Source: Raoultibacter phocaeensis (lineage in GTDB: Bacteria > Actinomycetota > Coriobacteriia > Coriobacteriales > Eggerthellaceae). Taken from it: DNA of 64,000 nucleotides. Where the stretch lies: positions 1,178,001 to 1,242,000 of the forward strand of contig NZ_CABDUX010000002.1 in assembly GCF_901411515.1 (NCBI RefSeq), given 5' to 3'. A model generated the notes under the pieces. It was not told the origin of the DNA. It searched no databases and worked only from the letters and a program-made list of their open reading frames with translations. Each line of letters begins with the position of its first letter. The first letter of the stretch is position 1. Made by a program: the position numbers and the translations under genes. Of the stretch, positions 1-64,000 are shown in pieces.

Positions 1-190
1 GGTCGCGCAGACTTCCCACGATAGACGCCGCCGCAGGGGCGCCGACGTCGCTTACGATGAGCGTTTCCTCGAGGCCATCCCAAAACTCGTCGTCGAGATC
101 CGGACCGCGGTCCAGAAGAACGTTCATCGACTCCTTGAACTTGTCGCGGGAACGGGTGAGTCCCTCGCTGATCCTATCGAAAAAACCCAT
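1..190 (-). CDS. ftsY: FtsY, signal recognition particle receptor (5' end only)
   Basis: The first 63 codons of a leftward gene lie here; the rest is beyond the window edge. The translation begins MGFFDRISEGLTRSRDKF and continues with the acidic helical stretch DDEFWDGLEETL and then IVSDVG, which is the N domain of FtsY, the membrane GTPase that receives SRP-ribosome complexes. The ATG lies 3 bases after the smc stop codon, so the two are co-transcribed, an smc-ftsY order that is common in bacteria. The GTPase domain cannot be seen. The gene is cut by the window, not broken. Confidence 0.9.
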   Translation of the reverse strand, partial: MGFFDRISEGLTRSRDKFKESMNVLLDRGPDLDDEFWDGLEETLIVSDVGAPAAASIVGSLRD

Positions 191-193
191 GCT

Positions 194-3100
194 TTACTCC
201 TCTGCATACTTGAGCGCATGGTCGAGCTTCTGGCTCACCACACGCGTCACGCCGTCCGCCTGCATCGAGATGCCGTAGAGCACGTCGGCCATCTCCATCG
301 TTCGGCGCTGATGGGTGATCATTATGAGCTGCGTCGAATGACGAAGCGAATCGAGGTAGGCGCAGAGCCTGCGCAGGTTCGAATCGTCGAGCGCCGCCTC
401 GACCTCGTCGAGGATGTAAAACGGCGTCGAGCGGATACGGTACACCGCGAACAAAAGCGCAAGCGCCGTCAGGGATTTCTCGCCGCCGCTCATGAGCATC
501 ATCTTCGTGATGCGCTTGCCGCGCGGTTGCGCCGTCACCTCCACGCCCGTATTCTCCGGGTCTTCAGGATCGACGAGCGAGAGCTCTGCCGAGCCGCCGG
601 GGAACAGGATCGCGAATATCTCCTGGAAGTTGCTGTTCACCTGCTCGTAGGTTTTGATGAAATCCTCTTTCATGCGCGCATCGATGACGCTCACGATCTT
701 AGAGAGGGAGCGGCGCGCCGAATTGAGATCGTCGAGCTGGGTGGCCATGTAGTCGTACCTCTGCTTGAGGTGCTCGTACTCGACAGCCGCATCGGGGTTG
801 ATCGTGCCCATGTTGGCGATACGGCGCCTCAGCTTGAAGGTCTTGTCCTCGGTTTCGGCGCGGTTCTCAAGCGGCGGGGTTACAAGCGCGGTTTCGAGTG
901 GGACCTTGCAGTCGTTCACGATCGTGCTTATGGCCGCCTCGACCTGCACTTCGAGGCGCCCTTTGTCCACGCGCGCCTGCGAGAGCTTCGCGTTCACCTC
1001 GTCGAAGGCGTCGTGAGCCTCGCGCGATTTCTTGCGCGCCTCGTTCATAGCCGCATGCAGTCCGCTCGACGAATCCTGCTGGGCAAGCGTTTCGTCCTCG
1101 AGCCGCTGCGTCCACTTCTTCGCGCTGTCGGACAGCTCCTCGAACACGGCAAGCAACGGAACGACGCGCGTGCGGGAAAGCGCTTTTCGGGCAAGGCTTT
1201 CCTTCGCCGCCTCGTCTTGCGCGAGCATCGATTCGATCTCGCGTGCGCGGGCTTCGACGACGCGCTTGGTGTAGGTCTCGCGTTCGGCGGAGGTGGCTGC
1301 GGCAAGGCGCGCTTCGGAGAACTCGTTTTGGAGTTCGTTTGCGCGGCGACGCAGCGGGGCGACGTCTTGCTGAAGCTCGCCCGTCTTCGCCTTGGCCTCC
1401 TCAAGCGCCCCTTCGAGCTCTTCGAGCGATCGCTCGAGCTCGTCGGCGGTCGGCTGCGCGGTCTTCAGCACTTCTTGGGCCTCAGCGCGCTGGCGCTCGA
1501 GGTCCTCGAATTCGCGCGTTAGGGCGGCAAGTTTCTCCTCGGCGCGCTTGAGCTCTTCTTTCGACGACTCCACCTGCCCTTTGAGCTGCGCGAGCTCTTG
1601 GGACAGGGCGAGGCTCTTCGCCTGCGCATCACGCAAGGCCGCATCGGTTTTCTCGCGCTCGGCTTCCGCCCGGGTTTGCGCGGCTTCCGCTTCGGCAAGC
1701 GATAGCTTCAGCTCTTCGATACGGCGATGGCGCGCGAGGGCGCCTTCGCCGTCGTGCCTGTTCGACCCGACAACGATCTTGCCGTTCGGCCAGATGACGA
1801 ATCCGTCGCGCGTAGCAAACCGTGCACCGGTTTTATCGGCTGTATGGGCGGCGATGGCTTCCTGCCTGCTTTCGCACACGTATACGTCGCCGAGCAACCC
1901 CGAAACGGCCTCGGCATGGGAATCGGGAAACTCGAGCAGGTCGATGAGACGCTCGCCCGCAGACGCGCGCGTCTGCGGTGCGCTCATGCCGCTTCGGGGG
2001 TACAGCAGCACCTCTCCCGTCTCGTCGATCGAGCACAGCGCCTCGGCGATTGCGTTCGCGCCCGCAACATCGGATACGAACAGGCCGGCGAGATCGGCGC
2101 CTAAGAGGTGCTCGACGAGCGCTTCTGACCCCTTCGGCGCAACGATGATATGGGAGAGCGGCTCAAGGCGCGCCTCGAGCTCGTCAGCGTGCTCCATGAG
2201 CCACGAAAGGGCGGGGCCTGCCGCCTCGCTTGCACGCTCGACCTCTTCGAGTCCGCGGATTTCCGATGCGAGAAGAGAAGCCTCGTCGCGCGCGGAGTCG
2301 AACGCTTCGCGGGCTTCTTCTCGAGCCGCAAACGCCTCGGAGACCTCGTGGCGCGCCTTCGCTTCGCGCTCCGAAAGCTCGGCAAGCTTCGACTCGCCCG
2401 CCTCCTGAGCCGCATGGATGCGGTCGTAATCGCTTTTCGCATGCGCGAGCTGAATTTCAAGCTCCTTGCTGTGGCCCGCGATAAGCTTCTCGTGGGCGCG
2501 GCTGTTGGTGAGAAGCTCGTTGTTCTCGGCTTGCGCAAGGCGCGTCGCCTCGATGCGGCGGGCAAGCGATTTCTCTTTGCCCGACCACTCTTGGACGGAT
2601 TTCTCGAGAGCCGACCTTTTCTCGGTCAACTCACGCTGCTCGGCAAGAAGCCTTTCCACCTGGGTATCGGCGGCTCGCCTTTGGGCCGATGCTTCTTCGA
2701 GCTGAGCCGCCGCCTGTGCGCGGTCGGCTTCTGCCTGCTTCGCCTTCTCCCTGTTGGCGGAAAGGGTCACCTGCAGTTCGGCTTCATAGCTTTGGGCGGC
2801 CCGCTTCTTCTCATGCAGTAGCAACGTCGTCGCATCAAAGCGCTCGAGAGCCGATTGCGCACGGCGATACCGACGCGAAAGCTCGCCTGAGTTGGCGTTG
2901 CGCTCCTGGATGGTCTGCTGGAGCGCCTCGATCTCGCGTTCGACCGCATCGATCGCGGCGCGCATTCCCAAAAGCTGCTCGTCGAGATCTTTTTCGAGGC
3001 CCCCCGCCGACTCCCATTTCTTCTGGAGCACCCGCAGATCGTCCACCGCAAGCAGCAGGTTCAGCTCGGCAAGCTCATCGGCGAGACCCTGATAGGCCTG

Positions 3101-3736
3101 TGCGCGTTTGGCTTTGCGCTCAAGCGGTTTCAGCTGACGCTCCACTTCGGCGGCAACGTCTTTCACGCGCGTGAGATGCGCGTCCATCTGCTCGAGCTTG
3201 CGCTGGCTTTTGAGTTTGCGCTGCTTGTGCTTGAGCACACCTGCGGCTTCCTCGATGATGGCGCGGCGATCCTCCGGCTTCGACTGCAAAATCGAATCGA
3301 GACTTCCCTGCGAAATGATGGAATGGGTACCCGTACCGAGCCCCGAATCGTGCAGGATGTCGAGCACGTCCATGCGACGTGCAAGCGCGCCGTTGATGAG
3401 GTATTCGCTCTCGCCGCTGCGGTACATGCGGCGCGTGATGGCAACCTCGGAATAGTCGACGGGAAGCGTGCCGTCGGTATTGTCGAGCACAAGATCGACT
3501 TCGGCGATGCCGACGCTCTTGCGCGCCGAGGAACCGGCGAATATGACGTCTTCCATGGCCTGGCCGCGAAGGTTCTTCGCGTTGCGCTCGCCGAGCACCC
3601 AGAGCACCGAATCGGATATATTCGATTTGCCCGAGCCGTTAGGACCCACGATGGCCGTGATGCCCGGCTCGAGCGAAAGCACGCTCCTATCGGCAAAGGA
3701 TTTGAATCCTTTCAGGACGAGGGATTTCAAGTACAC
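194..3736 (-). CDS. smc: SMC, chromosome segregation ATPase
   Basis: Structural maintenance of chromosomes protein, 1180 residues, the usual full length. It loads on DNA with ScpA and ScpB (both in this window) and organises newly replicated origins. Walker A GPNGSGKS lies at residues 31-38. Long coiled-coil arms follow, interrupted by a globular hinge at roughly 520-670. The ABC signature LMSGGEKS starts near 1081 and Walker B FYILDE near 1106. It sits between rnc (5 bases upstream) and ftsY. Long antisense reading frames across it are composition artefacts. Confidence 0.97.
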   Translation of the reverse strand: MYLKSLVLKGFKSFADRSVLSLEPGITAIVGPNGSGKSNISDSVLWVLGERNAKNLRGQAMEDVIFAGSSARKSVGIAEVDLVLDNTDGTLPVDYSEVAITRRMYRSGESEYLINGALARRMDVLDILHDSGLGTGTHSIISQGSLDSILQSKPEDRRAIIEEAAGVLKHKQRKLKSQRKLEQMDAHLTRVKDVAAEVERQLKPLERKAKRAQAYQGLADELAELNLLLAVDDLRVLQKKWESAGGLEKDLDEQLLGMRAAIDAVEREIEALQQTIQERNANSGELSRRYRRAQSALERFDATTLLLHEKKRAAQSYEAELQVTLSANREKAKQAEADRAQAAAQLEEASAQRRAADTQVERLLAEQRELTEKRSALEKSVQEWSGKEKSLARRIEATRLAQAENNELLTNSRAHEKLIAGHSKELEIQLAHAKSDYDRIHAAQEAGESKLAELSEREAKARHEVSEAFAAREEAREAFDSARDEASLLASEIRGLEEVERASEAAGPALSWLMEHADELEARLEPLSHIIVAPKGSEALVEHLLGADLAGLFVSDVAGANAIAEALCSIDETGEVLLYPRSGMSAPQTRASAGERLIDLLEFPDSHAEAVSGLLGDVYVCESRQEAIAAHTADKTGARFATRDGFVIWPNGKIVVGSNRHDGEGALARHRRIEELKLSLAEAEAAQTRAEAEREKTDAALRDAQAKSLALSQELAQLKGQVESSKEELKRAEEKLAALTREFEDLERQRAEAQEVLKTAQPTADELERSLEELEGALEEAKAKTGELQQDVAPLRRRANELQNEFSEARLAAATSAERETYTKRVVEARAREIESMLAQDEAAKESLARKALSRTRVVPLLAVFEELSDSAKKWTQRLEDETLAQQDSSSGLHAAMNEARKKSREAHDAFDEVNAKLSQARVDKGRLEVQVEAAISTIVNDCKVPLETALVTPPLENRAETEDKTFKLRRRIANMGTINPDAAVEYEHLKQRYDYMATQLDDLNSARRSLSKIVSVIDARMKEDFIKTYEQVNSNFQEIFAILFPGGSAELSLVDPEDPENTGVEVTAQPRGKRITKMMLMSGGEKSLTALALLFAVYRIRSTPFYILDEVEAALDDSNLRRLCAYLDSLRHSTQLIMITHQRRTMEMADVLYGISMQADGVTRVVSQKLDHALKYAEE

Positions 3737-3741
3737 GTTTG

Positions 3742-4623
3742 CTACTCCCGGTTTTTCTGCTTCGTTTGCTTGTTCTGTTTATTCTGCTTATCGAGCCGCG
3801 CACGGTCCCGCTCGCTTTTCTTGCGGGCCTTGTCCTCCGCCTTCGCAGCGGCGAGCGCCGCCTTCGCAGCGGCTTTCTCGGTGCGGGCCGCCTTCGCATC
3901 GGCGCCCAAACCGAGAAAATCGCTCAAACGGGCGAGCGTTGATTTCGCCGCCTGGCTTTCGGCTTCCTTCTTCGTGCGCCCGGTTCCCCGCGCAAGCCCT
4001 TGCGTACCTGCGAACACCTGCGCAACGAATGTGCGGTCGTGCGGAGGGCCCTGCGTTTCCACGAGCTTGTAGGTGGGCGTGATACCGTCTTCCTGAAGCT
4101 TTTCCTGCAACGCGCTTTTCGGGTTCTCGGGCTCGCTTGCCATATCGAGCGACATGCGCGGTATGAGCGTGCGCTGGACGAACGCCGTGGCCGTTTCTAT
4201 GCCCCCGTCGAGGTAGAGCGCGGCGACGATGGCTTCGTACACGTTTTCAAGCGCCGAATGAAGCCCGCGCTTGCCGGTTCCCGTCTCGGATGAGCCGAAC
4301 ACGATGATGTCGGCGAACCCGAGTTCTGCCGCAACGTCCGAGAGGCTCGTGCCCGACACGAGCGCGACCTTGATGCGCGTAAGGCCGCCTTCGTCGAGAT
4401 CATGGAACCGATCGAACGCAACCGTGGCGACGATGGCCCCAAGGATGCTGTCGCCTAAGAATTCAAGGCGCTCGTAGGAGAACTTGACCGATTTCCCCTC
4501 CGTCGCCGAGGGGTGGGTAATCGCAGAAAGCAGCAGTTCCTTGCGCTCGAACGTGTACTCGAGTATCTGCTGCGCCCGATTGAGCTTCTCGCGCTGTTCT
4601 TCGGAGCTCGTCATGCAGATCAC
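3742..4623 (-). CDS. rnc: Ribonuclease III
   Basis: Double-strand-specific endoribonuclease for rRNA processing. The signature ERLEFLGDSILG (residues 51-62) supplies E54 and D58, and E131 lies in the second acidic motif (ENVYEA). The position four residues after E127 reads N-V-Y-E, so Asn stands where many homologues have Asp. A dsRNA-binding domain covers about 168-234. A Lys/Ala/Asp-rich tail of some 50 residues makes it longer (293 residues) than the usual 220-250. The GTG start at 4623 overlaps the plsX stop (GTGA); an ATG three codons later is the alternative. Confidence 0.93.
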   Translation of the reverse strand: MICMTSSEEQREKLNRAQQILEYTFERKELLLSAITHPSATEGKSVKFSYERLEFLGDSILGAIVATVAFDRFHDLDEGGLTRIKVALVSGTSLSDVAAELGFADIIVFGSSETGTGKRGLHSALENVYEAIVAALYLDGGIETATAFVQRTLIPRMSLDMASEPENPKSALQEKLQEDGITPTYKLVETQGPPHDRTFVAQVFAGTQGLARGTGRTKKEAESQAAKSTLARLSDFLGLGADAKAARTEKAAAKAALAAAKAEDKARKKSERDRARLDKQNKQNKQTKQKNRE

Positions 4624-5666
4624 CGGGCTTCCGCAGCAGGTTCGGCATCGTTTGGCTGCACGGTTTTCGGCGCAGCCTCTGCAGCGACGGTTTCGGCGAT
4701 GAGCTCGGATACGTGCTCGCGCACGATCTTCGCCGTGGTATGGATGCCGTTTTTGATGGCGGTCGCGTTCGACGAGCCATGCCCGACGATGCAGGCTCCC
4801 TTAACGCCGAGCAGCGGTGCGCCGCCGTAGGTATCGGGGCTCACGCTCGCCATGAGGTCCTTAAGCCCGCCTTTGATGGTAAGTGCACCGAGCTTGGTGA
4901 GCGCACTTGCGTAGAAGATGTCTTTCAGCGCCTTGAACAGCGTTTTCGAAGTGCCCTCGATGGTTTTCAGGCACACGTTTCCGGTAAAGCCGTCGGTCAC
5001 GAAGATATCGTAGGTACCTGGAAGGATGTCGTTGCCCTCGCCGTTGCCGACGAAGTTGGGCAGATTCGCTTCGAGCAGCCCGAACGCCTCCTGCGCGAAC
5101 GCAGAGCCCTTGGTGTCCTCTTCGCCGATGTTCAGAAGCGCCGCTTTCGGATCGGAGACGCCGAGAATCCGCTCGGTATAGATGGTGGCCATCTGGGCGA
5201 ACTGCACAAGGTATTCGGGCTTGCAATCGGCGTTCGCCCCGACGTCGCACATGACGACCGGTTTGGCGGGCGACGGAATGACCGTGCAGAGCGCTGGACG
5301 CGACACGCCCTTGATGCGCCCCATGACAAGCGTTGCCGCAGCAAGGCACGCACCGGTCGATCCCGCCGAGAAGAACCCGGCGGCTTCGCCTTCTTTCACA
5401 AGGCGACACCCCACGACAAGCGATGAATCCTTCTTCTTGCGCACCGCGTTCGCCGGATGCTCGTCCATGGCTATGAACTCGGTAGTTGCAACCGCACGGC
5501 AGCGCTCGTGCTCGGCAGCGAACGGCTCGACCGTTTCGGCAGGACCGCACAAGACGATTGCGAGATCGGGATCCTCGGCAAGCGCCAAAGCCGCTCCTTC
5601 GAGCACAACGTCGGGTGCGTGGTCTCCCCCCAGCGCATCAACCGTTACGGTAACTTGTTCTGGCAT
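4620..5666 (-). CDS. plsX: Phosphate acyltransferase PlsX
   Basis: Converts acyl-ACP to acyl-phosphate, which PlsY (encoded in this window) uses to acylate glycerol-3-phosphate. The N-terminus MPEQVTVTVDALGGDHAPD is the conserved PlsX start. I chose ATG 5666 because AAGGAGA lies four bases upstream; the frame continues another 18 codons upstream without a ribosome site. Length is 348 residues, normal for the family. The rpmF-plsX-rnc-smc-ftsY order is a common bacterial arrangement. Peripheral membrane enzyme. Confidence 0.95.
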   Translation of the reverse strand: MPEQVTVTVDALGGDHAPDVVLEGAALALAEDPDLAIVLCGPAETVEPFAAEHERCRAVATTEFIAMDEHPANAVRKKKDSSLVVGCRLVKEGEAAGFFSAGSTGACLAAATLVMGRIKGVSRPALCTVIPSPAKPVVMCDVGANADCKPEYLVQFAQMATIYTERILGVSDPKAALLNIGEEDTKGSAFAQEAFGLLEANLPNFVGNGEGNDILPGTYDIFVTDGFTGNVCLKTIEGTSKTLFKALKDIFYASALTKLGALTIKGGLKDLMASVSPDTYGGAPLLGVKGACIVGHGSSNATAIKNGIHTTAKIVREHVSELIAETVAAEAAPKTVQPNDAEPAAEAR

Positions 5667-5800
5667 CGTTTCTCCTTGCGTGGCAGACGGCGCGGGCGCC
5701 GTTGCGTATTCGGGCGACATGAAAGCCGCGAACCAATTATAGGCAAAGAGGATGCGCGATCGCAGTCGGTTGATGCGATTTCATCCCCTTTGCACGCAAA

Positions 5801-5853
5801 ACGAAACGAAGCTCTCGGAGATGCCTCGTAGCAAGGCAGCCCGGAGAGCTTCG
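5801..5853 (-). terminator. Hairpin between rpmF and plsX
   Basis: A perfect 10-bp inverted repeat (cgaagctctc at 5807-5816 and gagagcttcg at 5844-5853) encloses a smaller tgcct/aggca stem. Read leftward it is followed by TTTCGTTTTG. It lies in the 234-bp gap after rpmF and could act as an attenuating terminator that lets ribosomal-protein transcripts outnumber plsX transcripts. Confidence 0.6.
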
Positions 5854-5900
5854 CTTTCCGATCCGAGCGGGATGCACCGCGCGGATGCACGAGACAGAGG

Positions 5901-6080
5901 TTAGTCGGTCTCGATGACTTCGCGGTTCTTGTAAAAGCCGCAGTTCGGGCATACGCGATGCGGAAGCTTCACTTCGCCGCACTGCGGGCACACAGAACGC
6001 GAGGGAGCTGCAATTTTATCGTTTGCGCTCCTGCGGGCATTGGTGCGAGCACGGCCCATTTTACGCTTAGGTACTGCCAT
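5901..6080 (-). CDS. rpmF: 50S ribosomal protein L32
   Basis: A 59-residue L32. It begins MAVPKRKMGRARTNARRS and carries a zinc-ribbon CxxC...CxxC (CPQC, CPNC) that classes it as the zinc-binding C+ form. ATG 6080 is preceded by AAGGAG at good distance; the 17 codons before it in frame do not look like L32. A strong promoter lies about 75 bases upstream. In most bacteria yceD is directly upstream; here it is 3.7 kb away. Confidence 0.96.
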   Translation of the reverse strand: MAVPKRKMGRARTNARRSANDKIAAPSRSVCPQCGEVKLPHRVCPNCGFYKNREVIETD

Positions 6081-6152
6081 GATCCTTGACTCCTTTTCCA
6101 AGCCGGGCCGTTTGCCCGGTGTTAAGTGCAATTGGTAAACACACGAAAAGTT

Positions 6153-6181
6153 ATTCTAACAAACGATACCCTCGCGTGCAA
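6153..6181 (-). promoter_or_regulatory. Sigma-70-type promoter of rpmF-plsX-rnc-smc-ftsY
   Basis: Reading leftward, TTGCAC (6181-6176) is followed by a 17-base spacer and TAGAAT (6158-6153). The rpmF ATG is 73 bases downstream of the -10 box. This gives rpmF its own transcription start, consistent with the break from yceD. Confidence 0.7.
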
Positions 6182-6265
6182 TACGGGTTTTGTGGAATAG
6201 TGCGTCGATTTGGACGCGCTCTCCGCTGCGATCCGGTGTGCCGCACAAGAGACCGCGCGGTGAAA

Positions 6266-6319
6266 TTGTCGGCAGGAAAACACGGATTTACCGCAGAAAC
6301 CGTGTCTTTCAGCCGACAA
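6266..6319 (-). terminator. Long hairpin after the ABC exporter gene
   Basis: Nested inverted repeats: outer ttgtcggc (6266-6273) with gccgacaa (6312-6319), inner acacgg with ccgtgt. It begins 55 bases past the exporter stop codon. There is no run of T, so termination is only inferred. Confidence 0.45.
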
Positions 6320-6373
6320 TCGTCGGCCGGGCTCCGGCACTCCGCGTAGCGAGCGCACGGCAATCCTCGCGAG

Positions 6374-8185
6374 CTACCCTTCCCCGAACTGCATGCGGTA
6401 GTAGCGCGCGTAGGTGCCGTTCGCCTCAAGCAGGCTCGCATGGGTGCCGAACTCCACGACGCGCCCCTGTTCCACGACGGCGATGGCGTCGGCGCTGCGA
6501 ATGGTCGAGAGACGGTGCGCGATCACGAGCGTCGTCCTGCCGCGCGCAAGGTCCTCGAGCGATTTCTGCACCTTGCGCTCGCTCTCGTTGTCAAGCGCAC
6601 TCGTCGCCTCGTCGAGGATGAGGATGCGCGGGTCCTTCAAGAACACGCGCGCGATAGCGATGCGCTGCTTCTGGCCACCTGAAAGGCGCGCGCCCCGCTC
6701 CCCCACATACGTATCGTAGCCGTCTTCGAGATCGCAGATGAACTCGTGGATGTTCGCAAGGCGCGCCGCTCGGGCCACGTTCTTATCGCTCGCGTCGGGT
6801 TTGCCGTAGGCGATGTTCTCGCGGATGGTCCCGTCGAACAGGTACACGTCCTGCTGCACGATACCGATCGCGCGTCGCAGCGATTCTACCGTAACGCGCC
6901 GAACGTCGATGCCGTCGATCTCGATCGTACCCGCCTGTACGTCGTAGAAGCGCGGCAGCAGCGAGCAGGTGGTGGTTTTGCCGCCGCCCGACGGACCCAC
7001 GAGCGCCACGGTAGCGCCTGCGGGCACGTGAAGGTCGAGGCCCGAGAGCACGTCGTGTTCGCCGTCGTAGGAAAAGCGCACGCCTGCATACCGGATTTCG
7101 CCCGTCACCTCCCCTTCCGTATCGGTGCGCTGTTCGCGCTCGAGATCTGCAAGATCGCGCGCACCCGGCTCATCGACTATGTCGGGCCGCACTTTGAGCA
7201 CTTCCATGAAGCGCCTGAACCCGGCATAGCCCTTTTGGAACTGCTCGGTGAAGTTGATGAGCTGCTCGACCGGCGAAACGAAGATGCCGATGTAGAGCGC
7301 GTAGATGGCAAGATCGGTGACTTCGAGGGTTCCTTGGGCGACGAAATATCCGCCGCCCACGATGGTCACTGTGTACAGGACCCCGATGAACAGCGAGTTA
7401 ACCGCATGAAACGACCCCATGAACCGGTACGAACGTTCCTTGGTATCGACGAACCGGTGGTTCGATTCGTCGAACTTGTCGATCTCGATGCGTTCGTTGC
7501 CGAACGACTTCACCACGCGGATACCGCCGAGCGAATCCTGGAGCCGCGCGTTGATGTCGGCCATCTTCTTGCGATTTTCAGTGAAGATCGTTCGCTTGCG
7601 GTAGTTGCGCCAAAACGCGTATGCCGCCATGAGCGCCGTAGCGACGAGCATGATAAGCGTAAGCGGCACGTTCACGAGGAACAGAAGCGCAAACGATCCG
7701 GCTATCTTGAGAATGCAGATGAAGAGGTTCTCGGGCCCGTGGTGGGCGAGCTCGGAGATGTCGAACAGATCGGTGACGAGCTTGCTCATCATGGTGCCCG
7801 TGTTGTTGCGGTCGTAGTAGGAGAAGCTCAGACGCTGGTACTGCTCGAAAAGGTCTTTGCGCATGTCTGCCTCCATGCGCGCACCCATGATATGGCCCCA
7901 GCTCGTGATGAAGTATTGGCACGCCGTACGCACCGCGTACATGAGCGCAAGGAGCGCTGCAATGAGCCCGAGCGAGGCCACGATCACCTCGGGAGGCTCG
8001 AGGAAGAACTCCTTGGTGAAGAAATTGAGTATCTGCGGAAACGCGAGATCGACGATCGCGAGCACGAAAGCGCAGACGAGGTCGAACGCCAAAAGCACCC
8101 GGTAGGGCCGGTAATACGAGACGAACGCCCCCAGCACTTCGGAGGCGCGCACGCTTCGGTCGGTCGTTTCTTCATTCGGTCGCAT
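6374..8185 (-). CDS. ABC exporter, half-transporter (TMD-NBD)
   Basis: A 603-residue fused membrane and ATPase subunit of the multidrug/lipid exporter type that works as a dimer. Six transmembrane helices fill roughly residues 25-310. The ATPase domain has Walker A GPSGGGKTTT, the signature LSGGQKQR and Walker B ILILDEATSALD. ATG 8185 has AAGAGGT upstream; the frame extends further but overlaps the next gene. Substrate unknown. The gene pairs with a CLC-type antiporter 26 bases upstream, and both split the usual yceD-rpmF neighbours. Confidence 0.9.
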   Translation of the reverse strand: MRPNEETTDRSVRASEVLGAFVSYYRPYRVLLAFDLVCAFVLAIVDLAFPQILNFFTKEFFLEPPEVIVASLGLIAALLALMYAVRTACQYFITSWGHIMGARMEADMRKDLFEQYQRLSFSYYDRNNTGTMMSKLVTDLFDISELAHHGPENLFICILKIAGSFALLFLVNVPLTLIMLVATALMAAYAFWRNYRKRTIFTENRKKMADINARLQDSLGGIRVVKSFGNERIEIDKFDESNHRFVDTKERSYRFMGSFHAVNSLFIGVLYTVTIVGGGYFVAQGTLEVTDLAIYALYIGIFVSPVEQLINFTEQFQKGYAGFRRFMEVLKVRPDIVDEPGARDLADLEREQRTDTEGEVTGEIRYAGVRFSYDGEHDVLSGLDLHVPAGATVALVGPSGGGKTTTCSLLPRFYDVQAGTIEIDGIDVRRVTVESLRRAIGIVQQDVYLFDGTIRENIAYGKPDASDKNVARAARLANIHEFICDLEDGYDTYVGERGARLSGGQKQRIAIARVFLKDPRILILDEATSALDNESERKVQKSLEDLARGRTTLVIAHRLSTIRSADAIAVVEQGRVVEFGTHASLLEANGTYARYYRMQFGEG

Positions 8186-8211
8186 CGGTTGATTGTACCT
8201 CTTTTCCGAAC

Positions 8212-9477
8212 CTAACGGACCTTTTGCTTCGCACGCACGGCACGGTACTCGCGTCTGACCGATGCCCACATGCCCCGCCCGTACATGCCGAGCTCCGAGG
8301 TGACCAACGACGAGACACCGACCGCGAGGGCGAGCGCGGGCAGAGCGGCTATGCCGAAGAGCTCCCCTCCCATGGCGATTGCGGCAAGCGGGCATTTGCT
8401 GCACGCCCCGAAGAAAGCCGCGAGCCCGAGCATTGCGCAAAACCCCGCATCGAACCCTATGAGCTGACCGAGCGCATTTCCGAGCAGACCCCCGATGCAG
8501 AACACCGGCATGATCTCCCCGCCTTTGTAGCCGAATCCGATCGCCGCGACGGTTAAGACGGCTTTCGCTAAGAAATCCGTCGGAAGCACGGTTGCCGTGA
8601 GCGCCTGATCGAGCACTGCGGCACCAGGACCCGCAAGATGGTACTGGCCAAATCCCGCAACCACGGCGATCACGATCGCTCCGCCGAAAACGATGCCGAG
8701 CGCGCCTTTGCCGGGCCATGCGCCCGTACGTCTCCGGGCCGTGCGGAGCGCCCATGAAAACAAGCTGCCGAACAGCCCCGAAAGCGCGCCGACGAGCACG
8801 CAGGCCGCGACGAGCAGCACCGATAGGTCAGGCAGAGAAACCGCCGCAACCCTATCCCCGATGTTGACGGCTGATGCCACGCCGAACCCGCAGAGCGCTG
8901 CGATGAATAGATAGGGCACCTCTTTCCTGACGCCTTTCTTCAACCGCACGAGCTCCACCACGAAAACCGTAGCGCCGACGGGAGCGAAGAACAACGCGCT
9001 GAACGCCGCAGCCATGCCGCACGAGATGGCAAGCCCCTCCGTTTCGGATGCGTCCTCGGGTAGCCTCAATCCGAACGCCCGCGCGACAAGCCCCCCGAGC
9101 GATGCGCCCATCTGCAGCGTCGCGGCCTCTTTGCCGACCGAGCCGCCTCCGAGCACGCTCAAGAACGTGCCGGCGAAGATGGCAGGCGTCAAGGCGGGCG
9201 GGATATTCCTGCCCGCCCGAGCGTCGTCGATGACGGTATCGGTTCCCGTGGTGAACGGTATCTTGAGCAACCGATACACGAGCATCGTTGCAAAACCGAA
9301 CAGCGGCAGCAGAAAAAGCGCCTCGTGGTGATGCGAAAAGTACTTCGCTGCAGCGTCGACCGCGAGGCAGAGCGCTACCGAGGCGAGGCCGCCGACCACC
9401 CCGACACAGCACGCGAACGCGATCTTGCGAGCCATCAACCCGAACCGCCCGCGATCCACATGATCGAATCGCGCCAT
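8212..9477 (-). CDS. CLC-family anion channel/antiporter
   Basis: A 421-residue, roughly ten-helix CLC protein. The second signature reads GKEAATLQMGA (glutamate gate at about residue 117). The third reads GGEIMPVFCIGG where chloride-type CLCs have GxFxP, and the first motif is FTTGTDT instead of GSGIP. From memory of the family, an acidic residue in the third motif is typical of the fluoride-exporting CLC-F branch, so fluoride/proton antiport is possible but not shown. A structured leader lies upstream. It probably forms an operon with the following ABC exporter. Confidence 0.82.
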   Translation of the reverse strand: MARFDHVDRGRFGLMARKIAFACCVGVVGGLASVALCLAVDAAAKYFSHHHEALFLLPLFGFATMLVYRLLKIPFTTGTDTVIDDARAGRNIPPALTPAIFAGTFLSVLGGGSVGKEAATLQMGASLGGLVARAFGLRLPEDASETEGLAISCGMAAAFSALFFAPVGATVFVVELVRLKKGVRKEVPYLFIAALCGFGVASAVNIGDRVAAVSLPDLSVLLVAACVLVGALSGLFGSLFSWALRTARRRTGAWPGKGALGIVFGGAIVIAVVAGFGQYHLAGPGAAVLDQALTATVLPTDFLAKAVLTVAAIGFGYKGGEIMPVFCIGGLLGNALGQLIGFDAGFCAMLGLAAFFGACSKCPLAAIAMGGELFGIAALPALALAVGVSSLVTSELGMYGRGMWASVRREYRAVRAKQKVR

Positions 9478-9504
9478 GGGCAGTCACCCCTTTTCCCAAG
9501 CTTC

Positions 9505-9555
9505 ATCAGCCCGTTTCTTTTTGTACCGTATTACCGGTACCATCGTAGGGCTGAT
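9505..9555 (-). promoter_or_regulatory. Structured leader upstream of the CLC gene
   Basis: An 8-bp perfect inverted repeat (atcagccc 9505-9512, gggctgat 9548-9555) encloses a second hairpin (gtaccg 9523-9528, cggtac 9535-9540). It lies 28-78 bases before the CLC start. In transcript sense the 3' strand reads GGGCTGATG, like the conserved end of fluoride riboswitches, but the 5' core of that riboswitch is not visible. Confidence 0.4.
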
Positions 9556-9622
9556 AACGACAGCGAGCGGGACGAAAGCAGGCTTGTCACCGGTGCGGAA
9601 TCGATCGTTTTACGATTCGTTG

Positions 9623-9647
9623 AAAAAACCGCCCGAAAGCGGTTTTC
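9623..9647 (-). terminator. Rho-independent terminator after yceD
   Basis: AACCGC, a six-base loop and GCGGTT followed by TTTT in leftward sense, 115 bases after the yceD stop codon. It separates yceD from the inserted CLC-exporter pair. It also has short T runs on the other strand. Confidence 0.7.
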
Positions 9648-9762
9648 GTACGGTCTTTTCAGGAATGGCGATCGGATCGTTTTGTGCGCCCGCGCGGACG
9701 CTGCTCGAGGTTCGGAGTCTTCCATGCCAGACCGATCGCTCAGCCTTGAACACGGGCGCAGG

Positions 9763-10314
9763 CTACTTCTCGAAAGGAAAATCCTTCAGTACCGCGAAGG
9801 GGTTTTCAGTTTCGGTTCCTTCCGCCCCATCGCTCTGCTTTTCGCAGTCGCACGGACCCTCGTTGAGGTCGGCTCCGCAATCGGGGCAGATGCCCTTGCA
9901 GTCCTCGTCGCACAAAGGAACGAGCGGCAGCTCGAGCAGAAGAGCCGCCCGGATAAGCGGATCGAGGTCGATCACGTTGTCCTTCGGAAGGTATTCGAAC
10001 TCATCGTCCTCCATGTCCTCGGGCGCCTCCTCCTCGTCCGACAAGAGGAAGTACCCCTCGATCTCGCCGGTCAGCGGAAACTCGAACGGACCTAAACACC
10101 GCGCGCACGACGTTTTCGCCGTGCCCTCGACGGTGCCGGTTACCAGCAGAGCACCGCCCGTGTTCGTCACGGTCACCTGCCAGGCGAGCGGACATGCGAA
10201 CTCGTAGAGATCGGGGCCCGTTTTCAGAATATTGAGGTCGTACGTACCTTCAAAATAAGAACTCTCCGCACAGGCGAAGAGTTCGCTCGGTACCAGGATG
10301 CGGGTATCGGACAT
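9763..10314 (-). CDS. yceD: YceD/DUF177 family protein
   Basis: A 183-residue DUF177 protein, the family normally encoded next to rpmF and implicated in 23S rRNA or L32 assembly. The signature CARCLGPF lies at about residue 91, and a second set of cysteines near the C-terminus (CDEDCKGICPDCG, then CDC) suggests metal binding. An acidic central stretch (DEEEAPEDMEDDEFEYLP) is typical. The start overlaps the upstream stop by one base (TAATG), so it is translationally coupled to the coiled-coil gene. A terminator follows, unlike the usual yceD-rpmF read-through. Confidence 0.9.
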   Translation of the reverse strand: MSDTRILVPSELFACAESSYFEGTYDLNILKTGPDLYEFACPLAWQVTVTNTGGALLVTGTVEGTAKTSCARCLGPFEFPLTGEIEGYFLLSDEEEAPEDMEDDEFEYLPKDNVIDLDPLIRAALLLELPLVPLCDEDCKGICPDCGADLNEGPCDCEKQSDGAEGTETENPFAVLKDFPFEK

Positions 10315-10784
10315 TATCGACCCGCCATGGAATTGGCGTTCAAGCGGTCACGGCAGCGGCGGACGTTGCCGAGCAGCGTATCGAGGCTCGACTCGACATG
10401 TCCGAACACTTCGTCGGCGTAGTCTTCTGCGCCGGCGCGCGTTTGGCGCTCCAGCTCGCGAGCATCGGCCATGATGGTGTCGGCCTGTTGCTGGGAAATG
10501 CGGACGATCTCCTGCTCGCTGGCAATGGTCATAGCCTGGCTGCGCGCATCGTCGATCATGCGGCTCGCCTCGGCCTCGGCATCGTCGAGCAGGCTTTGGC
10601 GCTCGCGAACGATTTGGCGGGCTTGGGAGAATTCGCTTGGGAACGTATCGCGGATCTCGTCCATGATCTCGAACGCCGCAGCGATATCGACTTGGCGCAT
10701 GTTGCTCTTGCCGAACACCGGCTTAGAATCTTCCAAGAGGATAGAGAGCTCTTCAAGTAAGCCCAGCACTCCCGTTTCGTCCAT
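10314..10784 (-). CDS. Coiled-coil protein, SepIVA/DivIVA-like
   Basis: A 156-residue, almost entirely alpha-helical protein rich in Glu, Arg, Ala and Gln. After an N-terminal region that contains GLLEELSILLED come long heptad-rich helices from about residue 55. Position supports kinship with mycobacterial SepIVA, which is also encoded immediately upstream of the DUF177 gene (actinobacterial gene order, from memory). SepIVA and DivIVA proteins act in polar growth or septation at the membrane; that role is inferred. Sequence alone would also fit any F-type ATPase subunit b-like coiled coil. Confidence 0.6.
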   Translation of the reverse strand: MDETGVLGLLEELSILLEDSKPVFGKSNMRQVDIAAAFEIMDEIRDTFPSEFSQARQIVRERQSLLDDAEAEASRMIDDARSQAMTIASEQEIVRISQQQADTIMADARELERQTRAGAEDYADEVFGHVESSLDTLLGNVRRCRDRLNANSMAGR

Positions 10785-10865
10785 TGTTGTCCTTCCGACC
10801 TTGCTGCTGCGTTTGAACTGCGTTAATGGGTATGAAGCGATGCTTCGGTATACACCATCGCGCTA

Positions 10866-10871
10866 TTTTAG
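10866..10871 (-). promoter_or_regulatory. Possible -10 box for the SepIVA-like/yceD operon
   Basis: TAAAAT in leftward sense with TTCGAT 17 bases upstream, about 80 bases before the start codon. Only the -10 is convincing. Confidence 0.35.
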
Positions 10872-10981
10872 CATGAAGCTTCCATAAATCGAAACTTCCT
10901 GCATAAAGCGCACATTTACGTTGCGCAAGGGTTACGGCGGCGTCAACTACCGCGCAGACGGCAATCCAAGGCCCGATACGC

Positions 10982-11464
10982 TCACGGGCGGGCGTATTTC
11001 GCCTCGAGCGCTTCTTTCACATGGGCGGGCACGAACTGCCCCACATCGCCGTGCAAGCTTGCGATCTCGCGCACGACCGATGACGAAAGGTACATGTACT
11101 GCGGCGGCGACATGATGAACAGCGTCTCGAGGTCGCGGTTGATCTGGTAGTTTATCGCGGTCATTTGAAACTCGTACTCGAAATCGGTGATAGCCCGAAG
11201 CCCCTTGATCACTACCGTCGCCTCCATGCGCTCGGCGAATTCGACGAGCAGCTCGCTGAAGGGCTCAACGCGCACGTTGGGCAGATGCTCCGTCGCCACC
11301 CGTGCAAGTTCGACGCGCTCTTCAAGCGAGAACAGCGGCTGCTTTTTCGGGGATGCCGCCACAGCGACGATAACCTCATCGATCAGCTGCGCCGCCCTCG
11401 TGATGACGTCGAGATGGCCTTCGGTGATCGGATCGAACGTACCGGGCGTCAATGCGCGTTTCAT
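10982..11464 (-). CDS. coaD: Phosphopantetheine adenylyltransferase
   Basis: Penultimate step of coenzyme A synthesis: 4'-phosphopantetheine plus ATP gives dephospho-CoA. The 160-residue protein starts MKRALTPGTFDPITEGH, the nucleotidyltransferase T/HxGH motif, and has YLSSSVVREIA near residue 125, the family ISSTxVR motif. ATG 11464 overlaps the rsmD stop as ATGA, which decides the start over a longer frame. The rsmD-coaD pair is widespread. Confidence 0.96.
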   Translation of the reverse strand: MKRALTPGTFDPITEGHLDVITRAAQLIDEVIVAVAASPKKQPLFSLEERVELARVATEHLPNVRVEPFSELLVEFAERMEATVVIKGLRAITDFEYEFQMTAINYQINRDLETLFIMSPPQYMYLSSSVVREIASLHGDVGQFVPAHVKEALEAKYARP

Positions 11465-12060
11465 AGTGTGTCGAGCTTCCTTCCAAACAAGGCGATCCCC
11501 GTATCGCCGTACTGCTTCTTCGAAACGGGTTCCCATTGTAGCGATGCGAACGCCGCCGATACAGCAGAATCATCGGATTTCGCGTATTCATACGAAACGA
11601 GCGCTTCAAAAGCAAGCGCATTCGCCTCGGCGAGCTTCTGCACAAGTGCGGCGATCTCGCCCGGATCGGTGGCATAGGGGGGATCGAAGAACACGAGGTC
11701 GAACGCAGGATACGCGTGAACGGGCGGATGTTTGAGCACGTCGTCGCGGCATATCCTGGCGCGCGCACCTCTTCCCGACGTCTCGATCCCGAGCGCTTTC
11801 GCGTTATCGCCGAGGGCTCGCACGGCCGCACCGTCGCGCTCGAAGAAACAGACCGTCGCCGCTCCGCGGCTGAGCGCCTCGAGCCCGAGCGCGCCCGAAC
11901 CTGCGAACGCATCGAGCACCACGGCGTCTTCGAAGCCTCCCCGGGCGCTTGCGATGACGCTCATAAGCGCTTCGCGTACCCGATCCGTCGTGGGCCGCGT
12001 ATGCTCGCCCTTCGGAGCTTTCAGCACCCGGCCCTTGAACTTTCCGGCAACGATGCGCAC
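11461..12060 (-). CDS. rsmD: 16S rRNA (guanine966-N2)-methyltransferase RsmD
   Basis: A 199-residue SAM-dependent methyltransferase of small-subunit rRNA. It begins MRIVAGKFKGRVLKAP, has the SAM-binding stretch VLDAFAGSGALGLEALSRG, and the catalytic N-type motif FFDPPYA. One base separates it from the recG stop codon upstream, and it overlaps coaD downstream, so the three are one transcript. Confidence 0.95.
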   Translation of the reverse strand: MRIVAGKFKGRVLKAPKGEHTRPTTDRVREALMSVIASARGGFEDAVVLDAFAGSGALGLEALSRGAATVCFFERDGAAVRALGDNAKALGIETSGRGARARICRDDVLKHPPVHAYPAFDLVFFDPPYATDPGEIAALVQKLAEANALAFEALVSYEYAKSDDSAVSAAFASLQWEPVSKKQYGDTGIALFGRKLDTL

Positions 12061-12061
12061 G

Positions 12062-14293
12062 TCAGCCCCCTTTCACTTCATCGGACTCGCGAAACGCGAG
12101 CCGCATTTCCCGCCCGAGGGCGCGGTAGCGCTCGCTCGCAAGCTCGGGATCCTGCTTTAGAATCGCACGCGCATCTCCATGGGCGGCCTCGATGATCTTT
12201 CCATCGCGCACGACGTTCACGAGCTTGAGCGCCGATGCGCCGTGTTGGCGGTTGCCGAGTATGTCGCCTTCGCGTCGAAGCGATAGATCGTAGCTCGCAA
12301 GCTCGAACCCGTCTTCGGTCTTCTCCATAGCCGCAAGCCGATCGAGCGCAGGGGGCGCCTTCGATCCCGAGACGAGGTACACCTCGCCCGGCTCCGTACC
12401 GCGGCCGACGCGCCCGCGCAGCTGGTGGAGTTGGGAGAGCCCGAAGCGCTCGGCGTCTTCGATGATCATCACCGAGGCGTTCGGCACGTCCACGCCGACC
12501 TCGATCACGGTCGTCGCGACGAGCACCTGGCACTCCCCCGTCCTGAAACGGTCCATGACCTCCTGCTTCTCGGCTCCGCTCATCTTGCCGTGCAAGAGAT
12601 CGACCCGGTAGTCCACAAATGTCTTCTCCTGCAGAAACCGCGCCTCCTGCACGGCCGCCTTCGGGTCGTCTTCGATATCGGCTTCGTCTTCGATGCTGAT
12701 GACCGCGTACTCGTACTCGTCGGACTCGAGATCGTTTTCGCGGCGCGCCGTGCGCTCGCCCTCCGACGAAGGATGCGGCTTGCCCACAAGCGGGCATACC
12801 ACGTAAACCTGACGGCCTGCCGCGAGCGCTTCGAGAGCCGCATCGTATGCACGGCCCCGCTCGTTTCTCGAGAGCACCTTCGTCGTATTGCCCGCGGTGT
12901 TGAGCGGCCTCGAGGTGATGTAGGAGAGCGTCAGGCTTCCGTACAGCGCAAGCGCGAGCGTGCGCGGTATGGGGGTCGCCGTCATGAAAAGCGCATCGGG
13001 CGCCTCGCCTTTCGCAAGCAGAGCCGCACGCTGATCGACGCCGAAGCGCTGCTGCTCGTCGATGACCGCAAGCGTAAGGTTCGAAAACCGCACGTCGTCC
13101 TCTAAAAGCGCATGGGTGCCGAACACGACGTCGATCGTACCCGCGCAAACGCGCTCGAGAATAGCCTCCCGCTCGGCTGGTGCGGTGGAGCCTGTGAGCA
13201 CCTCCCAGGTGATGTTCGCCGCGTCGAAGAGCGCGCCGAGCTTTTCGGCGTATTGGCGTGCGAGTACTTCGGTGGGAGCCATCATGGCCGCCTGGGTACC
13301 CGTATCCGCCGCCGCCGCAAGGGCGAACGCCGCAACGGCTGTTTTACCGGTGCCCACATCGCCTAGAAGCATGTGGTTCGCCGTGTGATCCGACGCCAGC
13401 GCGCACAAGATGTCCTCACGGGCGCGCACCTGCTCGTCGGTCAGGGTGAAGGGCAGGTGCTCGTCGAGCGCACGCATGCGTGCGCCGTCGACCGTATGGG
13501 CCGTCGCGCGCCTGCCTGCGCAGCGTTTCATCTCATCGGTCATGAGATGAAGCTCGAGCAGCAGCACCTCTTCGTACACGAGCCGCCGCCGTGCCATGGC
13601 CACCTCGTCCATGGTTGTCGGAAAATGAATGGCCGAAAGGGCGCTTGCCCGGCTCGGCAGACGGTATTTCGAACGTAGGTCGATGGGAAGCGGATCGAAG
13701 GCTCCACGGCAGAGGGCGAGCGCATTTTCCACAAGCCGGCGCATCCACGCTGTCGAGAGCTTCTCGGTTGCGGGATGGACGGGAATGATGCGGCCCAGCC
13801 GCTCGTCGAACGAATCGTCCGCCTTTTCGATGAAAGGGTTCACCATGCGCTTGAAGCCGTAGTTGAACTCGAGCTTGCCCGCTACAGCCACCCGGTCCCC
13901 CTGTTTGTACTGGTCCATGAGCCACGGCTGGCGAAAGCACGTGATCATGAGCACGCCCGATCGATCGACGAGCGCTATCTCGACAAGCGTGAAACGCGGC
14001 TTCGGCCGCTTGAGCTTGATCTCGTGGACCTCGCCCACGATCGTCACCATCTCCCCGATGGGGGCCCTGGCAACCTGTTCGATACGCGACATGTCGATGT
14101 AGCGGCGGGGAAAGTGCGTAAGAAGCCCCCGCACCGTTCGTATGCCGAGCTTCGCAAGCGCGTTCGCCCGTGCAGGACTCACGAGCCGCACGCGGCCCAC
14201 CGGCTCATCGAGAGCCAAGGTAGCGGCAAGGCGGTCGAAGGATTGCTCCTTCGCCGCCTTGCCCGATGAAGATGTCACAGCACCTGTACTCAA
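12062..14293 (-). CDS. recG: ATP-dependent DNA helicase RecG
   Basis: Branch-migration helicase that remodels stalled forks and recombination intermediates. The 743 residues hold an N-terminal wedge domain with the OB-fold region (about 60-170), Walker A GDVGTGKT, a DEQQ motif where many RecG proteins have DEQH (AVIDEQQRFGV), TATPIPRT (motif III), and the C-terminal motifs QLRGRVGRG. An acidic insert (ENDLESDEYEYAVISIEDE) lies between helicase lobes. It lies 18 bases after the fakA stop. Confidence 0.94.
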   Translation of the reverse strand: MSTGAVTSSSGKAAKEQSFDRLAATLALDEPVGRVRLVSPARANALAKLGIRTVRGLLTHFPRRYIDMSRIEQVARAPIGEMVTIVGEVHEIKLKRPKPRFTLVEIALVDRSGVLMITCFRQPWLMDQYKQGDRVAVAGKLEFNYGFKRMVNPFIEKADDSFDERLGRIIPVHPATEKLSTAWMRRLVENALALCRGAFDPLPIDLRSKYRLPSRASALSAIHFPTTMDEVAMARRRLVYEEVLLLELHLMTDEMKRCAGRRATAHTVDGARMRALDEHLPFTLTDEQVRAREDILCALASDHTANHMLLGDVGTGKTAVAAFALAAAADTGTQAAMMAPTEVLARQYAEKLGALFDAANITWEVLTGSTAPAEREAILERVCAGTIDVVFGTHALLEDDVRFSNLTLAVIDEQQRFGVDQRAALLAKGEAPDALFMTATPIPRTLALALYGSLTLSYITSRPLNTAGNTTKVLSRNERGRAYDAALEALAAGRQVYVVCPLVGKPHPSSEGERTARRENDLESDEYEYAVISIEDEADIEDDPKAAVQEARFLQEKTFVDYRVDLLHGKMSGAEKQEVMDRFRTGECQVLVATTVIEVGVDVPNASVMIIEDAERFGLSQLHQLRGRVGRGTEPGEVYLVSGSKAPPALDRLAAMEKTEDGFELASYDLSLRREGDILGNRQHGASALKLVNVVRDGKIIEAAHGDARAILKQDPELASERYRALGREMRLAFRESDEVKGG

Positions 14294-14311
14294 ACGGCTC
14301 GTTTCCGCTGC

Positions 14312-15946
14312 CTACTCGACCGACATTACGATCGGGTACAACGGCTGCTCGCCCCGGTGCGAATCGATTTCGAGATCCTCGTACTTCTCTTCGATATCGG
14401 CGATGAGCGCGTCGAACGCGGCGTCATCCATGTCTTCGCCGGCAAGGATCGTGAGCGTATCCGCATCATCGGCTTCCATGGCTTCGAGCAGCTTCATGAC
14501 GACCTCTTCGGTCGACGAGCCGACCGCTTCGATGGAACCGTCGGCGATGCCGATGGTGTCGCCCTCTTTGATCGGGTTGTCGTGCGCGTCCTTCGCATCT
14601 TTTATGGCGACGGTGACCTCGCCTGTTCTCACGTCCTCGTACGCCTCGGTCATCGATTCGACGTTATCTTCGAGGCTTGCCGTCTCGTCGAATCCAAACA
14701 GAGCCGAGAACGCCTGGGGTACGCTTGTCGTGGGCACGACCGCGCACGGCACGTCGGACAATCCAGCGCAGCTTTGAGCCGCCATGATGATGTTCTTGTT
14801 GTTCGGCAGGATGATGACTGCATCGGCGTTCACCTTGTTCACCGCGTCGAGCAGGTCCTTCGTGGAGGGGTTCATCGTCTGGCCTCCGGAAACGACCACA
14901 TCGACGCCCAGGCTCTCGAGGATCTTCGCATTGCCCGTGCCCGGTGCCACGGCAACGAATCCTATCGGCTTATGCTCCGCCTCGGCCTCTTCGGCGGCGA
15001 GCCCCGCAGCGCGCGCCTCGCTCTGCAGCTGCATGTTGTGGATATGCACTTCCGAGACCTGGCCGCGGTCGAGGAAGTACTTGAGCACCTGGTCAGGCGT
15101 GTTCGAGTGCACGTGCACCTTGAACTTCGGCGCCTCGCCGACGCACAGCTCGCAATCGCCCATCGTGGCGAGGAAATCGAGCGCTTCGTCTTTATCGAGC
15201 CTGTCGGAATCGACCAAGAACTCGTTGCAGTAGCGGTACTGCGAACCCTCCCAGTCGTTCACCTGCTCGATTTCGACTCGGGGAACCGCACCGCGCGCGA
15301 ACGCGAGCTCATCGACCATCGGACCCTCTTTGCCGATGAGCGCGGAAGCGAACGCGTCGAAGAGTATGGCGAGCCCGAACCCGCCCGCATCGACGACTCC
15401 GTTGTCCTTGAGGACCGGCAAAAGGTCGGGCGTGCGCTGCACCGAAGCGTACGCTTCGGACACGATGAACTCGAGGGCCTCGTCGACGGGAAGCTTCTTC
15501 TTGCGGGCTTTCTTCGCAGCAGCCGCACTGTCCTTGAGCACCGTGAGAATCGTGCCTTCGACCGGCTTGCGCACGGCCTGAAACGCCACTTCCGCCGAAT
15601 GCGAGAACGCCGCCTCGATGCCTTCAGTGGAAAGCTCCTCGAAGCCGGCGCTTCCCTCGCACAGACCGCGCAAAATTTGCGAGGTAATGACACCGGAATT
15701 GCCGCGTGCGCCCATGAGCGCGCCGGTTGTAATTGCCTTGCGAATTTCAGCGCCGCTCGCCCCGATGGGGAGCTTGGCGAGGTTATCGACCACCATCTCC
15801 ACCGTAAGCGACATGTTCGTACCGGTGTCGCCGTCGGGCACGGGAAAGACGTTGAGGCGGTTCACCTCCTCTTTTCGGTCGGCCAACGCCTTCGAAGCGA
15901 CCGCAATGGCGTTGAGGAGGTCGTTTACGGTGTATGAATCTGACAT
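14312..15946 (-). CDS. fakA: DAK2-domain fatty acid kinase, FakA-like
   Basis: A 544-residue protein. The N-terminal DAK2 kinase domain (about 1-205) carries the metal-binding motif PVPDGDTGTNM, and the C-terminal half is the FakA-type middle and DegV-like lobe. FakA phosphorylates fatty acids held by FakB so that PlsX/PlsY can use them; no FakB is in the window. ATG 15946 is preceded by AGGAG at 11 bases. The neighbour upstream is an Asp23 protein, the classic yloU-yloV pair. Confidence 0.9.
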   Translation of the reverse strand: MSDSYTVNDLLNAIAVASKALADRKEEVNRLNVFPVPDGDTGTNMSLTVEMVVDNLAKLPIGASGAEIRKAITTGALMGARGNSGVITSQILRGLCEGSAGFEELSTEGIEAAFSHSAEVAFQAVRKPVEGTILTVLKDSAAAAKKARKKKLPVDEALEFIVSEAYASVQRTPDLLPVLKDNGVVDAGGFGLAILFDAFASALIGKEGPMVDELAFARGAVPRVEIEQVNDWEGSQYRYCNEFLVDSDRLDKDEALDFLATMGDCELCVGEAPKFKVHVHSNTPDQVLKYFLDRGQVSEVHIHNMQLQSEARAAGLAAEEAEAEHKPIGFVAVAPGTGNAKILESLGVDVVVSGGQTMNPSTKDLLDAVNKVNADAVIILPNNKNIIMAAQSCAGLSDVPCAVVPTTSVPQAFSALFGFDETASLEDNVESMTEAYEDVRTGEVTVAIKDAKDAHDNPIKEGDTIGIADGSIEAVGSSTEEVVMKLLEAMEADDADTLTILAGEDMDDAAFDALIADIEEKYEDLEIDSHRGEQPLYPIVMSVE

Positions 15947-16016
15947 GATGTGTCTAACTCCTAGCTTGCATCCAGCACGCATCCGCCCAGGATCGCGTGA
16001 TATACGTATCCTTGCG

Positions 16017-16364
16017 TTACTTGCGTACCTTGATTCCCTGAACATGCACGTCGACGCCGTCGAGCGGAACGCGGGCATATTCGGTGAGGGCGAACGAAAC
16101 CTGATCGATGAGGTTCTGCGATACGGCGTTTATGTTGGTGCCGTACTCGATGACGACGTACAGTTCCACGTGAACGCCCTTCTCGGTGGTGGAGACGACC
16201 ACGCCGCGGCGAAGCCTCGATGCGGGAAGAATCTTCGCGATCCCGTCTGCAGCCGTAGGTGCCGCCATGCCGACGACGCCGTAGCATTCGAGCGCAGCGT
16301 TTCCGACGATATCCGACAAAACGTCATTGGCAACATGGAGGTTGCCAGGAATAGTTTGAGCCAT
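16017..16364 (-). CDS. Asp23/Gls24 family protein
   Basis: A 115-residue Asp23-domain protein that covers nearly its whole length (LECYGVVGMA at the start, LYVVIEYG in the middle, NLIDQVSFAL after). Members are envelope-associated and are often encoded before fakA and opposite rpmB, exactly as here. A promoter with TATACT lies 60-90 bases upstream. Confidence 0.9.
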   Translation of the reverse strand: MAQTIPGNLHVANDVLSDIVGNAALECYGVVGMAAPTAADGIAKILPASRLRRGVVVSTTEKGVHVELYVVIEYGTNINAVSQNLIDQVSFALTEYARVPLDGVDVHVQGIKVRK

Positions 16365-16423
16365 GATGGTCCTTTCGCGAACAAGCTTGCCACGGCGTGC
16401 CTTTGTGCTTAGACTAGCTCAGC

Positions 16424-16452
16424 AGTATAACGCATGGGGCATACGGTGTGCA
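16424..16452 (-). promoter_or_regulatory. Promoter of asp23-fakA-recG-rsmD-coaD
   Basis: Leftward TGCACA (16452-16447), a 17-base spacer and TATACT (16429-16424). It diverges from the rpmB promoter in a 218-bp shared region. Confidence 0.6.
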
Positions 16453-16494
16453 GAATGCCTGATAATTCCACGGGCGATAATACACTAAAAATTC

Positions 16495-16524
16495 TTGTAT
16501 GGGTCAGATTTCCTGTGGTATAGT
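16495..16524 (+). promoter_or_regulatory. Promoter of rpmB
   Basis: TTGTAT (16495-16500), an 18-base spacer and TATAGT (16519-16524), 58 bases before the rpmB ATG. Confidence 0.65.
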
Positions 16525-16582
16525 GTTTAGGCTTTTTTGTCATCAACGGTTTAATGCCGAAACGTACATGGAGTTGATTGAG

Positions 16583-16771
16583 ATGTCTAAGGTTTGTGAA
16601 ATTTGCGGGAAAGCTCCGGTTGCCGGACGCAACGTCAGCCACTCGCACCGCGTGACCAATCGCGTCTTCCGCCCGAACGTGCAAAAGGTCACCATCAAGG
16701 TCGACGGCAAGGTCAAGCGTGCCAACGTGTGCACCAAGTGCATCAAGGCCGGCAAGATCGAGCGCGCCTAA
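16583..16771 (+). CDS. rpmB: 50S ribosomal protein L28
   Basis: A 62-residue L28 that begins [20 protein letters not shown]. The CxxC pair (CEIC) and the later CTKC make it a zinc-binding form. I chose ATG 16583 over an in-frame ATG five codons upstream because L28 proteins start with M-S-K/R, and GGAG lies nine bases before it. It is a single-gene transcript with its own promoter and terminator. Confidence 0.96.
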
Positions 16772-16798
16772 CCGCGCATCCGTTCGCTCGCTTCGGAA

Positions 16799-16822
16799 AG
16801 CTCGCCTTAGGCGGGCTTTTTT
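16799..16822 (+). terminator. Rho-independent terminator of rpmB
   Basis: Stem agctcgcc/ggcgggct (one G-T pair) with a TTA loop and six T, 28 bases after the stop codon. Confidence 0.85.
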
Positions 16823-16908
16823 GCGTTGCAACGATATCGTGGGACCCTTGTCCGACAGCGCTCTTGGGGCTCGCTCGGCCCCTGCTGGACAGGCCGGGCC
16901 TTCGTGCG

Positions 16909-16932
16909 ACAGCAATCGTGCCATATGGCACG
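16909..16932. repeat. First copy of a GTGCCATATGGCAC palindrome repeat
   Basis: Twenty-four bases (ACAGCAATCGTGCCA then TATGGCACG) that recur exactly at 17037-17060. This copy has lost the outer right arm, so only the central 16-18 bp remain self-complementary. It lies between the convergent rpmB and rnhA-queD genes. The rest of the 326-bp gap holds nothing gene-like. Confidence 0.8.
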
Positions 16933-17037
16933 GTCCGCATCGGAGAACAATATTCTCAAAAAAGGGTACATAACCGTTTGATCAGGCTTTATTCAAAGGC
17001 GTCTTTCACTGACCAACATGCAGTGCACTCAGCGTAA

Positions 17038-17067
17038 CAGCAATCGTGCCATATGGCACGATTGCTG
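17038..17067. repeat. Second copy, perfect 30-bp palindrome
   Basis: A perfect palindrome with no loop: CAGCAATCGTGCCAT followed by its exact reverse complement. It ends 31 bases past the stop codon of the rnhA-queD fusion. No T run follows on either strand, so it is not a standard terminator. It could form a cruciform or be a dimer-binding site. Confidence 0.85.
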
Positions 17068-17097
17068 CACAGCGGATGCGGATGGACCGAGCGCGCT

Positions 17098-18069
17098 TTA
17101 CGGGCGGTACGCTACCCGCGCGAGGGGGCTCTCCCATACGGCGACCTCTTTGAGCGAGATGGGCGCCGGCAGCGTTTTCTCGAGTTCGTAGAAGATCACG
17201 CGCGCCAAGTGCTCTGCCGTTGGGTTGATCACGTCGAAAGGGGCGACTTCGTTGATCAAACGGTGGTCGAAGTTCTCGAGGATCGCATGGAGGTCGCGCT
17301 TGATGGTCTTGAAATCGTAGAGCATGCCCACTTCGTCGAGGTGCTGACCCGCAAGGGTCGCCTCGATGTCCCAGGTGTGCCCATGCAGGAAACGGCACGG
17401 GCCGTCGTAGCCGGGCAGCGCATGGGCGGAGTCGAAGTGATCCTTCACGGTCAGTTCGTAATGACCGCCTGCATGCTCGTAGGTTTCCCCGGAAAGCCGA
17501 CCGGGGCCGGTGTAGGCGGGGTTGTGTTCCATTGCTGATCCTTCCATCATAACGTGCTGCGACCCGGTCTGCTCGGGAAGATTTTCGCCACCTGCACGAG
17601 CCGGCGCTTCGAGATCGAACAAGCTTGCCGGTGCATCCTCCCACGGCACGAGGTAATCCCCCACCGGCCCTCGCGCATCCATGGTCTCGTTCGCAAGCGC
17701 ATCGGCGTTCTTGTTCTCGCTGCGGTACACATGCGCGATCCGAGCGCTTTCGAAGCGAGAGAACAACTCTTTCGCCCGCATGTGCAAAGGCTTCAGATCG
17801 TCGCTTTTCACCTTGTACTGTCCGAGCATCTGCTTGACCATGAGCTCGGAGTCGGCACGCACTTCGACGGAGGTGACGCCTGCGGCGAGTGCATTTTCGA
17901 GACCCCAGATGAGCGCAGAGTACTCGGCGACGTTGTTCGTCGCCTTCGGCAGGAACCATCCGCCCGAAACGATACGCTCGCCGTGCTCGTTTACAAGATC
18001 GAAGCCGAAACCCGCAACGCCCGGGTTGCCGCGGCTTCCCCCGTCGGTGTTAAGGTACGCTTTCTTCAC
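17098..18069 (-). CDS. Fusion of RNase HI and QueD-like 6-carboxytetrahydropterin synthase
   Basis: One 323-residue frame with two enzymes. Residues 1-130 are RNase HI (TDGGSRGNPG; acidic residues D9, E49, D73, D123), which cuts RNA in RNA-DNA hybrids. After a linker of about 70 residues, 200-323 are a PTPS/QueD domain with zinc ligands H216, H229 and H231 (SAHALPG, CRFLHGH), catalytic C225, D268-H269 and E313 (VWESP). QueD makes a precursor of queuosine and other 7-deazaguanines. The frame is continuous and both active sites look intact. No other queuosine gene is in the window. It overlaps the upstream stop by 4 bases. Confidence 0.9.
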   Translation of the reverse strand: MKKAYLNTDGGSRGNPGVAGFGFDLVNEHGERIVSGGWFLPKATNNVAEYSALIWGLENALAAGVTSVEVRADSELMVKQMLGQYKVKSDDLKPLHMRAKELFSRFESARIAHVYRSENKNADALANETMDARGPVGDYLVPWEDAPASLFDLEAPARAGGENLPEQTGSQHVMMEGSAMEHNPAYTGPGRLSGETYEHAGGHYELTVKDHFDSAHALPGYDGPCRFLHGHTWDIEATLAGQHLDEVGMLYDFKTIKRDLHAILENFDHRLINEVAPFDVINPTAEHLARVIFYELEKTLPAPISLKEVAVWESPLARVAYRP

Positions 18070-18788
18070 TCGTCCACCACCAACATACGCTTACAAGCCG
18101 GACACGTGCTCAGGGGAGCCTCGGCTACCACCTGCAGATACTTGCCCTCAGTAATGGCCGCGCGGCATACGCTGCACGATCCTCCCGTAAGGCGGGCAAG
18201 CGCGATGCCGCCCGATTTGCGCGCTGTCTTCTCGTAGGTTCCGAGAAGCTCGGGCGGGAGCGCTTCCGCAAGCTCGGCACGCTTCTTCTCGGCGGCGGCT
18301 ATGGAGGAGGTAAGCGCTCCCCCCTCCTCCTGAAACGAGGCCACGTGGGTGTTCTCTTGCGCGACGATTTTGTTGAGTGCGTCGGTTATCTGCGCTTGCA
18401 CTTCGTTGACCTGCGCAAGCTTCGCATGAGCCTCGGCAAGATCAGCCTCGAGCGCAACGCGGCGCTTCATGATGCCATTCAAATCCTTGCTGAGCGCTTC
18501 AACGCTGCGGTAATCGCCACGCGATTCGTCTATCTTGTCCTGCGTTTCGCTCTGGCGTGCGGCCAGACGCTCGTCTTCGTCCTTGATGCGCATGACGACG
18601 TGCTCCGCCTCGCTTCTCATGGCGGCAACCTTGGTCTGCTTGTCTTCGACCGCCTGTCGCTTCTTCCTGATTTCGAGTATCGCTGCGCGCTGCGGAAGCT
18701 CTGAGAGCTTCTTCTTCGCGCGTATCAACTCCATGTCGAGGTGCTGCATGGTAAGCAGCGTGGCAAGATCTTTGGTGTCCGCCTTCAT
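18066..18788 (-). CDS. Coiled-coil C4 zinc-ribbon protein
   Basis: A 240-residue protein of the family found next to Nif3 genes in actinobacteria. A long antiparallel coiled coil spans about 5-190 and a C-terminal zinc ribbon has CSVC and CPAC. Function is not established; nucleic-acid binding has been suggested for the family. It starts 9 bases after the Nif3 stop and overlaps the RNase HI-QueD start, so all three are coupled. Confidence 0.85.
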   Translation of the reverse strand: MKADTKDLATLLTMQHLDMELIRAKKKLSELPQRAAILEIRKKRQAVEDKQTKVAAMRSEAEHVVMRIKDEDERLAARQSETQDKIDESRGDYRSVEALSKDLNGIMKRRVALEADLAEAHAKLAQVNEVQAQITDALNKIVAQENTHVASFQEEGGALTSSIAAAEKKRAELAEALPPELLGTYEKTARKSGGIALARLTGGSCSVCRAAITEGKYLQVVAEAPLSTCPACKRMLVVDE

Positions 18789-18797
18789 GAACCTTCC

Positions 18798-19694
18798 TTA
18801 CATTCGGGTGGTTTCGGGGTGCATCCAATTCGAATTCTGATCGAGAACGGTCATCTTTTCCTTCGGAACGCCCGCAGCCTCGACAGCGGCCGCCAAAACA
18901 GCCACAAGCGGAAGCTCGCTCACGTCATGGCCTAAGTCTATCACCGCAAGGCCCGCTTGCGAGACGGAAAGCGCATCATGGTACTTAACTTCGCCCGCAA
19001 CGAGGCAATCAACATGCGCGGCAAGGCATGTTTCGGGAAGATCGCCCGCACTGCCGGTGCAGGTAACCACCGAAGAGACCGTACGCGAGAAATCGCCCCA
19101 CACGCGCGGCTGCCGGCCGAACACCGACGTACAACGAGCGGCAAGCTGCCCGAGCGTAAGCGGGGCGTCGGCCGCGCGGACCGCGCAGAGCTGACCGTAC
19201 CCTTTGCGCTTGCTCGATTCGAGCGGGCAGGCGATCCCCTTGAGCGTGAGGTTGAGCATACCCGGCAGGGCGCGTGCGGCATCTTGGCTCACATCGAGGG
19301 CCGTGTGAAACGACATGATCGCGACGCCGCGCTCGATCGCAGCCCATACCACCGCCCCATCGACGAGAGCACTCGATGCGGCGGGCTTAAAGGTACCCGG
19401 TGCTTCGAGGTAGGCGGGATGATGCGTGACAAGCACGTTCGCCCCCAAGTCGGCTGCTTCGCAGACCGCCTCGACCGTCGCGTCGAGCGCAAGCGCCACT
19501 CCTTCGACCGAACGGGTGGGGTCGCCCACCGCAAGGCCCGTCCTGTCCCATGCCTCCGCATCGGCTGCGGGGTATTTCTTGAGAAGCGCCTGCTCGAGCG
19601 TTCCGACGCTCATGGTGAACGCCTGCTTCGAAAGCGTGCCCGAAGCCCTCTGCGCCAAGCCGTTGTTTGCCTTTTCTTTTCGAGCTGAAGCCAT
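18798..19694 (-). CDS. Nif3-like dinuclear metal centre protein (YqfO family)
   Basis: A 298-residue Nif3/YqfO protein, sometimes annotated as GTP cyclohydrolase I type 2; biochemical role unsettled. Metal-binding motifs are visible: VTHHPAYL, FHTALDV and, near the C-terminus, AGEVKYHDAL. ATG 19694 has AGAGG five bases upstream; a second ATG 28 codons later (MSVGTLEQALLKKYP) matches the usual Nif3 start, so the first 28 residues may be an extension. Confidence 0.88.
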   Translation of the reverse strand: MASARKEKANNGLAQRASGTLSKQAFTMSVGTLEQALLKKYPAADAEAWDRTGLAVGDPTRSVEGVALALDATVEAVCEAADLGANVLVTHHPAYLEAPGTFKPAASSALVDGAVVWAAIERGVAIMSFHTALDVSQDAARALPGMLNLTLKGIACPLESSKRKGYGQLCAVRAADAPLTLGQLAARCTSVFGRQPRVWGDFSRTVSSVVTCTGSAGDLPETCLAAHVDCLVAGEVKYHDALSVSQAGLAVIDLGHDVSELPLVAVLAAAVEAAGVPKEKMTVLDQNSNWMHPETTRM

Positions 19695-19720
19695 AGCAAC
19701 CTCTTTTCTTCGACTGCCGT

Positions 19721-20530
19721 TTACTCGATTGTAATGCTTCTGCCGCCTCCGCCCCGTGTCGGTACCGTAACCTCGCGGTAACCAGCTTCGTTCATAACAC
19801 GATACCCTTCTTCGATTCCCCGCGCTACCAGACTCGGGTGATGGGCATCGGTTCCGACGGTACAGGGAACGCCTGCGCGGCAGAACTCGGCGAGCAGCTG
19901 GGGTGCCGGAAACATCTCCTTGCACGCGTAATGGGCACCCGATGTGTTGACCTCGACCATTCTGCCGCTTTCGGCAAGTGCCTCGGCCGCCTTGCGGTAC
20001 AAGGGCGCAGGATCGAACGAGGGGTAGATTCCGAATTTCTTCACGAGATCGGGATGCGACATGACGGTGAACGGCATGTCGGACAGCACGCATTCGCACC
20101 ACACCTCGAAGTAGCGCCGCCAGATGTGGTCGGCACCGACTTCCTCCCAGTGGCCGCGCTCGGCCGGGTTGTCGAACGCCCATGCATCCACGAAATGGAC
20201 CGATCCCAAAACGACATCGAAGCGGTCGAATTCGTCCGCCCCGAAGATGCGGTCCTCGTCGTCTCCGAGCCAGTCGAGCTCGCAGCCGAGGAGGACCTCG
20301 ACGCCGCGAACCCGCTCGCGCTCCGCTTCCACAGTCGCCACGTACTCCTCGAGGCGATTCGCCGGCATGGCAAGGTAGGCGTCAGGATCGAACGCGCTCG
20401 AAAGCGGGTAGTGCTCGGTCACGGCGAGCGTTGCGATGTTCGCCGCGCAAGCGGCGTCGACAAGCTCGCGCACAGTCCCTTCGCCGTGGCCCGTGAACCC
20501 GGTATGGGTATGGGCGGTGATCAGCTCCAT
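19721..20530 (-). CDS. PHP-domain histidinol-phosphatase, HisJ-like
   Basis: A 269-residue PHP phosphoesterase with the complete metal-site set: AHTHTGFTGHGEG near the start, TEHYP, GCELDW, GSVHFVD, MSHPDL and GTDAHHP. The layout fits the HisJ/HisK type that dephosphorylates histidinol phosphate; no other his genes are nearby, so a related phosphatase is possible. It overlaps the cysteine desulfurase stop by 10 bases. Confidence 0.8.
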   Translation of the reverse strand: MELITAHTHTGFTGHGEGTVRELVDAACAANIATLAVTEHYPLSSAFDPDAYLAMPANRLEEYVATVEAERERVRGVEVLLGCELDWLGDDEDRIFGADEFDRFDVVLGSVHFVDAWAFDNPAERGHWEEVGADHIWRRYFEVWCECVLSDMPFTVMSHPDLVKKFGIYPSFDPAPLYRKAAEALAESGRMVEVNTSGAHYACKEMFPAPQLLAEFCRAGVPCTVGTDAHHPSLVARGIEEGYRVMNEAGYREVTVPTRGGGGRSITIE

Positions 20531-21726
20531 GAGAAGGCTTCCTCCGTGCTTTCCTTAAATGCGGCCAAAAACGTTTCTACGTCTTCGGGAACGGTCGAGC
20601 GGCCGAGCGAGATGCGCAGCGACCCGAGCGCCCGATCGCTTGCTATGCCGAGCGCTTTGAGCACATGGCTCGGATCGAGCGAATGGGACGAGCAGGCCGA
20701 TCCGCCCGATACCGCGATGCCTTTTCTGTCGAGGCGCAAGATGAGCGTCTCGCTTTCGAACCCGTCGACGCAGACGTTCACCACGTGCGGTGCGAAATCC
20801 CTGCTGCCCGGTTCCACTTCGACGCTCGGGTACACGCGCTCGTATGCGCCGAGCCGCTCGTAGAGGTGGTCGCGCATGCCGCGAAGCCGCGCCGCCTCGT
20901 CTTCTTGGGCAGCGCAGGCCGCCTTGCAGGCCGCCGCGAAACCGACCGCGCCGCAGACGTTCTGGGTGCCGCTTCTGCGCCCGGACTCCTGCCCGCCGCC
21001 CACGATGAGCGGATCGAAAGGCGTGCCGGTGCGCAGGTAGAGCACCCCCGAGCCCTTCGGGCCGCCGACCTTGTGCCCTGAAAACGAAGCCGCGTCGACA
21101 CCGAGTTCGCCTACGTCGACGTACTCCTTGCCGAGCGCCTGGACGGCGTCGGTATGGAAAAAGGCGTCCGCACCGTGAGCTAGCGCCGCCAACTCGGAAA
21201 CGGGCTGAACCGATCCTATCTCGTTGTTCACCATATGGATCGAGACGAGCACCGTGTTTTCGCGAAGTGCGGCCTCGAGCGCGCGCGCCTCGACGAATCC
21301 TTGCCTATCGGGCGCAAGTACGGTTACCTCGCAACCGCACCTTTCGAGCACGCGCACCGCTGCAAGCACCGCATCGTGCTCGATCGAGGAGGTGATCACG
21401 TGGGGCTTGAAGTCTTTCGCACCCTTTTGCCGCTTGCGCGCTGCACAGGCGGAAACGATGCCGAACAGCGCCGCGTTATCGGCCTCGGTCGCCCCCGACG
21501 TGAACACGATCTCATCGGGGCGCTTAGCGCCGAGGTCGGCCATGACCGAACCGCGCGCTTCCTCGAGCGCGGAAAACGCCGCCCTGCCGATTCGATGCAG
21601 GGAATTTGCATTGCCGCCGAGTTCGAGGTTTTCGATCCCGGCAACCTGGAAGGGCTTCATGGCGCAGGCGGCCTCCGCGCACAAAGGAGCGGTTGCCGCC
21701 CAATCGAGATACACGAGCCTATCCAC
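20521..21726 (-). CDS. Cysteine desulfurase, NifS/IscS type
   Basis: PLP enzyme that supplies sulfur for iron-sulfur clusters and thio-modified tRNA. The 401-residue protein starts VDRLVYLDWAATAPL (GTG at 21726, GGAGG six bases upstream). It has TSGATEADNAA, the PLP-lysine motif SGHKVGGPKGSGVL and the cysteine loop SGGSACSSHS. It overlaps rpe by 8 bases. No IscU is next to it. Confidence 0.92.
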   Translation of the reverse strand: MDRLVYLDWAATAPLCAEAACAMKPFQVAGIENLELGGNANSLHRIGRAAFSALEEARGSVMADLGAKRPDEIVFTSGATEADNAALFGIVSACAARKRQKGAKDFKPHVITSSIEHDAVLAAVRVLERCGCEVTVLAPDRQGFVEARALEAALRENTVLVSIHMVNNEIGSVQPVSELAALAHGADAFFHTDAVQALGKEYVDVGELGVDAASFSGHKVGGPKGSGVLYLRTGTPFDPLIVGGGQESGRRSGTQNVCGAVGFAAACKAACAAQEDEAARLRGMRDHLYERLGAYERVYPSVEVEPGSRDFAPHVVNVCVDGFESETLILRLDRKGIAVSGGSACSSHSLDPSHVLKALGIASDRALGSLRISLGRSTVPEDVETFLAAFKESTEEAFSWS

Positions 21727-22459
21727 GCGATGCCTCCGTTTCCCCTCCCGCGCGATTAAGCGCTTCGTCCTGCGCTTTCGTCGCGATGCGTGCGATTTCG
21801 GCGATAGCTGCCGCCGGATCGGGCGCGCCGAACACCGCGTTTCCGGCCACGAGCACATCGGCCCCGCAGGCGGCAACGAGGCCCGCCGTGGCCGCCCCCA
21901 TGCCGCCGTCGACCTCGATGAGCGGCCGCGATCCCGCCTTTTCGGCAAGTGCTGCCACCTCGGCAACCCTCTCGTCGCTTCCCTCGATATAGGACTGCCC
22001 CGAAAAACCGGGGTACACGCTCATCACGAGCACCATGTCCACACCTTCGATGTACGGTGCAAGGCTTGAAACGGGCGTATCCGGCTTGATGCTGAGCGCA
22101 GCTTTCGCGCCTGCGCCGCGAATCGTCGCAAGCGCCTGCTCGACCTCGCCTGCACCCTCGTCGAGCGCCTCGAGGTGCAGGGTGAGGATATCGGCGCCCG
22201 CATCGATGAACCACGGCAGCTGCTCGAGCGGATTCGATATCATGAGATGCACGTCGAGGGGAATCCGGGCTATCTTCTTAAGCTGTTTGACGAAAGGAAC
22301 CCCGAGCGTCAAGTTGGGAACGAAGTGACCGTCCATAACGTCGACGTGCACGTATCCCGCGCCGCCTTGCTCTATCATGCGGATATCGGATCCCATGTTC
22401 ATGAAGTCTGCCGACAGTATCGAAGGCGCTATCTGTACTGGTTCAAACATGCAAGGCAT
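21719..22459 (-). CDS. rpe: Ribulose-phosphate 3-epimerase
   Basis: Interconverts ribulose-5-phosphate and xylulose-5-phosphate. The 246-residue TIM barrel shows IAPSILSADF, HVDVMDGHFVPN, DVHLMI, VMSVYPGFSGQ and EVDGGM. Two starts compete: ATG 22459 (AGAGG six bases upstream) and ATG 22450, which gives MFEPVQIAPS. First gene of a leftward six-gene run, with ogt diverging on the other side. Confidence 0.95.
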   Translation of the reverse strand: MPCMFEPVQIAPSILSADFMNMGSDIRMIEQGGAGYVHVDVMDGHFVPNLTLGVPFVKQLKKIARIPLDVHLMISNPLEQLPWFIDAGADILTLHLEALDEGAGEVEQALATIRGAGAKAALSIKPDTPVSSLAPYIEGVDMVLVMSVYPGFSGQSYIEGSDERVAEVAALAEKAGSRPLIEVDGGMGAATAGLVAACGADVLVAGNAVFGAPDPAAAIAEIARIATKAQDEALNRAGGETEASRG

Positions 22460-22630
22460 TCCTTTCCTCTCGGATAAGCCGATTGTAGCGCAAGCGCCGC
22501 CGCGCTCCTGCTGATTCGATCCTTTTGAGAAAAAGCACACGTCGGCGTGCAGAACCGTCACCGGTTCGTCACGCACACGCCGCAGTCCTGCACTATAATC
22601 ACCGTATCGTTTCCGAAAAGAAAGCATACC

Positions 22631-23167
22631 ATGGCTGCCGCTCATCCGACGTTCTTCACGTACGCAACTCCGGTCGGGCACCTCACCATCGCTTCGGATG
22701 GCACCTCGATCACCGAGCTCGCCTTCGGCGTACGCGAGCTTTCGGGGGAAAAGAAGCCAAGCGAACTCACGAACCGCGCCGCTAACCAACTCCAGGAATA
22801 CTTCGCAGGCAAGCGAACCGTGTTCGACCTTCCCCTCGATCCGCACGGTACACCGTTTCAGAAACGGGTATGGACAACGCTCCTTTCCATTCCCTACGGG
22901 CAAACGCAAACCTACGGAGATGTCGCGCAAGCCCTCGGCGATCCGAACGCCGTGCGTGCAGTCGGCGCCGCGAACAACCGAAACCCTCTTCCGATCCTCA
23001 TCCCCTGCCACCGTGTCGTCGCAGCGAATGGCAACCTGGGAGGCTGGGGCGGCGATCCGAAGGCGAAGGCGTTTTTGCTCGACCTCGAACGAAAGCACGC
23101 AGACAGCCGCCCGACCGAGCACCGAGCGGCAGACGATCTCGACAGTTCCGATGGAAAGGCATCATGA
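22631..23167 (+). CDS. ogt: Methylated-DNA-[protein]-cysteine S-methyltransferase
   Basis: Suicide DNA repair protein that takes O6-alkyl groups from guanine onto its active cysteine. The 178-residue protein has the signature PCHRV and the helix-turn-helix GTPFQKRVWTTLLSIPYG. ATG 22631 follows a -10 box TATAAT at 22594-22599, and a gaaccg/cggttc inverted repeat lies near 22551-22566. Its stop overlaps the next start (ATGA). Confidence 0.93.
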   Translation: MAAAHPTFFTYATPVGHLTIASDGTSITELAFGVRELSGEKKPSELTNRAANQLQEYFAGKRTVFDLPLDPHGTPFQKRVWTTLLSIPYGQTQTYGDVAQALGDPNAVRAVGAANNRNPLPILIPCHRVVAANGNLGGWGGDPKAKAFLLDLERKHADSRPTEHRAADDLDSSDGKAS

Positions 23168-25179
23168 GCGTTTATACGAACAACATCATCACCGCGGCGA
23201 TTGCGTTTCCCTTCATCGCATTCGTCATCACCGTCCCGTACATGATCTACCAGTACCGCAAGTTCGGCTCGATACCGTGGCTGAGAACGCTCATCGTGTA
23301 CTCTTTTGTTTTCTACCTCATGTGCGCATATTTCCTCGTCATTCTACCTTTGCCCGAAGACCGCACGGCAACGGTCGCCTATGCGGCGACGCCCCAGCTC
23401 ATGCCCTTCAACTTCGTGAGGGAGTTCCTTGCGGAAACCACGTTTTCACTTTCCGATCCGTCCACTTGGCTCAAGACGCTGCGCGATCCGTACGTCTACG
23501 AAGCGGCGTTCAACGTGCTTTTGCTCGTGCCGCTCGGCATGTACCTGCGCTATTATTTCAGACGCACATGGTGGCAGACGCTCATCATCGGGTTTCTCAC
23601 GACGCTCTTCTTCGAAGTCTCGCAGCTTACCGGCCTCTTCGGCGCATACGCCCACCCGTACCGGCTTTTCGACGTGGACGACCTTCTGCTCAACACGCTC
23701 GGGGCAATGGTGGGCTTCTGGATCGTCGGTCCCGCCATGCGGCTTCTGCCCGACATACGCATCGTAAACGAGGAGGCGCGCGAGGCAGGGCTGCGCGCAA
23801 GCGTGACGAAACGGGCGCTCTCGTTTGCAATCGACCTGTTCATCGCCCAAACCGCCGCATCGCTTGTCTTGGGCGGCCTCGACGGTGCAGGGCTGCGCGA
23901 GCTTGCGGCTTCGCAGGACGTTTCGTGGGGGGTTCTGAGCACGGCCGTCGAGCTCGCGTTTTACCTCGTCTGCTTCGTACTCGTTCCGATACTTACGAAA
24001 GGCCAGACGCTCGGCCAAAAGCTGCTTCGCTTGCGCATCGTGCGGCCCGACGCAAGTCAGGCCCGGTGGTATCAGTACCTCGCCCGCTACGGGCTTTTGT
24101 ACGCATTCGTGCTGCTGCCGGTGGTTGCGCTCGGCGCCATTGTATCGATCGACCCTGCGCAATCCCCGGAATTCGGCGTTCTCGCTTCATTCGTCGCCGA
24201 ACATCGCACCGGGTTCGCCGTCGCATGGACCGTCGTCATGGCCGTATGGGCGGCTTCGCTCGTCGTGCGCGCCATCCGCTCCGCCGTGAAGAAGCGGCCG
24301 TTCGTCATGCTCAACGGCGTGCTGAGCGCCACCCGCGTCATGACCGTCGAAGCTGCCGACGAAGAGCGTGCGCGCAGAAGCCCACTTGCCGTTGCCGAGG
24401 TCGTAGCGCTTGAGCAGATGCTCGCCGAAGACGGAACTTCGCTTGCCGAGCTGATGGAACGCGCTGGCACCGCCGTCGCCGACGAGGTGCGCGCCTGGGT
24501 TCCCGATCCTTCGCGCATCGTCGTGTTCGCCGGATCGGGCAACAACGGCGGAGACGGATGGGTTGCAGCGCGTGCGCTCGCCGAGAAGGGCTACCCGGTA
24601 ACCCTCGTTACGCCCGATATCGCCGAGCGCATCAAAGCGGAGCCTGCGCACTCAACGGCCATGGCGGTGTTCGCCGCTGCAAACGAGCAGAACCTTTCCT
24701 TGAGCGTCCTTGTCGCACCCGACGCCGATACCGTCGCCGATGCGCTCGATGTTGCATCAGCCGTTGTCGATGCGATGCTTGGAACGGGTTTTTCAGGGGA
24801 AGAGGTACGAGAGCCCTATGCCGGTTGGATTCGAGTGGCGAACAAGCGCCGCTTCGAGGGAGCGCGCCACAAAGGACGCGGATTCCATCGCAAACGCCGC
24901 TTCGAGCGGGGCGATCACGACCGCGACCGCAAGAAGCTTCCCAAGAAAGCAAAAGACGCCCCGTTTGCCGTGGCGGTCGACGTACCGAGCGGCCTGTCGG
25001 CCCAAACGGGTTCCATCGGCCGCCCGACGTTTGCGGCCGATACCACCGTAACGATGCTCGCCTACAAGCCCGGTCTCGTTAAGCCACAGGCCGCACGTTT
25101 CACCGGAACCGTCGAGCTCGCCGCCCTCGCAGACACCGCACTGTATCGCGAACGGCTCCAGGCGCAAAGCGAAGCGTAG
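23164..25179 (+). CDS. VanZ-RDD-NAD(P)HX epimerase fusion protein
   Basis: One uninterrupted 671-residue frame in three parts. Residues 1-195 are a VanZ-like membrane domain (ILPLPEDR, FNFVREF, NVLLLVPLGMYL, FEVSQLTGLFGAY). Residues about 205-385 form an RDD-type four-helix membrane domain (RALSFAIDLFIA, TKGQTLGQKLLRLRIV). From about 405 comes a YjeF_N NAD(P)HX epimerase fold: FAGSGNNGGDGW, VDAMLGTGFSGE and VAVDVPSGLSAQTG. About 40 very basic residues (RRFEGARHKGRGFHRKRRF and following) are inserted before the VDVPSG motif, where the enzyme normally has a short loop. The start overlaps ogt by 4 bases. Function of the fusion unknown. Confidence 0.85.
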   Translation: MSVYTNNIITAAIAFPFIAFVITVPYMIYQYRKFGSIPWLRTLIVYSFVFYLMCAYFLVILPLPEDRTATVAYAATPQLMPFNFVREFLAETTFSLSDPSTWLKTLRDPYVYEAAFNVLLLVPLGMYLRYYFRRTWWQTLIIGFLTTLFFEVSQLTGLFGAYAHPYRLFDVDDLLLNTLGAMVGFWIVGPAMRLLPDIRIVNEEAREAGLRASVTKRALSFAIDLFIAQTAASLVLGGLDGAGLRELAASQDVSWGVLSTAVELAFYLVCFVLVPILTKGQTLGQKLLRLRIVRPDASQARWYQYLARYGLLYAFVLLPVVALGAIVSIDPAQSPEFGVLASFVAEHRTGFAVAWTVVMAVWAASLVVRAIRSAVKKRPFVMLNGVLSATRVMTVEAADEERARRSPLAVAEVVALEQMLAEDGTSLAELMERAGTAVADEVRAWVPDPSRIVVFAGSGNNGGDGWVAARALAEKGYPVTLVTPDIAERIKAEPAHSTAMAVFAAANEQNLSLSVLVAPDADTVADALDVASAVVDAMLGTGFSGEEVREPYAGWIRVANKRRFEGARHKGRGFHRKRRFERGDHDRDRKKLPKKAKDAPFAVAVDVPSGLSAQTGSIGRPTFAADTTVTMLAYKPGLVKPQAARFTGTVELAALADTALYRERLQAQSEA

Positions 25180-25249
25180 AGCACCCGAAGGCAACGGCAG
25201 CGTGTACGGCCGAAGGGCGGGAGCTGAGTACGAAGGGAACTCAGGCACG

Positions 25250-25396
25250 CAAGCCAGAGCACGTAGAGCGATCCGAAGTTCGCCTGCCATTGCTCGGGGA
25301 TCGATACCCATGTTTGCCCGCCAGGGCACGTGGGTTGATATTTGATGACCGATGATCGCCCGCCAGAGCTCGTAGGCCGATGTTCGATGATCGATA
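25250..25396. repeat. Degenerate tandem repeats
   Basis: Two clear copies of a 42-bp unit begin GCCCGCCAG at 25316 and 25358, with a weaker copy from about 25250 (GCCAGAGCACGTAGAG). Units contain varied GATCGAT and GATGATC strings. The 25,180-25,633 gap has no other gene-like content; a hairpin gtcgttgcg/cgcaacgac lies at 25596-25615. Confidence 0.6.
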
Positions 25397-25537
25397 GGTA
25401 CTGTACACCCTACGTCGTTTTGCGACGATTATCGTCCAAAGCGTACGTACAAAAAATATGCGAACAGGGAAAACGTTCGCACTCCCGAAGGAGCGCTGCT
25501 GTTTTTTATCACATAACAACGTAGGGTGTACAGTACC
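25397..25537. mobile_element. MITE-like element with 23-bp terminal inverted repeats
   Basis: A 141-bp stretch bounded by GGTACTGTACACCCTACG... at 25397-25419 and its reverse complement at 25515-25537, with one mismatch in 23. The interior is poorer in GC than the surroundings and has no reading frame. No convincing target duplication is visible. It could be a non-autonomous transposon or a large regulatory stem. Confidence 0.6.
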
Positions 25538-25633
25538 AATTGCGTACGCCTCATTGGGTACATCTTCGCCTCATCGGATACGCAGTAGCGCCCAGGCGTC
25601 GTTGCGAGCGCAACGACAACCGCTCGGTAAGCG

Positions 25634-26185
25634 TCAGAACGCCTCGTGGTCGTTATCCGTCAGCAAAAACGAAAGCACGCCGTCGGCCAGGTCGAGCGCA
25701 GCATCCGCGCCGAGCACCGAGGGCAGAGCCGTGCGGGCAAGTGCATCGATCTCGCGTTCGCGGCGCAGATCGATCTTCCGCTCGATGCTGCAGAACGGCA
25801 CATCGACGACGAAGAGCTTTCGCATACCCTGCCCGTTGCGGACGGCGACGGCGGTCTTGTTTGCCAGGTCCGCGTACGTTTCGCGATCGATGCCCACCTT
25901 CTCGTAGAACTCGGGAACGCTCGCCACACCGAAGGCTCGAAAGAATTCCTTGATTTCGCCGCATCCTGCAAGCGGGTACGGTGGGATGTCGTAGCCGAGC
26001 TGACGGGCGTACACATAGATATAGCGCACGCCGTCGCAGACGGTGATCGCAGGTCCAAGCGTTGTGAACACGAGCTCGAGCAGACCGTTTTCGCCGATGC
26101 TTCCAAGGCGTGCTTCGAGTACCTGCTCGAACAGCCCGCAGGTGCGCTCAAGCTCTTCGCCCGGCTGTCTATCCTCCGCGCCCAT
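25634..26185 (-). CDS. Uncharacterised protein downstream of gpsA
   Basis: A 183-residue soluble protein that I do not recognise. It follows gpsA by 5 bases and is the last gene of the long lipid/isoprenoid run, so it is probably co-transcribed. Features: a helical start rich in Glu, TTLGPAITVCDGVRYIYVYA, PPYPLAGCGEIKEFFRAFG, and an acidic C-terminus ending LTDNDHEAF. The GTG/ATG frame continues upstream inside gpsA; I chose ATG 26185 because the extension would be entirely antisense-like to gpsA codons. No membrane segment or signal peptide. Confidence 0.7.
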   Translation of the reverse strand: MGAEDRQPGEELERTCGLFEQVLEARLGSIGENGLLELVFTTLGPAITVCDGVRYIYVYARQLGYDIPPYPLAGCGEIKEFFRAFGVASVPEFYEKVGIDRETYADLANKTAVAVRNGQGMRKLFVVDVPFCSIERKIDLRREREIDALARTALPSVLGADAALDLADGVLSFLLTDNDHEAF

Positions 26186-26190
26186 GCCGC

Positions 26191-27192
26191 TCAAATGCCG
26201 TAGAACTCCGTGGTGAGCGGGCGGCTCGCAAGATCGAGGGCCGCCTGCTTCACATCGGCACCCTCCCACACCACACCGCGCACGACCGAGGTGATCGGCA
26301 GCTCGACATGGTACATGTCGGCGAGCGTCTGGATCGTCCTGCAGGCAAGCGCACCCTCCGCCACCATGTGGGTCGCCTCCGTGAAATCGGCGAGCGACTT
26401 GCCTTCGGCGACCATCGCCCCGAAGCGGCGGTTCCTCGAGTGGGGGGAGGTGCAGGTTGCGATGAGGTCGCCGGTGCCCGCAAGACCCATACACGTGATG
26501 GGGTTTCCGCCGCACGCCGCGACGAGTCGGCTCATTTCGGCGAGACCGCGTGTCATGAGCAGGGCCGCGGTGTTGTCGCCGTAGCCGATGCCGTAGGAAA
26601 GCCCCACCGCGATGGCGATGACGTTCTTGAACGCGGCGCAGAGCTCGACACCGCACGTGTCGTCGCTCACGTACGTGCGGAACGTCTCGGTTGCGAACAG
26701 GCGCTGAAAATACTCCGCTGTCGCCTGCGACGACGAAGCGACCACCGTCGCAGAGAACATGAGCTTCACAACCTCTTCGGCATGGTTGGGGCCTGAGAGC
26801 ACCGCAAGCCGGTCCCTGCCGCCGAGCTCGGCCTCGAACACCTCGACCGGCAGAAGACCGCTTCCCTCCTCGACGCCTTTCGAGCAGATGACGATCGGGG
26901 TATCGTCGATGAGATACGGGGCTATCGCCTGAGCCGTTTCGCGCATCAGGCTCGACGGCGTCACAATGACGACCGATTCGGCTTCGGCAAGCGCCTGCTT
27001 ATGCGAAACGGTTGCGCGCACATTCTCGGAAAGTGCCACGTCGCTCAGATACCGGGGATTGACGTGCCGCTCGTTGATCGCATCGACCACCTCGTTCTTG
27101 CGCGCCCATACGACTACCTCGTGCCCGCTTGTTCCGAGCAGCTGAGCCAGAGCCGTTCCCCACGATCCCGCTCCGATAACCGCAACGCTCAT
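26191..27192 (-). CDS. gpsA: Glycerol-3-phosphate dehydrogenase [NAD(P)+]
   Basis: Makes sn-glycerol-3-phosphate, the substrate of PlsY encoded just upstream. The 333-residue protein has the nucleotide-binding motif GAGSWGTALAQLLG at the N-terminus, SGPNHAEEV, the catalytic-lysine region CAAFKNVIAIAVGLSYG and GLAGTGDLIATC. The plsY-gpsA order follows the der-plsY-gpsA arrangement seen in many Gram-positives. Confidence 0.96.
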   Translation of the reverse strand: MSVAVIGAGSWGTALAQLLGTSGHEVVVWARKNEVVDAINERHVNPRYLSDVALSENVRATVSHKQALAEAESVVIVTPSSLMRETAQAIAPYLIDDTPIVICSKGVEEGSGLLPVEVFEAELGGRDRLAVLSGPNHAEEVVKLMFSATVVASSSQATAEYFQRLFATETFRTYVSDDTCGVELCAAFKNVIAIAVGLSYGIGYGDNTAALLMTRGLAEMSRLVAACGGNPITCMGLAGTGDLIATCTSPHSRNRRFGAMVAEGKSLADFTEATHMVAEGALACRTIQTLADMYHVELPITSVVRGVVWEGADVKQAALDLASRPLTTEFYGI

Positions 27193-27306
27193 GAAGCCTC
27201 CTTCGAAGCGGCATCCGCGCCGCCCACAAGCCGCTTTCCGAACGAACGGGAAACGGCGAACAAACCTTGTATCCGAACTCGAAGCGCAATGCCGCGAACT
27301 CTGCGC

Positions 27307-27984
27307 TTACGCCTTCTTCTTGCTTCCGATGCGGTTCTCGGTGCCCGAGAGCAACCGCTTGATGTTAGCCCGATGAGCCCACACTACGGTAAGCCCCGCA
27401 ATCGAACAGAGCGCAACGGCGAGCCAATCGCCCCAGAAGAAGTACAGCGCGAAAAACGGACACGCGAGCGCTGCAGCGATCGAGCCGACCGAAACGTATC
27501 GCGTGACCAAAACGAGCACGATGAAGATGGCGAGCTCGAGGCAGGCGCCCACGACGCCGTACGTAACGAAGATGCACCCCACGGCGACCGCGATCCCCTT
27601 GCCGCCCTTGAACTTGAGCCATGGCGAAAAGATGTGGCCCCATGTGCAGCCGAGAAACGCGACAGCCAGCAGATCATCGTAGCTCAACAGCGATGAGCCG
27701 TCCACGGAAAGCCCGCCTCCGGGAACGAAATACCAGCACGCGATCATCGCGAGTACGCCCGAGAGCAGGCCTTTCCCGAAATCGAGCACGAATACCGCCG
27801 AACCGCCCACTTTACCCATAGTGCGCATGGCATTGGTGGTGCCGATGTTTCCGCTGCCGTGCTCGCGGATATCGGTATGGTAGAACACCTTCGAGATGAT
27901 GAGCCCGAAGGGAATTGACCCCAGCAAAAACGCCACCGCGAACAATCCGACGGCTACGGCGGCGAAATAGGCGACCCCTTCCAT
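27307..27984 (-). CDS. plsY: Glycerol-3-phosphate acyltransferase PlsY
   Basis: Integral membrane enzyme that transfers acyl groups from acyl-phosphate (PlsX product) to glycerol-3-phosphate. The 225 residues have the three PlsY motifs: GSIPFGLIISK, GSGNIGTTNAMR, and KFKGGKGIAV. About six membrane helices. It begins 7 bases after der. Confidence 0.95.
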   Translation of the reverse strand: MEGVAYFAAVAVGLFAVAFLLGSIPFGLIISKVFYHTDIREHGSGNIGTTNAMRTMGKVGGSAVFVLDFGKGLLSGVLAMIACWYFVPGGGLSVDGSSLLSYDDLLAVAFLGCTWGHIFSPWLKFKGGKGIAVAVGCIFVTYGVVGACLELAIFIVLVLVTRYVSVGSIAAALACPFFALYFFWGDWLAVALCSIAGLTVVWAHRANIKRLLSGTENRIGSKKKA

Positions 27985-27991
27985 GTATCCT

Positions 27992-29308
27992 TTAATCCTT
28001 CCGCTTGAATTTGAGCTTGATGGGCGTCCCCGTCAGATCGAAGCTGTCGCGCAGACGGTTTTCAAGGTACCGCTCGTAGTTGTCGTCGACGATTTCGGGG
28101 TGGTTGGCGAAGAACGTGAACTGCGGTGGCTTGACTGCGGTCTGCGTCACGTATTTGATCTTGAGGATCTTCTTCCCCTGACTGATGGTATGGCCGAAAT
28201 CCCTGATGCCTTGCAGCCACGTGTTGAGCTTGCTCGTAGAGATCCCCTGGCTGAAATTGGCGTATGCGGTGTCGACGGCATCCCAGATGCGGTTCACGCG
28301 CTTGCCGGTTATGGCCTGGATCGAGATGACGGGAGCGTAGCCCACAAACGTCATACGGTCGGCGATCTTCTCGCGTATCTCGGCTTTGGCATCGGGTCCG
28401 TCGATGAGGTCCCACTTGTTCAGCACGATCACCATGGCGCACCCGCGCTCGGCGGCAAAGCCCGCAACGCGCTGATCCTGATCAGTCAACCCGATCGAGG
28501 CGTCGATGACGAGCAGCGCCACGTCGGCGCGGTCGATGGCCCGCATTGCACGCACGAACCCGTAGTATTCGACATCTTCGTCGATTTGGCTTTTACGGCG
28601 AAGCCCCGCCGTGTCGACGATCGTATAGAAGCGGCCCTCGTGTTCGATCGTGGTATCGACAGCATCGCGCGTCGTGCCCGCGACATCCGACACGATAGAC
28701 CGGTCGTTTTCGATCAGGCAATTCGCAAGCGAGCTCTTGCCCGCGTTCGGGCGGCCGATGATGGCTACGTTGATCGTCTGCTCAGGCTCGTCCTCATCCT
28801 GTTCGGGCAGCTGTTTAAGCTCGTCGACCAGCGCGTCGAGCAGATCTCCCGTACCGTTTCCGTGCATTGACGAGAGGGGCCAGGGATCCCCGAGGCCGAG
28901 CTGGTAGAACTCCCACATCTCGTCGACGCTGTTCGGCGTGTCCATCTTATTGACGGCGAGCATGATCGGCTTATCGGATTTGCGCAGGATGCGCGCGACT
29001 TCCTCGTCGTCGGCGTTGATGCCGGTCTTCCCGTCGACGAGGAACACGATCACGTCGGCCTCACGCGTGGCCGCAAACGCCTGGGCGCGAATCGAGCCCT
29101 GGAAGGCGTCTTCGGTTCCCATCTCGATGCCGCCGGTGTCCACGAGCGTGAAATGCACGCCGTTCCAATCAGCCTCGTGATACGACCGGTCGCGCGTCAC
29201 GCCGCGCATCTCGTGCACGATGGCCTCATCTGCTTCGGCGATACGGTTGACGAAGGTGGATTTGCCCACGTTGGGCCTGCCCACCACTGCTACTATCGGT
29301 AATGCCAT
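27992..29308 (-). CDS. der: Ribosome biogenesis GTPase Der (EngA)
   Basis: Double-GTPase needed for 50S assembly. The 438 residues show G-domain 1 (GRPNVGKST, DTGGIE, NKMD), G-domain 2 (GRPNAGKSS, DTAGLRRK, NKWD) and a C-terminal KH-like domain that ends KLKFKRKD. It lies between the DUF512 gene and plsY. Confidence 0.97.
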   Translation of the reverse strand: MALPIVAVVGRPNVGKSTFVNRIAEADEAIVHEMRGVTRDRSYHEADWNGVHFTLVDTGGIEMGTEDAFQGSIRAQAFAATREADVIVFLVDGKTGINADDEEVARILRKSDKPIMLAVNKMDTPNSVDEMWEFYQLGLGDPWPLSSMHGNGTGDLLDALVDELKQLPEQDEDEPEQTINVAIIGRPNAGKSSLANCLIENDRSIVSDVAGTTRDAVDTTIEHEGRFYTIVDTAGLRRKSQIDEDVEYYGFVRAMRAIDRADVALLVIDASIGLTDQDQRVAGFAAERGCAMVIVLNKWDLIDGPDAKAEIREKIADRMTFVGYAPVISIQAITGKRVNRIWDAVDTAYANFSQGISTSKLNTWLQGIRDFGHTISQGKKILKIKYVTQTAVKPPQFTFFANHPEIVDDNYERYLENRLRDSFDLTGTPIKLKFKRKD

Positions 29309-29318
29309 GCCTGATACC

Positions 29319-30710
29319 TTATTCTCTTCGATTCCCAGCTTCGGATGAAGCGGTTTCGGGCGATGCGAGGGCTGCTGCGGATTCTATGCGCTCGGCGATC
29401 TGCCCGAAATACTCGGATGCATTACAGGATACCACGCCAAGCGGAACGCTTACCTCGTTTTGCAGTTTCCCCAAATCCCAATCGTCGAGCGTCATGTTGT
29501 CGACGTTGAACATCACCGCGGGCAGCGCCACGAAGTCCAAATCCGCCAGAGGTCCGATCTCGCGCACGATGTCGGATGCCGTGAGAAGCCCCGTCACATC
29601 GACGTTGCCGCCGAAGTACTCGTTTTTTACCGGCAGCACCCTGAATCGCTCACGAAGCGGACCGCGCTCGATAAGCGGGATGAGGAACTCGCGCTGCGCG
29701 TAGCCGACCGCGTAGCCCACCTGCGCATCGTGCTGCTCGAGCACCGACGCAAGGCGCGCCTCTTCTTCCGCGCTCGCCTCCCAGTCGTCCACAAACGAGC
29801 GGATGATGCCGATGCCGTCTTCGAACATCTCAAAGGCTCCGTAGTGCGATGCGGGAGGCAGATGGTCGAGCAGGTCGTTTGGGTAGGCGTTTCGGTAGAA
29901 CTCGTCGGCGGCGAACACCCAGGGGGTGTTGCGCTCTGCGAGCGCGCGCGCCCGAAACGGCTCGATAAGCTCAATGACCGCGCGCGCATCGCCCTCGTCG
30001 TTGAAGCTTTTGCTGAACGTTCTCTGGTGCTTGGTGAACCCGATCGGCACGATGCCGACGCTTCTGATGCCCGACCGCCCGTATGCCCACGCAAGCGTAT
30101 TCATCAGCTCCTCGCCATCGTTTACCCCGGGAAGGAGCACGATCTGCGCATGCACCTCTACGCCCGCTTCGAGCAAGCGGTCCAAAGCGGCGATTCCATG
30201 CGGCGCGTGCCTGCCGATGAGGCCGCGGCGCACGTCGGGCGAGACGGCATGAAGCGATACGCGCAACGGCGAGATGTGCTGCGAGACGATGCGCTTTTCG
30301 TCCTCTTCGGTGAGGTTCGTGAGCGTGACGAACGTGCCCTGAAGAAAGCTCAGGCGAAAATCGTCGTCGCGCAGCACGAGGGAGGGCCGCACGTCGTCGG
30401 GGAGCTGGCGCATGAAGCAGAACGTGCACGCGTTGCGGCACAGCTTCACCTCATCGAAAATCGCGCCCCGAAACTGCACTCCCCACCCCTCGCCGGGTTC
30501 GCGCTCAAGCACAACGGTTCCCGCATCGCCCTCAGCGTCGATATAGGAAACCTCCATTTCGTCGCCGGCCGTAAGCCAGCGCCAATCGATGATGTCGCGG
30601 ACCGGTTTGCCGTCGATCGCCGTGACAAAGCAGCCGGGATAAAACCCCGCATCGTCGAAGGGGCTTTGCTCGGCCACCTGCGCGATGGGCGCTTTGACGG
30701 AGTCGCTCAT
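29319..30710 (-). CDS. DUF512 radical-SAM-like iron-sulfur protein
   Basis: A 463-residue protein of the DUF512 family. An N-terminal PDZ-like region (DAGFYPGCFVTAIDGKPVRD) is followed by a CRNACTFCF motif (CxxxCxxC, the radical-SAM cluster pattern) at about residue 107-115 and a barrel-like domain (HAVSPDVRRGLIG, VLLPGVNDG). The DUF512 domain follows. Function unknown; the family is regularly encoded beside der, as here, which hints at a role in ribosome or RNA maturation. It starts 3 bases after ispH. Confidence 0.85.
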   Translation of the reverse strand: MSDSVKAPIAQVAEQSPFDDAGFYPGCFVTAIDGKPVRDIIDWRWLTAGDEMEVSYIDAEGDAGTVVLEREPGEGWGVQFRGAIFDEVKLCRNACTFCFMRQLPDDVRPSLVLRDDDFRLSFLQGTFVTLTNLTEEDEKRIVSQHISPLRVSLHAVSPDVRRGLIGRHAPHGIAALDRLLEAGVEVHAQIVLLPGVNDGEELMNTLAWAYGRSGIRSVGIVPIGFTKHQRTFSKSFNDEGDARAVIELIEPFRARALAERNTPWVFAADEFYRNAYPNDLLDHLPPASHYGAFEMFEDGIGIIRSFVDDWEASAEEEARLASVLEQHDAQVGYAVGYAQREFLIPLIERGPLRERFRVLPVKNEYFGGNVDVTGLLTASDIVREIGPLADLDFVALPAVMFNVDNMTLDDWDLGKLQNEVSVPLGVVSCNASEYFGQIAERIESAAALASPETASSEAGNRRE

Positions 30711-30713
30711 GGC

Positions 30714-31550
30714 CTACAGCGTCTCCAGCCGCTCGATGACGGCGGCAATCTGATCTTCGGGCGTCGAAGCGCCCGCGGTCACGCCAACGACCGCGCAGCC
30801 GCAAAACCATGCGGGATCGATCTCGTCGGGCACCTCGACATGGTACGATTTCGGGCAGACGGCTTTGCAGATGTCGTAGAGCCTCGTCGTGTTCGACGAG
30901 TTGCGGCCGCCGATCACCACGAGCGCGTCGACCTGTTCGGCAAGCTCGGCAGCCGCTTCCTGACGCTGCCTGGTCGCGAAGCAGATCGTATTCTTCACCT
31001 GGGGTTCGATTCCCCGGGCCAAAAGCTCGTCCACCACGGCGTCGAGCGCTTCCTTCGCCTGGGTGGTTTGCACGACGATGCCCACCGGCTCGTCGATATG
31101 CTCCGGCAGCTCATCGGGCGTTGCCACGACGAGGCACGGTTTGCCGGTAATCTCGGCATGGGCTTTCATACCCTCGACCTCGGGGTGTCCCGCCTCCCCG
31201 ACGGCGATCACGTGATATCCCGCTTCGGCAAGGCTTGAAGCCGCTTTCTGGGCGCGCGCGACATGGGGGCAGGTAGCATCGATGATGGGGAGGCCCTTCC
31301 GTTCCGCCTCCTGCTTGACCTGCGGCACCACACCGTGGCTGCGGATGATGACAATGCCCTCGGCTATATCGTCGAGCGAGGATGCCTCCCCGACCCCGCG
31401 CTGCTTGAGCTCGGCTACCACCTGGGGGTTATGGATGAGCGGCCCGAGTGTGTAGGCGGTGCTGCCGTCGCAGATGGCCGCATAGGCCATGTCGAGCGCA
31501 CGCTGCACCCCGTAGCACGCACCTGCGTGTCGCGCCCGTATCACCTTCAT
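30714..31550 (-). CDS. ispH: 4-hydroxy-3-methylbut-2-enyl diphosphate reductase
   Basis: Last step of the MEP isoprenoid pathway, a 4Fe-4S enzyme. The 278 residues contain the three cluster cysteines in AGACYGVQRA, IDATCPHVARAQ and FCGCAVVGVTAGAS (the last region includes more than one Cys), plus IRSHGV and EAGHPEV. ATG 31550 overlaps the plsC stop (ATGA); a longer frame exists but is antisense-like to plsC. Confidence 0.95.
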   Translation of the reverse strand: MKVIRARHAGACYGVQRALDMAYAAICDGSTAYTLGPLIHNPQVVAELKQRGVGEASSLDDIAEGIVIIRSHGVVPQVKQEAERKGLPIIDATCPHVARAQKAASSLAEAGYHVIAVGEAGHPEVEGMKAHAEITGKPCLVVATPDELPEHIDEPVGIVVQTTQAKEALDAVVDELLARGIEPQVKNTICFATRQRQEAAAELAEQVDALVVIGGRNSSNTTRLYDICKAVCPKSYHVEVPDEIDPAWFCGCAVVGVTAGASTPEDQIAAVIERLETL

Positions 31551-32407
31551 GCTGCACTCGCTTTCTTTTCGGCGGTTGCTGCGGTACCGAGGGTAGCCGC
31601 GAGCTCGCCGGTCGTATGCGTCGGGATGGGATGGGCGGCGAACGCCTCGGCATAATCCTTCGAATCGGGGAACAGCTCGCGCATATCCACCTCTTCGGGC
31701 GCACAGCGCTTCGAAAGCGCGAAGCACTCGCGCATGGCGTACCACGTGCACGCGTCGAGCCGCTCGTCTTTCGGGAGGAAATCGAAGTCGGAGACGAGGA
31801 TCGGGGTCCCAAACTCGATCGTGATTTTCGGAAAGCGGAAGAATTTGCCCTTCTCCTTCACCTTCTCGGCGTTGCGCACCGTCATGGGAAGGATCGGCGC
31901 ATGTCCCATCCGCGCGATGAACGCAGCGCCGCTATGCAACTCGGGCTTCATCGAGCCTTTGTTGCGTCGCGTGCCTTCGGGAAGGATGCCCACGCATTCC
32001 TTGTTCTTAAGCATGCGGCTCGCGCGTTTGATGGCAGAGCGGTCAGCCGAATCCCGCTTGATGGGAAACGCGCCCACACGCGACAGTATCTGGCCTACGA
32101 GCCCGTGCGCGTTGTCGAACAGGCTCTCGCGCCCAAGAAAGCGGATCCATTGGCTCGGTCGGGCGGAAAGGTACATGAACGCCACGTCGAGAAACGACGT
32201 GTGGTTGCTCACGACGAGCACGCCCGACGTATCCTTGAAACCACGCAGGTTCTCGCGCCCATCGACTCGATAGCGAAAGCACAGCTTGAACACTACTGCG
32301 AGGAATCCGTATATGATGTTTCCCGCCCAGTGGGGCACTTGCTTTTCTTGGGATACACCGCCAAGCGGCATGTCCCACATCTTCTCGTATGGCAGAAACA
32401 GACTCAT
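31547..32407 (-). CDS. plsC: 1-acyl-sn-glycerol-3-phosphate acyltransferase
   Basis: Second acylation of phosphatidic acid synthesis. The 286-residue protein has the HxxxxD box (SNHTSFLDV), the substrate motif GILPEGTRRNKG and PILPMTVRN. ATG 32407 has AAGGA five bases upstream; an in-frame ATG 21 codons earlier lacks one. The cmk-plsC-ispH order is typical for actinobacteria and firmicutes. Confidence 0.93.
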   Translation of the reverse strand: MSLFLPYEKMWDMPLGGVSQEKQVPHWAGNIIYGFLAVVFKLCFRYRVDGRENLRGFKDTSGVLVVSNHTSFLDVAFMYLSARPSQWIRFLGRESLFDNAHGLVGQILSRVGAFPIKRDSADRSAIKRASRMLKNKECVGILPEGTRRNKGSMKPELHSGAAFIARMGHAPILPMTVRNAEKVKEKGKFFRFPKITIEFGTPILVSDFDFLPKDERLDACTWYAMRECFALSKRCAPEEVDMRELFPDSKDYAEAFAAHPIPTHTTGELAATLGTAATAEKKASAA

Positions 32408-32499
32408 CGGGTTCCTTCGAATGGCTCGCATCGCGCCGAAACCACCGGCTTCGGCGGATTGGCCGTACAATCTGACGGCCCTGACTCAAGCACCCTATT

Positions 32500-33177
32500 C
32501 TAGCGGTTCATAGCCTCGCGTGCCATCTCGCAGATACGCTCGATCACATCTTCTATATAGGCATCGGTCGAATCGATGCGCACCGCGTCGTCAGCGGGCC
32601 TGAGCGGGGAGGTCGCGCGGGACGAATCGTGCTCGTCGCGGCGCTTGAGATCGGCGAGCACCTCGTCGTAATCGATCGAGCCGACGCCGCGATCGACGTT
32701 CTGGCGCACGCGGCGATGGGCGCGCTCCTCGTCGGATGCGGTCAGAAACACCTTCACTTCGGCCTCGGGGAACACGACCGTGCCGATGTCGCGGCCTTCG
32801 ACGACGTAATCGCCCGCGCGCCCGATGCGCTGCTGCTGGGACACGAGGGCCTCGCGCACCGGAGCGGCCGCCGACACGGGGCTCACCGCCTTGTCTATCT
32901 GCGCCGTGCGGATGGCGTCGGTGACTTCGGTGCCGCCGATGAACACGCGCTTCGGGATGGGGTCGCCTTCTACGTGGCCGAACTCGATGTCGCATTCGCG
33001 CGCGATGCGGCCGAGCGCCTCCCCGTCGTCGAGCGCCACGCCGTCTGACAGCGCCTGCCAGGCAACGGCCCGATACATCGCGCCGGTATCGAGGCAGGAG
33101 AACCCGAGCTTCTTCGCAACGGCTTTCGCCACCGTCGACTTCCCCGCCCCCGACGGGCCGTCTATCGCTATGATCAT
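32500..33177 (-). CDS. cmk: Cytidylate kinase
   Basis: Phosphorylates CMP and dCMP. The 225 residues start MIIAIDGPSGAGKSTVAK (P-loop) with DTGAMYRAVAW, VVEGRDIGTVVFPEAEVK and RVRQNVDRG. It overlaps aroA by 4 bases (ATGA). Confidence 0.97.
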   Translation of the reverse strand: MIIAIDGPSGAGKSTVAKAVAKKLGFSCLDTGAMYRAVAWQALSDGVALDDGEALGRIARECDIEFGHVEGDPIPKRVFIGGTEVTDAIRTAQIDKAVSPVSAAAPVREALVSQQQRIGRAGDYVVEGRDIGTVVFPEAEVKVFLTASDEERAHRRVRQNVDRGVGSIDYDEVLADLKRRDEHDSSRATSPLRPADDAVRIDSTDAYIEDVIERICEMAREAMNR

Positions 33178-34502
33178 CGCGTCAACCTTTCAATGTCGTT
33201 CAGAAATTCCGGATAGCTGATCTTCACCGAATCGAAGTTCTCCACCTCGATCGGCACCGGGCCGCACAAGCCCACGAGCGCCCACGTCATCGCGAGGCGA
33301 TGGTCGCACTTCGAATCGAACACGCTTCCCTGCTCGGCGCGCAGGCCGGGCTGGCCTTCGACGAACAGGTCGTTGCCGTCGATCCACGCGTCGACGCCGA
33401 GCGTCTCGAGCCCCTCGAGGATGGCCGCCACCCGGTCGGTCTCCTTCACGCGCAGCTCGCTCACGTCGCGAAACACCGTGACGCCGCGCGCATGGGCCGC
33501 CACGAGCGCGAGCACCGGCACCTCGTCGACGATGCTCGCGATCTTCTCGGCGGGCACCTCGCAGCCGCGCAGCCCCTCGGTATACGCCGCCTCGATGATG
33601 CCGTAGGGCTCCTTGCCCTCCGAGCCGGTATGGCGCACCGCGATGTCGGCTCCCATGCGCTCGAGCGTGCGGGTGAACCCGATGCGGGCCGTGTTGAGGC
33701 TCACGTTCTCGATCTGGATGGAGCTGCCGCGCTTCAGAAGCGCCGCGCACACGAGGAACGCCGCCGAAGAGGGATCGCCGGGAACGACGACTTCGGCCGC
33801 AGCGGGGATGCTCGGACCGACGACGCTCGCCGTGCGGGCAGCTGCGGTCGTGCGGATGCCGTACTCGGGCAGCATGAGCTCGGTGTGGTTGCGCGATTCG
33901 GCGGGCTCGTTGACGGTCGTCGTTCCGTCTGCGTACACGCCCGCGAGCAGGATGGCGGTTTTGAGCTGAGCCGACGCCATCGGCGCATCGTAGGTGATCG
34001 CTTTCAGGGATTTCGTACCGCATACCGTGATGGGCAGCGTCTCGCGTCCTTCGGGAGTAAAGCGAACGCCCATCTTCATGAGCGGAGCCGTGATGCGGCG
34101 CATGGGTCGGTTTTGGAGCGACTGGTCTCCCGTGACGGTAACGCTCACGGGCCACGGCGCGAGCATACCCATGAGCAGGCGCGCAGTCGTACCCGAGTTG
34201 CCGCAGTCGATCGGTTCGGCAGGCTCGGCGGGACCTGACGCCCCCCAGCCGGTGATGCCGCCTGCAAGGCTGCCGTCGGGTTGCTTCTCAAGCGACACCT
34301 TCGCACCGAGCGCTTCGGCCGCCGCAATCGACGAGCGCACGTCGGCCGAATCGAGGATGCCCGTTACCTGCGAGGTCCCTTCGGCCATCGCAGAGAGCAG
34401 CACGGCGCGGTGCGAGATGCTCTTGTCGCCCGGAACATGGGTCGACCCCTCGATCGGCGCAGTAAGCGGACGGATGACGGTTTTCCCTGATTCAGTCGAC
34501 AT
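33174..34502 (-). CDS. aroA: 3-phosphoshikimate 1-carboxyvinyltransferase (EPSP synthase)
   Basis: Shikimate pathway. The 442 residues have VPGDKSISHRAVLLSA, the hallmark GNSGTTARLLMG, TGDQSLQNRPMRR and RVKETDRVAAI. ATG 34502 has AAGGAG seven bases upstream and overlaps tyrA by 11 bases. Its GNSGTTARL motif has the plain Gly of the glyphosate-sensitive type; this is read from the motif only. Confidence 0.95.
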   Translation of the reverse strand: MSTESGKTVIRPLTAPIEGSTHVPGDKSISHRAVLLSAMAEGTSQVTGILDSADVRSSIAAAEALGAKVSLEKQPDGSLAGGITGWGASGPAEPAEPIDCGNSGTTARLLMGMLAPWPVSVTVTGDQSLQNRPMRRITAPLMKMGVRFTPEGRETLPITVCGTKSLKAITYDAPMASAQLKTAILLAGVYADGTTTVNEPAESRNHTELMLPEYGIRTTAAARTASVVGPSIPAAAEVVVPGDPSSAAFLVCAALLKRGSSIQIENVSLNTARIGFTRTLERMGADIAVRHTGSEGKEPYGIIEAAYTEGLRGCEVPAEKIASIVDEVPVLALVAAHARGVTVFRDVSELRVKETDRVAAILEGLETLGVDAWIDGNDLFVEGQPGLRAEQGSVFDSKCDHRLAMTWALVGLCGPVPIEVENFDSVKISYPEFLNDIERLTR

Positions 34503-35640
34503 GGGTGTACTCCTTCGGACGAAGCGGGCTGAACGATACCGAAAAACCTGCCTTGATGAGCTGGGCGGACAGCTGTCCGACATCCCCCTCGTCGGTGAGG
34601 ACGAGGCTCAAAACGGCACTGTCTTCGGTGATATGGTCGATTTCGATGGACTGGATGTTGCACCCCGCCTGGCTCGCGATCGTCGTGGCTTCGGCGACGA
34701 CGCCTTTGCGATCTTCCATGGGGATGCGCACCTCCAGAAGCTTCTCGGTGCTCGGCACCCAGGCGGCGGGAAGCGCTCTGCGGGCTTCGGCCGCATCGGC
34801 AAGAAGCGCACGCATGGTTTCGCGATCCCCCGTTTCGAGCGCGGTCGCGAACTGGCCTAAAATGCCCTGCATCTCGGCGAGGCCTCTGCTCAAAGCGTCG
34901 GCGTTGTCGAACACGATGCCGCTCCAGAGCTTCGGTGAACCGGCCGCGATGCGCGTAGAATCCTTGAATCCGCCCGCAGCGAGACGGAACAGCGCCTGCT
35001 GATCGTCGGCATGGCGGCTTGCGAGCTCGACAAGCGAGGAAGCAACGATGTGCGGCACATGGCTTACCACCGCAACCGCTTCGTCGTGATCTTCTCGCGG
35101 AAGCGAGATGACGCGGGCTCCGAGGCCTGTGATGATCTCATGGAGCAACTGGAAATGCTCCGCCCGGGTGTTCTCGTCGGGACAGAGTATCCAGTGGGCA
35201 CCTTTGAACAAGTCGGAGCGGGCCCCTTCGATGCCGTTCACCTCGGAACCTGCCATGGGATGGCCCGGAACGAAGTTGTGCGGATGAGGAAGAAGCTCGG
35301 CAGCCGCATCGAGAACGTGCGCCTTCGTCGAGGCGGTATCGGTAACGATACCGCGGTAGTCCCAAGCAGCGAGCCTCTCGAAGTACTCGTCGACCGCAGC
35401 GAGGGGAGTTGCCACGACCACGATGCCGCATCCGTCTTCCACAAACGCTTCGAACGCAGGATCATCGGGTGCGACCGCTTCGGTGACCCACTCCTTGCCA
35501 AGCGCCGCAGCGAGCGTTTCGTGCGAGACGTCCACACCGAGCACTTCGGCATCGGGGCATTGCTCGCGGTAGGCAGCCGCAAACGACGCTCCCACGAGGC
35601 CGAGTCCGATCACCGCTATCTTATTTGCGCACACAGACAT
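34492..35640 (-). CDS. tyrA: Prephenate dehydrogenase with ACT domain
   Basis: Oxidises prephenate to 4-hydroxyphenylpyruvate for tyrosine. In the 382 residues, the NAD motif IGLGLVGAS lies near 10, GHPMAGSE near 130, and an ACT domain covers roughly 305-375 (VRIPMEDRKGVVAEAT), a likely tyrosine feedback site. It starts 49 bases after the rluB stop codon upstream in transcription and overlaps aroA. Confidence 0.92.
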   Translation of the reverse strand: MSVCANKIAVIGLGLVGASFAAAYREQCPDAEVLGVDVSHETLAAALGKEWVTEAVAPDDPAFEAFVEDGCGIVVVATPLAAVDEYFERLAAWDYRGIVTDTASTKAHVLDAAAELLPHPHNFVPGHPMAGSEVNGIEGARSDLFKGAHWILCPDENTRAEHFQLLHEIITGLGARVISLPREDHDEAVAVVSHVPHIVASSLVELASRHADDQQALFRLAAGGFKDSTRIAAGSPKLWSGIVFDNADALSRGLAEMQGILGQFATALETGDRETMRALLADAAEARRALPAAWVPSTEKLLEVRIPMEDRKGVVAEATTIASQAGCNIQSIEIDHITEDSAVLSLVLTDEGDVGQLSAQLIKAGFSVSFSPLRPKEYTHVD

Positions 35641-35689
35641 GCCTGAAATTCCACTCCTTACACAACGGGTTCAGTAAGGTATTCTAGCA

Positions 35690-36697
35690 TCATCGGCGCA
35701 AAGCGCTAGAGAGAGCGGCAAGTTCCTCGCCGTCGATTTCGCGCCATGCGCCCGGCTCGAGGGCCCCGAGCGCGATAGGCCCGAAATGGGTGCGATGCAG
35801 ATGCACGACCGGATGGCCGACGGCTTCCAGCATGCGGCGCACCTGGCGCTTGCGGCCTTCGTGGATGCGGATGCTCACGACCGACCTTCGCGCTGCGCGC
35901 AGGTCGAGTTTGCGGGCGTACTCCCGGGACGCGGGAGCACCTTGCCGAGCCGTCTCGGTTAAATCCGCGAACGCCCGCTTCGCCGCTTCGCCCGCAAGCA
36001 CCTCGACCTTGGCGGGAAGCGTCATGCCGTCATCGAGCTCGATGCCCGCGCGCAGCCGTTCGAGTTCCTTTTCGCTCGGCTTTCCTTCGACAAGGGCTAT
36101 GTAGCGCTTTTCCACATGCTTCTTGGGGTGGAGCAGGGCATGACCCAGCTCGCCGTCCGTTGAAAAGAGCAGAAGCCCCGTCGTATCGAGGTCGAGCCGC
36201 CCGATCGGATAGAGCCCCGGATAGCGGTCGGTGGGCACGAGGCTTGCCACGCAGGGGCGCCCCTGCGGATCCGACATCGTTGTAACTACGCCGGAAGGCT
36301 TGTTGAGCGCAAGCGTGACCGGCCTATCCGAGAGCTGAACGACGATTCCATCGACAGCCACCTCGTCGATGCGCGGATCGACCTTGCTTCCAAGCTCGGT
36401 TACCGTGATTCCGTTGACCGTGACGCGCCCCGCCGTCATGAGATTTTCCGAACCGCGCCTTGAAGCCGCACCGGCGCGCGCGAGGAACTTCTGCAGGCGC
36501 ATGGGGACGATGCGCTCGCCCTGCTCGCTGCCGCGTGCGCTTTCCGCATCCACGGATCGCGTGGCGCCGTGGACCCCTTCGGCAGCCAGGGAGCGCCCGT
36601 CCGCTTCGGCTGCGGTCTCTGCTGACAGGTTTTCGCCGCGTGCGCTTCCCACGTCCGCGGATCGTCCTTCGTTAGTCTTCTTCGAAGGTAAGCTCAT
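35690..36697 (-). CDS. rluB: 23S rRNA pseudouridine synthase, RluB family
   Basis: Modifies uridine in 23S rRNA. The 335 residues are: an Ala/Glu/Ser-rich extension (1-65), an S4 domain (MRLQKFLARAGAASRRGSE) and the catalytic domain with IGRLDLDTTGLLL (catalytic Asp). The start at 36697 overlaps scpB by 26 bases and lacks a good ribosome site; ATG 36502 right at the S4 domain is a real alternative, so the extension may be untranslated. It follows scpB as in many bacteria. Confidence 0.9.
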   Translation of the reverse strand: MSLPSKKTNEGRSADVGSARGENLSAETAAEADGRSLAAEGVHGATRSVDAESARGSEQGERIVPMRLQKFLARAGAASRRGSENLMTAGRVTVNGITVTELGSKVDPRIDEVAVDGIVVQLSDRPVTLALNKPSGVVTTMSDPQGRPCVASLVPTDRYPGLYPIGRLDLDTTGLLLFSTDGELGHALLHPKKHVEKRYIALVEGKPSEKELERLRAGIELDDGMTLPAKVEVLAGEAAKRAFADLTETARQGAPASREYARKLDLRAARRSVVSIRIHEGRKRQVRRMLEAVGHPVVHLHRTHFGPIALGALEPGAWREIDGEELAALSSALRR

Positions 36698-37514
36698 CGA
36701 AATCTATCTTTTCCACAAGACCGAATCCCGCAGCCATCGCTTCGGCAAGGAGCGCTTGGCCCTGCGGCGCGTCGCTTTGCCGAACGGATCTTTCGCCGTC
36801 TTCGGCGTCCGGCGCGCTCGCCCCCGTTCGAGCGTCCGCATCTCTCGGCGTCGCCGAAACGCCATCGGCCATTTCGTCGATGTCGAACTGGGCCTCGAAC
36901 TCCTCGTACCCCTCCGCCCCATCGAGCGGAGCATCAGATTTCGTCGCACTCAAGCGCTCGCGGATGAACGCGCGCGTCTCGTCGTCGGGAGCGTATTCGG
37001 CAATGTCGGGCAAATCGGCAGTCGAGCGCAGGCCGAACTTCTCAAGGAAAGTACGTGTTGTGGCATAAAGCGTCGGATTGCCGGGAGCATCCTCGGTCCC
37101 CGCTTCGCGCACGAGGCCCTTCTCAACGAGCGAGTTGATCGAGCTGTCGGAGTTTACACCGCGCACCGACGCTACCCCGGCGCGGGTGACGGGCTGGCTG
37201 TATGCGACGATCGCAAGCGTTTCCATAGCAGCTTGCGAGAGCTTGCGCGTATCCCACGACAACACGTACCGCTCGATGAGTTCGTGGTATACCGGGTGGG
37301 TATACAAGCGCCACCCTCCCGCAACCTCGCGCAGCTGGATTCCGCGGTTCTCGTCTTCGAGCTGCGCACGCAGATCGACAAGCGCGCATTCTACCTCGCC
37401 CGGCTCGACTTCGAGCATGTCGGCGAGCGTGATCGTGCTCACCGGTTCGTCGGTGACAAAGAGCATCGCCTCGAGCGCGCCCTTGAGCTGGTAATCCTGC
37501 AAACCCGAAAACAT
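36672..37514 (-). CDS. scpB: Segregation and condensation protein B
   Basis: Winged-helix kleisin partner of SMC-ScpA. The 280 residues start MFSGLQDYQLKGALEAMLFV and include LSQAAMETLAIVAYSQPVTR and the RGVNSDSS motif. A 90-residue acidic C-terminal tail (about 190-280) is longer than in most ScpB proteins. ATG 37514 has GGGAGG seven bases upstream and lies 2 bases after the scpA stop. Confidence 0.95.
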   Translation of the reverse strand: MFSGLQDYQLKGALEAMLFVTDEPVSTITLADMLEVEPGEVECALVDLRAQLEDENRGIQLREVAGGWRLYTHPVYHELIERYVLSWDTRKLSQAAMETLAIVAYSQPVTRAGVASVRGVNSDSSINSLVEKGLVREAGTEDAPGNPTLYATTRTFLEKFGLRSTADLPDIAEYAPDDETRAFIRERLSATKSDAPLDGAEGYEEFEAQFDIDEMADGVSATPRDADARTGASAPDAEDGERSVRQSDAPQGQALLAEAMAAGFGLVEKIDFDELTFEED

Positions 37515-37516
37515 GT

Positions 37517-38308
37517 CTAGTCCTCCCCTATCGAGGTGATGGCGTCGTCGCCATCGAAGATGAGCTCGCCCGAACCCTCGATGAAATCGATGTCGATGTC
37601 GCCGAACGAAGTCTTCTGCCTGATGGTTACCATGGAACGCTTGTAGAGCTCGAGGACGGCAAGAAACGTCACGACCACGATGGGCACAGGCGTTTTCGCA
37701 TCGACGAGCTCGGAGAAGCGAAGGTGCTTGCTGTTTTTGATACGCTGATGGATGGCCCGCACGTGCACCTCGACCGGGATCGGCTTCGCGGCGATATGCT
37801 CCGATTCGAGCAGGAAGATGTCGCGGCGCGCGTAGGCTGCAGCGCACAGGTACGCGAGCGCATCGAGCGTGACGTGCTCGAGGTAGTCGGGCACGAGCGA
37901 AAGGAAGTTCAGGTCGGGCCCGAACGGGCGCGCATGCATACGCCCCTCGGCGACGAACCGCGCATGGAGCCCCGCAGCCGCGTTCTTGAACTTCTTGTAC
38001 TCGAGCAAGCGGCCCACGAGGATGTCGCGCGCCTCGTTCGGCGCAATCTCTTGGAATTCCTCGACGGTCGCCGACTTTTCCTGGGGAATGAGGCTTGCGG
38101 CCTTGATCTCGAGCAGCGTGGAGGCGACGAGCAGAAAATCGCTCGCCACGTCGAGGTCGAGGTTCGTCATACGCGAAACCTCGGCGAGGTACTGATCGGC
38201 GATCTCGGTAATGGAGATGGCTCCAATATCGACCTTCTGCCTGCTCACAAGATAGAGCAGTAGATCGAACGGCCCCTCGAAGCTCTCTATGCGAACCTTG
38301 TACGACAT
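37517..38308 (-). CDS. scpA: Segregation and condensation protein A
   Basis: Kleisin that bridges the SMC heads. The 263 residues start with the ScpA signature FEGPFDLLLYLVSRQKVDI and have the helical YLAEVSRMTNLDLDVASDF; the C-terminal winged helix ends DDAITSIGED. It is first in the scpA-scpB-rluB set and 13 bases after the M50 protease. Confidence 0.96.
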   Translation of the reverse strand: MSYKVRIESFEGPFDLLLYLVSRQKVDIGAISITEIADQYLAEVSRMTNLDLDVASDFLLVASTLLEIKAASLIPQEKSATVEEFQEIAPNEARDILVGRLLEYKKFKNAAAGLHARFVAEGRMHARPFGPDLNFLSLVPDYLEHVTLDALAYLCAAAYARRDIFLLESEHIAAKPIPVEVHVRAIHQRIKNSKHLRFSELVDAKTPVPIVVVTFLAVLELYKRSMVTIRQKTSFGDIDIDFIEGSGELIFDGDDAITSIGED

Positions 38309-38321
38309 GGAAACCCCGCTC

Positions 38322-38996
38322 TCAGATGAGGCCCATGAGCCGCGCCAGATTGTACGCCGTGGCGTTGAGGTACATGCCGATCGGGTTCACTTTCAAGATG
38401 TAGGGAACGGCGATGACCACGATCATGAAGATGGGCAAAGCGTACTGCTGGATGCGGTAGTACTTCGGCAGGTATTTCGCGGGCAGGATGAACGCGAAGA
38501 TAGACGAGCCGTCAAGCGGCGGGATGGGCAGCAGGTTGAAGAACATGAGAAACAGGTTGATGAGCCCGAACAAGGGCAGGTACAGATAGCAAAAGTAGAA
38601 GAGGAGCTCGTTTTGGAACGCCGAGGCGGGAACCACGAGTTCGATCACCCAGAGAAGCAGCGCCGCGACGCACGCCATGACGAGATTGGCTGCAGGCCCC
38701 GCAAGGCCCACGATAAGATCGCCTTTGCGCGGGTTCTTGAAGTAGCGCGGATTGTATGGCACAGGCTTTGCGTAGCCGAACACCGGCATGTTCATGAGCA
38801 TGAGCAATGCCGGCATGATGACCGTACCGAACGGATCGACGTGCTTAAGCGGGTTGAGCGAGAGCCTTCCTTGGCTTTTCGCCGTAGGATCGCCGAGCTT
38901 GTACGCAGCGAAGCCGTGCGCCACCTCGTGGAACACGATGGCGGGGATGAAGCTTAGGACGCTGCAGATGAGGTATGGGATATCGATTGCATTCAT
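38322..38996 (-). CDS. Site-2-protease-type M50 membrane metalloprotease
   Basis: A 224-residue membrane protein of the compact M50 family. Zinc motif HEVAH at about residues 23-27 in the first helix, NPxxxxDP (NPLKHVDPFG) and the third-motif NLLPIPPLDGSS with the metal-binding Asp. Substrate unknown; the same family is commonly found next to scpA. I chose ATG 38996; the frame continues upstream but through the element-rich gap. Confidence 0.9.
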   Translation of the reverse strand: MNAIDIPYLICSVLSFIPAIVFHEVAHGFAAYKLGDPTAKSQGRLSLNPLKHVDPFGTVIMPALLMLMNMPVFGYAKPVPYNPRYFKNPRKGDLIVGLAGPAANLVMACVAALLLWVIELVVPASAFQNELLFYFCYLYLPLFGLINLFLMFFNLLPIPPLDGSSIFAFILPAKYLPKYYRIQQYALPIFMIVVIAVPYILKVNPIGMYLNATAYNLARLMGLI

Positions 38997-39232
38997 AGTG
39001 ATAGCCAGTCTACCCTGAGTGCGCCGCGCAGAACACCGTGCCCGCAAAATTTCACAAGTTCCCGTAGCGGCGGCGCGTCCGCGGTATCGGGTGCGGCGCC
39101 CAGCGCGTCGTGAGCGATGATCGAAGACACGGCTTTCAAGACGTTCGGAGTTCGAACAGGAATCAGAAGCGATGGCCGGGAGCGCTCGATTGCACGTGGG
39201 CGAACGCACTTTGTTCGGGAACTTCTCAATCT
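38997..39232. other. Non-coding stretch upstream of the M50 gene
   Basis: No credible gene here. It ends at the inverted-end element of 39233-39382. Only a short GTTCGAAC palindrome and GC-rich filler are visible. Confidence 0.5.
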
Positions 39233-39382
39233 TGGCACAGAATCCGAGGTTTGACAATTAAGGAAGAATGTACTTAAATTTTTCCGATAACCAATCTGCA
39301 TAGTACCTGATCGCAGGTTTCTCTATATATCAGTTCATTAAGTAATTTCTTTGGTATTTGTCAAACCTCGGATTTTGTGCCA
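39233..39382. mobile_element. MITE-like element with 25-bp terminal inverted repeats
   Basis: Left end TGGCACAGAATCCGAGG... (39233-39257) and right end (39358-39382) are reverse complements with one mismatch in 25. The roughly 100-bp interior is very AT-rich in a GC-rich genome (ttaaatttttccgataac and similar) and has no reading frame. No target duplication found. Its termini differ from those of the 25397-25537 element. Confidence 0.65.
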
Positions 39383-39443
39383 GAATCGGAGCCAGCGGGA
39401 ACACATGACCGCCAACCGACCGTTGCTATCCAACCCTTACCCT

Positions 39444-39533
39444 ACTTGCTGCAAGCGCCCGATTACGCGATTGGCAGTCGAGCCGGGTACTTGCAGTAAG
39501 CGTCCGATTGCGCGATTGGAAGTCGAGCCGAGT
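39444..39533. repeat. Two tandem 45-bp repeats
   Basis: Copies at 39444-39488 and 39489-39533 (ACTTGC..AAGCG.CCGATT.CGCGATTGG.AGTCGAGCC) differ at six or seven positions. It lies between the inverted-end element and the trmL stop codon. Confidence 0.75.
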
Positions 39534-39565
39534 GCGGATCCGCTGCTCAGCACACGTGCAGGCGC

Positions 39566-40051
39566 TTATCCCAACCCCCGAAAGCCCCGCTGGCGCAGTA
39601 CTTCGTACGTGCCGACGGCCACTGCATTCGAGAGGTTCAGGCTGCGCAGACCCTCGCGCATGGGGATGCGCACGCACGCACCCGTGCGGGCTTCGAGAAT
39701 AGCTTCGTCGATGCCACGGCTTTCGCGTCCGAATACGAGATACGGTTCGGAACCGTACGGCACATCGGTGTACAAACGCTCGGCTTTTCCCGTGAAGAAG
39801 TGGAGTTCGCACCCCGTATGCTCCTCGAGAAACGCAGCCGTGCACGAGTGGCGCACGATCTCGACCTCATTCCAGTAATCGAGCCCGGCGCGATCGAGAT
39901 GTTTGCTCGTCAGGCGAAACCCCATCGGCTTCACCAGGTGGAGCACCGCACCCGTGCAAGCGCAGGTGCGGGCGATGTTACCGGTGTTCTGAGGGATCTC
40001 GGGTTCGAAGAGCACGATGTGCAGGCGGCCCAATGCGCGCGCTTCGCCCAT
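39566..40051 (-). CDS. trmL: tRNA (cytidine/uridine34-2'-O)-methyltransferase TrmL
   Basis: A 161-residue SPOUT methyltransferase for the wobble ribose. It has FEPEIPQNTGNIARTC, VFGRESRGI and the knot motif IPMREGLRSLNLSNAVAV. ATG 40051 shares one base with the stop codon of the ABC-F gene upstream (TGATG). Confidence 0.93.
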   Translation of the reverse strand: MGEARALGRLHIVLFEPEIPQNTGNIARTCACTGAVLHLVKPMGFRLTSKHLDRAGLDYWNEVEIVRHSCTAAFLEEHTGCELHFFTGKAERLYTDVPYGSEPYLVFGRESRGIDEAILEARTGACVRIPMREGLRSLNLSNAVAVGTYEVLRQRGFRGLG

Positions 40052-42219
40052 CAGGCATCTTCCTGCTGGCGGCGCAGCTCCTCTTCGAGCTCCTCGGTGA
40101 GGGTGAACCACTCCTCCTCAGCGGAAGCGAGGCGCTGTTTGAGCTTCGCGTGCTCGGCAATCGCATCGCTCGACGCATCCTCGTTGGTGTAGAACGACGG
40201 ATCGGCCATGAGCGCCATGAGCTCGTCCATGCGCGCGTTGTCGGCAGCCATCTGGCGATCGAGTTCTTCGATGCGCTTGCGATGGTTCTTGAGCGCGGCG
40301 TAGGCGCGATTGCGGGCTTGGGCTTCTTTTCGCTTCTGCTCCTTGGTTTTCGGGGCACTACCGCGTGGGGCGGTAAGCTGCACGTCCTCAACGGGGGCGG
40401 CAGCTTCGCCCGAGCGCGCTCGCCTGTTCACTGTAACAACGGTTTCGGTTGGCTTATCCGCATTGCCGCCAAGGGCTGCGGGTTTTTTCAGGGAACCCTT
40501 CCCGGTAGCTTTGGCCGCGCCTTTCCCCGTGGACTTGGCACCGTTTTTTCCCGAGGCCGCCTTACCGAGCGTTCGCGAGGCATCCCCCACCATCTCGTCG
40601 ACGAGCGACCGCTCGGCTGGGGCTTCACCCTCGAGCTTGCCGCTCTTGAACAGATAGTAATCGTAGTCGCCGTCGTAGTTGGTAACGCGGCCGGGCTCCA
40701 CTTCGATGATGCGGTTCGCCACGCCTCGAATGAGATGCCTGTCGTGTGTGATGAAGAGGATCGTTCCCTCGAACTGCTTCAGAGCCTGCTCGAGGATATC
40801 GGCGCTTGCGATGTCGAGGTGGTTCGTCGGCTCGTCGAGGCACAGAAGCGGCGTGGGGGCCACGAGCATCTTCGCAAGCGCGAGCCTGCTCTTCTCGCCA
40901 CCCGAAAGCACGCTCACGCGCTTTTCCACGGCATCGCCCTCGAACAGAAACGCGCCCAAAAGCGTGCGCACCTGCGAAATGGACCAGCCCGGTGCTACGC
41001 GGTCGAGCTCCTCGAACACGGTGTTGCCCGAGTTGAGCTCTTCGAGCTGATGCTGGGCGTAATAGGTTTTCGTAACATGGATGCCGTAATCGATCGACCC
41101 CGCATCGGGGGCAAGCGCGCCGGCCACCATCTTGAGCAACGTCGACTTGCCTGCCCCGTTGGGGCCGACGAGCGCCACTTTGTCGCCGCGGTACAGCGTC
41201 ACGTTGAGATCTTCATATACCACGTGCTCGCCGAAGCGCTTCTGCACGTGCTCGACGCCGACCACCTTATCGCCCGTGCGCGGCGGCTGCTTGAAGTTGA
41301 AGCGGACTTTCTTCTTCTCCTCGGGCACCTCGATGCGCTTGATCTTCTCGAGCTTCTTGACGCGGTCCTGCACCTGCTTGGCTTTCGTGGCCTTGTAGCG
41401 GAACTTCTCGACGAACGCCTCCATATGGGCGATCTCCTCGGCTTGCTTCTCGGCGGCGGCCTTGAGCCTTTCGATGTGCGCCTCGCGGGCGCGCAGGTAC
41501 GCCGAGTAGTTGCCCTTGTACAGCGTCACTTCCCCGTTGTCGATTTCAGCGACGCGGTCGACCATGTTGTCCATGAATGCGCGGTCGTGGCTGACCACGA
41601 CGACGGTGCCCGCGTAACCGCGCAAAAACCCCTCAAGCCATTTGACGCTTTCGAGGTCGAGGTGGTTCGTCGGCTCGTCGAGCAGGAGCACTTCGGGGTT
41701 TCTGATGAGCAGCTTCGCGAGTGCGATGCGCATCTGCCAGCCGCCCGAGAACTCGGTCGTCGAACGCTCGAGGTCCTCTTCTTTGAACCCAAGGCCGAAC
41801 ATGACGCTGCGCACGCGCGGTTCGAGCGTGTAGCCGCCGAGCGCCTCGTACATGTCGCGGGCGCGTCCGCAGGCTGCAAGCTCGGACTCGCTCGGATCGT
41901 CGCCGAGTGCATGTTCGAGGCGGCGAAGGTGCTGCTCTGCCTGCAGAATCTCAACCTGAGATGAAATGACCTCCTCGAAAATCGGGCGGTCTTCCATTTC
42001 GATGGCTTCCTGCTCGAGGTAGCCGACGGCCGCCCCCTTCGCAAAGAGCACGCGCCCCGAATCGGCGTCTTCCTCGCCGGAGATGATGTTCAGAAGCGTC
42101 GTCTTGCCCGCGCCGTTCGGACCGACGAGCGCAAGCCGGTCGTGCTCTTCGAGCCGAAACGTCACATCGGAGAACAGCACGCGGCTGCCGAACGCTTTGG
42201 AGATATGTTCGAGTTGCAT
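40051..42219 (-). CDS. ABC-F family ATPase
   Basis: A 722-residue soluble ABC-F protein, a family that acts on ribosomes and includes resistance and housekeeping translation factors. Two Walker A motifs (GPNGAGKTT near 33, GPNGAGKST), signatures FSGGWQMR and LSGGEKSR, and DEPTNHLDL in both halves, with a charged interdomain linker. After about residue 540 comes a Lys/Ala-rich low-complexity stretch, then a coiled coil to the end, longer than usual. No start ribosome site is obvious at ATG 42219. Confidence 0.9.
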
Positions 42220-42482
42220 AATCACGAGGGCATATGGTATCGGTTCGCGCAAGGCCGCGCAAGCACAAGGCGGGGCATGCGCGAAATCGCCAGACGAGGG
42301 CGACTGGGCGCATCCGAAGCCGGGACGCATCGGCCATGCGACATGCGGTAGGTGGTCGCAGCCAGCCCACCTTCGCGATGCCTGTCGCGTGTTTTGCCAA
42401 ATCGCCCTAGCCAGCGCATCTTCGCTATGCCAGCCTCGCCGCATGCCGCCGAACCGCCGCCAACCGTATGGCCCGGCTCGTC

Positions 42483-45400
42483 CTACTCGTTCGACTTGAG
42501 GCTCTCCACCATGTCGATCTTTGCGAGCTTGCGCCGCATGGCAAGCGCCACGAGCGCCGCAAACGCCATCGTGAGCAAAAACGCCAGCGCAAAGCTCGCC
42601 GCGTGGATCTCGCGCCCGAACATGATCTGGTCGACCTCGGCGGTCACCACCACGAAATTCTCCATGAACACGCCGAACACGAGTCCGACCGCACAGCCGA
42701 TCACCGTAAGCAGCATGATCTCGCGGAAGATGTACGCATCCACCTCGCGCGGCGTGAACCCGAGCACCTTGAGGGTGGCGATCTCGCGTTTGCGCTCGGT
42801 GATGTTGATGTTCGTAAGGTTGTAGAGCACCACGAACGCGAGTGCCGCCGCAGCCACCACGAGCACGACGACGATCGAGTTCACGCTGCCGAGCATCTTC
42901 TCGTACGAGTCGATGGTCTCGTCGTTGAAACCGACGGTTTTAACCGACTCGATCGAAAGCAGCTCGTCGCTTAAGGCCGAACGGATCGAGGGATCGGAAG
43001 AGGACTTGGCGAATATGGTTGAGAACAGCGGGTCTTCCCCCGAAACGCGCTCGTAGAATTCCGGTGTCATGAACACGTATTGGCTCACGTAGTTTTCCAT
43101 GATACCCGTGACGGTAACCGCATAGCCCTCGTCGGTGGTGTTGCCGATCGCATCCTGCTCGGCAAGCTCGATCTCGTCACCCACCCCGACGCCGAGCACC
43201 GTCGCCAGCTTCTCGCTTATGAAGACCTCGTCTCCGGTAAGGTCGAGCGGCTGTTGGCTCACCCGTTCGCGCATCGTGACGAACGATTGGAACTCGGCGG
43301 GGTCTTCGGGCACCACGAGGTGCACGGTTTGGTCTTTCATGCCGGGAGCGCGAGCGGTCATAGCCGAAGTGTCGGCGTACGCGTACGCTTCGACAGCGTT
43401 AGCATCGTCTATCGCCGCAAAAAGCGCTGCCGTATCTTCTTCGGTCGGATCGTCAACAAGCCCGATAGTGGTGTTGTACTGGTAAATCTGCCCGAACTGC
43501 TTGGCGATGATGTCGTTGATGGCGTCCGAGAGCCCGAGCCCGGTAAGCAACAGCGCCGTGCAGCCGGCGATGCCGATGAGCGTCATGAAGAATCGCTTCT
43601 TGTAGCGGAAGATGTTTCTGAATGTAACCTTCCACGAGAACGACGTGCGCCGCCACAAAGGCCCGATGCGCTCGAGCAGAATGCGCTTGCCCGCCTTCGG
43701 AGCGCGGGGAAGCATGAGCGTCGCGGGCCGCTCGCGCAAAGTCGATGCGACCGCTGCCGCCGTCGCGACGAGCGTAACCCCGATGCCGAGACCGGCTGAG
43801 AGCGCCGCAATGCCGAAATCGATGGGCGTACGCGCTCCTGGAACCTCGTAGATGATGCCGTAAGCGTTCATGATAACGGCGGGAAGCACCTGCGAGAGCA
43901 CGCCGATGCCGATGAGCGCCCCCGCCCCGCTCGCGATGCCCGCGTATGCAAGGTATTTGAACGAAATGCGGCCCTTGCCGTACCCGAGCGCCTTGAACGT
44001 GCCGATGAGCACGCGTTCGTCTTCGACCATGCGCGTCATCGTGGTGAGCGCTACGAGCGCAGCTACAAGGAAGAAGATGAACGGGAATACCTGGGCGATC
44101 TGATCGACGCGCTGCGCATCGGACTTAAAGCTTTCCGCCCCGACGTTCTTCGTGCGGTCCATGACGTAGAATTCGGGCGCTTCGATATCGTCGATCTTCG
44201 CCTGAGCATCATCGAGCTTCTTCTTTGCATCGGCGAGCTTCTCGTCGGCTTCCGCCTTCTGCCGCTCGTATTCGGAAAGACCGTCCTCGTATTCGGCGAG
44301 TCCCTCTTCAAAGGCGCGCTTTCCGTCCTCATAGGTTTGCCGGGCTTGGGTGAGCTGCACTCTGCCCTGCTCAAGCTGAGCCCTGCCGCTTTCTAGTTCT
44401 GCAGCGGCGCTGTCAAGCCGGGTCTGGGCATCGGCAAACTGCTGCTGCGCCGATTGTCTCTGTTCTGCGAGCTGAGAGCGCGCTTCTTCAAGCGCGGGAA
44501 TGCCCTGGCCGAGCGCTGTTTTGATATCGTTGACATTCTTATCGAGCGCCGCCACCTTTGCCGCAAGCTCGGCGTAGTTGGGGTCGCTCTCCTGCATGTT
44601 CGCAAGCTGCTGTTGGGCTGCGACAAGCTGGGGCTCGAGCTCGGCGAGTGTCGCCTGCGCAGTGTCGAGCTGGACCTGCTGTTCGTCGATCGTCGCCTGC
44701 GCGCGGTCGAACTGCGTCTGGGCGTCACCACGCTGGTTTTCGAGCTCCTGCACCCCAGCGTCGAAGTCCGCTTGCCCAGACGAAATCGTCTGCTCGTTGG
44801 CCGCGATCGTCGCCGCTGCCGCATCGAGCTGGGCAGGCGTGGCATCGAGCGTTGCCTTCGCTTCGTCGAGTTCGTGCTTCGCATCGTCGAGCTTCTGCTT
44901 CGCTTCCGCAAGCTGGGTATCGGCGTCTGCACGCTCGCGCTCGTACGCTTCCCTGTTCTCATCGAGCTCGTCTTGCGCTTCCTGCTTGACTTCGGCAAGT
45001 CTGCGCGCTTCAAGCTCGGGAGCCTTATCCTCGATGCGCGCGAGAACCGACAACACGGTCTCGGCGTACGCATCGCTCGCACCGAGTTCGTCTTCGGCGC
45101 CTGAAACGCTCACGTACGCTTCGGTATAGGGAAGGTCGGCGGCGAACGACGAGGCGGAAACGTACAGGTACTGCCCGAGCGCGCCGCTGCCGAGACTCGT
45201 CGTGCCGAGGCTACCTGTCGATGTGTAGTAGGACGACCGCACGAACCCGGTGATCGTGAACGTGTTCGAAACGAGCGTATCGGCGAGATCCTGCGAGCCC
45301 TCGGTCAGCTCGATCGTATCGCCAAGGGCAAGCGGGGTTGCCATAACGACATCGGCCGACACAACGCACTCGTCAGGCGCGCTCGGCCACGAACCCTCGA

Positions 45401-45815
45401 CGAGCAAGGGGCGGTTCAGGTACTCTGCGTCGTCCGATATGGCATTCACCCCGTCGGAAGTATCGCTTTGTTCCGCCGCTGCCACATCAAGCGAATGGAT
45501 GCGCATCGTTGTCTGCTCGCCGTTCACGAGCGACATGGCGTCCACCTCATACGCGGGCATCACGGCCCTCACACCCTCTACGGCTCCCAGCGACTCAACG
45601 TCGTCGTCGGTAAGACCCATCGTCGAAAGCACGCGAATGTCGTAGAGCGCTGTGCCGTCATAGTACGCATCGGCTGAAAGCTCCATATCGGGCGCTGTCA
45701 TGCGCAGACCGGCATAGAAACCCGTTCCGAGCGCGACGATCGCCGCAATGGCGAGGAACCGGCCGAGCGAATGCGAAATCGACCGCACGAAATCTTTAGT
45801 GAAGGCGCTCCGCAT
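42483..45815 (-). CDS. MacB/FtsX-type ABC permease with long coiled-coil ectodomain
   Basis: An 1110-residue permease with two FtsX modules. An N-terminal membrane helix (about 15-38) leads to a MacB-type extracytoplasmic domain. A Glu/Gln/Ala-rich coiled coil follows from about 260 to 560. Three helices of the first FtsX core lie near 580-720. The second ectodomain and last helices lie near 760-1100. It most likely works with the ATPase encoded 6 bases upstream, in mechanical export or envelope remodelling; substrate unknown. The coiled coil resembles a periplasmic or cell-wall-spanning stalk. Confidence 0.88.
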
Positions 45816-45821
45816 CGGCGC

Positions 45822-46523
45822 TTACCACTCGATCGTGTCGGCTGAGACGGGATTTTCGTTAATCTCGACCGCAGAAACACGCCCCTCGCGAACATGGACC
45901 ACGCGATCGGCCAGCGCCGTGAACGCCTGGTTATGGGTGATGAGCACGACCGTACGGCCCATTCGGCTGCTCGTTTCCTGCAAGAGCTTGAGGATTGCCT
46001 TGCCCGTCTGGTAGTCGAGCGCACCGGTGGGCTCGTCGCACAGCAAAAGCTTCGGGTTCTTCGCAAGCGCGCGAGCGATGGCCACGCGCTGCTGCTCGCC
46101 GCCTGAGAGTTGCGCCGGGAAGTTGTCGAGCCGATGCCCGAGACCCACCCGGCGAAGCACCTCGGCCGGATCGAGGGGATCTTTGCATATCTGCGAGGCG
46201 AGCTCGACGTTCTCGAGTGCCGTGAGGTTCTGCACGAGGTTGTAGAACTGGAAGACGAACCCGATGTCGTAGCGGCGATAATAGGTGAGTTCTTTCGCGG
46301 TAAACGAACTCACCTCCCGCCCGTCGAGCACGATGGTTCCCGATGTGCTCGAATCCATACCGCCGAGCATGTTCAACAGCGTGGTCTTGCCCGCACCGGA
46401 AGGCCCCACCACGACGACGAGCTCGCCTTCTTCGATGTCGAACGTCATGCCGTCTACGGCAGCGACCTCGACTTCGCCCATCCTGTATGTCTTCCGCACA
46501 TCGCGAAACTCCACGAACGCCAT
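45822..46523 (-). CDS. ABC transporter ATP-binding protein, MacB/LolD type
   Basis: A 233-residue ATPase with [12 protein letters not shown] (Walker A), [16 protein letters not shown] and [12 protein letters not shown], the pattern for the MacB/LolD/FtsE group. ATG 46523 has GAGGAG six bases before it; the longer frame has no ribosome site. Partner of the downstream FtsX-type permease. A strong promoter lies just upstream. Confidence 0.93.
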
Positions 46524-46550
46524 GTTTGACTCCTCAGTCATTTTTTCACC

Positions 46551-46580
46551 ATTATACGCGCTGTACGGACGCAACAAGAA
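46551..46580 (-). promoter_or_regulatory. Promoter of the MacB-like operon
   Basis: Leftward TTCTTG (46580-46575), an 18-base spacer and a perfect TATAAT (46556-46551), 28 bases before the ATPase start codon. Confidence 0.7.
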
Positions 46581-46877
46581 ATCGGCACGATCTAGAAATG
46601 AATACGCACAGGGCGGGGCCGGTCGATGCGGGGTGCGGGCGCGGGCCTGCACCGAGCTTGCGCGAGCCTGCATGGGGCAGCATAGAATAGGTACTCTATG
46701 ACTGGTCGGTTCTGCCACCTTGGGTTTGCGGGCGAAGCACGCTTCACCTCTCGTGCGGCCCGGAAATCGACCGTCGTAGACGCGATCCTCGGCACAAACG
46801 TCTTCGAGCCTCGCGCGAAAAACGCTATACTGGTCGAATCGCAAACGCACACCCGCACGACCATGAAAGAGAAGGCT
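46581..46877. other. Upstream region of trpS
   Basis: No gene. A candidate -10 box TATACT at 46826-46831 lies 47 bases before the chosen trpS start. I looked for a T-box or a Trp-rich leader peptide and saw neither. Confidence 0.4.
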
Positions 46878-47924
46878 ATGAGCATCGACAGCTACGAGAC
46901 CAGCCGCAAGCGCTCCGACGAGATCCGCGCCGATCTGTCCGAGCATCCCGAAAAGTACACCATGCTGACAGGCGACCGCCCGACGGGAAGGCTTCATCTC
47001 GGCCATTATTTCGGTACGATCCGCGAGCGCGTCCGGCTGCAGGACCTCGGCGTCACCACGCGCATCATCATCGCCGACTACCAAGTGATCACCGACCGCG
47101 ACACGACCGAGAACGTCGCCGACAACGTGCGCAACATGGTGATCGACTACCTCGCCTGCGGCATCGATCCGGAAAAGACCATCATCTTCACCCATTCCGC
47201 CGTACCGGCCTTAAACCAGCTCATGCTCCCCTTCCTCTCGCTCGTCACCGAATCCGAACTCATGCGCAACCCCACGGTGAAGGCGGAGATGGAGGCTTCG
47301 GGTCATGTGCTCTCGGGACTTCTGCTCACCTACCCCGTGCATCAGGCTTGCGACATCCTGTTCTGCAAAGGCAACATCGTGCCGGTCGGCAAAGACCAGC
47401 TGCCCCACATCGAACAGACCCGCCTGATCGCGCGCCGCTTCAACGAGCGCTACGGACACGTGTTCCCCGAGCCCGACGGCCTCCTGAACGATGCGCCCGC
47501 GATTCCCGGCCTCGACGGCCGCAAGATGTCGAAGAGCTACGGCAACGCCATTGCGCTTTCCGCAACAGCCGAGGAAACGGCGAAGCTCATCAAGAAATCC
47601 CAGACCGATTCCGAGCGCTTCATCACGTTCGACCCCGAAGGACGCCCCGGCGTCTCGGCTCTCATAACCACGGCAGCGCTCTGCACGGGCCGCACCGAGC
47701 AGGATATAGCGGCCGAGATCGGCGACGGCGGCTCGGGCGCACTCAAAAAGTACGTCACCGAAAGCGTGAACGGCTACCTCGAGCCTATCCGTGCCAAGCG
47801 TCAGGAGCTTGCGCAGGATATGGCCTACATCGAAGATGTGCTGCACGACGGCAACCGCCGCGCGAACGAAATCGCCGACGCTACGCTTGACGAGGTACGC
47901 GAAACCATGGGCATGGTGTACTGA
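46878..47924 (+). CDS. trpS: Tryptophanyl-tRNA synthetase
   Basis: Class I synthetase, 348 residues. The HIGH motif is HLGH (GRLHLGHYFG), the KMSKS motif is KMSKS, and the Trp-site region has ITDRDTTEN and TYPVHQACDILF. ATG 46878 has AAGAG six bases before; an ATG five codons earlier is possible. Single gene ahead of tRNA-Asn. Confidence 0.95.
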   Translation: MSIDSYETSRKRSDEIRADLSEHPEKYTMLTGDRPTGRLHLGHYFGTIRERVRLQDLGVTTRIIIADYQVITDRDTTENVADNVRNMVIDYLACGIDPEKTIIFTHSAVPALNQLMLPFLSLVTESELMRNPTVKAEMEASGHVLSGLLLTYPVHQACDILFCKGNIVPVGKDQLPHIEQTRLIARRFNERYGHVFPEPDGLLNDAPAIPGLDGRKMSKSYGNAIALSATAEETAKLIKKSQTDSERFITFDPEGRPGVSALITTAALCTGRTEQDIAAEIGDGGSGALKKYVTESVNGYLEPIRAKRQELAQDMAYIEDVLHDGNRRANEIADATLDEVRETMGMVY

Positions 47925-48012
47925 TCCCGCAAGCGGGGGCCAATCTTCGCGCGGTTTCCCGAAACAGGTTTGCTGAGCCCGTGAAGTGCGCTTACAAGTT
48001 GAAAAATAAGTA

Positions 48013-48040
48013 TTGCCAAACATCGGCGTTACGGTATAAT
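48013..48040 (+). promoter_or_regulatory. Promoter of tRNA-Asn
   Basis: TTGCCA (48013-48018), a 16-base spacer and a perfect TATAAT (48035-48040), 30 bases before the tRNA. Confidence 0.75.
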
Positions 48041-48069
48041 TTCCACTTGCGCATGAAGCGCTTGCTCAT

Positions 48070-48144
48070 TCCTCGGTAGCTCAACGGCAGAGCATCCGGC
48101 TGTTAACCGGAGGGTTGTAGGTTCGAATCCTACCCGGGGAGCCA
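48070..48144 (+). tRNA. tRNA-Asn (GTT)
   Basis: A 75-base tRNA with encoded CCA. Acceptor stem TCCTCGG/CCGGGGA (one T-G pair), anticodon loop with GTT in CTGTTAAC, and the GGTTCGAATCC T-arm. It is followed by a terminator and two decayed copies of itself. Confidence 0.95.
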
Positions 48145-48154
48145 TAAAACTCCG

Positions 48155-48178
48155 ACCCGCGGATCCCGCGGGTTTTTT
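48155..48178 (+). terminator. Terminator of tRNA-Asn
   Basis: ACCCGCGGATCCCGCGGGT hairpin followed by six T, 10 bases after the CCA. The same sequence recurs 108 bases later. Confidence 0.85.
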
Positions 48179-48182
48179 GTTG

Positions 48183-48252
48183 CCCCGGCAGCCCAAGGCA
48201 GAGCAAAAGCTGTTAACCGGGGGCTGCAGGTTCGCATCCTACCCGGAAGCCA
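48183..48252 (+). pseudogene. Decayed tRNA-Asn copy 1
   Basis: A 70-base sequence that aligns with tRNA-Asn end to end (GCAGCCCAAGGCAGAGCA, AGCTGTTAACCGGG, GCAGGTTCGCATCC, CCGGAAGCCA). Acceptor and anticodon stems no longer pair and the T-loop is mutated, so a functional tRNA is unlikely. It sits in a 108-bp unit that starts at 48145. Confidence 0.85.
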
Positions 48253-48262
48253 TAAAACTCCG

Positions 48263-48286
48263 ACCCGCGGATCCCGCGGGTTTTTT
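48263..48286 (+). terminator. Second copy of the tRNA-Asn terminator
   Basis: Identical ACCCGCGGATCCCGCGGGT hairpin and T run, part of the 108-bp duplicated unit. Confidence 0.8.
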
Positions 48287-48290
48287 GTTG

Positions 48291-48346
48291 CCCGGCAGCC
48301 CAAGGCGGAGCAAAAGCTGTTAACCGGGGGCTGTAGGTTCGAATCT
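48291..48346 (+). pseudogene. Decayed, truncated tRNA-Asn copy 2
   Basis: Nearly identical to copy 1 (AGCAAAAGCTGTTAACC, GTAGGTTCGAATC) but it breaks off inside the T-arm, where the stop codon of the leftward gene 48347-48943 begins. Its T-loop is closer to the intact tRNA than that of copy 1. Confidence 0.8.
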
Positions 48347-48943
48347 TTAGGTGCGGCAATCCGTATCGGCGCTCCGCCCGCGGTCAGCGAGCCGCTCAAT
48401 CATGGCAAGTTCTTCGGGAGAGAACGCCTCCTTCTTCACAAGCAGGCTCCCCTTCTTCTTACAGGTAACCACGAGCAGATGGGCGGTCTGAGACACCTTA
48501 TCGATTTCACATGAACGCATGACGATGCATTCGTTTTCGTCGCCTTCGCTGCGTGCCTCAATTCTGTCGTCGTACACCGCAACGTCGTGTGTCACGGAAG
48601 CTCTGCGCGCCTTGCCGAACCGACGCGCTTCGCGGCAGAAGGCCGCATACCCTAAAAATGCGGGAACCGCAAAGCGCACGGCAATGAGAACGGCGACGAT
48701 AACCGCCACGGCAACCATGATGCCATGGTTCGCGATGTGGAAGAACACGTCGAACGCAAGGAGCACCGAGCACATGAATGCAAGCAGCAGAGAAACCGAG
48801 AGCGCGACCGAATTGAGCGCCTTGAGATAGGTGCCGTCCAGCCACTCGCGGTAATCGGCAGCATTGAGCGTTACCCTGTTGCGCGCAACCGCATCCACCG
48901 TCGCACCGCCCTCCTTTTTCGTATGTCCAGGCCGACCGTTCAT
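48347..48943 (-). CDS. YcxB-like membrane protein
   Basis: A 198-residue protein with two membrane helices (about 45-70 and 73-98) and a C-terminal region like the YcxB domain (VAVYDDRIEARSEGDEN..., MRSCEIDKVSQTAHLLVV). The family has no assigned function. The stop lies in a decayed tRNA copy, so the C-terminus may have been altered by the repeat expansion. Confidence 0.65.
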   Translation of the reverse strand: MNGRPGHTKKEGGATVDAVARNRVTLNAADYREWLDGTYLKALNSVALSVSLLLAFMCSVLLAFDVFFHIANHGIMVAVAVIVAVLIAVRFAVPAFLGYAAFCREARRFGKARRASVTHDVAVYDDRIEARSEGDENECIVMRSCEIDKVSQTAHLLVVTCKKKGSLLVKKEAFSPEELAMIERLADRGRSADTDCRT

Positions 48944-49104
48944 AGTCTCGAATCAAAGTATCGCCCTCGTATGGAAAGACGATGGGCGTTCGCGGTCATT
49001 CATCGTTTTGTTAGAGAAGCGTCGTGCAACCGCCAAGTACTTCAGGTTTTAATACGAACATATGTATGCTATACTGCTCTTCGGCGATTTCGATAGGATA
49101 TTCC

Positions 49105-50043
49105 ATGATTGTAAGCGCATCTCGGCGAACAGACATACCCCGGTTTTACCTCGATTGGCTCGTCAACCGCCTCAAGGCAGGATACGCGCTCGTGCGCAAT
49201 CCCATGAACCGCACAAGCGTCTCCCGCGTGCCGCTCGACAAAGAAACCGTCGAGTGCATTGCGTTTTGGACCAAGAACCCCAAGCCGATGCTGTCTCGCC
49301 TGAACGATTTGGAGCCGTATCCGTTTTACGTGCAGTTCACGCTCAATGCATACGGTCCCGACGTCGAGTCGGCTTTGCCGCCGAAAGCCGAACTCGTACG
49401 CACGTTCCAGGAGCTTTCGCGGGCGATAGGAGCGCATCGCACGGTGTGGCGCTACAGCCCGATTCTTTTGAGCGACACCTATACCGTCTCGCATCACCTG
49501 CACTACTTCGAAGTGTTCGCGAAACGGCTTGAAGGTTTCACGACACAATGCCGCATAAGCTTTCTCGATCTGTATCCCAAAATCGAATGCAGCATGCAGG
49601 CGAAAGGCATGCGATGCGTACCGGAAGGAGAACAAGCCGTTTTAGCGAAATCGCTCTGCGCCATCGGGGCGGCTCATGGCATCGAAGTAGGAGGTTGCGG
49701 CTCGATGGACCTCGCCCGAGCGGGAATGGCGAGCAGGGGGTGCATCGACGAGGGGTTCGTCGAGCGGGCGATCGGAAGCGAAGTGGTGCGGTCGAAGGCC
49801 GTGCGCGGGCGCAACGGATGTTATTGCATGCCAAGCGTCGATATCGGGGCATACGACACCTGCGCGAACGGGTGCGTCTACTGCTATGCGAACGGGGGAG
49901 GCGCATCGAATGCGCCGAGAAGTCTCGACCGATATGATCCCGAATCCGAAATGCTCTGCGATGCGCTCGGAGAAAGCGACACCGTAACCGACCGCAAGGC
50001 CCGAAAACTCGTCGTAGCGCAGATGAAGCTCGAATTGCCGTAA
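49105..50043 (+). CDS. DUF1848 family protein with C-terminal cysteine motif
   Basis: A 312-residue DUF1848 protein. It starts MIVSASRRTDIPRFYLDWL and has FWTKNPKPML and QFTLNAYG. The C-terminal CANGCVYCYANGG gives Cys spaced like a radical-SAM or ferredoxin site, plus NGCYCMPSVDIG. Function unknown; family members are described as possible radical-SAM-like proteins (inferred). ATG 49105 has AGGA six bases before. Confidence 0.8.
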   Translation: MIVSASRRTDIPRFYLDWLVNRLKAGYALVRNPMNRTSVSRVPLDKETVECIAFWTKNPKPMLSRLNDLEPYPFYVQFTLNAYGPDVESALPPKAELVRTFQELSRAIGAHRTVWRYSPILLSDTYTVSHHLHYFEVFAKRLEGFTTQCRISFLDLYPKIECSMQAKGMRCVPEGEQAVLAKSLCAIGAAHGIEVGGCGSMDLARAGMASRGCIDEGFVERAIGSEVVRSKAVRGRNGCYCMPSVDIGAYDTCANGCVYCYANGGGASNAPRSLDRYDPESEMLCDALGESDTVTDRKARKLVVAQMKLELP

Positions 50044-50167
50044 GGTAATCCGAAGGAGATCAGCTCGGTCGTGCGATAGGCGCACGATAGTCACATTGCG
50101 AAAAATGCGGAGCGCAGAAAAAAGGAAACAGGCCAGACGGCTTTCACCATCTGACCTGCAAATTTCA

Positions 50168-50242
50168 TGGTGGTCGCTACAGGATTTGAACCTGTGACCC
50201 CCGCCGTGTGAAGGCGATGCTCTCCCGCTGAGCCAAGCGACC
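50168..50242 (-). tRNA. tRNA-Val (CAC)
   Basis: A 75-base tRNA with encoded CCA. Acceptor GGTCGCT/AGCGACC, anticodon loop TTCACAC with anticodon CAC, T-arm CAGGTTCAAATCCTG. Confidence 0.93.
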
Positions 50243-50393
50243 GTATGCACTTTCGAAGCAAATGCTTTCAACGTGCTCGAAGTATTTTAGCGGTCATGCC
50301 GCTTGAGCGCAAGGGATAATCTGAGATTCGGGGCTTACGGTACGGGCCTACTTGCGCTAGAATACTTACTCGCGCCAAGAAGCGTTAGACCAA

Positions 50394-50468
50394 GGGCCTA
50401 TAGCTCAACGGTGGAGCAGAGGACTCATAATCCTTTGGTTGCAGGTTCGAATCCTGCTGGGCCCACCA
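50394..50468 (+). tRNA. tRNA with CAT anticodon (Met or Ile2)
   Basis: A 75-base tRNA with encoded CCA. Stem GGGCCTA/TGGGCCC, anticodon loop CTCATAA. It lacks the initiator features, so it is elongator Met or, if TilS modifies C34, Ile2. The acceptor GGGCCTATAGCTCA looks like tRNA-Ile, which makes Ile2 plausible. Confidence 0.9.
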
Positions 50469-50481
50469 CAGATATCGTACA

Positions 50482-50514
50482 GGCCGTCGGATGCGATCAT
50501 CCGACGGCCTTTTT
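50482..50514 (+). terminator. Terminator of the CAT tRNA
   Basis: A 12-bp perfect stem GGCCGTCGGATG/CATCCGACGGCC with a CGAT loop and five T. Confidence 0.9.
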
Positions 50515-50547
50515 ATCGTCACATACAGAGAACTGTGGCCCGAACCT

Positions 50548-50829
50548 TCAAATAAGCGTTCTGCACCTCCTGCCTCGCGCATCTTCAAGCACTCGCTCTG
50601 TCTCGTCGCACAGCGACGCCGATTCCGCGTGCACGTACTTCGCCGCCAGCAGCAACACGCCGAGCATGCCCTCGATGTACGCATCCGGATCGCTCAGGCC
50701 CGAGCCGACCGCCATATGGGCGCATTCGATCGCCTGCACCAAATCCCCCGAAGAACTTGCCACCTCGCCGAGCCCATCGACCACCTCCATGGGCATAGCC
50801 ACCGCATACTCCGCCGCACGCATTTCCAT
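50548..50829 (-). CDS. Small uncharacterised protein
   Basis: A 93-residue protein (MEMRAAEYAVAMPMEVVDG, then helical stretches GMLGVLLLAAKYVHAES) that I do not recognise. ATG 50829 has AAGGA nine bases before it; the frame could also start at a TTG 50862 inside a translational overlap with the upstream mini-ORF. Its promoter region contains a LexA-like site. It is transcribed divergently from the HTH-like gene at 51039. Confidence 0.55.
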   Translation of the reverse strand: MEMRAAEYAVAMPMEVVDGLGEVASSSGDLVQAIECAHMAVGSGLSDPDAYIEGMLGVLLLAAKYVHAESASLCDETERVLEDARGRRCRTLI

Positions 50830-50858
50830 ACCGCACCATCCTTCCGAAGCCTCTGGCT

Positions 50859-50903
50859 TCAATCGCCGGCGGGCATCCCCCTTTTCAGGGGCTGCGTGGA
50901 CAC
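50859..50903 (-). CDS. Possible 14-residue leader peptide
   Basis: A GTG start with AGGAGG eight bases before it, the best ribosome site in this stretch, encodes 14 residues and stops in TTGA, where TTG also begins the longer form of the next frame. It may couple or attenuate translation of the 50548-50829 gene. Too short to prove. Confidence 0.35.
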   Translation of the reverse strand: MSTQPLKRGMPAGD

Positions 50904-50930
50904 CCTTCCTACCTCCTATCGCTGAAACAT

Positions 50931-50959
50931 ATAGTATACGAGAACATTTGTTCGCTCAA
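50931..50959 (-). promoter_or_regulatory. Promoter with LexA-like box
   Basis: Leftward TTGAGC (50959-50954), a 17-base spacer and TACTAT (50936-50931). The spacer contains the palindrome GAACATTTGTTC (50942-50953), which fits the Gram-positive LexA consensus GAAC-N4-GTTC. The box would block this promoter and possibly a -10 TATACT at 50995-51000 for the rightward gene. Confidence 0.5.
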
Positions 50960-51038
50960 TATATAGTGGGTTTTTTCATGATATGTACACAATATATACT
51001 AGGCTTTGTGGTATGATGGTCTGACTAGGAGGTATGCC

Positions 51039-51320
51039 ATGAAAGCACAGGACGCAGTACGCCACGCCATCTCGGTTTCAGGAAAAAGCCAATCGGGCGT
51101 GAGCAAGAGCATCGGTAAAACACGCAACTACGTAAACGCGCTTGTCAGCCAAGCCGACAACACGGGAGGCACCCTCGGGTGCGACACCGTCGCAGGCATA
51201 GCCAGCGCATGCGATTACGCGCTCGTTCTTTTGCCCAAGGAAGCCATTCCGGAGGGCTCCCTCGTCATCGACCCGCCCGACAAGAACAGGCGCGCTCCGT
51301 CATCCGACACCAACTCGTAA
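51039..51320 (+). CDS. Small HTH-like protein
   Basis: A 93-residue protein (MKAQDAVRHAISVSGKSQSGVSKSIGKT at the start, written here in part) with a helix-turn-helix-like segment GVSKSIGKTRNYVNALV; the rest is polar. It has a perfect AGGAGG (51026-51031) before ATG 51039. Likely a DNA-binding regulator, possibly of itself and of the divergent 93-residue gene; unproven. Confidence 0.6.
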   Translation: MKAQDAVRHAISVSGKSQSGVSKSIGKTRNYVNALVSQADNTGGTLGCDTVAGIASACDYALVLLPKEAIPEGSLVIDPPDKNRRAPSSDTNS

Positions 51321-51407
51321 GCGATCCGTAGCCGCGGCTCATCTTATACAGACGCCTTTCATCGTAGAGTATTCCCCGACACGAAAGCTCAACGAATGGA
51401 GGTTCAC

Positions 51408-51572
51408 ATGTCTGATGTAACGAACGAAATCAAAGACAAGGCGCATGACGCGAAAAACGCCATCAAGGATGCCGCACACGATGCGAAAAACGCCGCTAAG
51501 GACGCTGCGCACGATGCACGCAATTCCACCCAGGATGCTGCAAGCGACGCGAACCGGAATATGAGCGAATAA
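51408..51572 (+). CDS. LEA-like repeat protein, 54 residues
   Basis: A short gene with GGAGG five bases before ATG 51408. The protein starts MSDVTNEIKDKAHDAKNAIK and then repeats an 11-residue pattern K-D-A-A-H-D-A-K-N-A (three near-perfect copies), ending NMSE. The repeat resembles group 3 LEA and similar stress or desiccation proteins, and would form an amphipathic helix. It ends in a terminator shared with the opposite gene. Confidence 0.7.
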   Translation: MSDVTNEIKDKAHDAKNAIKDAAHDAKNAAKDAAHDARNSTQDAASDANRNMSE

Positions 51573-51596
51573 CCGTTTATCCGCTTCCTTCACACG

Positions 51597-51632
51597 AAAA
51601 CGGCGCCGATCGAAAGACCGGCGCCGTTTTTT
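51597..51632. terminator. Bidirectional terminator
   Basis: AACGGCGCCG/CGGCGCCGTT stem with TTTTTT on one side and AAAA on the other. It serves the LEA-like gene and the leftward ABC-2 gene. Confidence 0.85.
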
Positions 51633-51686
51633 CGCACTTCGTACACGTTTGCATAGCAACAACGCAGCGCATACGCCGAAGTACAC

Positions 51687-52862
51687 TTACCGCGCGAACA
51701 TCAACCGCTCGCTCTTGAACATCTTCTGAAGCACAAACACGCCTATACCCGTGTACACAAGGTTGCTCACCACGCACGCGACCACGGCAGCAGGTTGGAA
51801 ATCGAACGTGAATATGCCGATCATGCACTGCACGCTGTTATACAGCGGGATGAAATAGTAGCCGAGCTCCGGCTTCGCCCCATCTCCGAACATGCCCATC
51901 AAGCCGATGACCATGACGACGATCATGAGCGGCGTCAGATACAGCTGCGCCTCCTTCGTCGTTTTCGCGATGGCGGACACCACGGTGATCAGCATGACGA
52001 CGAGCAGCGTCGTCGAGAAGATTACGAGTGCCAGCAACAGATACTCGGGAGGGCCGTACACGTTGATGTCGAGCTCGCCTTGCACGAGGTTCGGAAGGCT
52101 CGCGAAGATGCCGATTGCGCTCGACGCCGCAATCGCAAGCCCGATCAGCGAGAGCGCAAGTATCTTGCCGAGCGCGATGTCGCTGCGTTTGATGGGCGTT
52201 GCGAGCATGGTCGCCATCGTCCCGCGCTCCTTCTCCCCCGCGACCGATTCGGAAGCAACCGACATGCAGCCGCTGAACAGCAGGATGAGCAGAAGCATCG
52301 GCACGATCGATACGATGAATGTCGAAGCGAGGTCTTTGTCCTCGGCCACATCGTAGACGGCATCGCCCGCATTTACATCGAAGCGGTTCGACAACGACGA
52401 TTCGTACGTATCGAGCAGCGAAACAAACGTCGCAAAAGCCCTGCTCGACGATGTGTCGGCTGAATTGTAGTAAATCTCTACCTGCGGAGCCTGCGAACCC
52501 GACGCCGTATCGAAGGTCGCCACGTCCTCATCGAATCCCGCAGGAAATACGGCGAAGGCCTTCACGTCCGTGGTGTCGATCTGCTCCCTCATAGCGGAGG
52601 GATCCGGCAGACTCGGAATCGACTCGATTTCCATGCCCGACGAAGAGGTCATCTGCTCGATGCTTGCCGGCGCATCGACGACCGCGATCTTCAGAGGCTC
52701 GTTTTCATCGCCGGTGAACATGCTCGACATCGCGCTGCCCATGATGGACCACATGCCGAAAATCAGAAGACCCGGCAGCACGATGGCAACGAGCGCCGAA
52801 GCCTTGTTGCTGAAGAACCGCGCAAGCTCTTTTTTCGCAATAGTCAAAACACTGCTTTTCAT
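51687..52862 (-). CDS. ABC-2 type permease, NatB-like
   Basis: A 391-residue permease with a signal-anchor helix (about 15-45), an extracytoplasmic domain (50-180) and five or six helices in the second half (STFIVSIVPMLLLILLFSG onward). It matches the NatB family, which with NatA exports Na+ or other ions, or peptides; substrate unknown. It overlaps the ATPase stop by 4 bases. Confidence 0.88.
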   Translation of the reverse strand: MKSSVLTIAKKELARFFSNKASALVAIVLPGLLIFGMWSIMGSAMSSMFTGDENEPLKIAVVDAPASIEQMTSSSGMEIESIPSLPDPSAMREQIDTTDVKAFAVFPAGFDEDVATFDTASGSQAPQVEIYYNSADTSSSRAFATFVSLLDTYESSLSNRFDVNAGDAVYDVAEDKDLASTFIVSIVPMLLLILLFSGCMSVASESVAGEKERGTMATMLATPIKRSDIALGKILALSLIGLAIAASSAIGIFASLPNLVQGELDINVYGPPEYLLLALVIFSTTLLVVMLITVVSAIAKTTKEAQLYLTPLMIVVMVIGLMGMFGDGAKPELGYYFIPLYNSVQCMIGIFTFDFQPAAVVACVVSNLVYTGIGVFVLQKMFKSERLMFAR

Positions 52863-53635
52863 GAGGCCTCACCCACCGTCATGCGATACATATCGAAAAA
52901 CGCATCTTCAAGCGTAGCGCCCCCGGTCAGCTCTTCGAGGGTTCCGTTTGCCACCATGCGCCCGGCGATGATGACGCCTGCACGGTCGCATACCTTCTCG
53001 ACGAGGCTGAAGATGTGCGTGGAAAGCAGAATCGTCTTTCCCTCGCGCTTAAGCTCGAGGAGAAAATCGGTGACGGTCTTGGCAGTCAGGACGTCAAGCC
53101 CGTTCGTGGGCTCGTCGAAGATGATGACGCTCGGATCGTGAGCCACCGATACGGCGAGCGAAACTTTCTGCTTCATGCCGGTCGAGAGGTCTGCAACCTT
53201 CGTACCCGCAAAAGATTCAATGCCGAATCGGGAAAACAGGCTCTGCTTGCGCGCATCGCGAAGCGCGGGATCGACGTGATGCAGTTCGGAAAAGAAGTCA
53301 AACAGGTAGTCGGGAGAGAACACTTCCTCAAGCTTTAGTTCGCTCGTAAGAAAGCCGATGGTATTGCGCACACCCATCGGATCCGACACGATGCTCGCGC
53401 CGTTGATCCACGCATCGCCCTCGTCGGGCTTGATGAGAGCCGCGAGCATGCGCAGCGTCGTGGTCTTGCCTGCGCCGTTCGGGCCGAGCAGTCCGTAAAT
53501 CTCACCTTGGGATACGTCGAACGAAAGGTTGTCGACGGCTGTTTTCTCCTGGACGTCCGTCCGCTCGAGTTTGCGCTGTTTGGCCGAAAGCGGATACGTC
53601 TTCCGCAGGCCTAGCGCACGAATTGCTGGTTCCAT
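52859..53635 (-). CDS. ABC ATPase, NatA-like
   Basis: A 258-residue ATPase with [31 protein letters not shown] (signature) and VIIFDEPTNGLD. An N-terminal ATG sixteen codons earlier (53683) would start almost on the transcription start predicted from the promoter, so MEPAIRALGLRKTY at 53635 is preferred. Partner of the NatB-like permease. Confidence 0.9.
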   Translation of the reverse strand: MEPAIRALGLRKTYPLSAKQRKLERTDVQEKTAVDNLSFDVSQGEIYGLLGPNGAGKTTTLRMLAALIKPDEGDAWINGASIVSDPMGVRNTIGFLTSELKLEEVFSPDYLFDFFSELHHVDPALRDARKQSLFSRFGIESFAGTKVADLSTGMKQKVSLAVSVAHDPSVIIFDEPTNGLDVLTAKTVTDFLLELKREGKTILLSTHIFSLVEKVCDRAGVIIAGRMVANGTLEELTGGATLEDAFFDMYRMTVGEAS

Positions 53636-53688
53636 GTGCCTCGTTTCAATCGGTCTGACAGATTCGGGCTCGACGAGCCGCATGCATT

Positions 53689-53717
53689 AGTATACCGATT
53701 TTCTTGCGCCGCCCGAA
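53689..53717 (-). promoter_or_regulatory. Promoter of the NatAB-like operon
   Basis: Leftward TTCGGG (53717-53712), a 17-base spacer and TATACT (53694-53689). The -35 is weak. Confidence 0.45.
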
Positions 53718-53868
53718 CTCAACCTTGTAATAACTTCGACTATCAAAGGAAAAAGTCTCGCACACAGGCCAAAAGAGCGCGCGAGAACCGTAACCGTCCT
53801 GACACGCGGGCTTGATGTTCGCATCGTATACTCTTTGGCAAGGTCCCTAGATGAAAGGTCGTGATCGT

Positions 53869-54309
53869 ATGTCCTATCAGAAGGTTCTCGTTGCCTACGA
53901 CGGATCCGAGCACGGAAAGCGCGCGCTCGAAGCGGCACTCGAGCTCGTCGACCACGATATGGCGAGCAGACTCGTCGTGCTGCACGTGGTCGCCACGCAC
54001 CGCGGCGTCGAGCCCATGCTCGAGGCGGGTGGCCTGCTCGCGAGCAGCGACACCGAAGCGTTCGAAGATAACGACGCACAGAAAATCGAACGCGAAATCA
54101 GCGAGCTGGTACGGGGTCGGGAAGACATCGTCGAGGTCATGATGCGTGTGGGAACCCCCAAAATAGAGATCGTCCATGTGGCTGACGTGCATGATTGCAG
54201 CCTCATCGTCATGGGTTCGCGCGGACTCGGCGCCGTGCGCAGCATGCTCGGCAGCGTGAGCACCGGAGTTCTCGCCGAATCCGAAATCCCCGTTCTTGTC
54301 ATGCGCTGA
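53869..54309 (+). CDS. Universal stress protein, UspA family
   Basis: A 146-residue single UspA domain (MSYQKVLVAYDGSEHGKRA) with the ATP-binding motif GSRGLGAVRSMLGSVS near the C-terminus. Such proteins often bind ATP and act in stress or stationary-phase survival. A TATACT at 53827-53832 is a candidate -10. An in-frame ATG six codons upstream is the alternative start. Confidence 0.92.
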   Translation: MSYQKVLVAYDGSEHGKRALEAALELVDHDMASRLVVLHVVATHRGVEPMLEAGGLLASSDTEAFEDNDAQKIEREISELVRGREDIVEVMMRVGTPKIEIVHVADVHDCSLIVMGSRGLGAVRSMLGSVSTGVLAESEIPVLVMR

Positions 54310-54347
54310 TAACGCAGGATCAGCCCACCGACATATCCGCGTCGCAC

Positions 54348-54374
54348 AGGACGGGCTTAACGCCCGTCCTTTTT
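54348..54374 (+). terminator. Terminator of the UspA gene
   Basis: AGGACGGGC/GCCCGTCCT stem with a TTAAC loop and a T run. Confidence 0.88.
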
Positions 54375-54444
54375 CTGCATCCCGCTTCCAAACGCCTTGT
54401 TCCCTGTTATCCTGTTCTCACGTGCTTGAATGCGAAAGGCGTCC

Positions 54445-54777
54445 ATGAATATCGTTTACAACATCTGCATCGCCCTGTCCGTCGGACTCATGATCGGCTT
54501 TTCGGGCGGTATCGTGAAAATCTCCCGGCGGCCTGCCTATACCGAGAAGCAGATAGAGAAAACCGCGCGTATCCAGAAAAAAGCGTCGAACGCCGCCAAA
54601 TACCTCACGTTCTTCATGCTCGCCCTCGGCCTTGTGTGGTGCGTCTACTACCTCGTGCTCGGCGCGGTGGACCCCGCCCAGGTCGAGTACGCAACCGGCA
54701 TGTCGCAGCTCATCGTATCGGTTCTCACCATCATCTCGATCAGCTTCGCCTTCTTCGAGTTCCTCCGAAAAAAATAG
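54445..54777 (+). CDS. Small membrane protein
   Basis: A 110-residue protein with three hydrophobic segments (about 4-24, 54-78 and 85-105) around a basic loop (RRPAYTEKQIEKTARIQKK). Family not recognised. AAAGG lies five bases before ATG 54445. Confidence 0.6.
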   Translation: MNIVYNICIALSVGLMIGFSGGIVKISRRPAYTEKQIEKTARIQKKASNAAKYLTFFMLALGLVWCVYYLVLGAVDPAQVEYATGMSQLIVSVLTIISISFAFFEFLRKK

Positions 54778-54784
54778 CACGCGA

Positions 54785-54878
54785 TCGCAGACAGCTTTCC
54801 GCTCATACGCGAGCTCGCAGACGGCTTTCTGCTGACATGCAAGCAGCACTGACGCAAACGGTCCGCTCATACGCGAGC
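54785..54878. repeat. Tandem 30-bp repeats
   Basis: Copies at 54785-54814 and 54815-54844 (TCGCAGAC.GCTTTC.GCT.A.....AGC) and a partial third copy that ends in CCGCTCATACGCGAGC at 54878. The rest of the gap to 55050 shows nothing else. Confidence 0.65.
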
Positions 54879-55050
54879 TGTACCGGCATCTACAGATCCG
54901 AGCCGCATGGCATTGCTGTTTCCGACCGCCACGTACTGAACCCGTTGCGCGCTGCACAGTTCACCTAACCGTATCGCCCCCGTTTCCTTCCCGAAAACGA
55001 ATTCGGGCTCAGAGCTGGTATGATCTGATTCGAAAACGAGGTGATGCGGT

Positions 55051-55260
55051 ATGAAGGATTTCAACGAGTTCTTGCGAATCCTCGCAAGCGACGAAAGCAA
55101 GGCAGAAGTCGAGGACATCATACTCGACAACGCAATCGAAGAGCAGCGCGAAGGAAACGACATACACACGTACCTTTACACCGTCATCGACGCGGTGACG
55201 GATTACAAACTGCGCAAGTACCACGAATGGGCTTTTCAGGGCCGAACGGAGGAAGCATGA
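55051..55260 (+). CDS. Small acidic protein
   Basis: A 69-residue, acidic, mainly helical protein (MKDFNEFLRILASDESKAE at the start) with no recognised family. AGGTG precedes ATG 55051. Its stop overlaps the next start (ATGA), so the two are coupled. Confidence 0.6.
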   Translation: MKDFNEFLRILASDESKAEVEDIILDNAIEEQREGNDIHTYLYTVIDAVTDYKLRKYHEWAFQGRTEEA

Positions 55261-55400
55261 CGTACAGCACCGGCGATAAACCCGGCAAGGGCACGTACCG
55301 TTGCGCCAAATGCGGCTTTCTCGTCCATCTGTACCACGATGATGAGGCCCTGCCAGCCTGCCCCGCCTGCATGCACACCGAATTCACCAAGGTCGACTGA
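55257..55400 (+). CDS. 47-residue zinc-ribbon protein
   Basis: Two CxxC pairs (CAKC at about 18, CPAC at about 38) form a rubredoxin-like or zinc-ribbon fold. It starts MTYSTGDKPGKGTYRC and overlaps the previous gene as ATGA. Such proteins bind zinc and can be structural partners; role unknown. Confidence 0.7.
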   Translation: MTYSTGDKPGKGTYRCAKCGFLVHLYHDDEALPACPACMHTEFTKVD

Positions 55401-55463
55401 CCTTTACCCAACCGACTCCGCCGCGACCCCATCCCCCACCCACCGCCGCGGCACTTCTAGCTA

Positions 55464-55498
55464 GGGCGCTTCTTCCCCCAGAAGCGCCCTCATTTTTT
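55464..55498 (+). terminator. Terminator of the small-protein pair
   Basis: GGGCGCTTCT/AGAAGCGCCC stem followed by TCATTTTTT. Confidence 0.85.
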
Positions 55499-55553
55499 GC
55501 CTTGATGCATCCTCGCTCCGGCTCGGTGCACGCCGTGGTATGATCGACCCATC

Positions 55554-56552
55554 ATGCAACAGCAGCTTTCAGACATACCGCTCAAAGATTCGATATCGGT
55601 GACGGGGCCCGATGCCAAGGGCGCGTGGTCCTTGAGCTTCTTCGCGTTCAATACCGAAATCCTCGTGCAGACATACCCAGGCACCCTGTCCGAAACCACC
55701 GTGCATGCCGGATTCGAGAAAGCAGTCGAGCGGTGCCGCACGTTCGAGCGTCTGCTTTCGCGCCATCTCGCGCACAGCGACATCGCGCATATCAATGCCT
55801 CTGCAGGTGAAACGGTGCGCATCGCCCCCGAAACGTACGAGGTGCTCAAGACGAGCCTCGCCTACTGCGAAGCAAGCGGCGGCGTGTTCGACATCACCAT
55901 GGGAGCGGTGTGCAAACTCTGGGATTTCGCGAACGGGGTGGTTCCCGCCCCCGACGAGCTTGCCCGAGCGCTTGCTCATGTGGATTGGCGCGCACTATCG
56001 CTTGGCGAAGACCGCGAAGGCTTCTGGGCTCGCCTATCCGATAGCCAAGCGTCGCTCGATGTCGGCGGGACGGCCAAGGGGTTCATCGCCGACGATCTCC
56101 ACCGCCTGCTTGCCGAAGAAGGATTCTCGAATGCCATCGTCAACCTCGGCGGCAACGTCGTGACGTTCGGCACGAAGCCTGCAGGCAGCCCGTGGACTAT
56201 CGGCATCCGCAATCCTGCTGAGCCGTCTTCGCTCATCGGAGCGGTGCCGATCGGTTCAGGCTCGGTCGTCACAAGCGGCCTGTACGAGCGGTGCTTCACG
56301 AAGGACGGCGTACGCTACCACCACATTCTCGACCCGAAATCGGGCATGCCCGTAAAAACCGACATCGCAGGCGCATCCATCGTCTCCGAACGCTCGGTCG
56401 ACGGAGACGGCTACTCGACAACCGTGTTCGCCCTGGGCTCCAAGCGGGCGCTCGCGTTTGTCGAGGAGCTTCCGGGCATCGAAGCGCTGCTCGTGCTCGA
56501 TGACGGCACCATCCTCCAGTCGAGCGGACTTGAGGGGTTCATGCGCCTGTAA
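55554..56552 (+). CDS. apbE: FAD:protein FMN transferase, ApbE
   Basis: A 332-residue enzyme that attaches FMN covalently to Thr or Ser of flavoproteins such as NqrB/RnfD-type subunits or flavin-dependent reductases. It has FDITMGAVCKLWDF, DVGGTAKGFIADDL and a DPKSGMPVKTDIAGASIV motif. There is no N-terminal lipobox, so it is probably cytoplasmic. No obvious target flavoprotein is in the window. TATGAT at 55539 is a candidate -10. Confidence 0.93.
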   Translation: MQQQLSDIPLKDSISVTGPDAKGAWSLSFFAFNTEILVQTYPGTLSETTVHAGFEKAVERCRTFERLLSRHLAHSDIAHINASAGETVRIAPETYEVLKTSLAYCEASGGVFDITMGAVCKLWDFANGVVPAPDELARALAHVDWRALSLGEDREGFWARLSDSQASLDVGGTAKGFIADDLHRLLAEEGFSNAIVNLGGNVVTFGTKPAGSPWTIGIRNPAEPSSLIGAVPIGSGSVVTSGLYERCFTKDGVRYHHILDPKSGMPVKTDIAGASIVSERSVDGDGYSTTVFALGSKRALAFVEELPGIEALLVLDDGTILQSSGLEGFMRL

Positions 56553-56585
56553 GCCCGCCTCAGCGCAAGGGCACGTGTGCCTGCG

Positions 56586-57773
56586 CTAAAGATTATCGTG
56601 TCCGCCAGCTCGTGCATCAGTCTTGACGAATGCAAGCAGCGCAGCACCGATGAAGCCGAGTACCATAACGGTCAACCCCATGGCAAGCCAACCGGCCGAA
56701 AGCACGAGCGGCATGAGCGCCGTACCGAGGAACTGACCGAGGCTTTGCACCAAAATGAGCAGACCCATAGCCACCGGCATCACGGCTTCGTTGCCGACCG
56801 CGCGCGGGTACAGGGTCAGAAACATCGTTGGCGCCCCAAGACCTACCAGACCCATGACAACCGCCGCGATCCACATGATAGGCCCTGTGGTAGTAAGAAG
56901 CGCGCAAGCGCACGGCCCCATCGCAAGCATGGCGACAACGGAAAGCAATCGCACCTTGCCCGTTTTGTCGGCAAGCATGCCGAACGCCGGCGAGCTCACG
57001 ATGGCGATAAGCATGGGCAGCGTACTTGCGAACCCAGCCTGGCTAGCATCCATTCCCTGACTTTGGAGAAATGTCGGCGAGAATGACAGCATGGAGAGAA
57101 GCACCATGTTGAACATGAGGAAACTCCCAAGCACGAGCAACACATTCGGCTTGGCAAGAATGCGATAGTCGGGCTTGTCTGTGGAGCCTTTCAGCGAGCT
57201 CGCCTGGGCAACCGCTTCGAAAAACGTGCCCGTCGTCGGCCTGACCAAGAAAAACAGTGCGAGTCCCGCAGCAACGGCAACGCCCGCCATGAAAAACCAC
57301 ACGCCTCGAAAGCCGAGCGTCTCGAAAAGAGCGGGAGTAACCACGCCTCCGAAGAACGATCCGAGCGAGAACCACAACGCCCAGACACCCATCGCGAACC
57401 CTATCTTATCGGGCGCGATATAGCGTTGGATGGCAAGCGGAGCAGCTACCCCGCAGAACACGAGCGCAACGCCTTCGATGGCCCGAGAGACGATGAGCAT
57501 GCTGCCGCTGGTTGCGAAAGCACCGACCACAGTGCCGACAGCGATAACGGCCACGGCGGCGAGCATCATGTTCTTCGGACCGAATCTCCGCGCAAGAGCA
57601 CCGGTAGGAAGCGCTAGAAAGATGCCTGCAAAGGTGAAGATGGACATAAGCCACGACGCCGACCCCACATCCATCGAAAACTCATCCATGATCGCCGGCA
57701 TGATGGACGGAACTTTGAACTGGCCCAGAGCAATCGCTATACCCACCAGCACGATCACAATGGCAACAAGCAC
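56586..57773 (-). CDS. MFS transporter, start region cut off by an insertion sequence
   Basis: A 395-residue major facilitator with about twelve helices (VPSIMPAIMDEF, LPTGALARRFGPK as the loop-2 motif). Joining the two sides of the IS at its 8-bp duplication gives a frame that starts GTG at 58951, with GAGGAGG five bases before it, and reads about 11 codons before the present GTG. The IS therefore removed the native start and ribosome site. Expression from the internal GTG 57773 is possible but has no good ribosome site. Substrate unknown. Confidence 0.8.
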   Translation of the reverse strand: MLVAIVIVLVGIAIALGQFKVPSIMPAIMDEFSMDVGSASWLMSIFTFAGIFLALPTGALARRFGPKNMMLAAVAVIAVGTVVGAFATSGSMLIVSRAIEGVALVFCGVAAPLAIQRYIAPDKIGFAMGVWALWFSLGSFFGGVVTPALFETLGFRGVWFFMAGVAVAAGLALFFLVRPTTGTFFEAVAQASSLKGSTDKPDYRILAKPNVLLVLGSFLMFNMVLLSMLSFSPTFLQSQGMDASQAGFASTLPMLIAIVSSPAFGMLADKTGKVRLLSVVAMLAMGPCACALLTTTGPIMWIAAVVMGLVGLGAPTMFLTLYPRAVGNEAVMPVAMGLLILVQSLGQFLGTALMPLVLSAGWLAMGLTVMVLGFIGAALLAFVKTDARAGGHDNL

Positions 57774-57781
57774 ATGGTTTT

Positions 57782-58918
57782 GGCTGTGTTAGACCACTGT
57801 TGACAAGAACACTTGTACCAAAAAGGCTCTCCAACTATACTGAAAGTTATCAGACGACCAGTAAGGAGAAGAGCCTATGCTTGAGATTCTACACCAACTT
57901 TTGCCCCAGCTAACCCGCGCTGAGAAAATCGAGATGCTCGCCCACCTAAAAGAAGCCATTGCCGAAGAGCTGATCGTTAGCTCTGAAGGCAACGGACCTT
58001 CCGTTTGTCCGCACTGCGGCTGTGCGCGCTTCACCAAGAAGGGCCATGGCCGCTCAAGAGAACAACGATGGCTTTGCGGCGGCTGTGCGCGGACCTTTTC
58101 CGGTGCGACCAAAGGACTGCTGGCAAACTCGAAGCTCAGCGGAGGGGCGTGGATGAGCTTTGCCGCATGCATGGTGGATGCATTGAGTCTTCGGGAGTCT
58201 GCCAAGCGTTGCAATACCTGCCTTTCCACCGCCTGGTTCATGCGCCACCGCCTTTGTGAGGTGATGGCGAAAAGACTCATGCCTTTTCGTGTCGGGAAAG
58301 GGTCAACCTGCCAGATCGATGAAACCATAGTCAATGAGAATCTCTCGGGGAACTGGACCAGATCAGGGTCTGTTTCGCTACCGAGAAAACCCCATAAGCG
58401 GGGGAACGCCATACATGTTTCGGGGTCGTCCAGGGAAAGGATCAGCATCTTAACCGGCATCAGTGACCGGGGAGACTGCTTCTGCGAGGTGTGCTGTCGG
58501 GGCAAATCGAGCATCGAAGATATCGAGGCGCTCCTAAAGGGCAAGGTCGAAAAAGGGGCCATCGTATCAAGTGACTGGGATGCAGCTTACCCCAAAGCCT
58601 TGGCATCGATCGGTGCGGGGCATAGGCGTTATTGCACATCATCGGGTAAGGGGTATAAGATCAACATGGTCAATGCTCTCCATTCACGCTTGAGGGATTT
58701 CCTATTCCCGTTCAAAGGTGTTTCCACAAGGCGCCTTAAACATTACCTTGACTGGTTTTGCTACGTTGAGCAATTCAGGAAAAGCGATGCTGACCGTCGT
58801 GAGGTGCTGTACTCAAATGCCATAAGCGGAACATACGAGACGACCAGAAGGAACTATCCTTCAACTCCGTTTCCCTTCGGAGAGTACTGGAATATGTCAA
58901 CAGTGGTCTAACACAGCC
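57782..58918. mobile_element. IS1595-family insertion sequence
   Basis: A 1137-bp element. It has perfect 24-bp inverted ends (GGCTGTGTTAGACCACTG...) and one transposase gene. It is flanked by an 8-bp direct repeat ATGGTTTT (57774-57781 and 58919-58926), the target duplication expected for this family. The perfect ends suggest a recent insertion. It lies in the first codons of an MFS gene. Confidence 0.93.
57877..58911 (+). CDS. IS1595/ISXO2-like transposase
   Basis: A 344-residue transposase. A zinc ribbon (CPHC 44-47, CGGC 67-70) leads to the catalytic core CQIDET (D148), VSSDWDAAYPKAL (D233) and VNALHSRLRDFL with the C-terminal GVSTRRLKHYLDWF motif. AAGGAG lies nine bases before ATG 57877. 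The frame appears intact, so the element may be active. Confidence 0.93.
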   Translation: MLEILHQLLPQLTRAEKIEMLAHLKEAIAEELIVSSEGNGPSVCPHCGCARFTKKGHGRSREQRWLCGGCARTFSGATKGLLANSKLSGGAWMSFAACMVDALSLRESAKRCNTCLSTAWFMRHRLCEVMAKRLMPFRVGKGSTCQIDETIVNENLSGNWTRSGSVSLPRKPHKRGNAIHVSGSSRERISILTGISDRGDCFCEVCCRGKSSIEDIEALLKGKVEKGAIVSSDWDAAYPKALASIGAGHRRYCTSSGKGYKINMVNALHSRLRDFLFPFKGVSTRRLKHYLDWFCYVEQFRKSDADRREVLYSNAISGTYETTRRNYPSTPFPFGEYWNMSTVV

Positions 58919-58951
58919 ATGGTTTTGGTACGGTTTCCGGTCGTCGTTCAC
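58919..58951 (-). pseudogene. Severed 5' end of the MFS gene
   Basis: GTG 58951 with GAGGAGG at 58957-58963 starts V-N-D-D-R-K-P-Y-Q-N-H and runs into the target duplication. It is in frame with the MFS body on the other side of the IS once the element is removed. Confidence 0.75.
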
Positions 58952-58998
58952 AACGGCCTCCTCGTCTTTTCGTCCTGACGGATCTTATCCCGAGCGCA

Positions 58999-59038
58999 GC
59001 GATCGCGACCAAGCCGCCAAGGCAATGGTCGCGATCGC
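58999..59038. repeat. 13-bp perfect inverted repeat
   Basis: GCGATCGCGACCA (58999-59011) and TGGTCGCGATCGC (59026-59038). A third, smaller inverted repeat TCCCGAT/ATCGGGA lies further on. They sit between the interrupted MFS gene and the DASS gene. Confidence 0.65.
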
Positions 59039-59124
59039 CGAGTTGGAAAACGGCAAAGCGTCCGAGCGGCACCATCCGTTTCCGACTTCCCGATTGATCG
59101 GGACGCGCAGCATAGCGCTGCGGT

Positions 59125-59157
59125 GCAGTGGCCCGAAAAGCGCATGCGGGCCACTGC
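59125..59157 (-). terminator. Hairpin after the DASS gene
   Basis: GCAGTGGCCCG (59125-59135) and CGGGCCACTGC (59147-59157), 40-70 bases after the DASS stop. No T run. Confidence 0.45.
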
Positions 59158-59196
59158 TTACGCGCATAGGGCGTGAACCCGCATGCGGTACTGTCC

Positions 59197-60630
59197 TTAC
59201 AATCCGAGAACCCCCGCGATGAACGGAACCCAGAGCACCATGCACACGCAGAAGATGACTGCAGGGATAACGCCTGCCTTGAACATATCGCCGAAGGTGT
59301 AGTACCCCTCGCCATACGTGACAATGAGCGTGGGGTTGACCGGAAGCAAGAAGTTGCCGGCTACGATGAAGGCAAGCAGCATGGTCGGGATGGCGGGAGA
59401 CACGCCGAGTCCGACGCAGATGCCGATGAGGATCGGGAGGAACAGGCTGATGATGGCAGCACCAACCGGCGCGATCGTGTGGAGCAGGTAGACGAACACG
59501 ACGGTGACGAGCAAGAACAGCGTGAAGTCAAGCGAAGTCACGCCGCTGTTCATGAACACGTTCGTGATGAACTGATCGGCACCGGTCGACGAGAAGATAC
59601 CGCCGATGGAGAGCACCGAGCCGACCATAAGGATGATGCTCCACGGAACCTGAGCCGAGAACTCTTCCCACGTGAGCAGGTTGATGCCCGGAATGAACAT
59701 GATGCCGAGGCCGATGATGGCGACCGTGGTCACGTTGAGGATCGGAATCCAGCTGCCGAGGATCCACAGGATGGGAAGCGCGAGGATCATGATGAGCGCG
59801 CGGATTTCGAACGAACTGGGCTTACCCGCATCGGCTGCAGCTTGACGCAGCGTATCGAACGCGCTCTTGTCGATCGGCTCAGGCTTGAGGATCTTCACGA
59901 TCGAGAACCAGCATAGCGGAATGCAGACGATAGCGATCGGAAGGCCGACGATGATCCAGTTCAAGAAGCTGATGGTCTGCCCGGTGAGCTCCTGCATGAG
60001 ACCCATGGCCACCACGTTGAACGAACTACCGGCAGGCGTGACGACACCGCCGATGACCGCACCGATCGGGATGGCGATCATCATGCACTTGCCGAGGTTC
60101 GACTTACCCGGCTGAGCGTTAGCCGCCCGCAGGACAACGTAGGAGATGCCCATGAACAGGACTGCTGCCGGAACGTCGGACATGATGGTCGAAACGAGCG
60201 CAGTACCGATCATGAACGCCAAGATGAGCTTCTCCGAGCTCTCGCCGGTAAACTTGAATATCTTGTTCACCAAACGAACGCCCCACTCGGTCTTCAACAG
60301 CAAGGCCGGGAGCGAAAAGATCGCGATAACGTAGAACACGACCGATGCGCTGAATCCCCCGAACGCAGTCTTATAGGTGGCCGCCCCGATCACGACCGCA
60401 ACCACGAGCGCGAGGATGCCCGTGATACCGACAGGAAACGTCCCGCATACCCACAACGACACGGCGAACAGAAGCGTCGCGATGGCCATGATGCCCTCGC
60501 GGGAGAGCTCAGGCGTCGCCGGTACGAACATCGCCACAACGAGAACGAGCACTGCAAGCACGATGCCGATGCCGCGTTTGTTTAAAAACCCCTCTTTACT
60601 AAAAAACTTGGTTACCATTTCTTGTGCCAT
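59197..60630 (-). CDS. DASS-family (SLC13) anion/dicarboxylate transporter
   Basis: A 477-residue carrier with about eleven helices. The two family signature loops are visible: MSDVPAAVLF/TPAGSSFNVVAMG and LLPVNPTLIVTYGEGYYTFGD, which bind Na+ and substrate. Members import sulfate, di- or tricarboxylates. AGGAGG lies seven bases before ATG 60630. Encoded downstream of the molybdoenzyme and probably part of the same pathway. Confidence 0.9.
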   Translation of the reverse strand: MAQEMVTKFFSKEGFLNKRGIGIVLAVLVLVVAMFVPATPELSREGIMAIATLLFAVSLWVCGTFPVGITGILALVVAVVIGAATYKTAFGGFSASVVFYVIAIFSLPALLLKTEWGVRLVNKIFKFTGESSEKLILAFMIGTALVSTIMSDVPAAVLFMGISYVVLRAANAQPGKSNLGKCMMIAIPIGAVIGGVVTPAGSSFNVVAMGLMQELTGQTISFLNWIIVGLPIAIVCIPLCWFSIVKILKPEPIDKSAFDTLRQAAADAGKPSSFEIRALIMILALPILWILGSWIPILNVTTVAIIGLGIMFIPGINLLTWEEFSAQVPWSIILMVGSVLSIGGIFSSTGADQFITNVFMNSGVTSLDFTLFLLVTVVFVYLLHTIAPVGAAIISLFLPILIGICVGLGVSPAIPTMLLAFIVAGNFLLPVNPTLIVTYGEGYYTFGDMFKAGVIPAVIFCVCMVLWVPFIAGVLGL

Positions 60631-60785
60631 TTCACTTCCTCCTCAGAAAGCTCTTGTCGGCATATTTCCCCTGCAGGCATCCGGCACCTGGCTCGGGCAG
60701 GCACCGGACGCCGTTGCATTTTCCATCAGGGGCGAATCGGAGCAAACCGCAGAAAGACCGCGGCGCCCGCGAATTCGCCCGAGCA

Positions 60786-61610
60786 TCACCCGATCTGGTT
60801 CGCGAACAGCTCGACGGGCCCGACGTTCACGTCCCTTTCGGTCGCGTCGGCCTCGACGGCGCGGGTGAGGTAGCCGTCGGCCTCGACGTACACGCGGTAG
60901 GGCTCGGCGGCCACCTGGTCGAACCAGAAGTCGCCGAACTCGTCGGTCTCGAGGGAGGCGACGCTGCCGCTCGAGAGGCCCTCGAGCGTGCCCCTCGCGC
61001 CGGAGACGACCTCGTCGGCCTCGAGGTCCACGGCGATCCCCGCCACGAAGCGCCTGGGCTTGTTGAGGTAGTAGACGCGGGGTCCGTCGGATGCGCGGCC
61101 GGGGTCGATGCACTCGGCGGCCGCGATCTCGGCGGCGAAGTCCCCCTCGTCGCCGAAGCGGATCGCGCCGTGGGGGCAGACGTCCACGCAGTGCGGCAGC
61201 TCGCCCGCGTCCACGAGGTGCGCGCACCCCGTGCACTTCTGCGGCAGGCCGAGCTCCTCGTTGTAGAAGATCGCCCCGTAGGGGCAGGCCTCCACGAGCT
61301 CGCGCATGCCCTTCGCCTTCCCGGGGTCCACGATCACGAGGCCGTCTTCCCGGCGGTACACCGCTTCGGGCGCCGCCTCCATGCAGGGCGCGCTCGCGCA
61401 GTGGTTGCACATGCGCAGGGTGTAGGACACCTTGACCTTCGGCACGCTGCCGCGCACCTCCTCGTCGATGCGGCACCAGAAATGGCCGGTGTCGGGCTGG
61501 GGCGCGGCGTACGGCGCCCAGTCGTTGTCGACGTGCTCGTCCTTGCAGGCGATCTGGCAGTTGCGGCAGCCGTTGCACTTCGCGTGGTCGTATACGAATA
61601 CCTTGCCCAT
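60786..61610 (-). CDS. Iron-sulfur subunit of a transhydroxylase/catechol-dehydroxylase-like enzyme
   Basis: A 274-residue subunit. Cysteine motifs for three or four 4Fe-4S clusters lie in the first 170 residues (CNGCRNCQIAC, CNHCASAPC, CPYG, CTGC, CVDVCPHG). The last ~90 residues form a beta-sandwich of the carboxypeptidase-regulatory/CnaB type (YYLNKPRRFVAGIAVDLEA, ETDEFGDFWFD), like the small subunit of pyrogallol transhydroxylase. Codons are almost all G/C-ended and use AGG and GGG, unlike the neighbours, which suggests recombination with a GC-richer source. ATG 61610 has AAGGAG, 2 bases after the large subunit. Confidence 0.88.
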   Translation of the reverse strand: MGKVFVYDHAKCNGCRNCQIACKDEHVDNDWAPYAAPQPDTGHFWCRIDEEVRGSVPKVKVSYTLRMCNHCASAPCMEAAPEAVYRREDGLVIVDPGKAKGMRELVEACPYGAIFYNEELGLPQKCTGCAHLVDAGELPHCVDVCPHGAIRFGDEGDFAAEIAAAECIDPGRASDGPRVYYLNKPRRFVAGIAVDLEADEVVSGARGTLEGLSSGSVASLETDEFGDFWFDQVAAEPYRVYVEADGYLTRAVEADATERDVNVGPVELFANQIG

Positions 61611-61612
61611 GA

Positions 61613-64000
61613 TTACGCTCCTTCCACGATGCGCGACGTTGCGACAAGCCCGCAATCGGGATCGTAATCCCGCCCGAAGGCTTCGGGGTACTGCTCGGCC
61701 AGCTGAAACACGTCAACTTTCTCGACATTGACGAGGAATCCGCTCGTCACCTCTCCGAACGCATGCTCCGAAGTGGTCGCATACGGTGCGATGAGGTTGT
61801 TCGCTCCCCCACGATCAAGGCCGCCGCGGCCGAGCACGGCCGAATCAACGCGCGATCCATGATCTTGGTACACGACGCTCGGCATAATGCGCTCGGTCAC
61901 GCGCACGCCGCCGAGAACCGCGCCGCGCTCGTTGTACAGCTTCACGATGTCGCCCGATTCGAGACCGAGCAGGCCCGCATCAATCGGATTCACCCATACC
62001 GGTTCGTACTTGTAGCCGTCGGGTCCGGTTACCTTCACGTACTCTTCCATCTCTCGGAACCAGGTGACGTCGTCGAGGTTTGCGTGTACGCGCCACCGCG
62101 GGTGGTTCGACACGAGCAGGAACGGATACTCGCGTCCGCGCTCCAGGTACTGGCGCTCCTGATGGCCCGCACCCTCGTCGATCCAATGCGGAACCGGGCC
62201 GCGTTCCTTGTCGTCGGGGAACATGCTCGCGAGCGTGGTCGAGTAGTACTCGAGCTTGCCCGATGGCGTCTGCAGCGGATGACCCTCGGGATCGTTGTAG
62301 AACTCGCTTAAACCTGCGGGCATGTCCTCCCAGTCCTCGATGGTCGGGAACGGATAGTACTGCTTCTCTTTGAACTCCTCGAACGTCATCTTTTTGGCCG
62401 CACCGGTGTTCTCGAAGCCCGCCTGAATGTACTCTTCGCAGGTCTTGCCGCCCATGTAGCGGTCGTAGAGGTTCTCGTAGATGCCGCCGAACTTCTCAAG
62501 CGCCTTCGCCACTTCGCCGACGGCCTCCATATCGGACTTGGATTCGAGACGCGGTTTGATGGCCTGGCGCTCGAAGTACACGAGGTTCCACTGGCCGTTG
62601 TCGGAGTCGGTGCCGATATCCTCGGTTTCGAACTTCGTGTTCGTAGGCAGGATGATATCGGCGAAATTGCAATCGTTCTCCATCCACGGATGCTGGATGA
62701 TGATGAATTCGATCGACTCGTGGCGCAGCGCTTCCTGCATCTCGTTGCCGCCGTTCCAGCACGTCTCCCAACACGGAGTATCCGACCAGATCATATGCAG
62801 GCGCTCGTTTCCTTCGAGCGGGAAGGTGAAGGGCCCGGTGAACTGGTCCTCGCGTGGGAAACCCGCTCCAATGTGCCCGTACCACGAAACCGGAGGATTC
62901 ATGATGGCCTCGGGGATCATGGTTTTGGGGATGAAGCTCTCGGGAAAGCTGCGGTACCAGCCGCGGTACGCGGGGCTGCAATCGGGAATTTCAGTCGAGG
63001 GCGGCAGCGGCGTGACCGACTGCATGCCGTAGAGCGTCCACTCGATGAACTTGAACTGGTTCGCACCCGGCTTGCCGACACCCTGCATGCCTAAAAGCGC
63101 CACTTCGAGGCGTGCGGGCTCGTGGGCGTAGCACGACCTGATGAACGAACCGCCGTTGCAATGCGCGATCGACACGGCGTGCTTGGCCCAGTAGCGGGCG
63201 AACGCCTTGATCGTATACGACGGGATGCCGCAGATCTTCTCGGCCCACTTCGGGGTCTTCGGCACGCCGTCTTCGCCGCCGAGCACGTAGTAGCGGAAGT
63301 GGTCGAAGCCGATTGCATGCGTATCGAGGTACTCTTTGTCGTACGTTTCTTCGGTGATCCACGTGTAGGCGATGGCCAGCTGGAAGGCCGCATCGGTGTT
63401 GGGCTTTACGGGTATCCATTTATCGGCGTGCACGGCGTTGGTGTAGTTCACGTCGGGCGAGATGTGGATCTGCTTGATACCGAGGTCGGTGAACCAGAAG
63501 CACAGACGGCTCGCAAGGTAGCCTCCCCATCCGAGCGGCGTCGTTTCCACATCGCAACCCCAGAACAGCACCGCATCGCCGTTTTCCGCGATATCCTTGA
63601 TCACGTTGTTCAGCAGCGATTGCTGGCCGAGCGGGTCCATGCCCCAGATGTGCTTGGCCCCCCAGTACCAGCCCTCCCAGCTGTCGGGCTGGCGCGTTTG
63701 CAGCGTATAGGATCCGATGAGGTCGAACATCCTGCTCTGGCAGCCGTGCGGCGCGTGAACAAACTTCGTCTCGCCGTGGCCGTCGAGTTCGCAGAGGATC
63801 GATGCGGGCCCGTACTCGTCATGGATTCGCTTGATCTCCTCGGCCGTGATGGCCGCCGCTTCGTCCCACGAGATGCGCACATAGCCGCTCGTGCCGCGGT
63901 TTTGCGGGTTGCGCTCGCCATGCGGATCCCAATCGACGCGCTTCAGCGGATAGGGGATGCGGTTCTTGGAGTACACGCGCTTCTTATAGCACAAAGACAA
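61613..64000 (-). CDS. Molybdopterin enzyme large subunit, transhydroxylase/catechol dehydroxylase-like (5' end beyond window)
   Basis: The last 795 codons of a DMSO-reductase-superfamily protein. It resembles the alpha subunit of pyrogallol-phloroglucinol transhydroxylase (remembered sequence) in RIPYPLKR, DPHGERNPQ, PDSWEGWYWG, WAEKICGIP and NNLIAPYATT. The residues aligned with transhydroxylase His144, Asp174 and the molybdenum-ligand Ser175 are present (H75, D106, S107 of the visible part). This family includes gut catechol dehydroxylases of Eggerthella. Any signal peptide or N-terminal cluster is out of view. Substrate unknown. Confidence 0.88.
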   Translation of the reverse strand: MSLCYKKRVYSKNRIPYPLKRVDWDPHGERNPQNRGTSGYVRISWDEAAAITAEEIKRIHDEYGPASILCELDGHGETKFVHAPHGCQSRMFDLIGSYTLQTRQPDSWEGWYWGAKHIWGMDPLGQQSLLNNVIKDIAENGDAVLFWGCDVETTPLGWGGYLASRLCFWFTDLGIKQIHISPDVNYTNAVHADKWIPVKPNTDAAFQLAIAYTWITEETYDKEYLDTHAIGFDHFRYYVLGGEDGVPKTPKWAEKICGIPSYTIKAFARYWAKHAVSIAHCNGGSFIRSCYAHEPARLEVALLGMQGVGKPGANQFKFIEWTLYGMQSVTPLPPSTEIPDCSPAYRGWYRSFPESFIPKTMIPEAIMNPPVSWYGHIGAGFPREDQFTGPFTFPLEGNERLHMIWSDTPCWETCWNGGNEMQEALRHESIEFIIIQHPWMENDCNFADIILPTNTKFETEDIGTDSDNGQWNLVYFERQAIKPRLESKSDMEAVGEVAKALEKFGGIYENLYDRYMGGKTCEEYIQAGFENTGAAKKMTFEEFKEKQYYPFPTIEDWEDMPAGLSEFYNDPEGHPLQTPSGKLEYYSTTLASMFPDDKERGPVPHWIDEGAGHQERQYLERGREYPFLLVSNHPRWRVHANLDDVTWFREMEEYVKVTGPDGYKYEPVWVNPIDAGLLGLESGDIVKLYNERGAVLGGVRVTERIMPSVVYQDHGSRVDSAVLGRGGLDRGGANNLIAPYATTSEHAFGEVTSGFLVNVEKVDVFQLAEQYPEAFGRDYDPDCGLVATSRIVEGA

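Follow-up and report, generated by a model that had tools for sequence, protein, structure and literature searches.

A gene cluster at the end of a 64,000-nt stretch (the window) of the 3.86 Mb genome of the human-gut-type bacterium Raoultibacter phocaeensis encodes a molybdenum enzyme that belongs to the pyrogallol transhydroxylase superfamily and forms a deep sister clade of its own within it. Our preferred reading, to which we give roughly even odds (probability about 0.5), is that this is a cytoplasmic enzyme that either reductively dehydroxylates an imported polyhydroxylated aromatic acid or catalyses hydroxyl transfer on it. The operon consists of three real, co-directional genes on the (−) strand: the large, bis-MGD molybdenum subunit (871 aa; 61613..64000 in the window; open reading frame, homology, tree and model), the Fe-S small subunit (274 aa; 60786..61610; HMM, AthS match and cysteine pattern) and a DASS-family anion carrier (477 aa; 59197..60630; HMM and VcINDY alignment). 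The large-subunit reading frame continues for 228 nt beyond the window end, where its start codon lies, so that the whole frame covers window-equivalent positions 61613-64228 (L031:3614-6229 on the extended locus, (−) strand). A 496-aa LuxR-type regulator gene (L031:6368-7858, outside the window) is divergent to the enzyme genes and lies just upstream of the large subunit. A sequence-only reading of this DNA had listed the three operon genes, all of which are present, but not the interrupted MFS gene into which the operon continues beyond an IS1595 insertion.

Among PDB sequences, the large subunit best matches AthL of the transhydroxylase AthL/AthS from Pelobacter acidigallici (PDB 4v4c; 403 bits, 34% identity), with DMSO reductase next (217 bits) and acetylene hydratase at 46 bits. 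In a 94-sequence tree, whose catechol dehydroxylases are of the Gordonibacter type, AthL and the large subunit cluster at an SH-aLRT of 100, away from nitrate reductase, and the AthL group is nested on the side of the superfamily that holds the Ser-ligand DMSO/TMAO reductases. Plasmid homologues considered as members of the window clade branch within the AthL sub-branch instead. AthL also ranks first in a Foldseek search with an AlphaFold2 model of the large subunit (pLDDT 88.5; TM 0.82). VIA-align gives a Z of 37.7 over 795 residues for AthL and 36.0 (−1.7) for the DMSO reductase-type MtsZ; because this gap is small, the family call was not made from structure alone. The large subunit has neither a twin-arginine motif nor an N-terminal Fe-S cysteine motif, from which we infer that it is cytoplasmic, as AthL is, and needs an importer.

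The active-site residues point the same way. The alignment with His144, Asp174 and Ser175 of AthL that had been claimed earlier holds: the set is intact as H151, D182 and S183, invariant in 91/91 aligned homologues, and WEGW is likewise invariant across the 91, which together with the tree bears out the proposed transhydroxylase kinship. Catalytic roles of His144, Asp174 and Tyr404 are established for AthL. The AthL segment that bears Tyr404 (FYFPGYA.GGISGD) is kept in AthL and in rhizobial homologues branching with it but is missing from the whole window clade, so the chemistry of AthL is not simply transferable, and the window enzyme appears to be a superfamily member rather than a plain AthL. 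For the small subunit, the best solved relative is AthS (174 bits). As in AthS, there are 12 cluster cysteines for three 4Fe-4S clusters and a C-terminal carboxypeptidase-regulatory-like beta domain; both proteins have lost the fourth motif-2 cysteine and the motif-3 CxxCxxC, whose cysteines DmsB has. The earlier suggestion of an Fe-S subunit sharing transhydroxylase motifs is thus confirmed.

The same reading had also called the enzyme catechol-dehydroxylase-like. As a statement of membership this is wrong: known catechol dehydroxylases do not share the transhydroxylase motifs, and those of the Gordonibacter type, eam-cluster enzymes among them, group in the 94-sequence tree with formate dehydrogenase and acetylene hydratase, at about 23% identity to the window enzyme. 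The earlier label had merged two different families. Published trees likewise place the dehydroxylases apart from transhydroxylase (PMC7028382) or use AthL as their outgroup (PMC11887054). The eam-cluster enzymes were matched to Eadh by context (PMC12771579), for which amidohydrolase loci L153-L155 matched; the first amidohydrolase matches (L149-L152) did not fit. Gordonibacter-type dehydroxylases (Gp Hcdh, Gs Vadh, Eadh, Dodh) resemble the window system in their hosts, regulator type, transporters and cytoplasmic two-subunit organisation, but differ in their place on the acetylene hydratase side, in an N-terminal Fe-S motif and in a small subunit of about 110 aa. The window enzyme was rejected as one of them, having neither the Eadh/acetylene hydratase grouping nor an N-terminal Fe4S4 motif in its large subunit. 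Eggerthella-type dehydroxylases have a twin-arginine signal, a TAT-exported catalytic subunit (1193 aa in E. lenta Hcdh) and a membrane anchor (PMC11585353). Compared by described features, the 871-aa, two-subunit window enzyme without an RR motif does not match Dadh, Hcdh and Cadh either.

The carrier bears on the substrate class. Its assignment to the DASS family, made earlier from sequence, is supported by PF00939 (128 bits; cut-off 27) and by a VcINDY match (E about 1e-23), with TIGR00785 (188 bits) just below its cut-off of 198.6. Each of the 12 DASS genes in the window genome has a transhydroxylase-like or dehydroxylase gene no more than 4 kb away, with 13% of the genome within 6 kb of such molybdoenzyme genes; the binomial p of about 3e-11 is indicative, the genes being clustered and partly tandem duplicates. 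On contig C12 of Gordonibacter sp. 28C, the sole LysR gene found lies at 88 kb, next to genes for a dehydroxylase with its small subunit, a DASS carrier and a CitMHS carrier. The published Gs Vadh cluster comprises two subunits, two transporters and a LysR regulator and acts on 5-(3',4'-dihydroxyphenyl)valeric acid (PMC11887054); from this context and the position expected of locus tag C1878_02750, probably L175:4761-7349, with C12 taken as NODE_2, we infer that the two clusters are the same. That a DASS gene sits in this putative Gs Vadh cluster independently supports a role of such carriers in serving phenolic acids. The window carrier belongs to the same family (DASS/Na_sulph_symp) as VcINDY/SLC13, but both carboxylate-binding SNT motifs of VcINDY are replaced, by SDV and APV. 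They are replaced throughout the molybdoenzyme-linked DASS set, which has an H/R-x-x-x-P-x-G-x-A type motif in common. The anionic substrate proposed earlier therefore gains from the DASS association and the probable Gs Vadh locus and loses from the altered motifs; because of the latter, we regard an anionic, possibly carboxylated aromatic as plausible only.

The window clade contains 81 sequences in the tree, from Eggerthellaceae, Moorella, Sporomusa and Chloroflexota, and occurs in 42/119 sampled genomes and 17/48 genera of the family; we found no description of any member in the literature. Gut catechol dehydroxylases have been studied intensively, whereas the transhydroxylase branch appears in papers only as an outgroup. 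The clade would add a separate set of probable ring-hydroxyl enzymes in bacteria that carry gut catechol dehydroxylases, and the dehydroxylases, DASS carriers and substrate-specific regulators that accompany it offer a direct route to substrates. In most near-orthologous loci, a catechol dehydroxylase is encoded beside the window-type enzyme: a Gordonibacter-type dehydroxylase and its Fe-S partner of about 111 aa adjoin L032, L033, L035, L037, L038, L039 and L168-L172, with L169, L171 and L172 repeating L032, L038 and L033, respectively. Such a neighbour is also found at more distant members, e.g. L061, L063 (Chloroflexota) and L064. Both G. pamelaeae and Gordonibacter sp. 28C have operons near-orthologous to that of the window. 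No dehydroxylase gene lies beside the window copy, the four closest in the genome (63-66%) being elsewhere. We tentatively propose, as a possibility less probable than our main reading, a hydroxyl relay of two molybdoenzymes encoded together: the transhydroxylase-like one and the catechol dehydroxylase would act sequentially on one imported aromatic acid, giving gut Coriobacteriia an anaerobic respiratory route. Relatives of the pair occur in Chloroflexota, and its two members lie on opposite sides of the bis-MGD superfamily.

Under our preferred reading, the DASS carrier would import the polyhydroxylated aromatic acid, a substrate that the MFS protein may formerly have handled too, and the divergent regulator would sense it and switch the operon on. 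A Ser-ligated molybdenum centre, with His151 and Asp182 in acid/base roles, would then reductively remove or shift a ring hydroxyl, with the three-cluster Fe-S subunit as the path of the electrons. Where a dehydroxylase is adjacent, as in most near-orthologous loci, it would probably act on this compound in an additional step. The regulator is hydrophobic except for a C-terminal GerE helix-turn-helix (PF00196) and, with transmembrane helices judged from sequence and no predictor, seems to fit the 12-TM LuxR type of DadR and HcdR, proven inducers of catechol dehydroxylases (PMC9734109). A promoter scan of the interval between its gene and the large-subunit gene detected no sigma-70 site, nor did this interval hold enough repeats for an operator to be called. 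We favour the reductive direction because, in these bacteria, the molybdoenzymes under this type of regulator that have been assayed act as reductases (PMC9734109, PMC11887054). The same observation weighs against the strongest rival, a resorcinol-hydroxylase-type enzyme in which water hydroxylates a meta-dihydroxylated aromatic acid and electrons leave by way of the Fe-S subunit, so that the redox direction is reversed. RhL/RhS of Azoarcus anaerobius, likened here by description, is Ser-coordinated, cytoplasmic and grouped with PgtL, but is oxidative and comes from a denitrifier (PMC10100899). The lack of Tyr404, by which the window enzyme is not a plain AthL, would suit this rival, and neighbouring catechol dehydroxylases could consume its electrons or product; on balance, we consider it unlikely.

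The partners of the clade vary by subclade and comprise DASS, tandem Xan_ur_permease, MFS or old-yellow-enzyme-type reductase genes, which suggests that clade substrates may extend beyond phenols. Two Xan_ur_permease genes always lie 3' in one sister subclade (L055, L060, L076, L086, L091, L098, L131), and MR_MLE enolase-family genes lie near another. Together with the lost SNT motifs of the carrier, these partners could indicate a non-phenolic substrate for the window enzyme as well, such as a purine-like heterocycle, an alicyclic compound or another organic anion. The Xan_ur_permease and MR_MLE partners, however, belong to other subclades, whereas every close relative of the window enzyme whose downstream region could be read has a DASS gene and most have a dehydroxylase neighbour, and we hold this alternative to be somewhat less probable still than oxidative hydroxylation. 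Among the 52 loci flanked by 5 kb or more on each side, a dehydroxylase neighbour occurs in 14, DASS in 21 and Xan_ur_permease in 5; along the tree, the Xan_ur_permease link changed once, against 12 changes for the DASS link and 18 for the dehydroxylase link.

The family, the His/Asp/Ser set and the small-subunit architecture would agree with a true pyrogallol-phloroglucinol transhydroxylase that supplies phloroglucinol for degradation. Against it stand the mere 34% identity to AthL and the Tyr404 segment missing from the entire clade. The window system further differs from AthL/AthS in its DASS and putative 12-TM LuxR partners and in its many paralogues per genome. Pyrogallol is uncharged and would have no need of a DASS carrier, and the nine clade paralogues in the window genome argue for many substrates; we therefore judge this reading quite improbable. 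An S- or N-oxide (DMSO/TMAO) reductase has the Ser-ligand branch and the next-best matches in its favour but is very improbable, given the fully supported grouping with AthL, the absence of the DSWEGW motif and H151 from DorA and TorA, and a predicted cytoplasmic enzyme with an AthS-type small subunit.

The paralogues also bear on how the subunits may have evolved. Along almost its entire length, the small-subunit gene has 99-100% DNA identity to that of a paralogue 533 kb away, with a single 100-nt bin at 90%, whereas most 100-nt bins of the large-subunit genes of this pair show 66-93% identity. We propose gene conversion for the small-subunit genes. Because these are near-identical and the large-subunit genes diverged, the comparison suggests that the electron-transfer subunits could be interchangeable, with specificity residing in the large subunit. 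The R. timonensis locus (L167) lacks the end of the large-subunit gene (3') and the beginning of the small-subunit gene (5'); with an ambiguous base at the junction, this may be gene loss or an assembly error.

Ancestrally, the operon closed with an MFS transporter gene (56586..57773, (−) strand, 5' end cut off; HMM and related loci), which lies directly 3' of the DASS gene in L035, L038 and R. timonensis and is here split after about 12 codons by an IS1595-family insertion sequence. This element (1137 bp; 57782..58918, (+) strand) has perfect 24-bp terminal inverted repeats (57782-57805 and 58895-58918), is flanked by an 8-bp target duplication, ATGGTTTT (57774-57781 and 58919-58926), and contains a transposase open reading frame of 344 aa (57877..58911, (+) strand), assigned by homology. 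Eight full-length copies in the genome are identical or nearly so, which indicates that the insertion is recent.

The small-subunit gene of the operon (60786-61610) was compared with its counterpart in L128, a paralogous transhydroxylase-like locus that lies 533 kb away on the same contig (G000:C2:1.773 Mb), and the two are nearly identical at the DNA level. The large subunits of the two loci share 81% protein identity. From these sequence comparisons, we infer a gene-conversion tract that is confined to the small subunit. The L128 locus is flanked by two DASS genes in inverted orientation (L128, 4333-5745 and 13541-14953) that encode identical proteins.

An IS1595-family element (57782-58918) splits the MFS gene of the operon. 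The genome holds eight full copies of this element (100% as rounded), and a further, cut copy lies at the end of contig C2. The orthologous operon of Raoultibacter timonensis (L167:8081-10608) is missing about 0.9 kb across the junction of the large and small subunits, and the base where the two sides meet is ambiguous; this could be either gene loss or an assembly error.

The 3.86 Mb genome carries about 85 genes for molybdopterin oxidoreductases (PF00384). Nine of these are transhydroxylase-like, and at least 25 encode full-length dehydroxylases of the Gordonibacter type. One transhydroxylase-like subclade is always followed by two Xan_ur_permease genes (L055, L060, L076, L086, L091, L098, L131), a hint that its substrate may be a nucleobase or another heterocycle. 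In L084, a single ORF (L084:13006-14271) adjoining transhydroxylase-like genes with DASS encodes a LysR HTH, a LysR substrate-binding domain and, at the C terminus, a LuxR (GerE) domain; similar ORFs occur in this setting in L070, L080, L092, L095 and L104.
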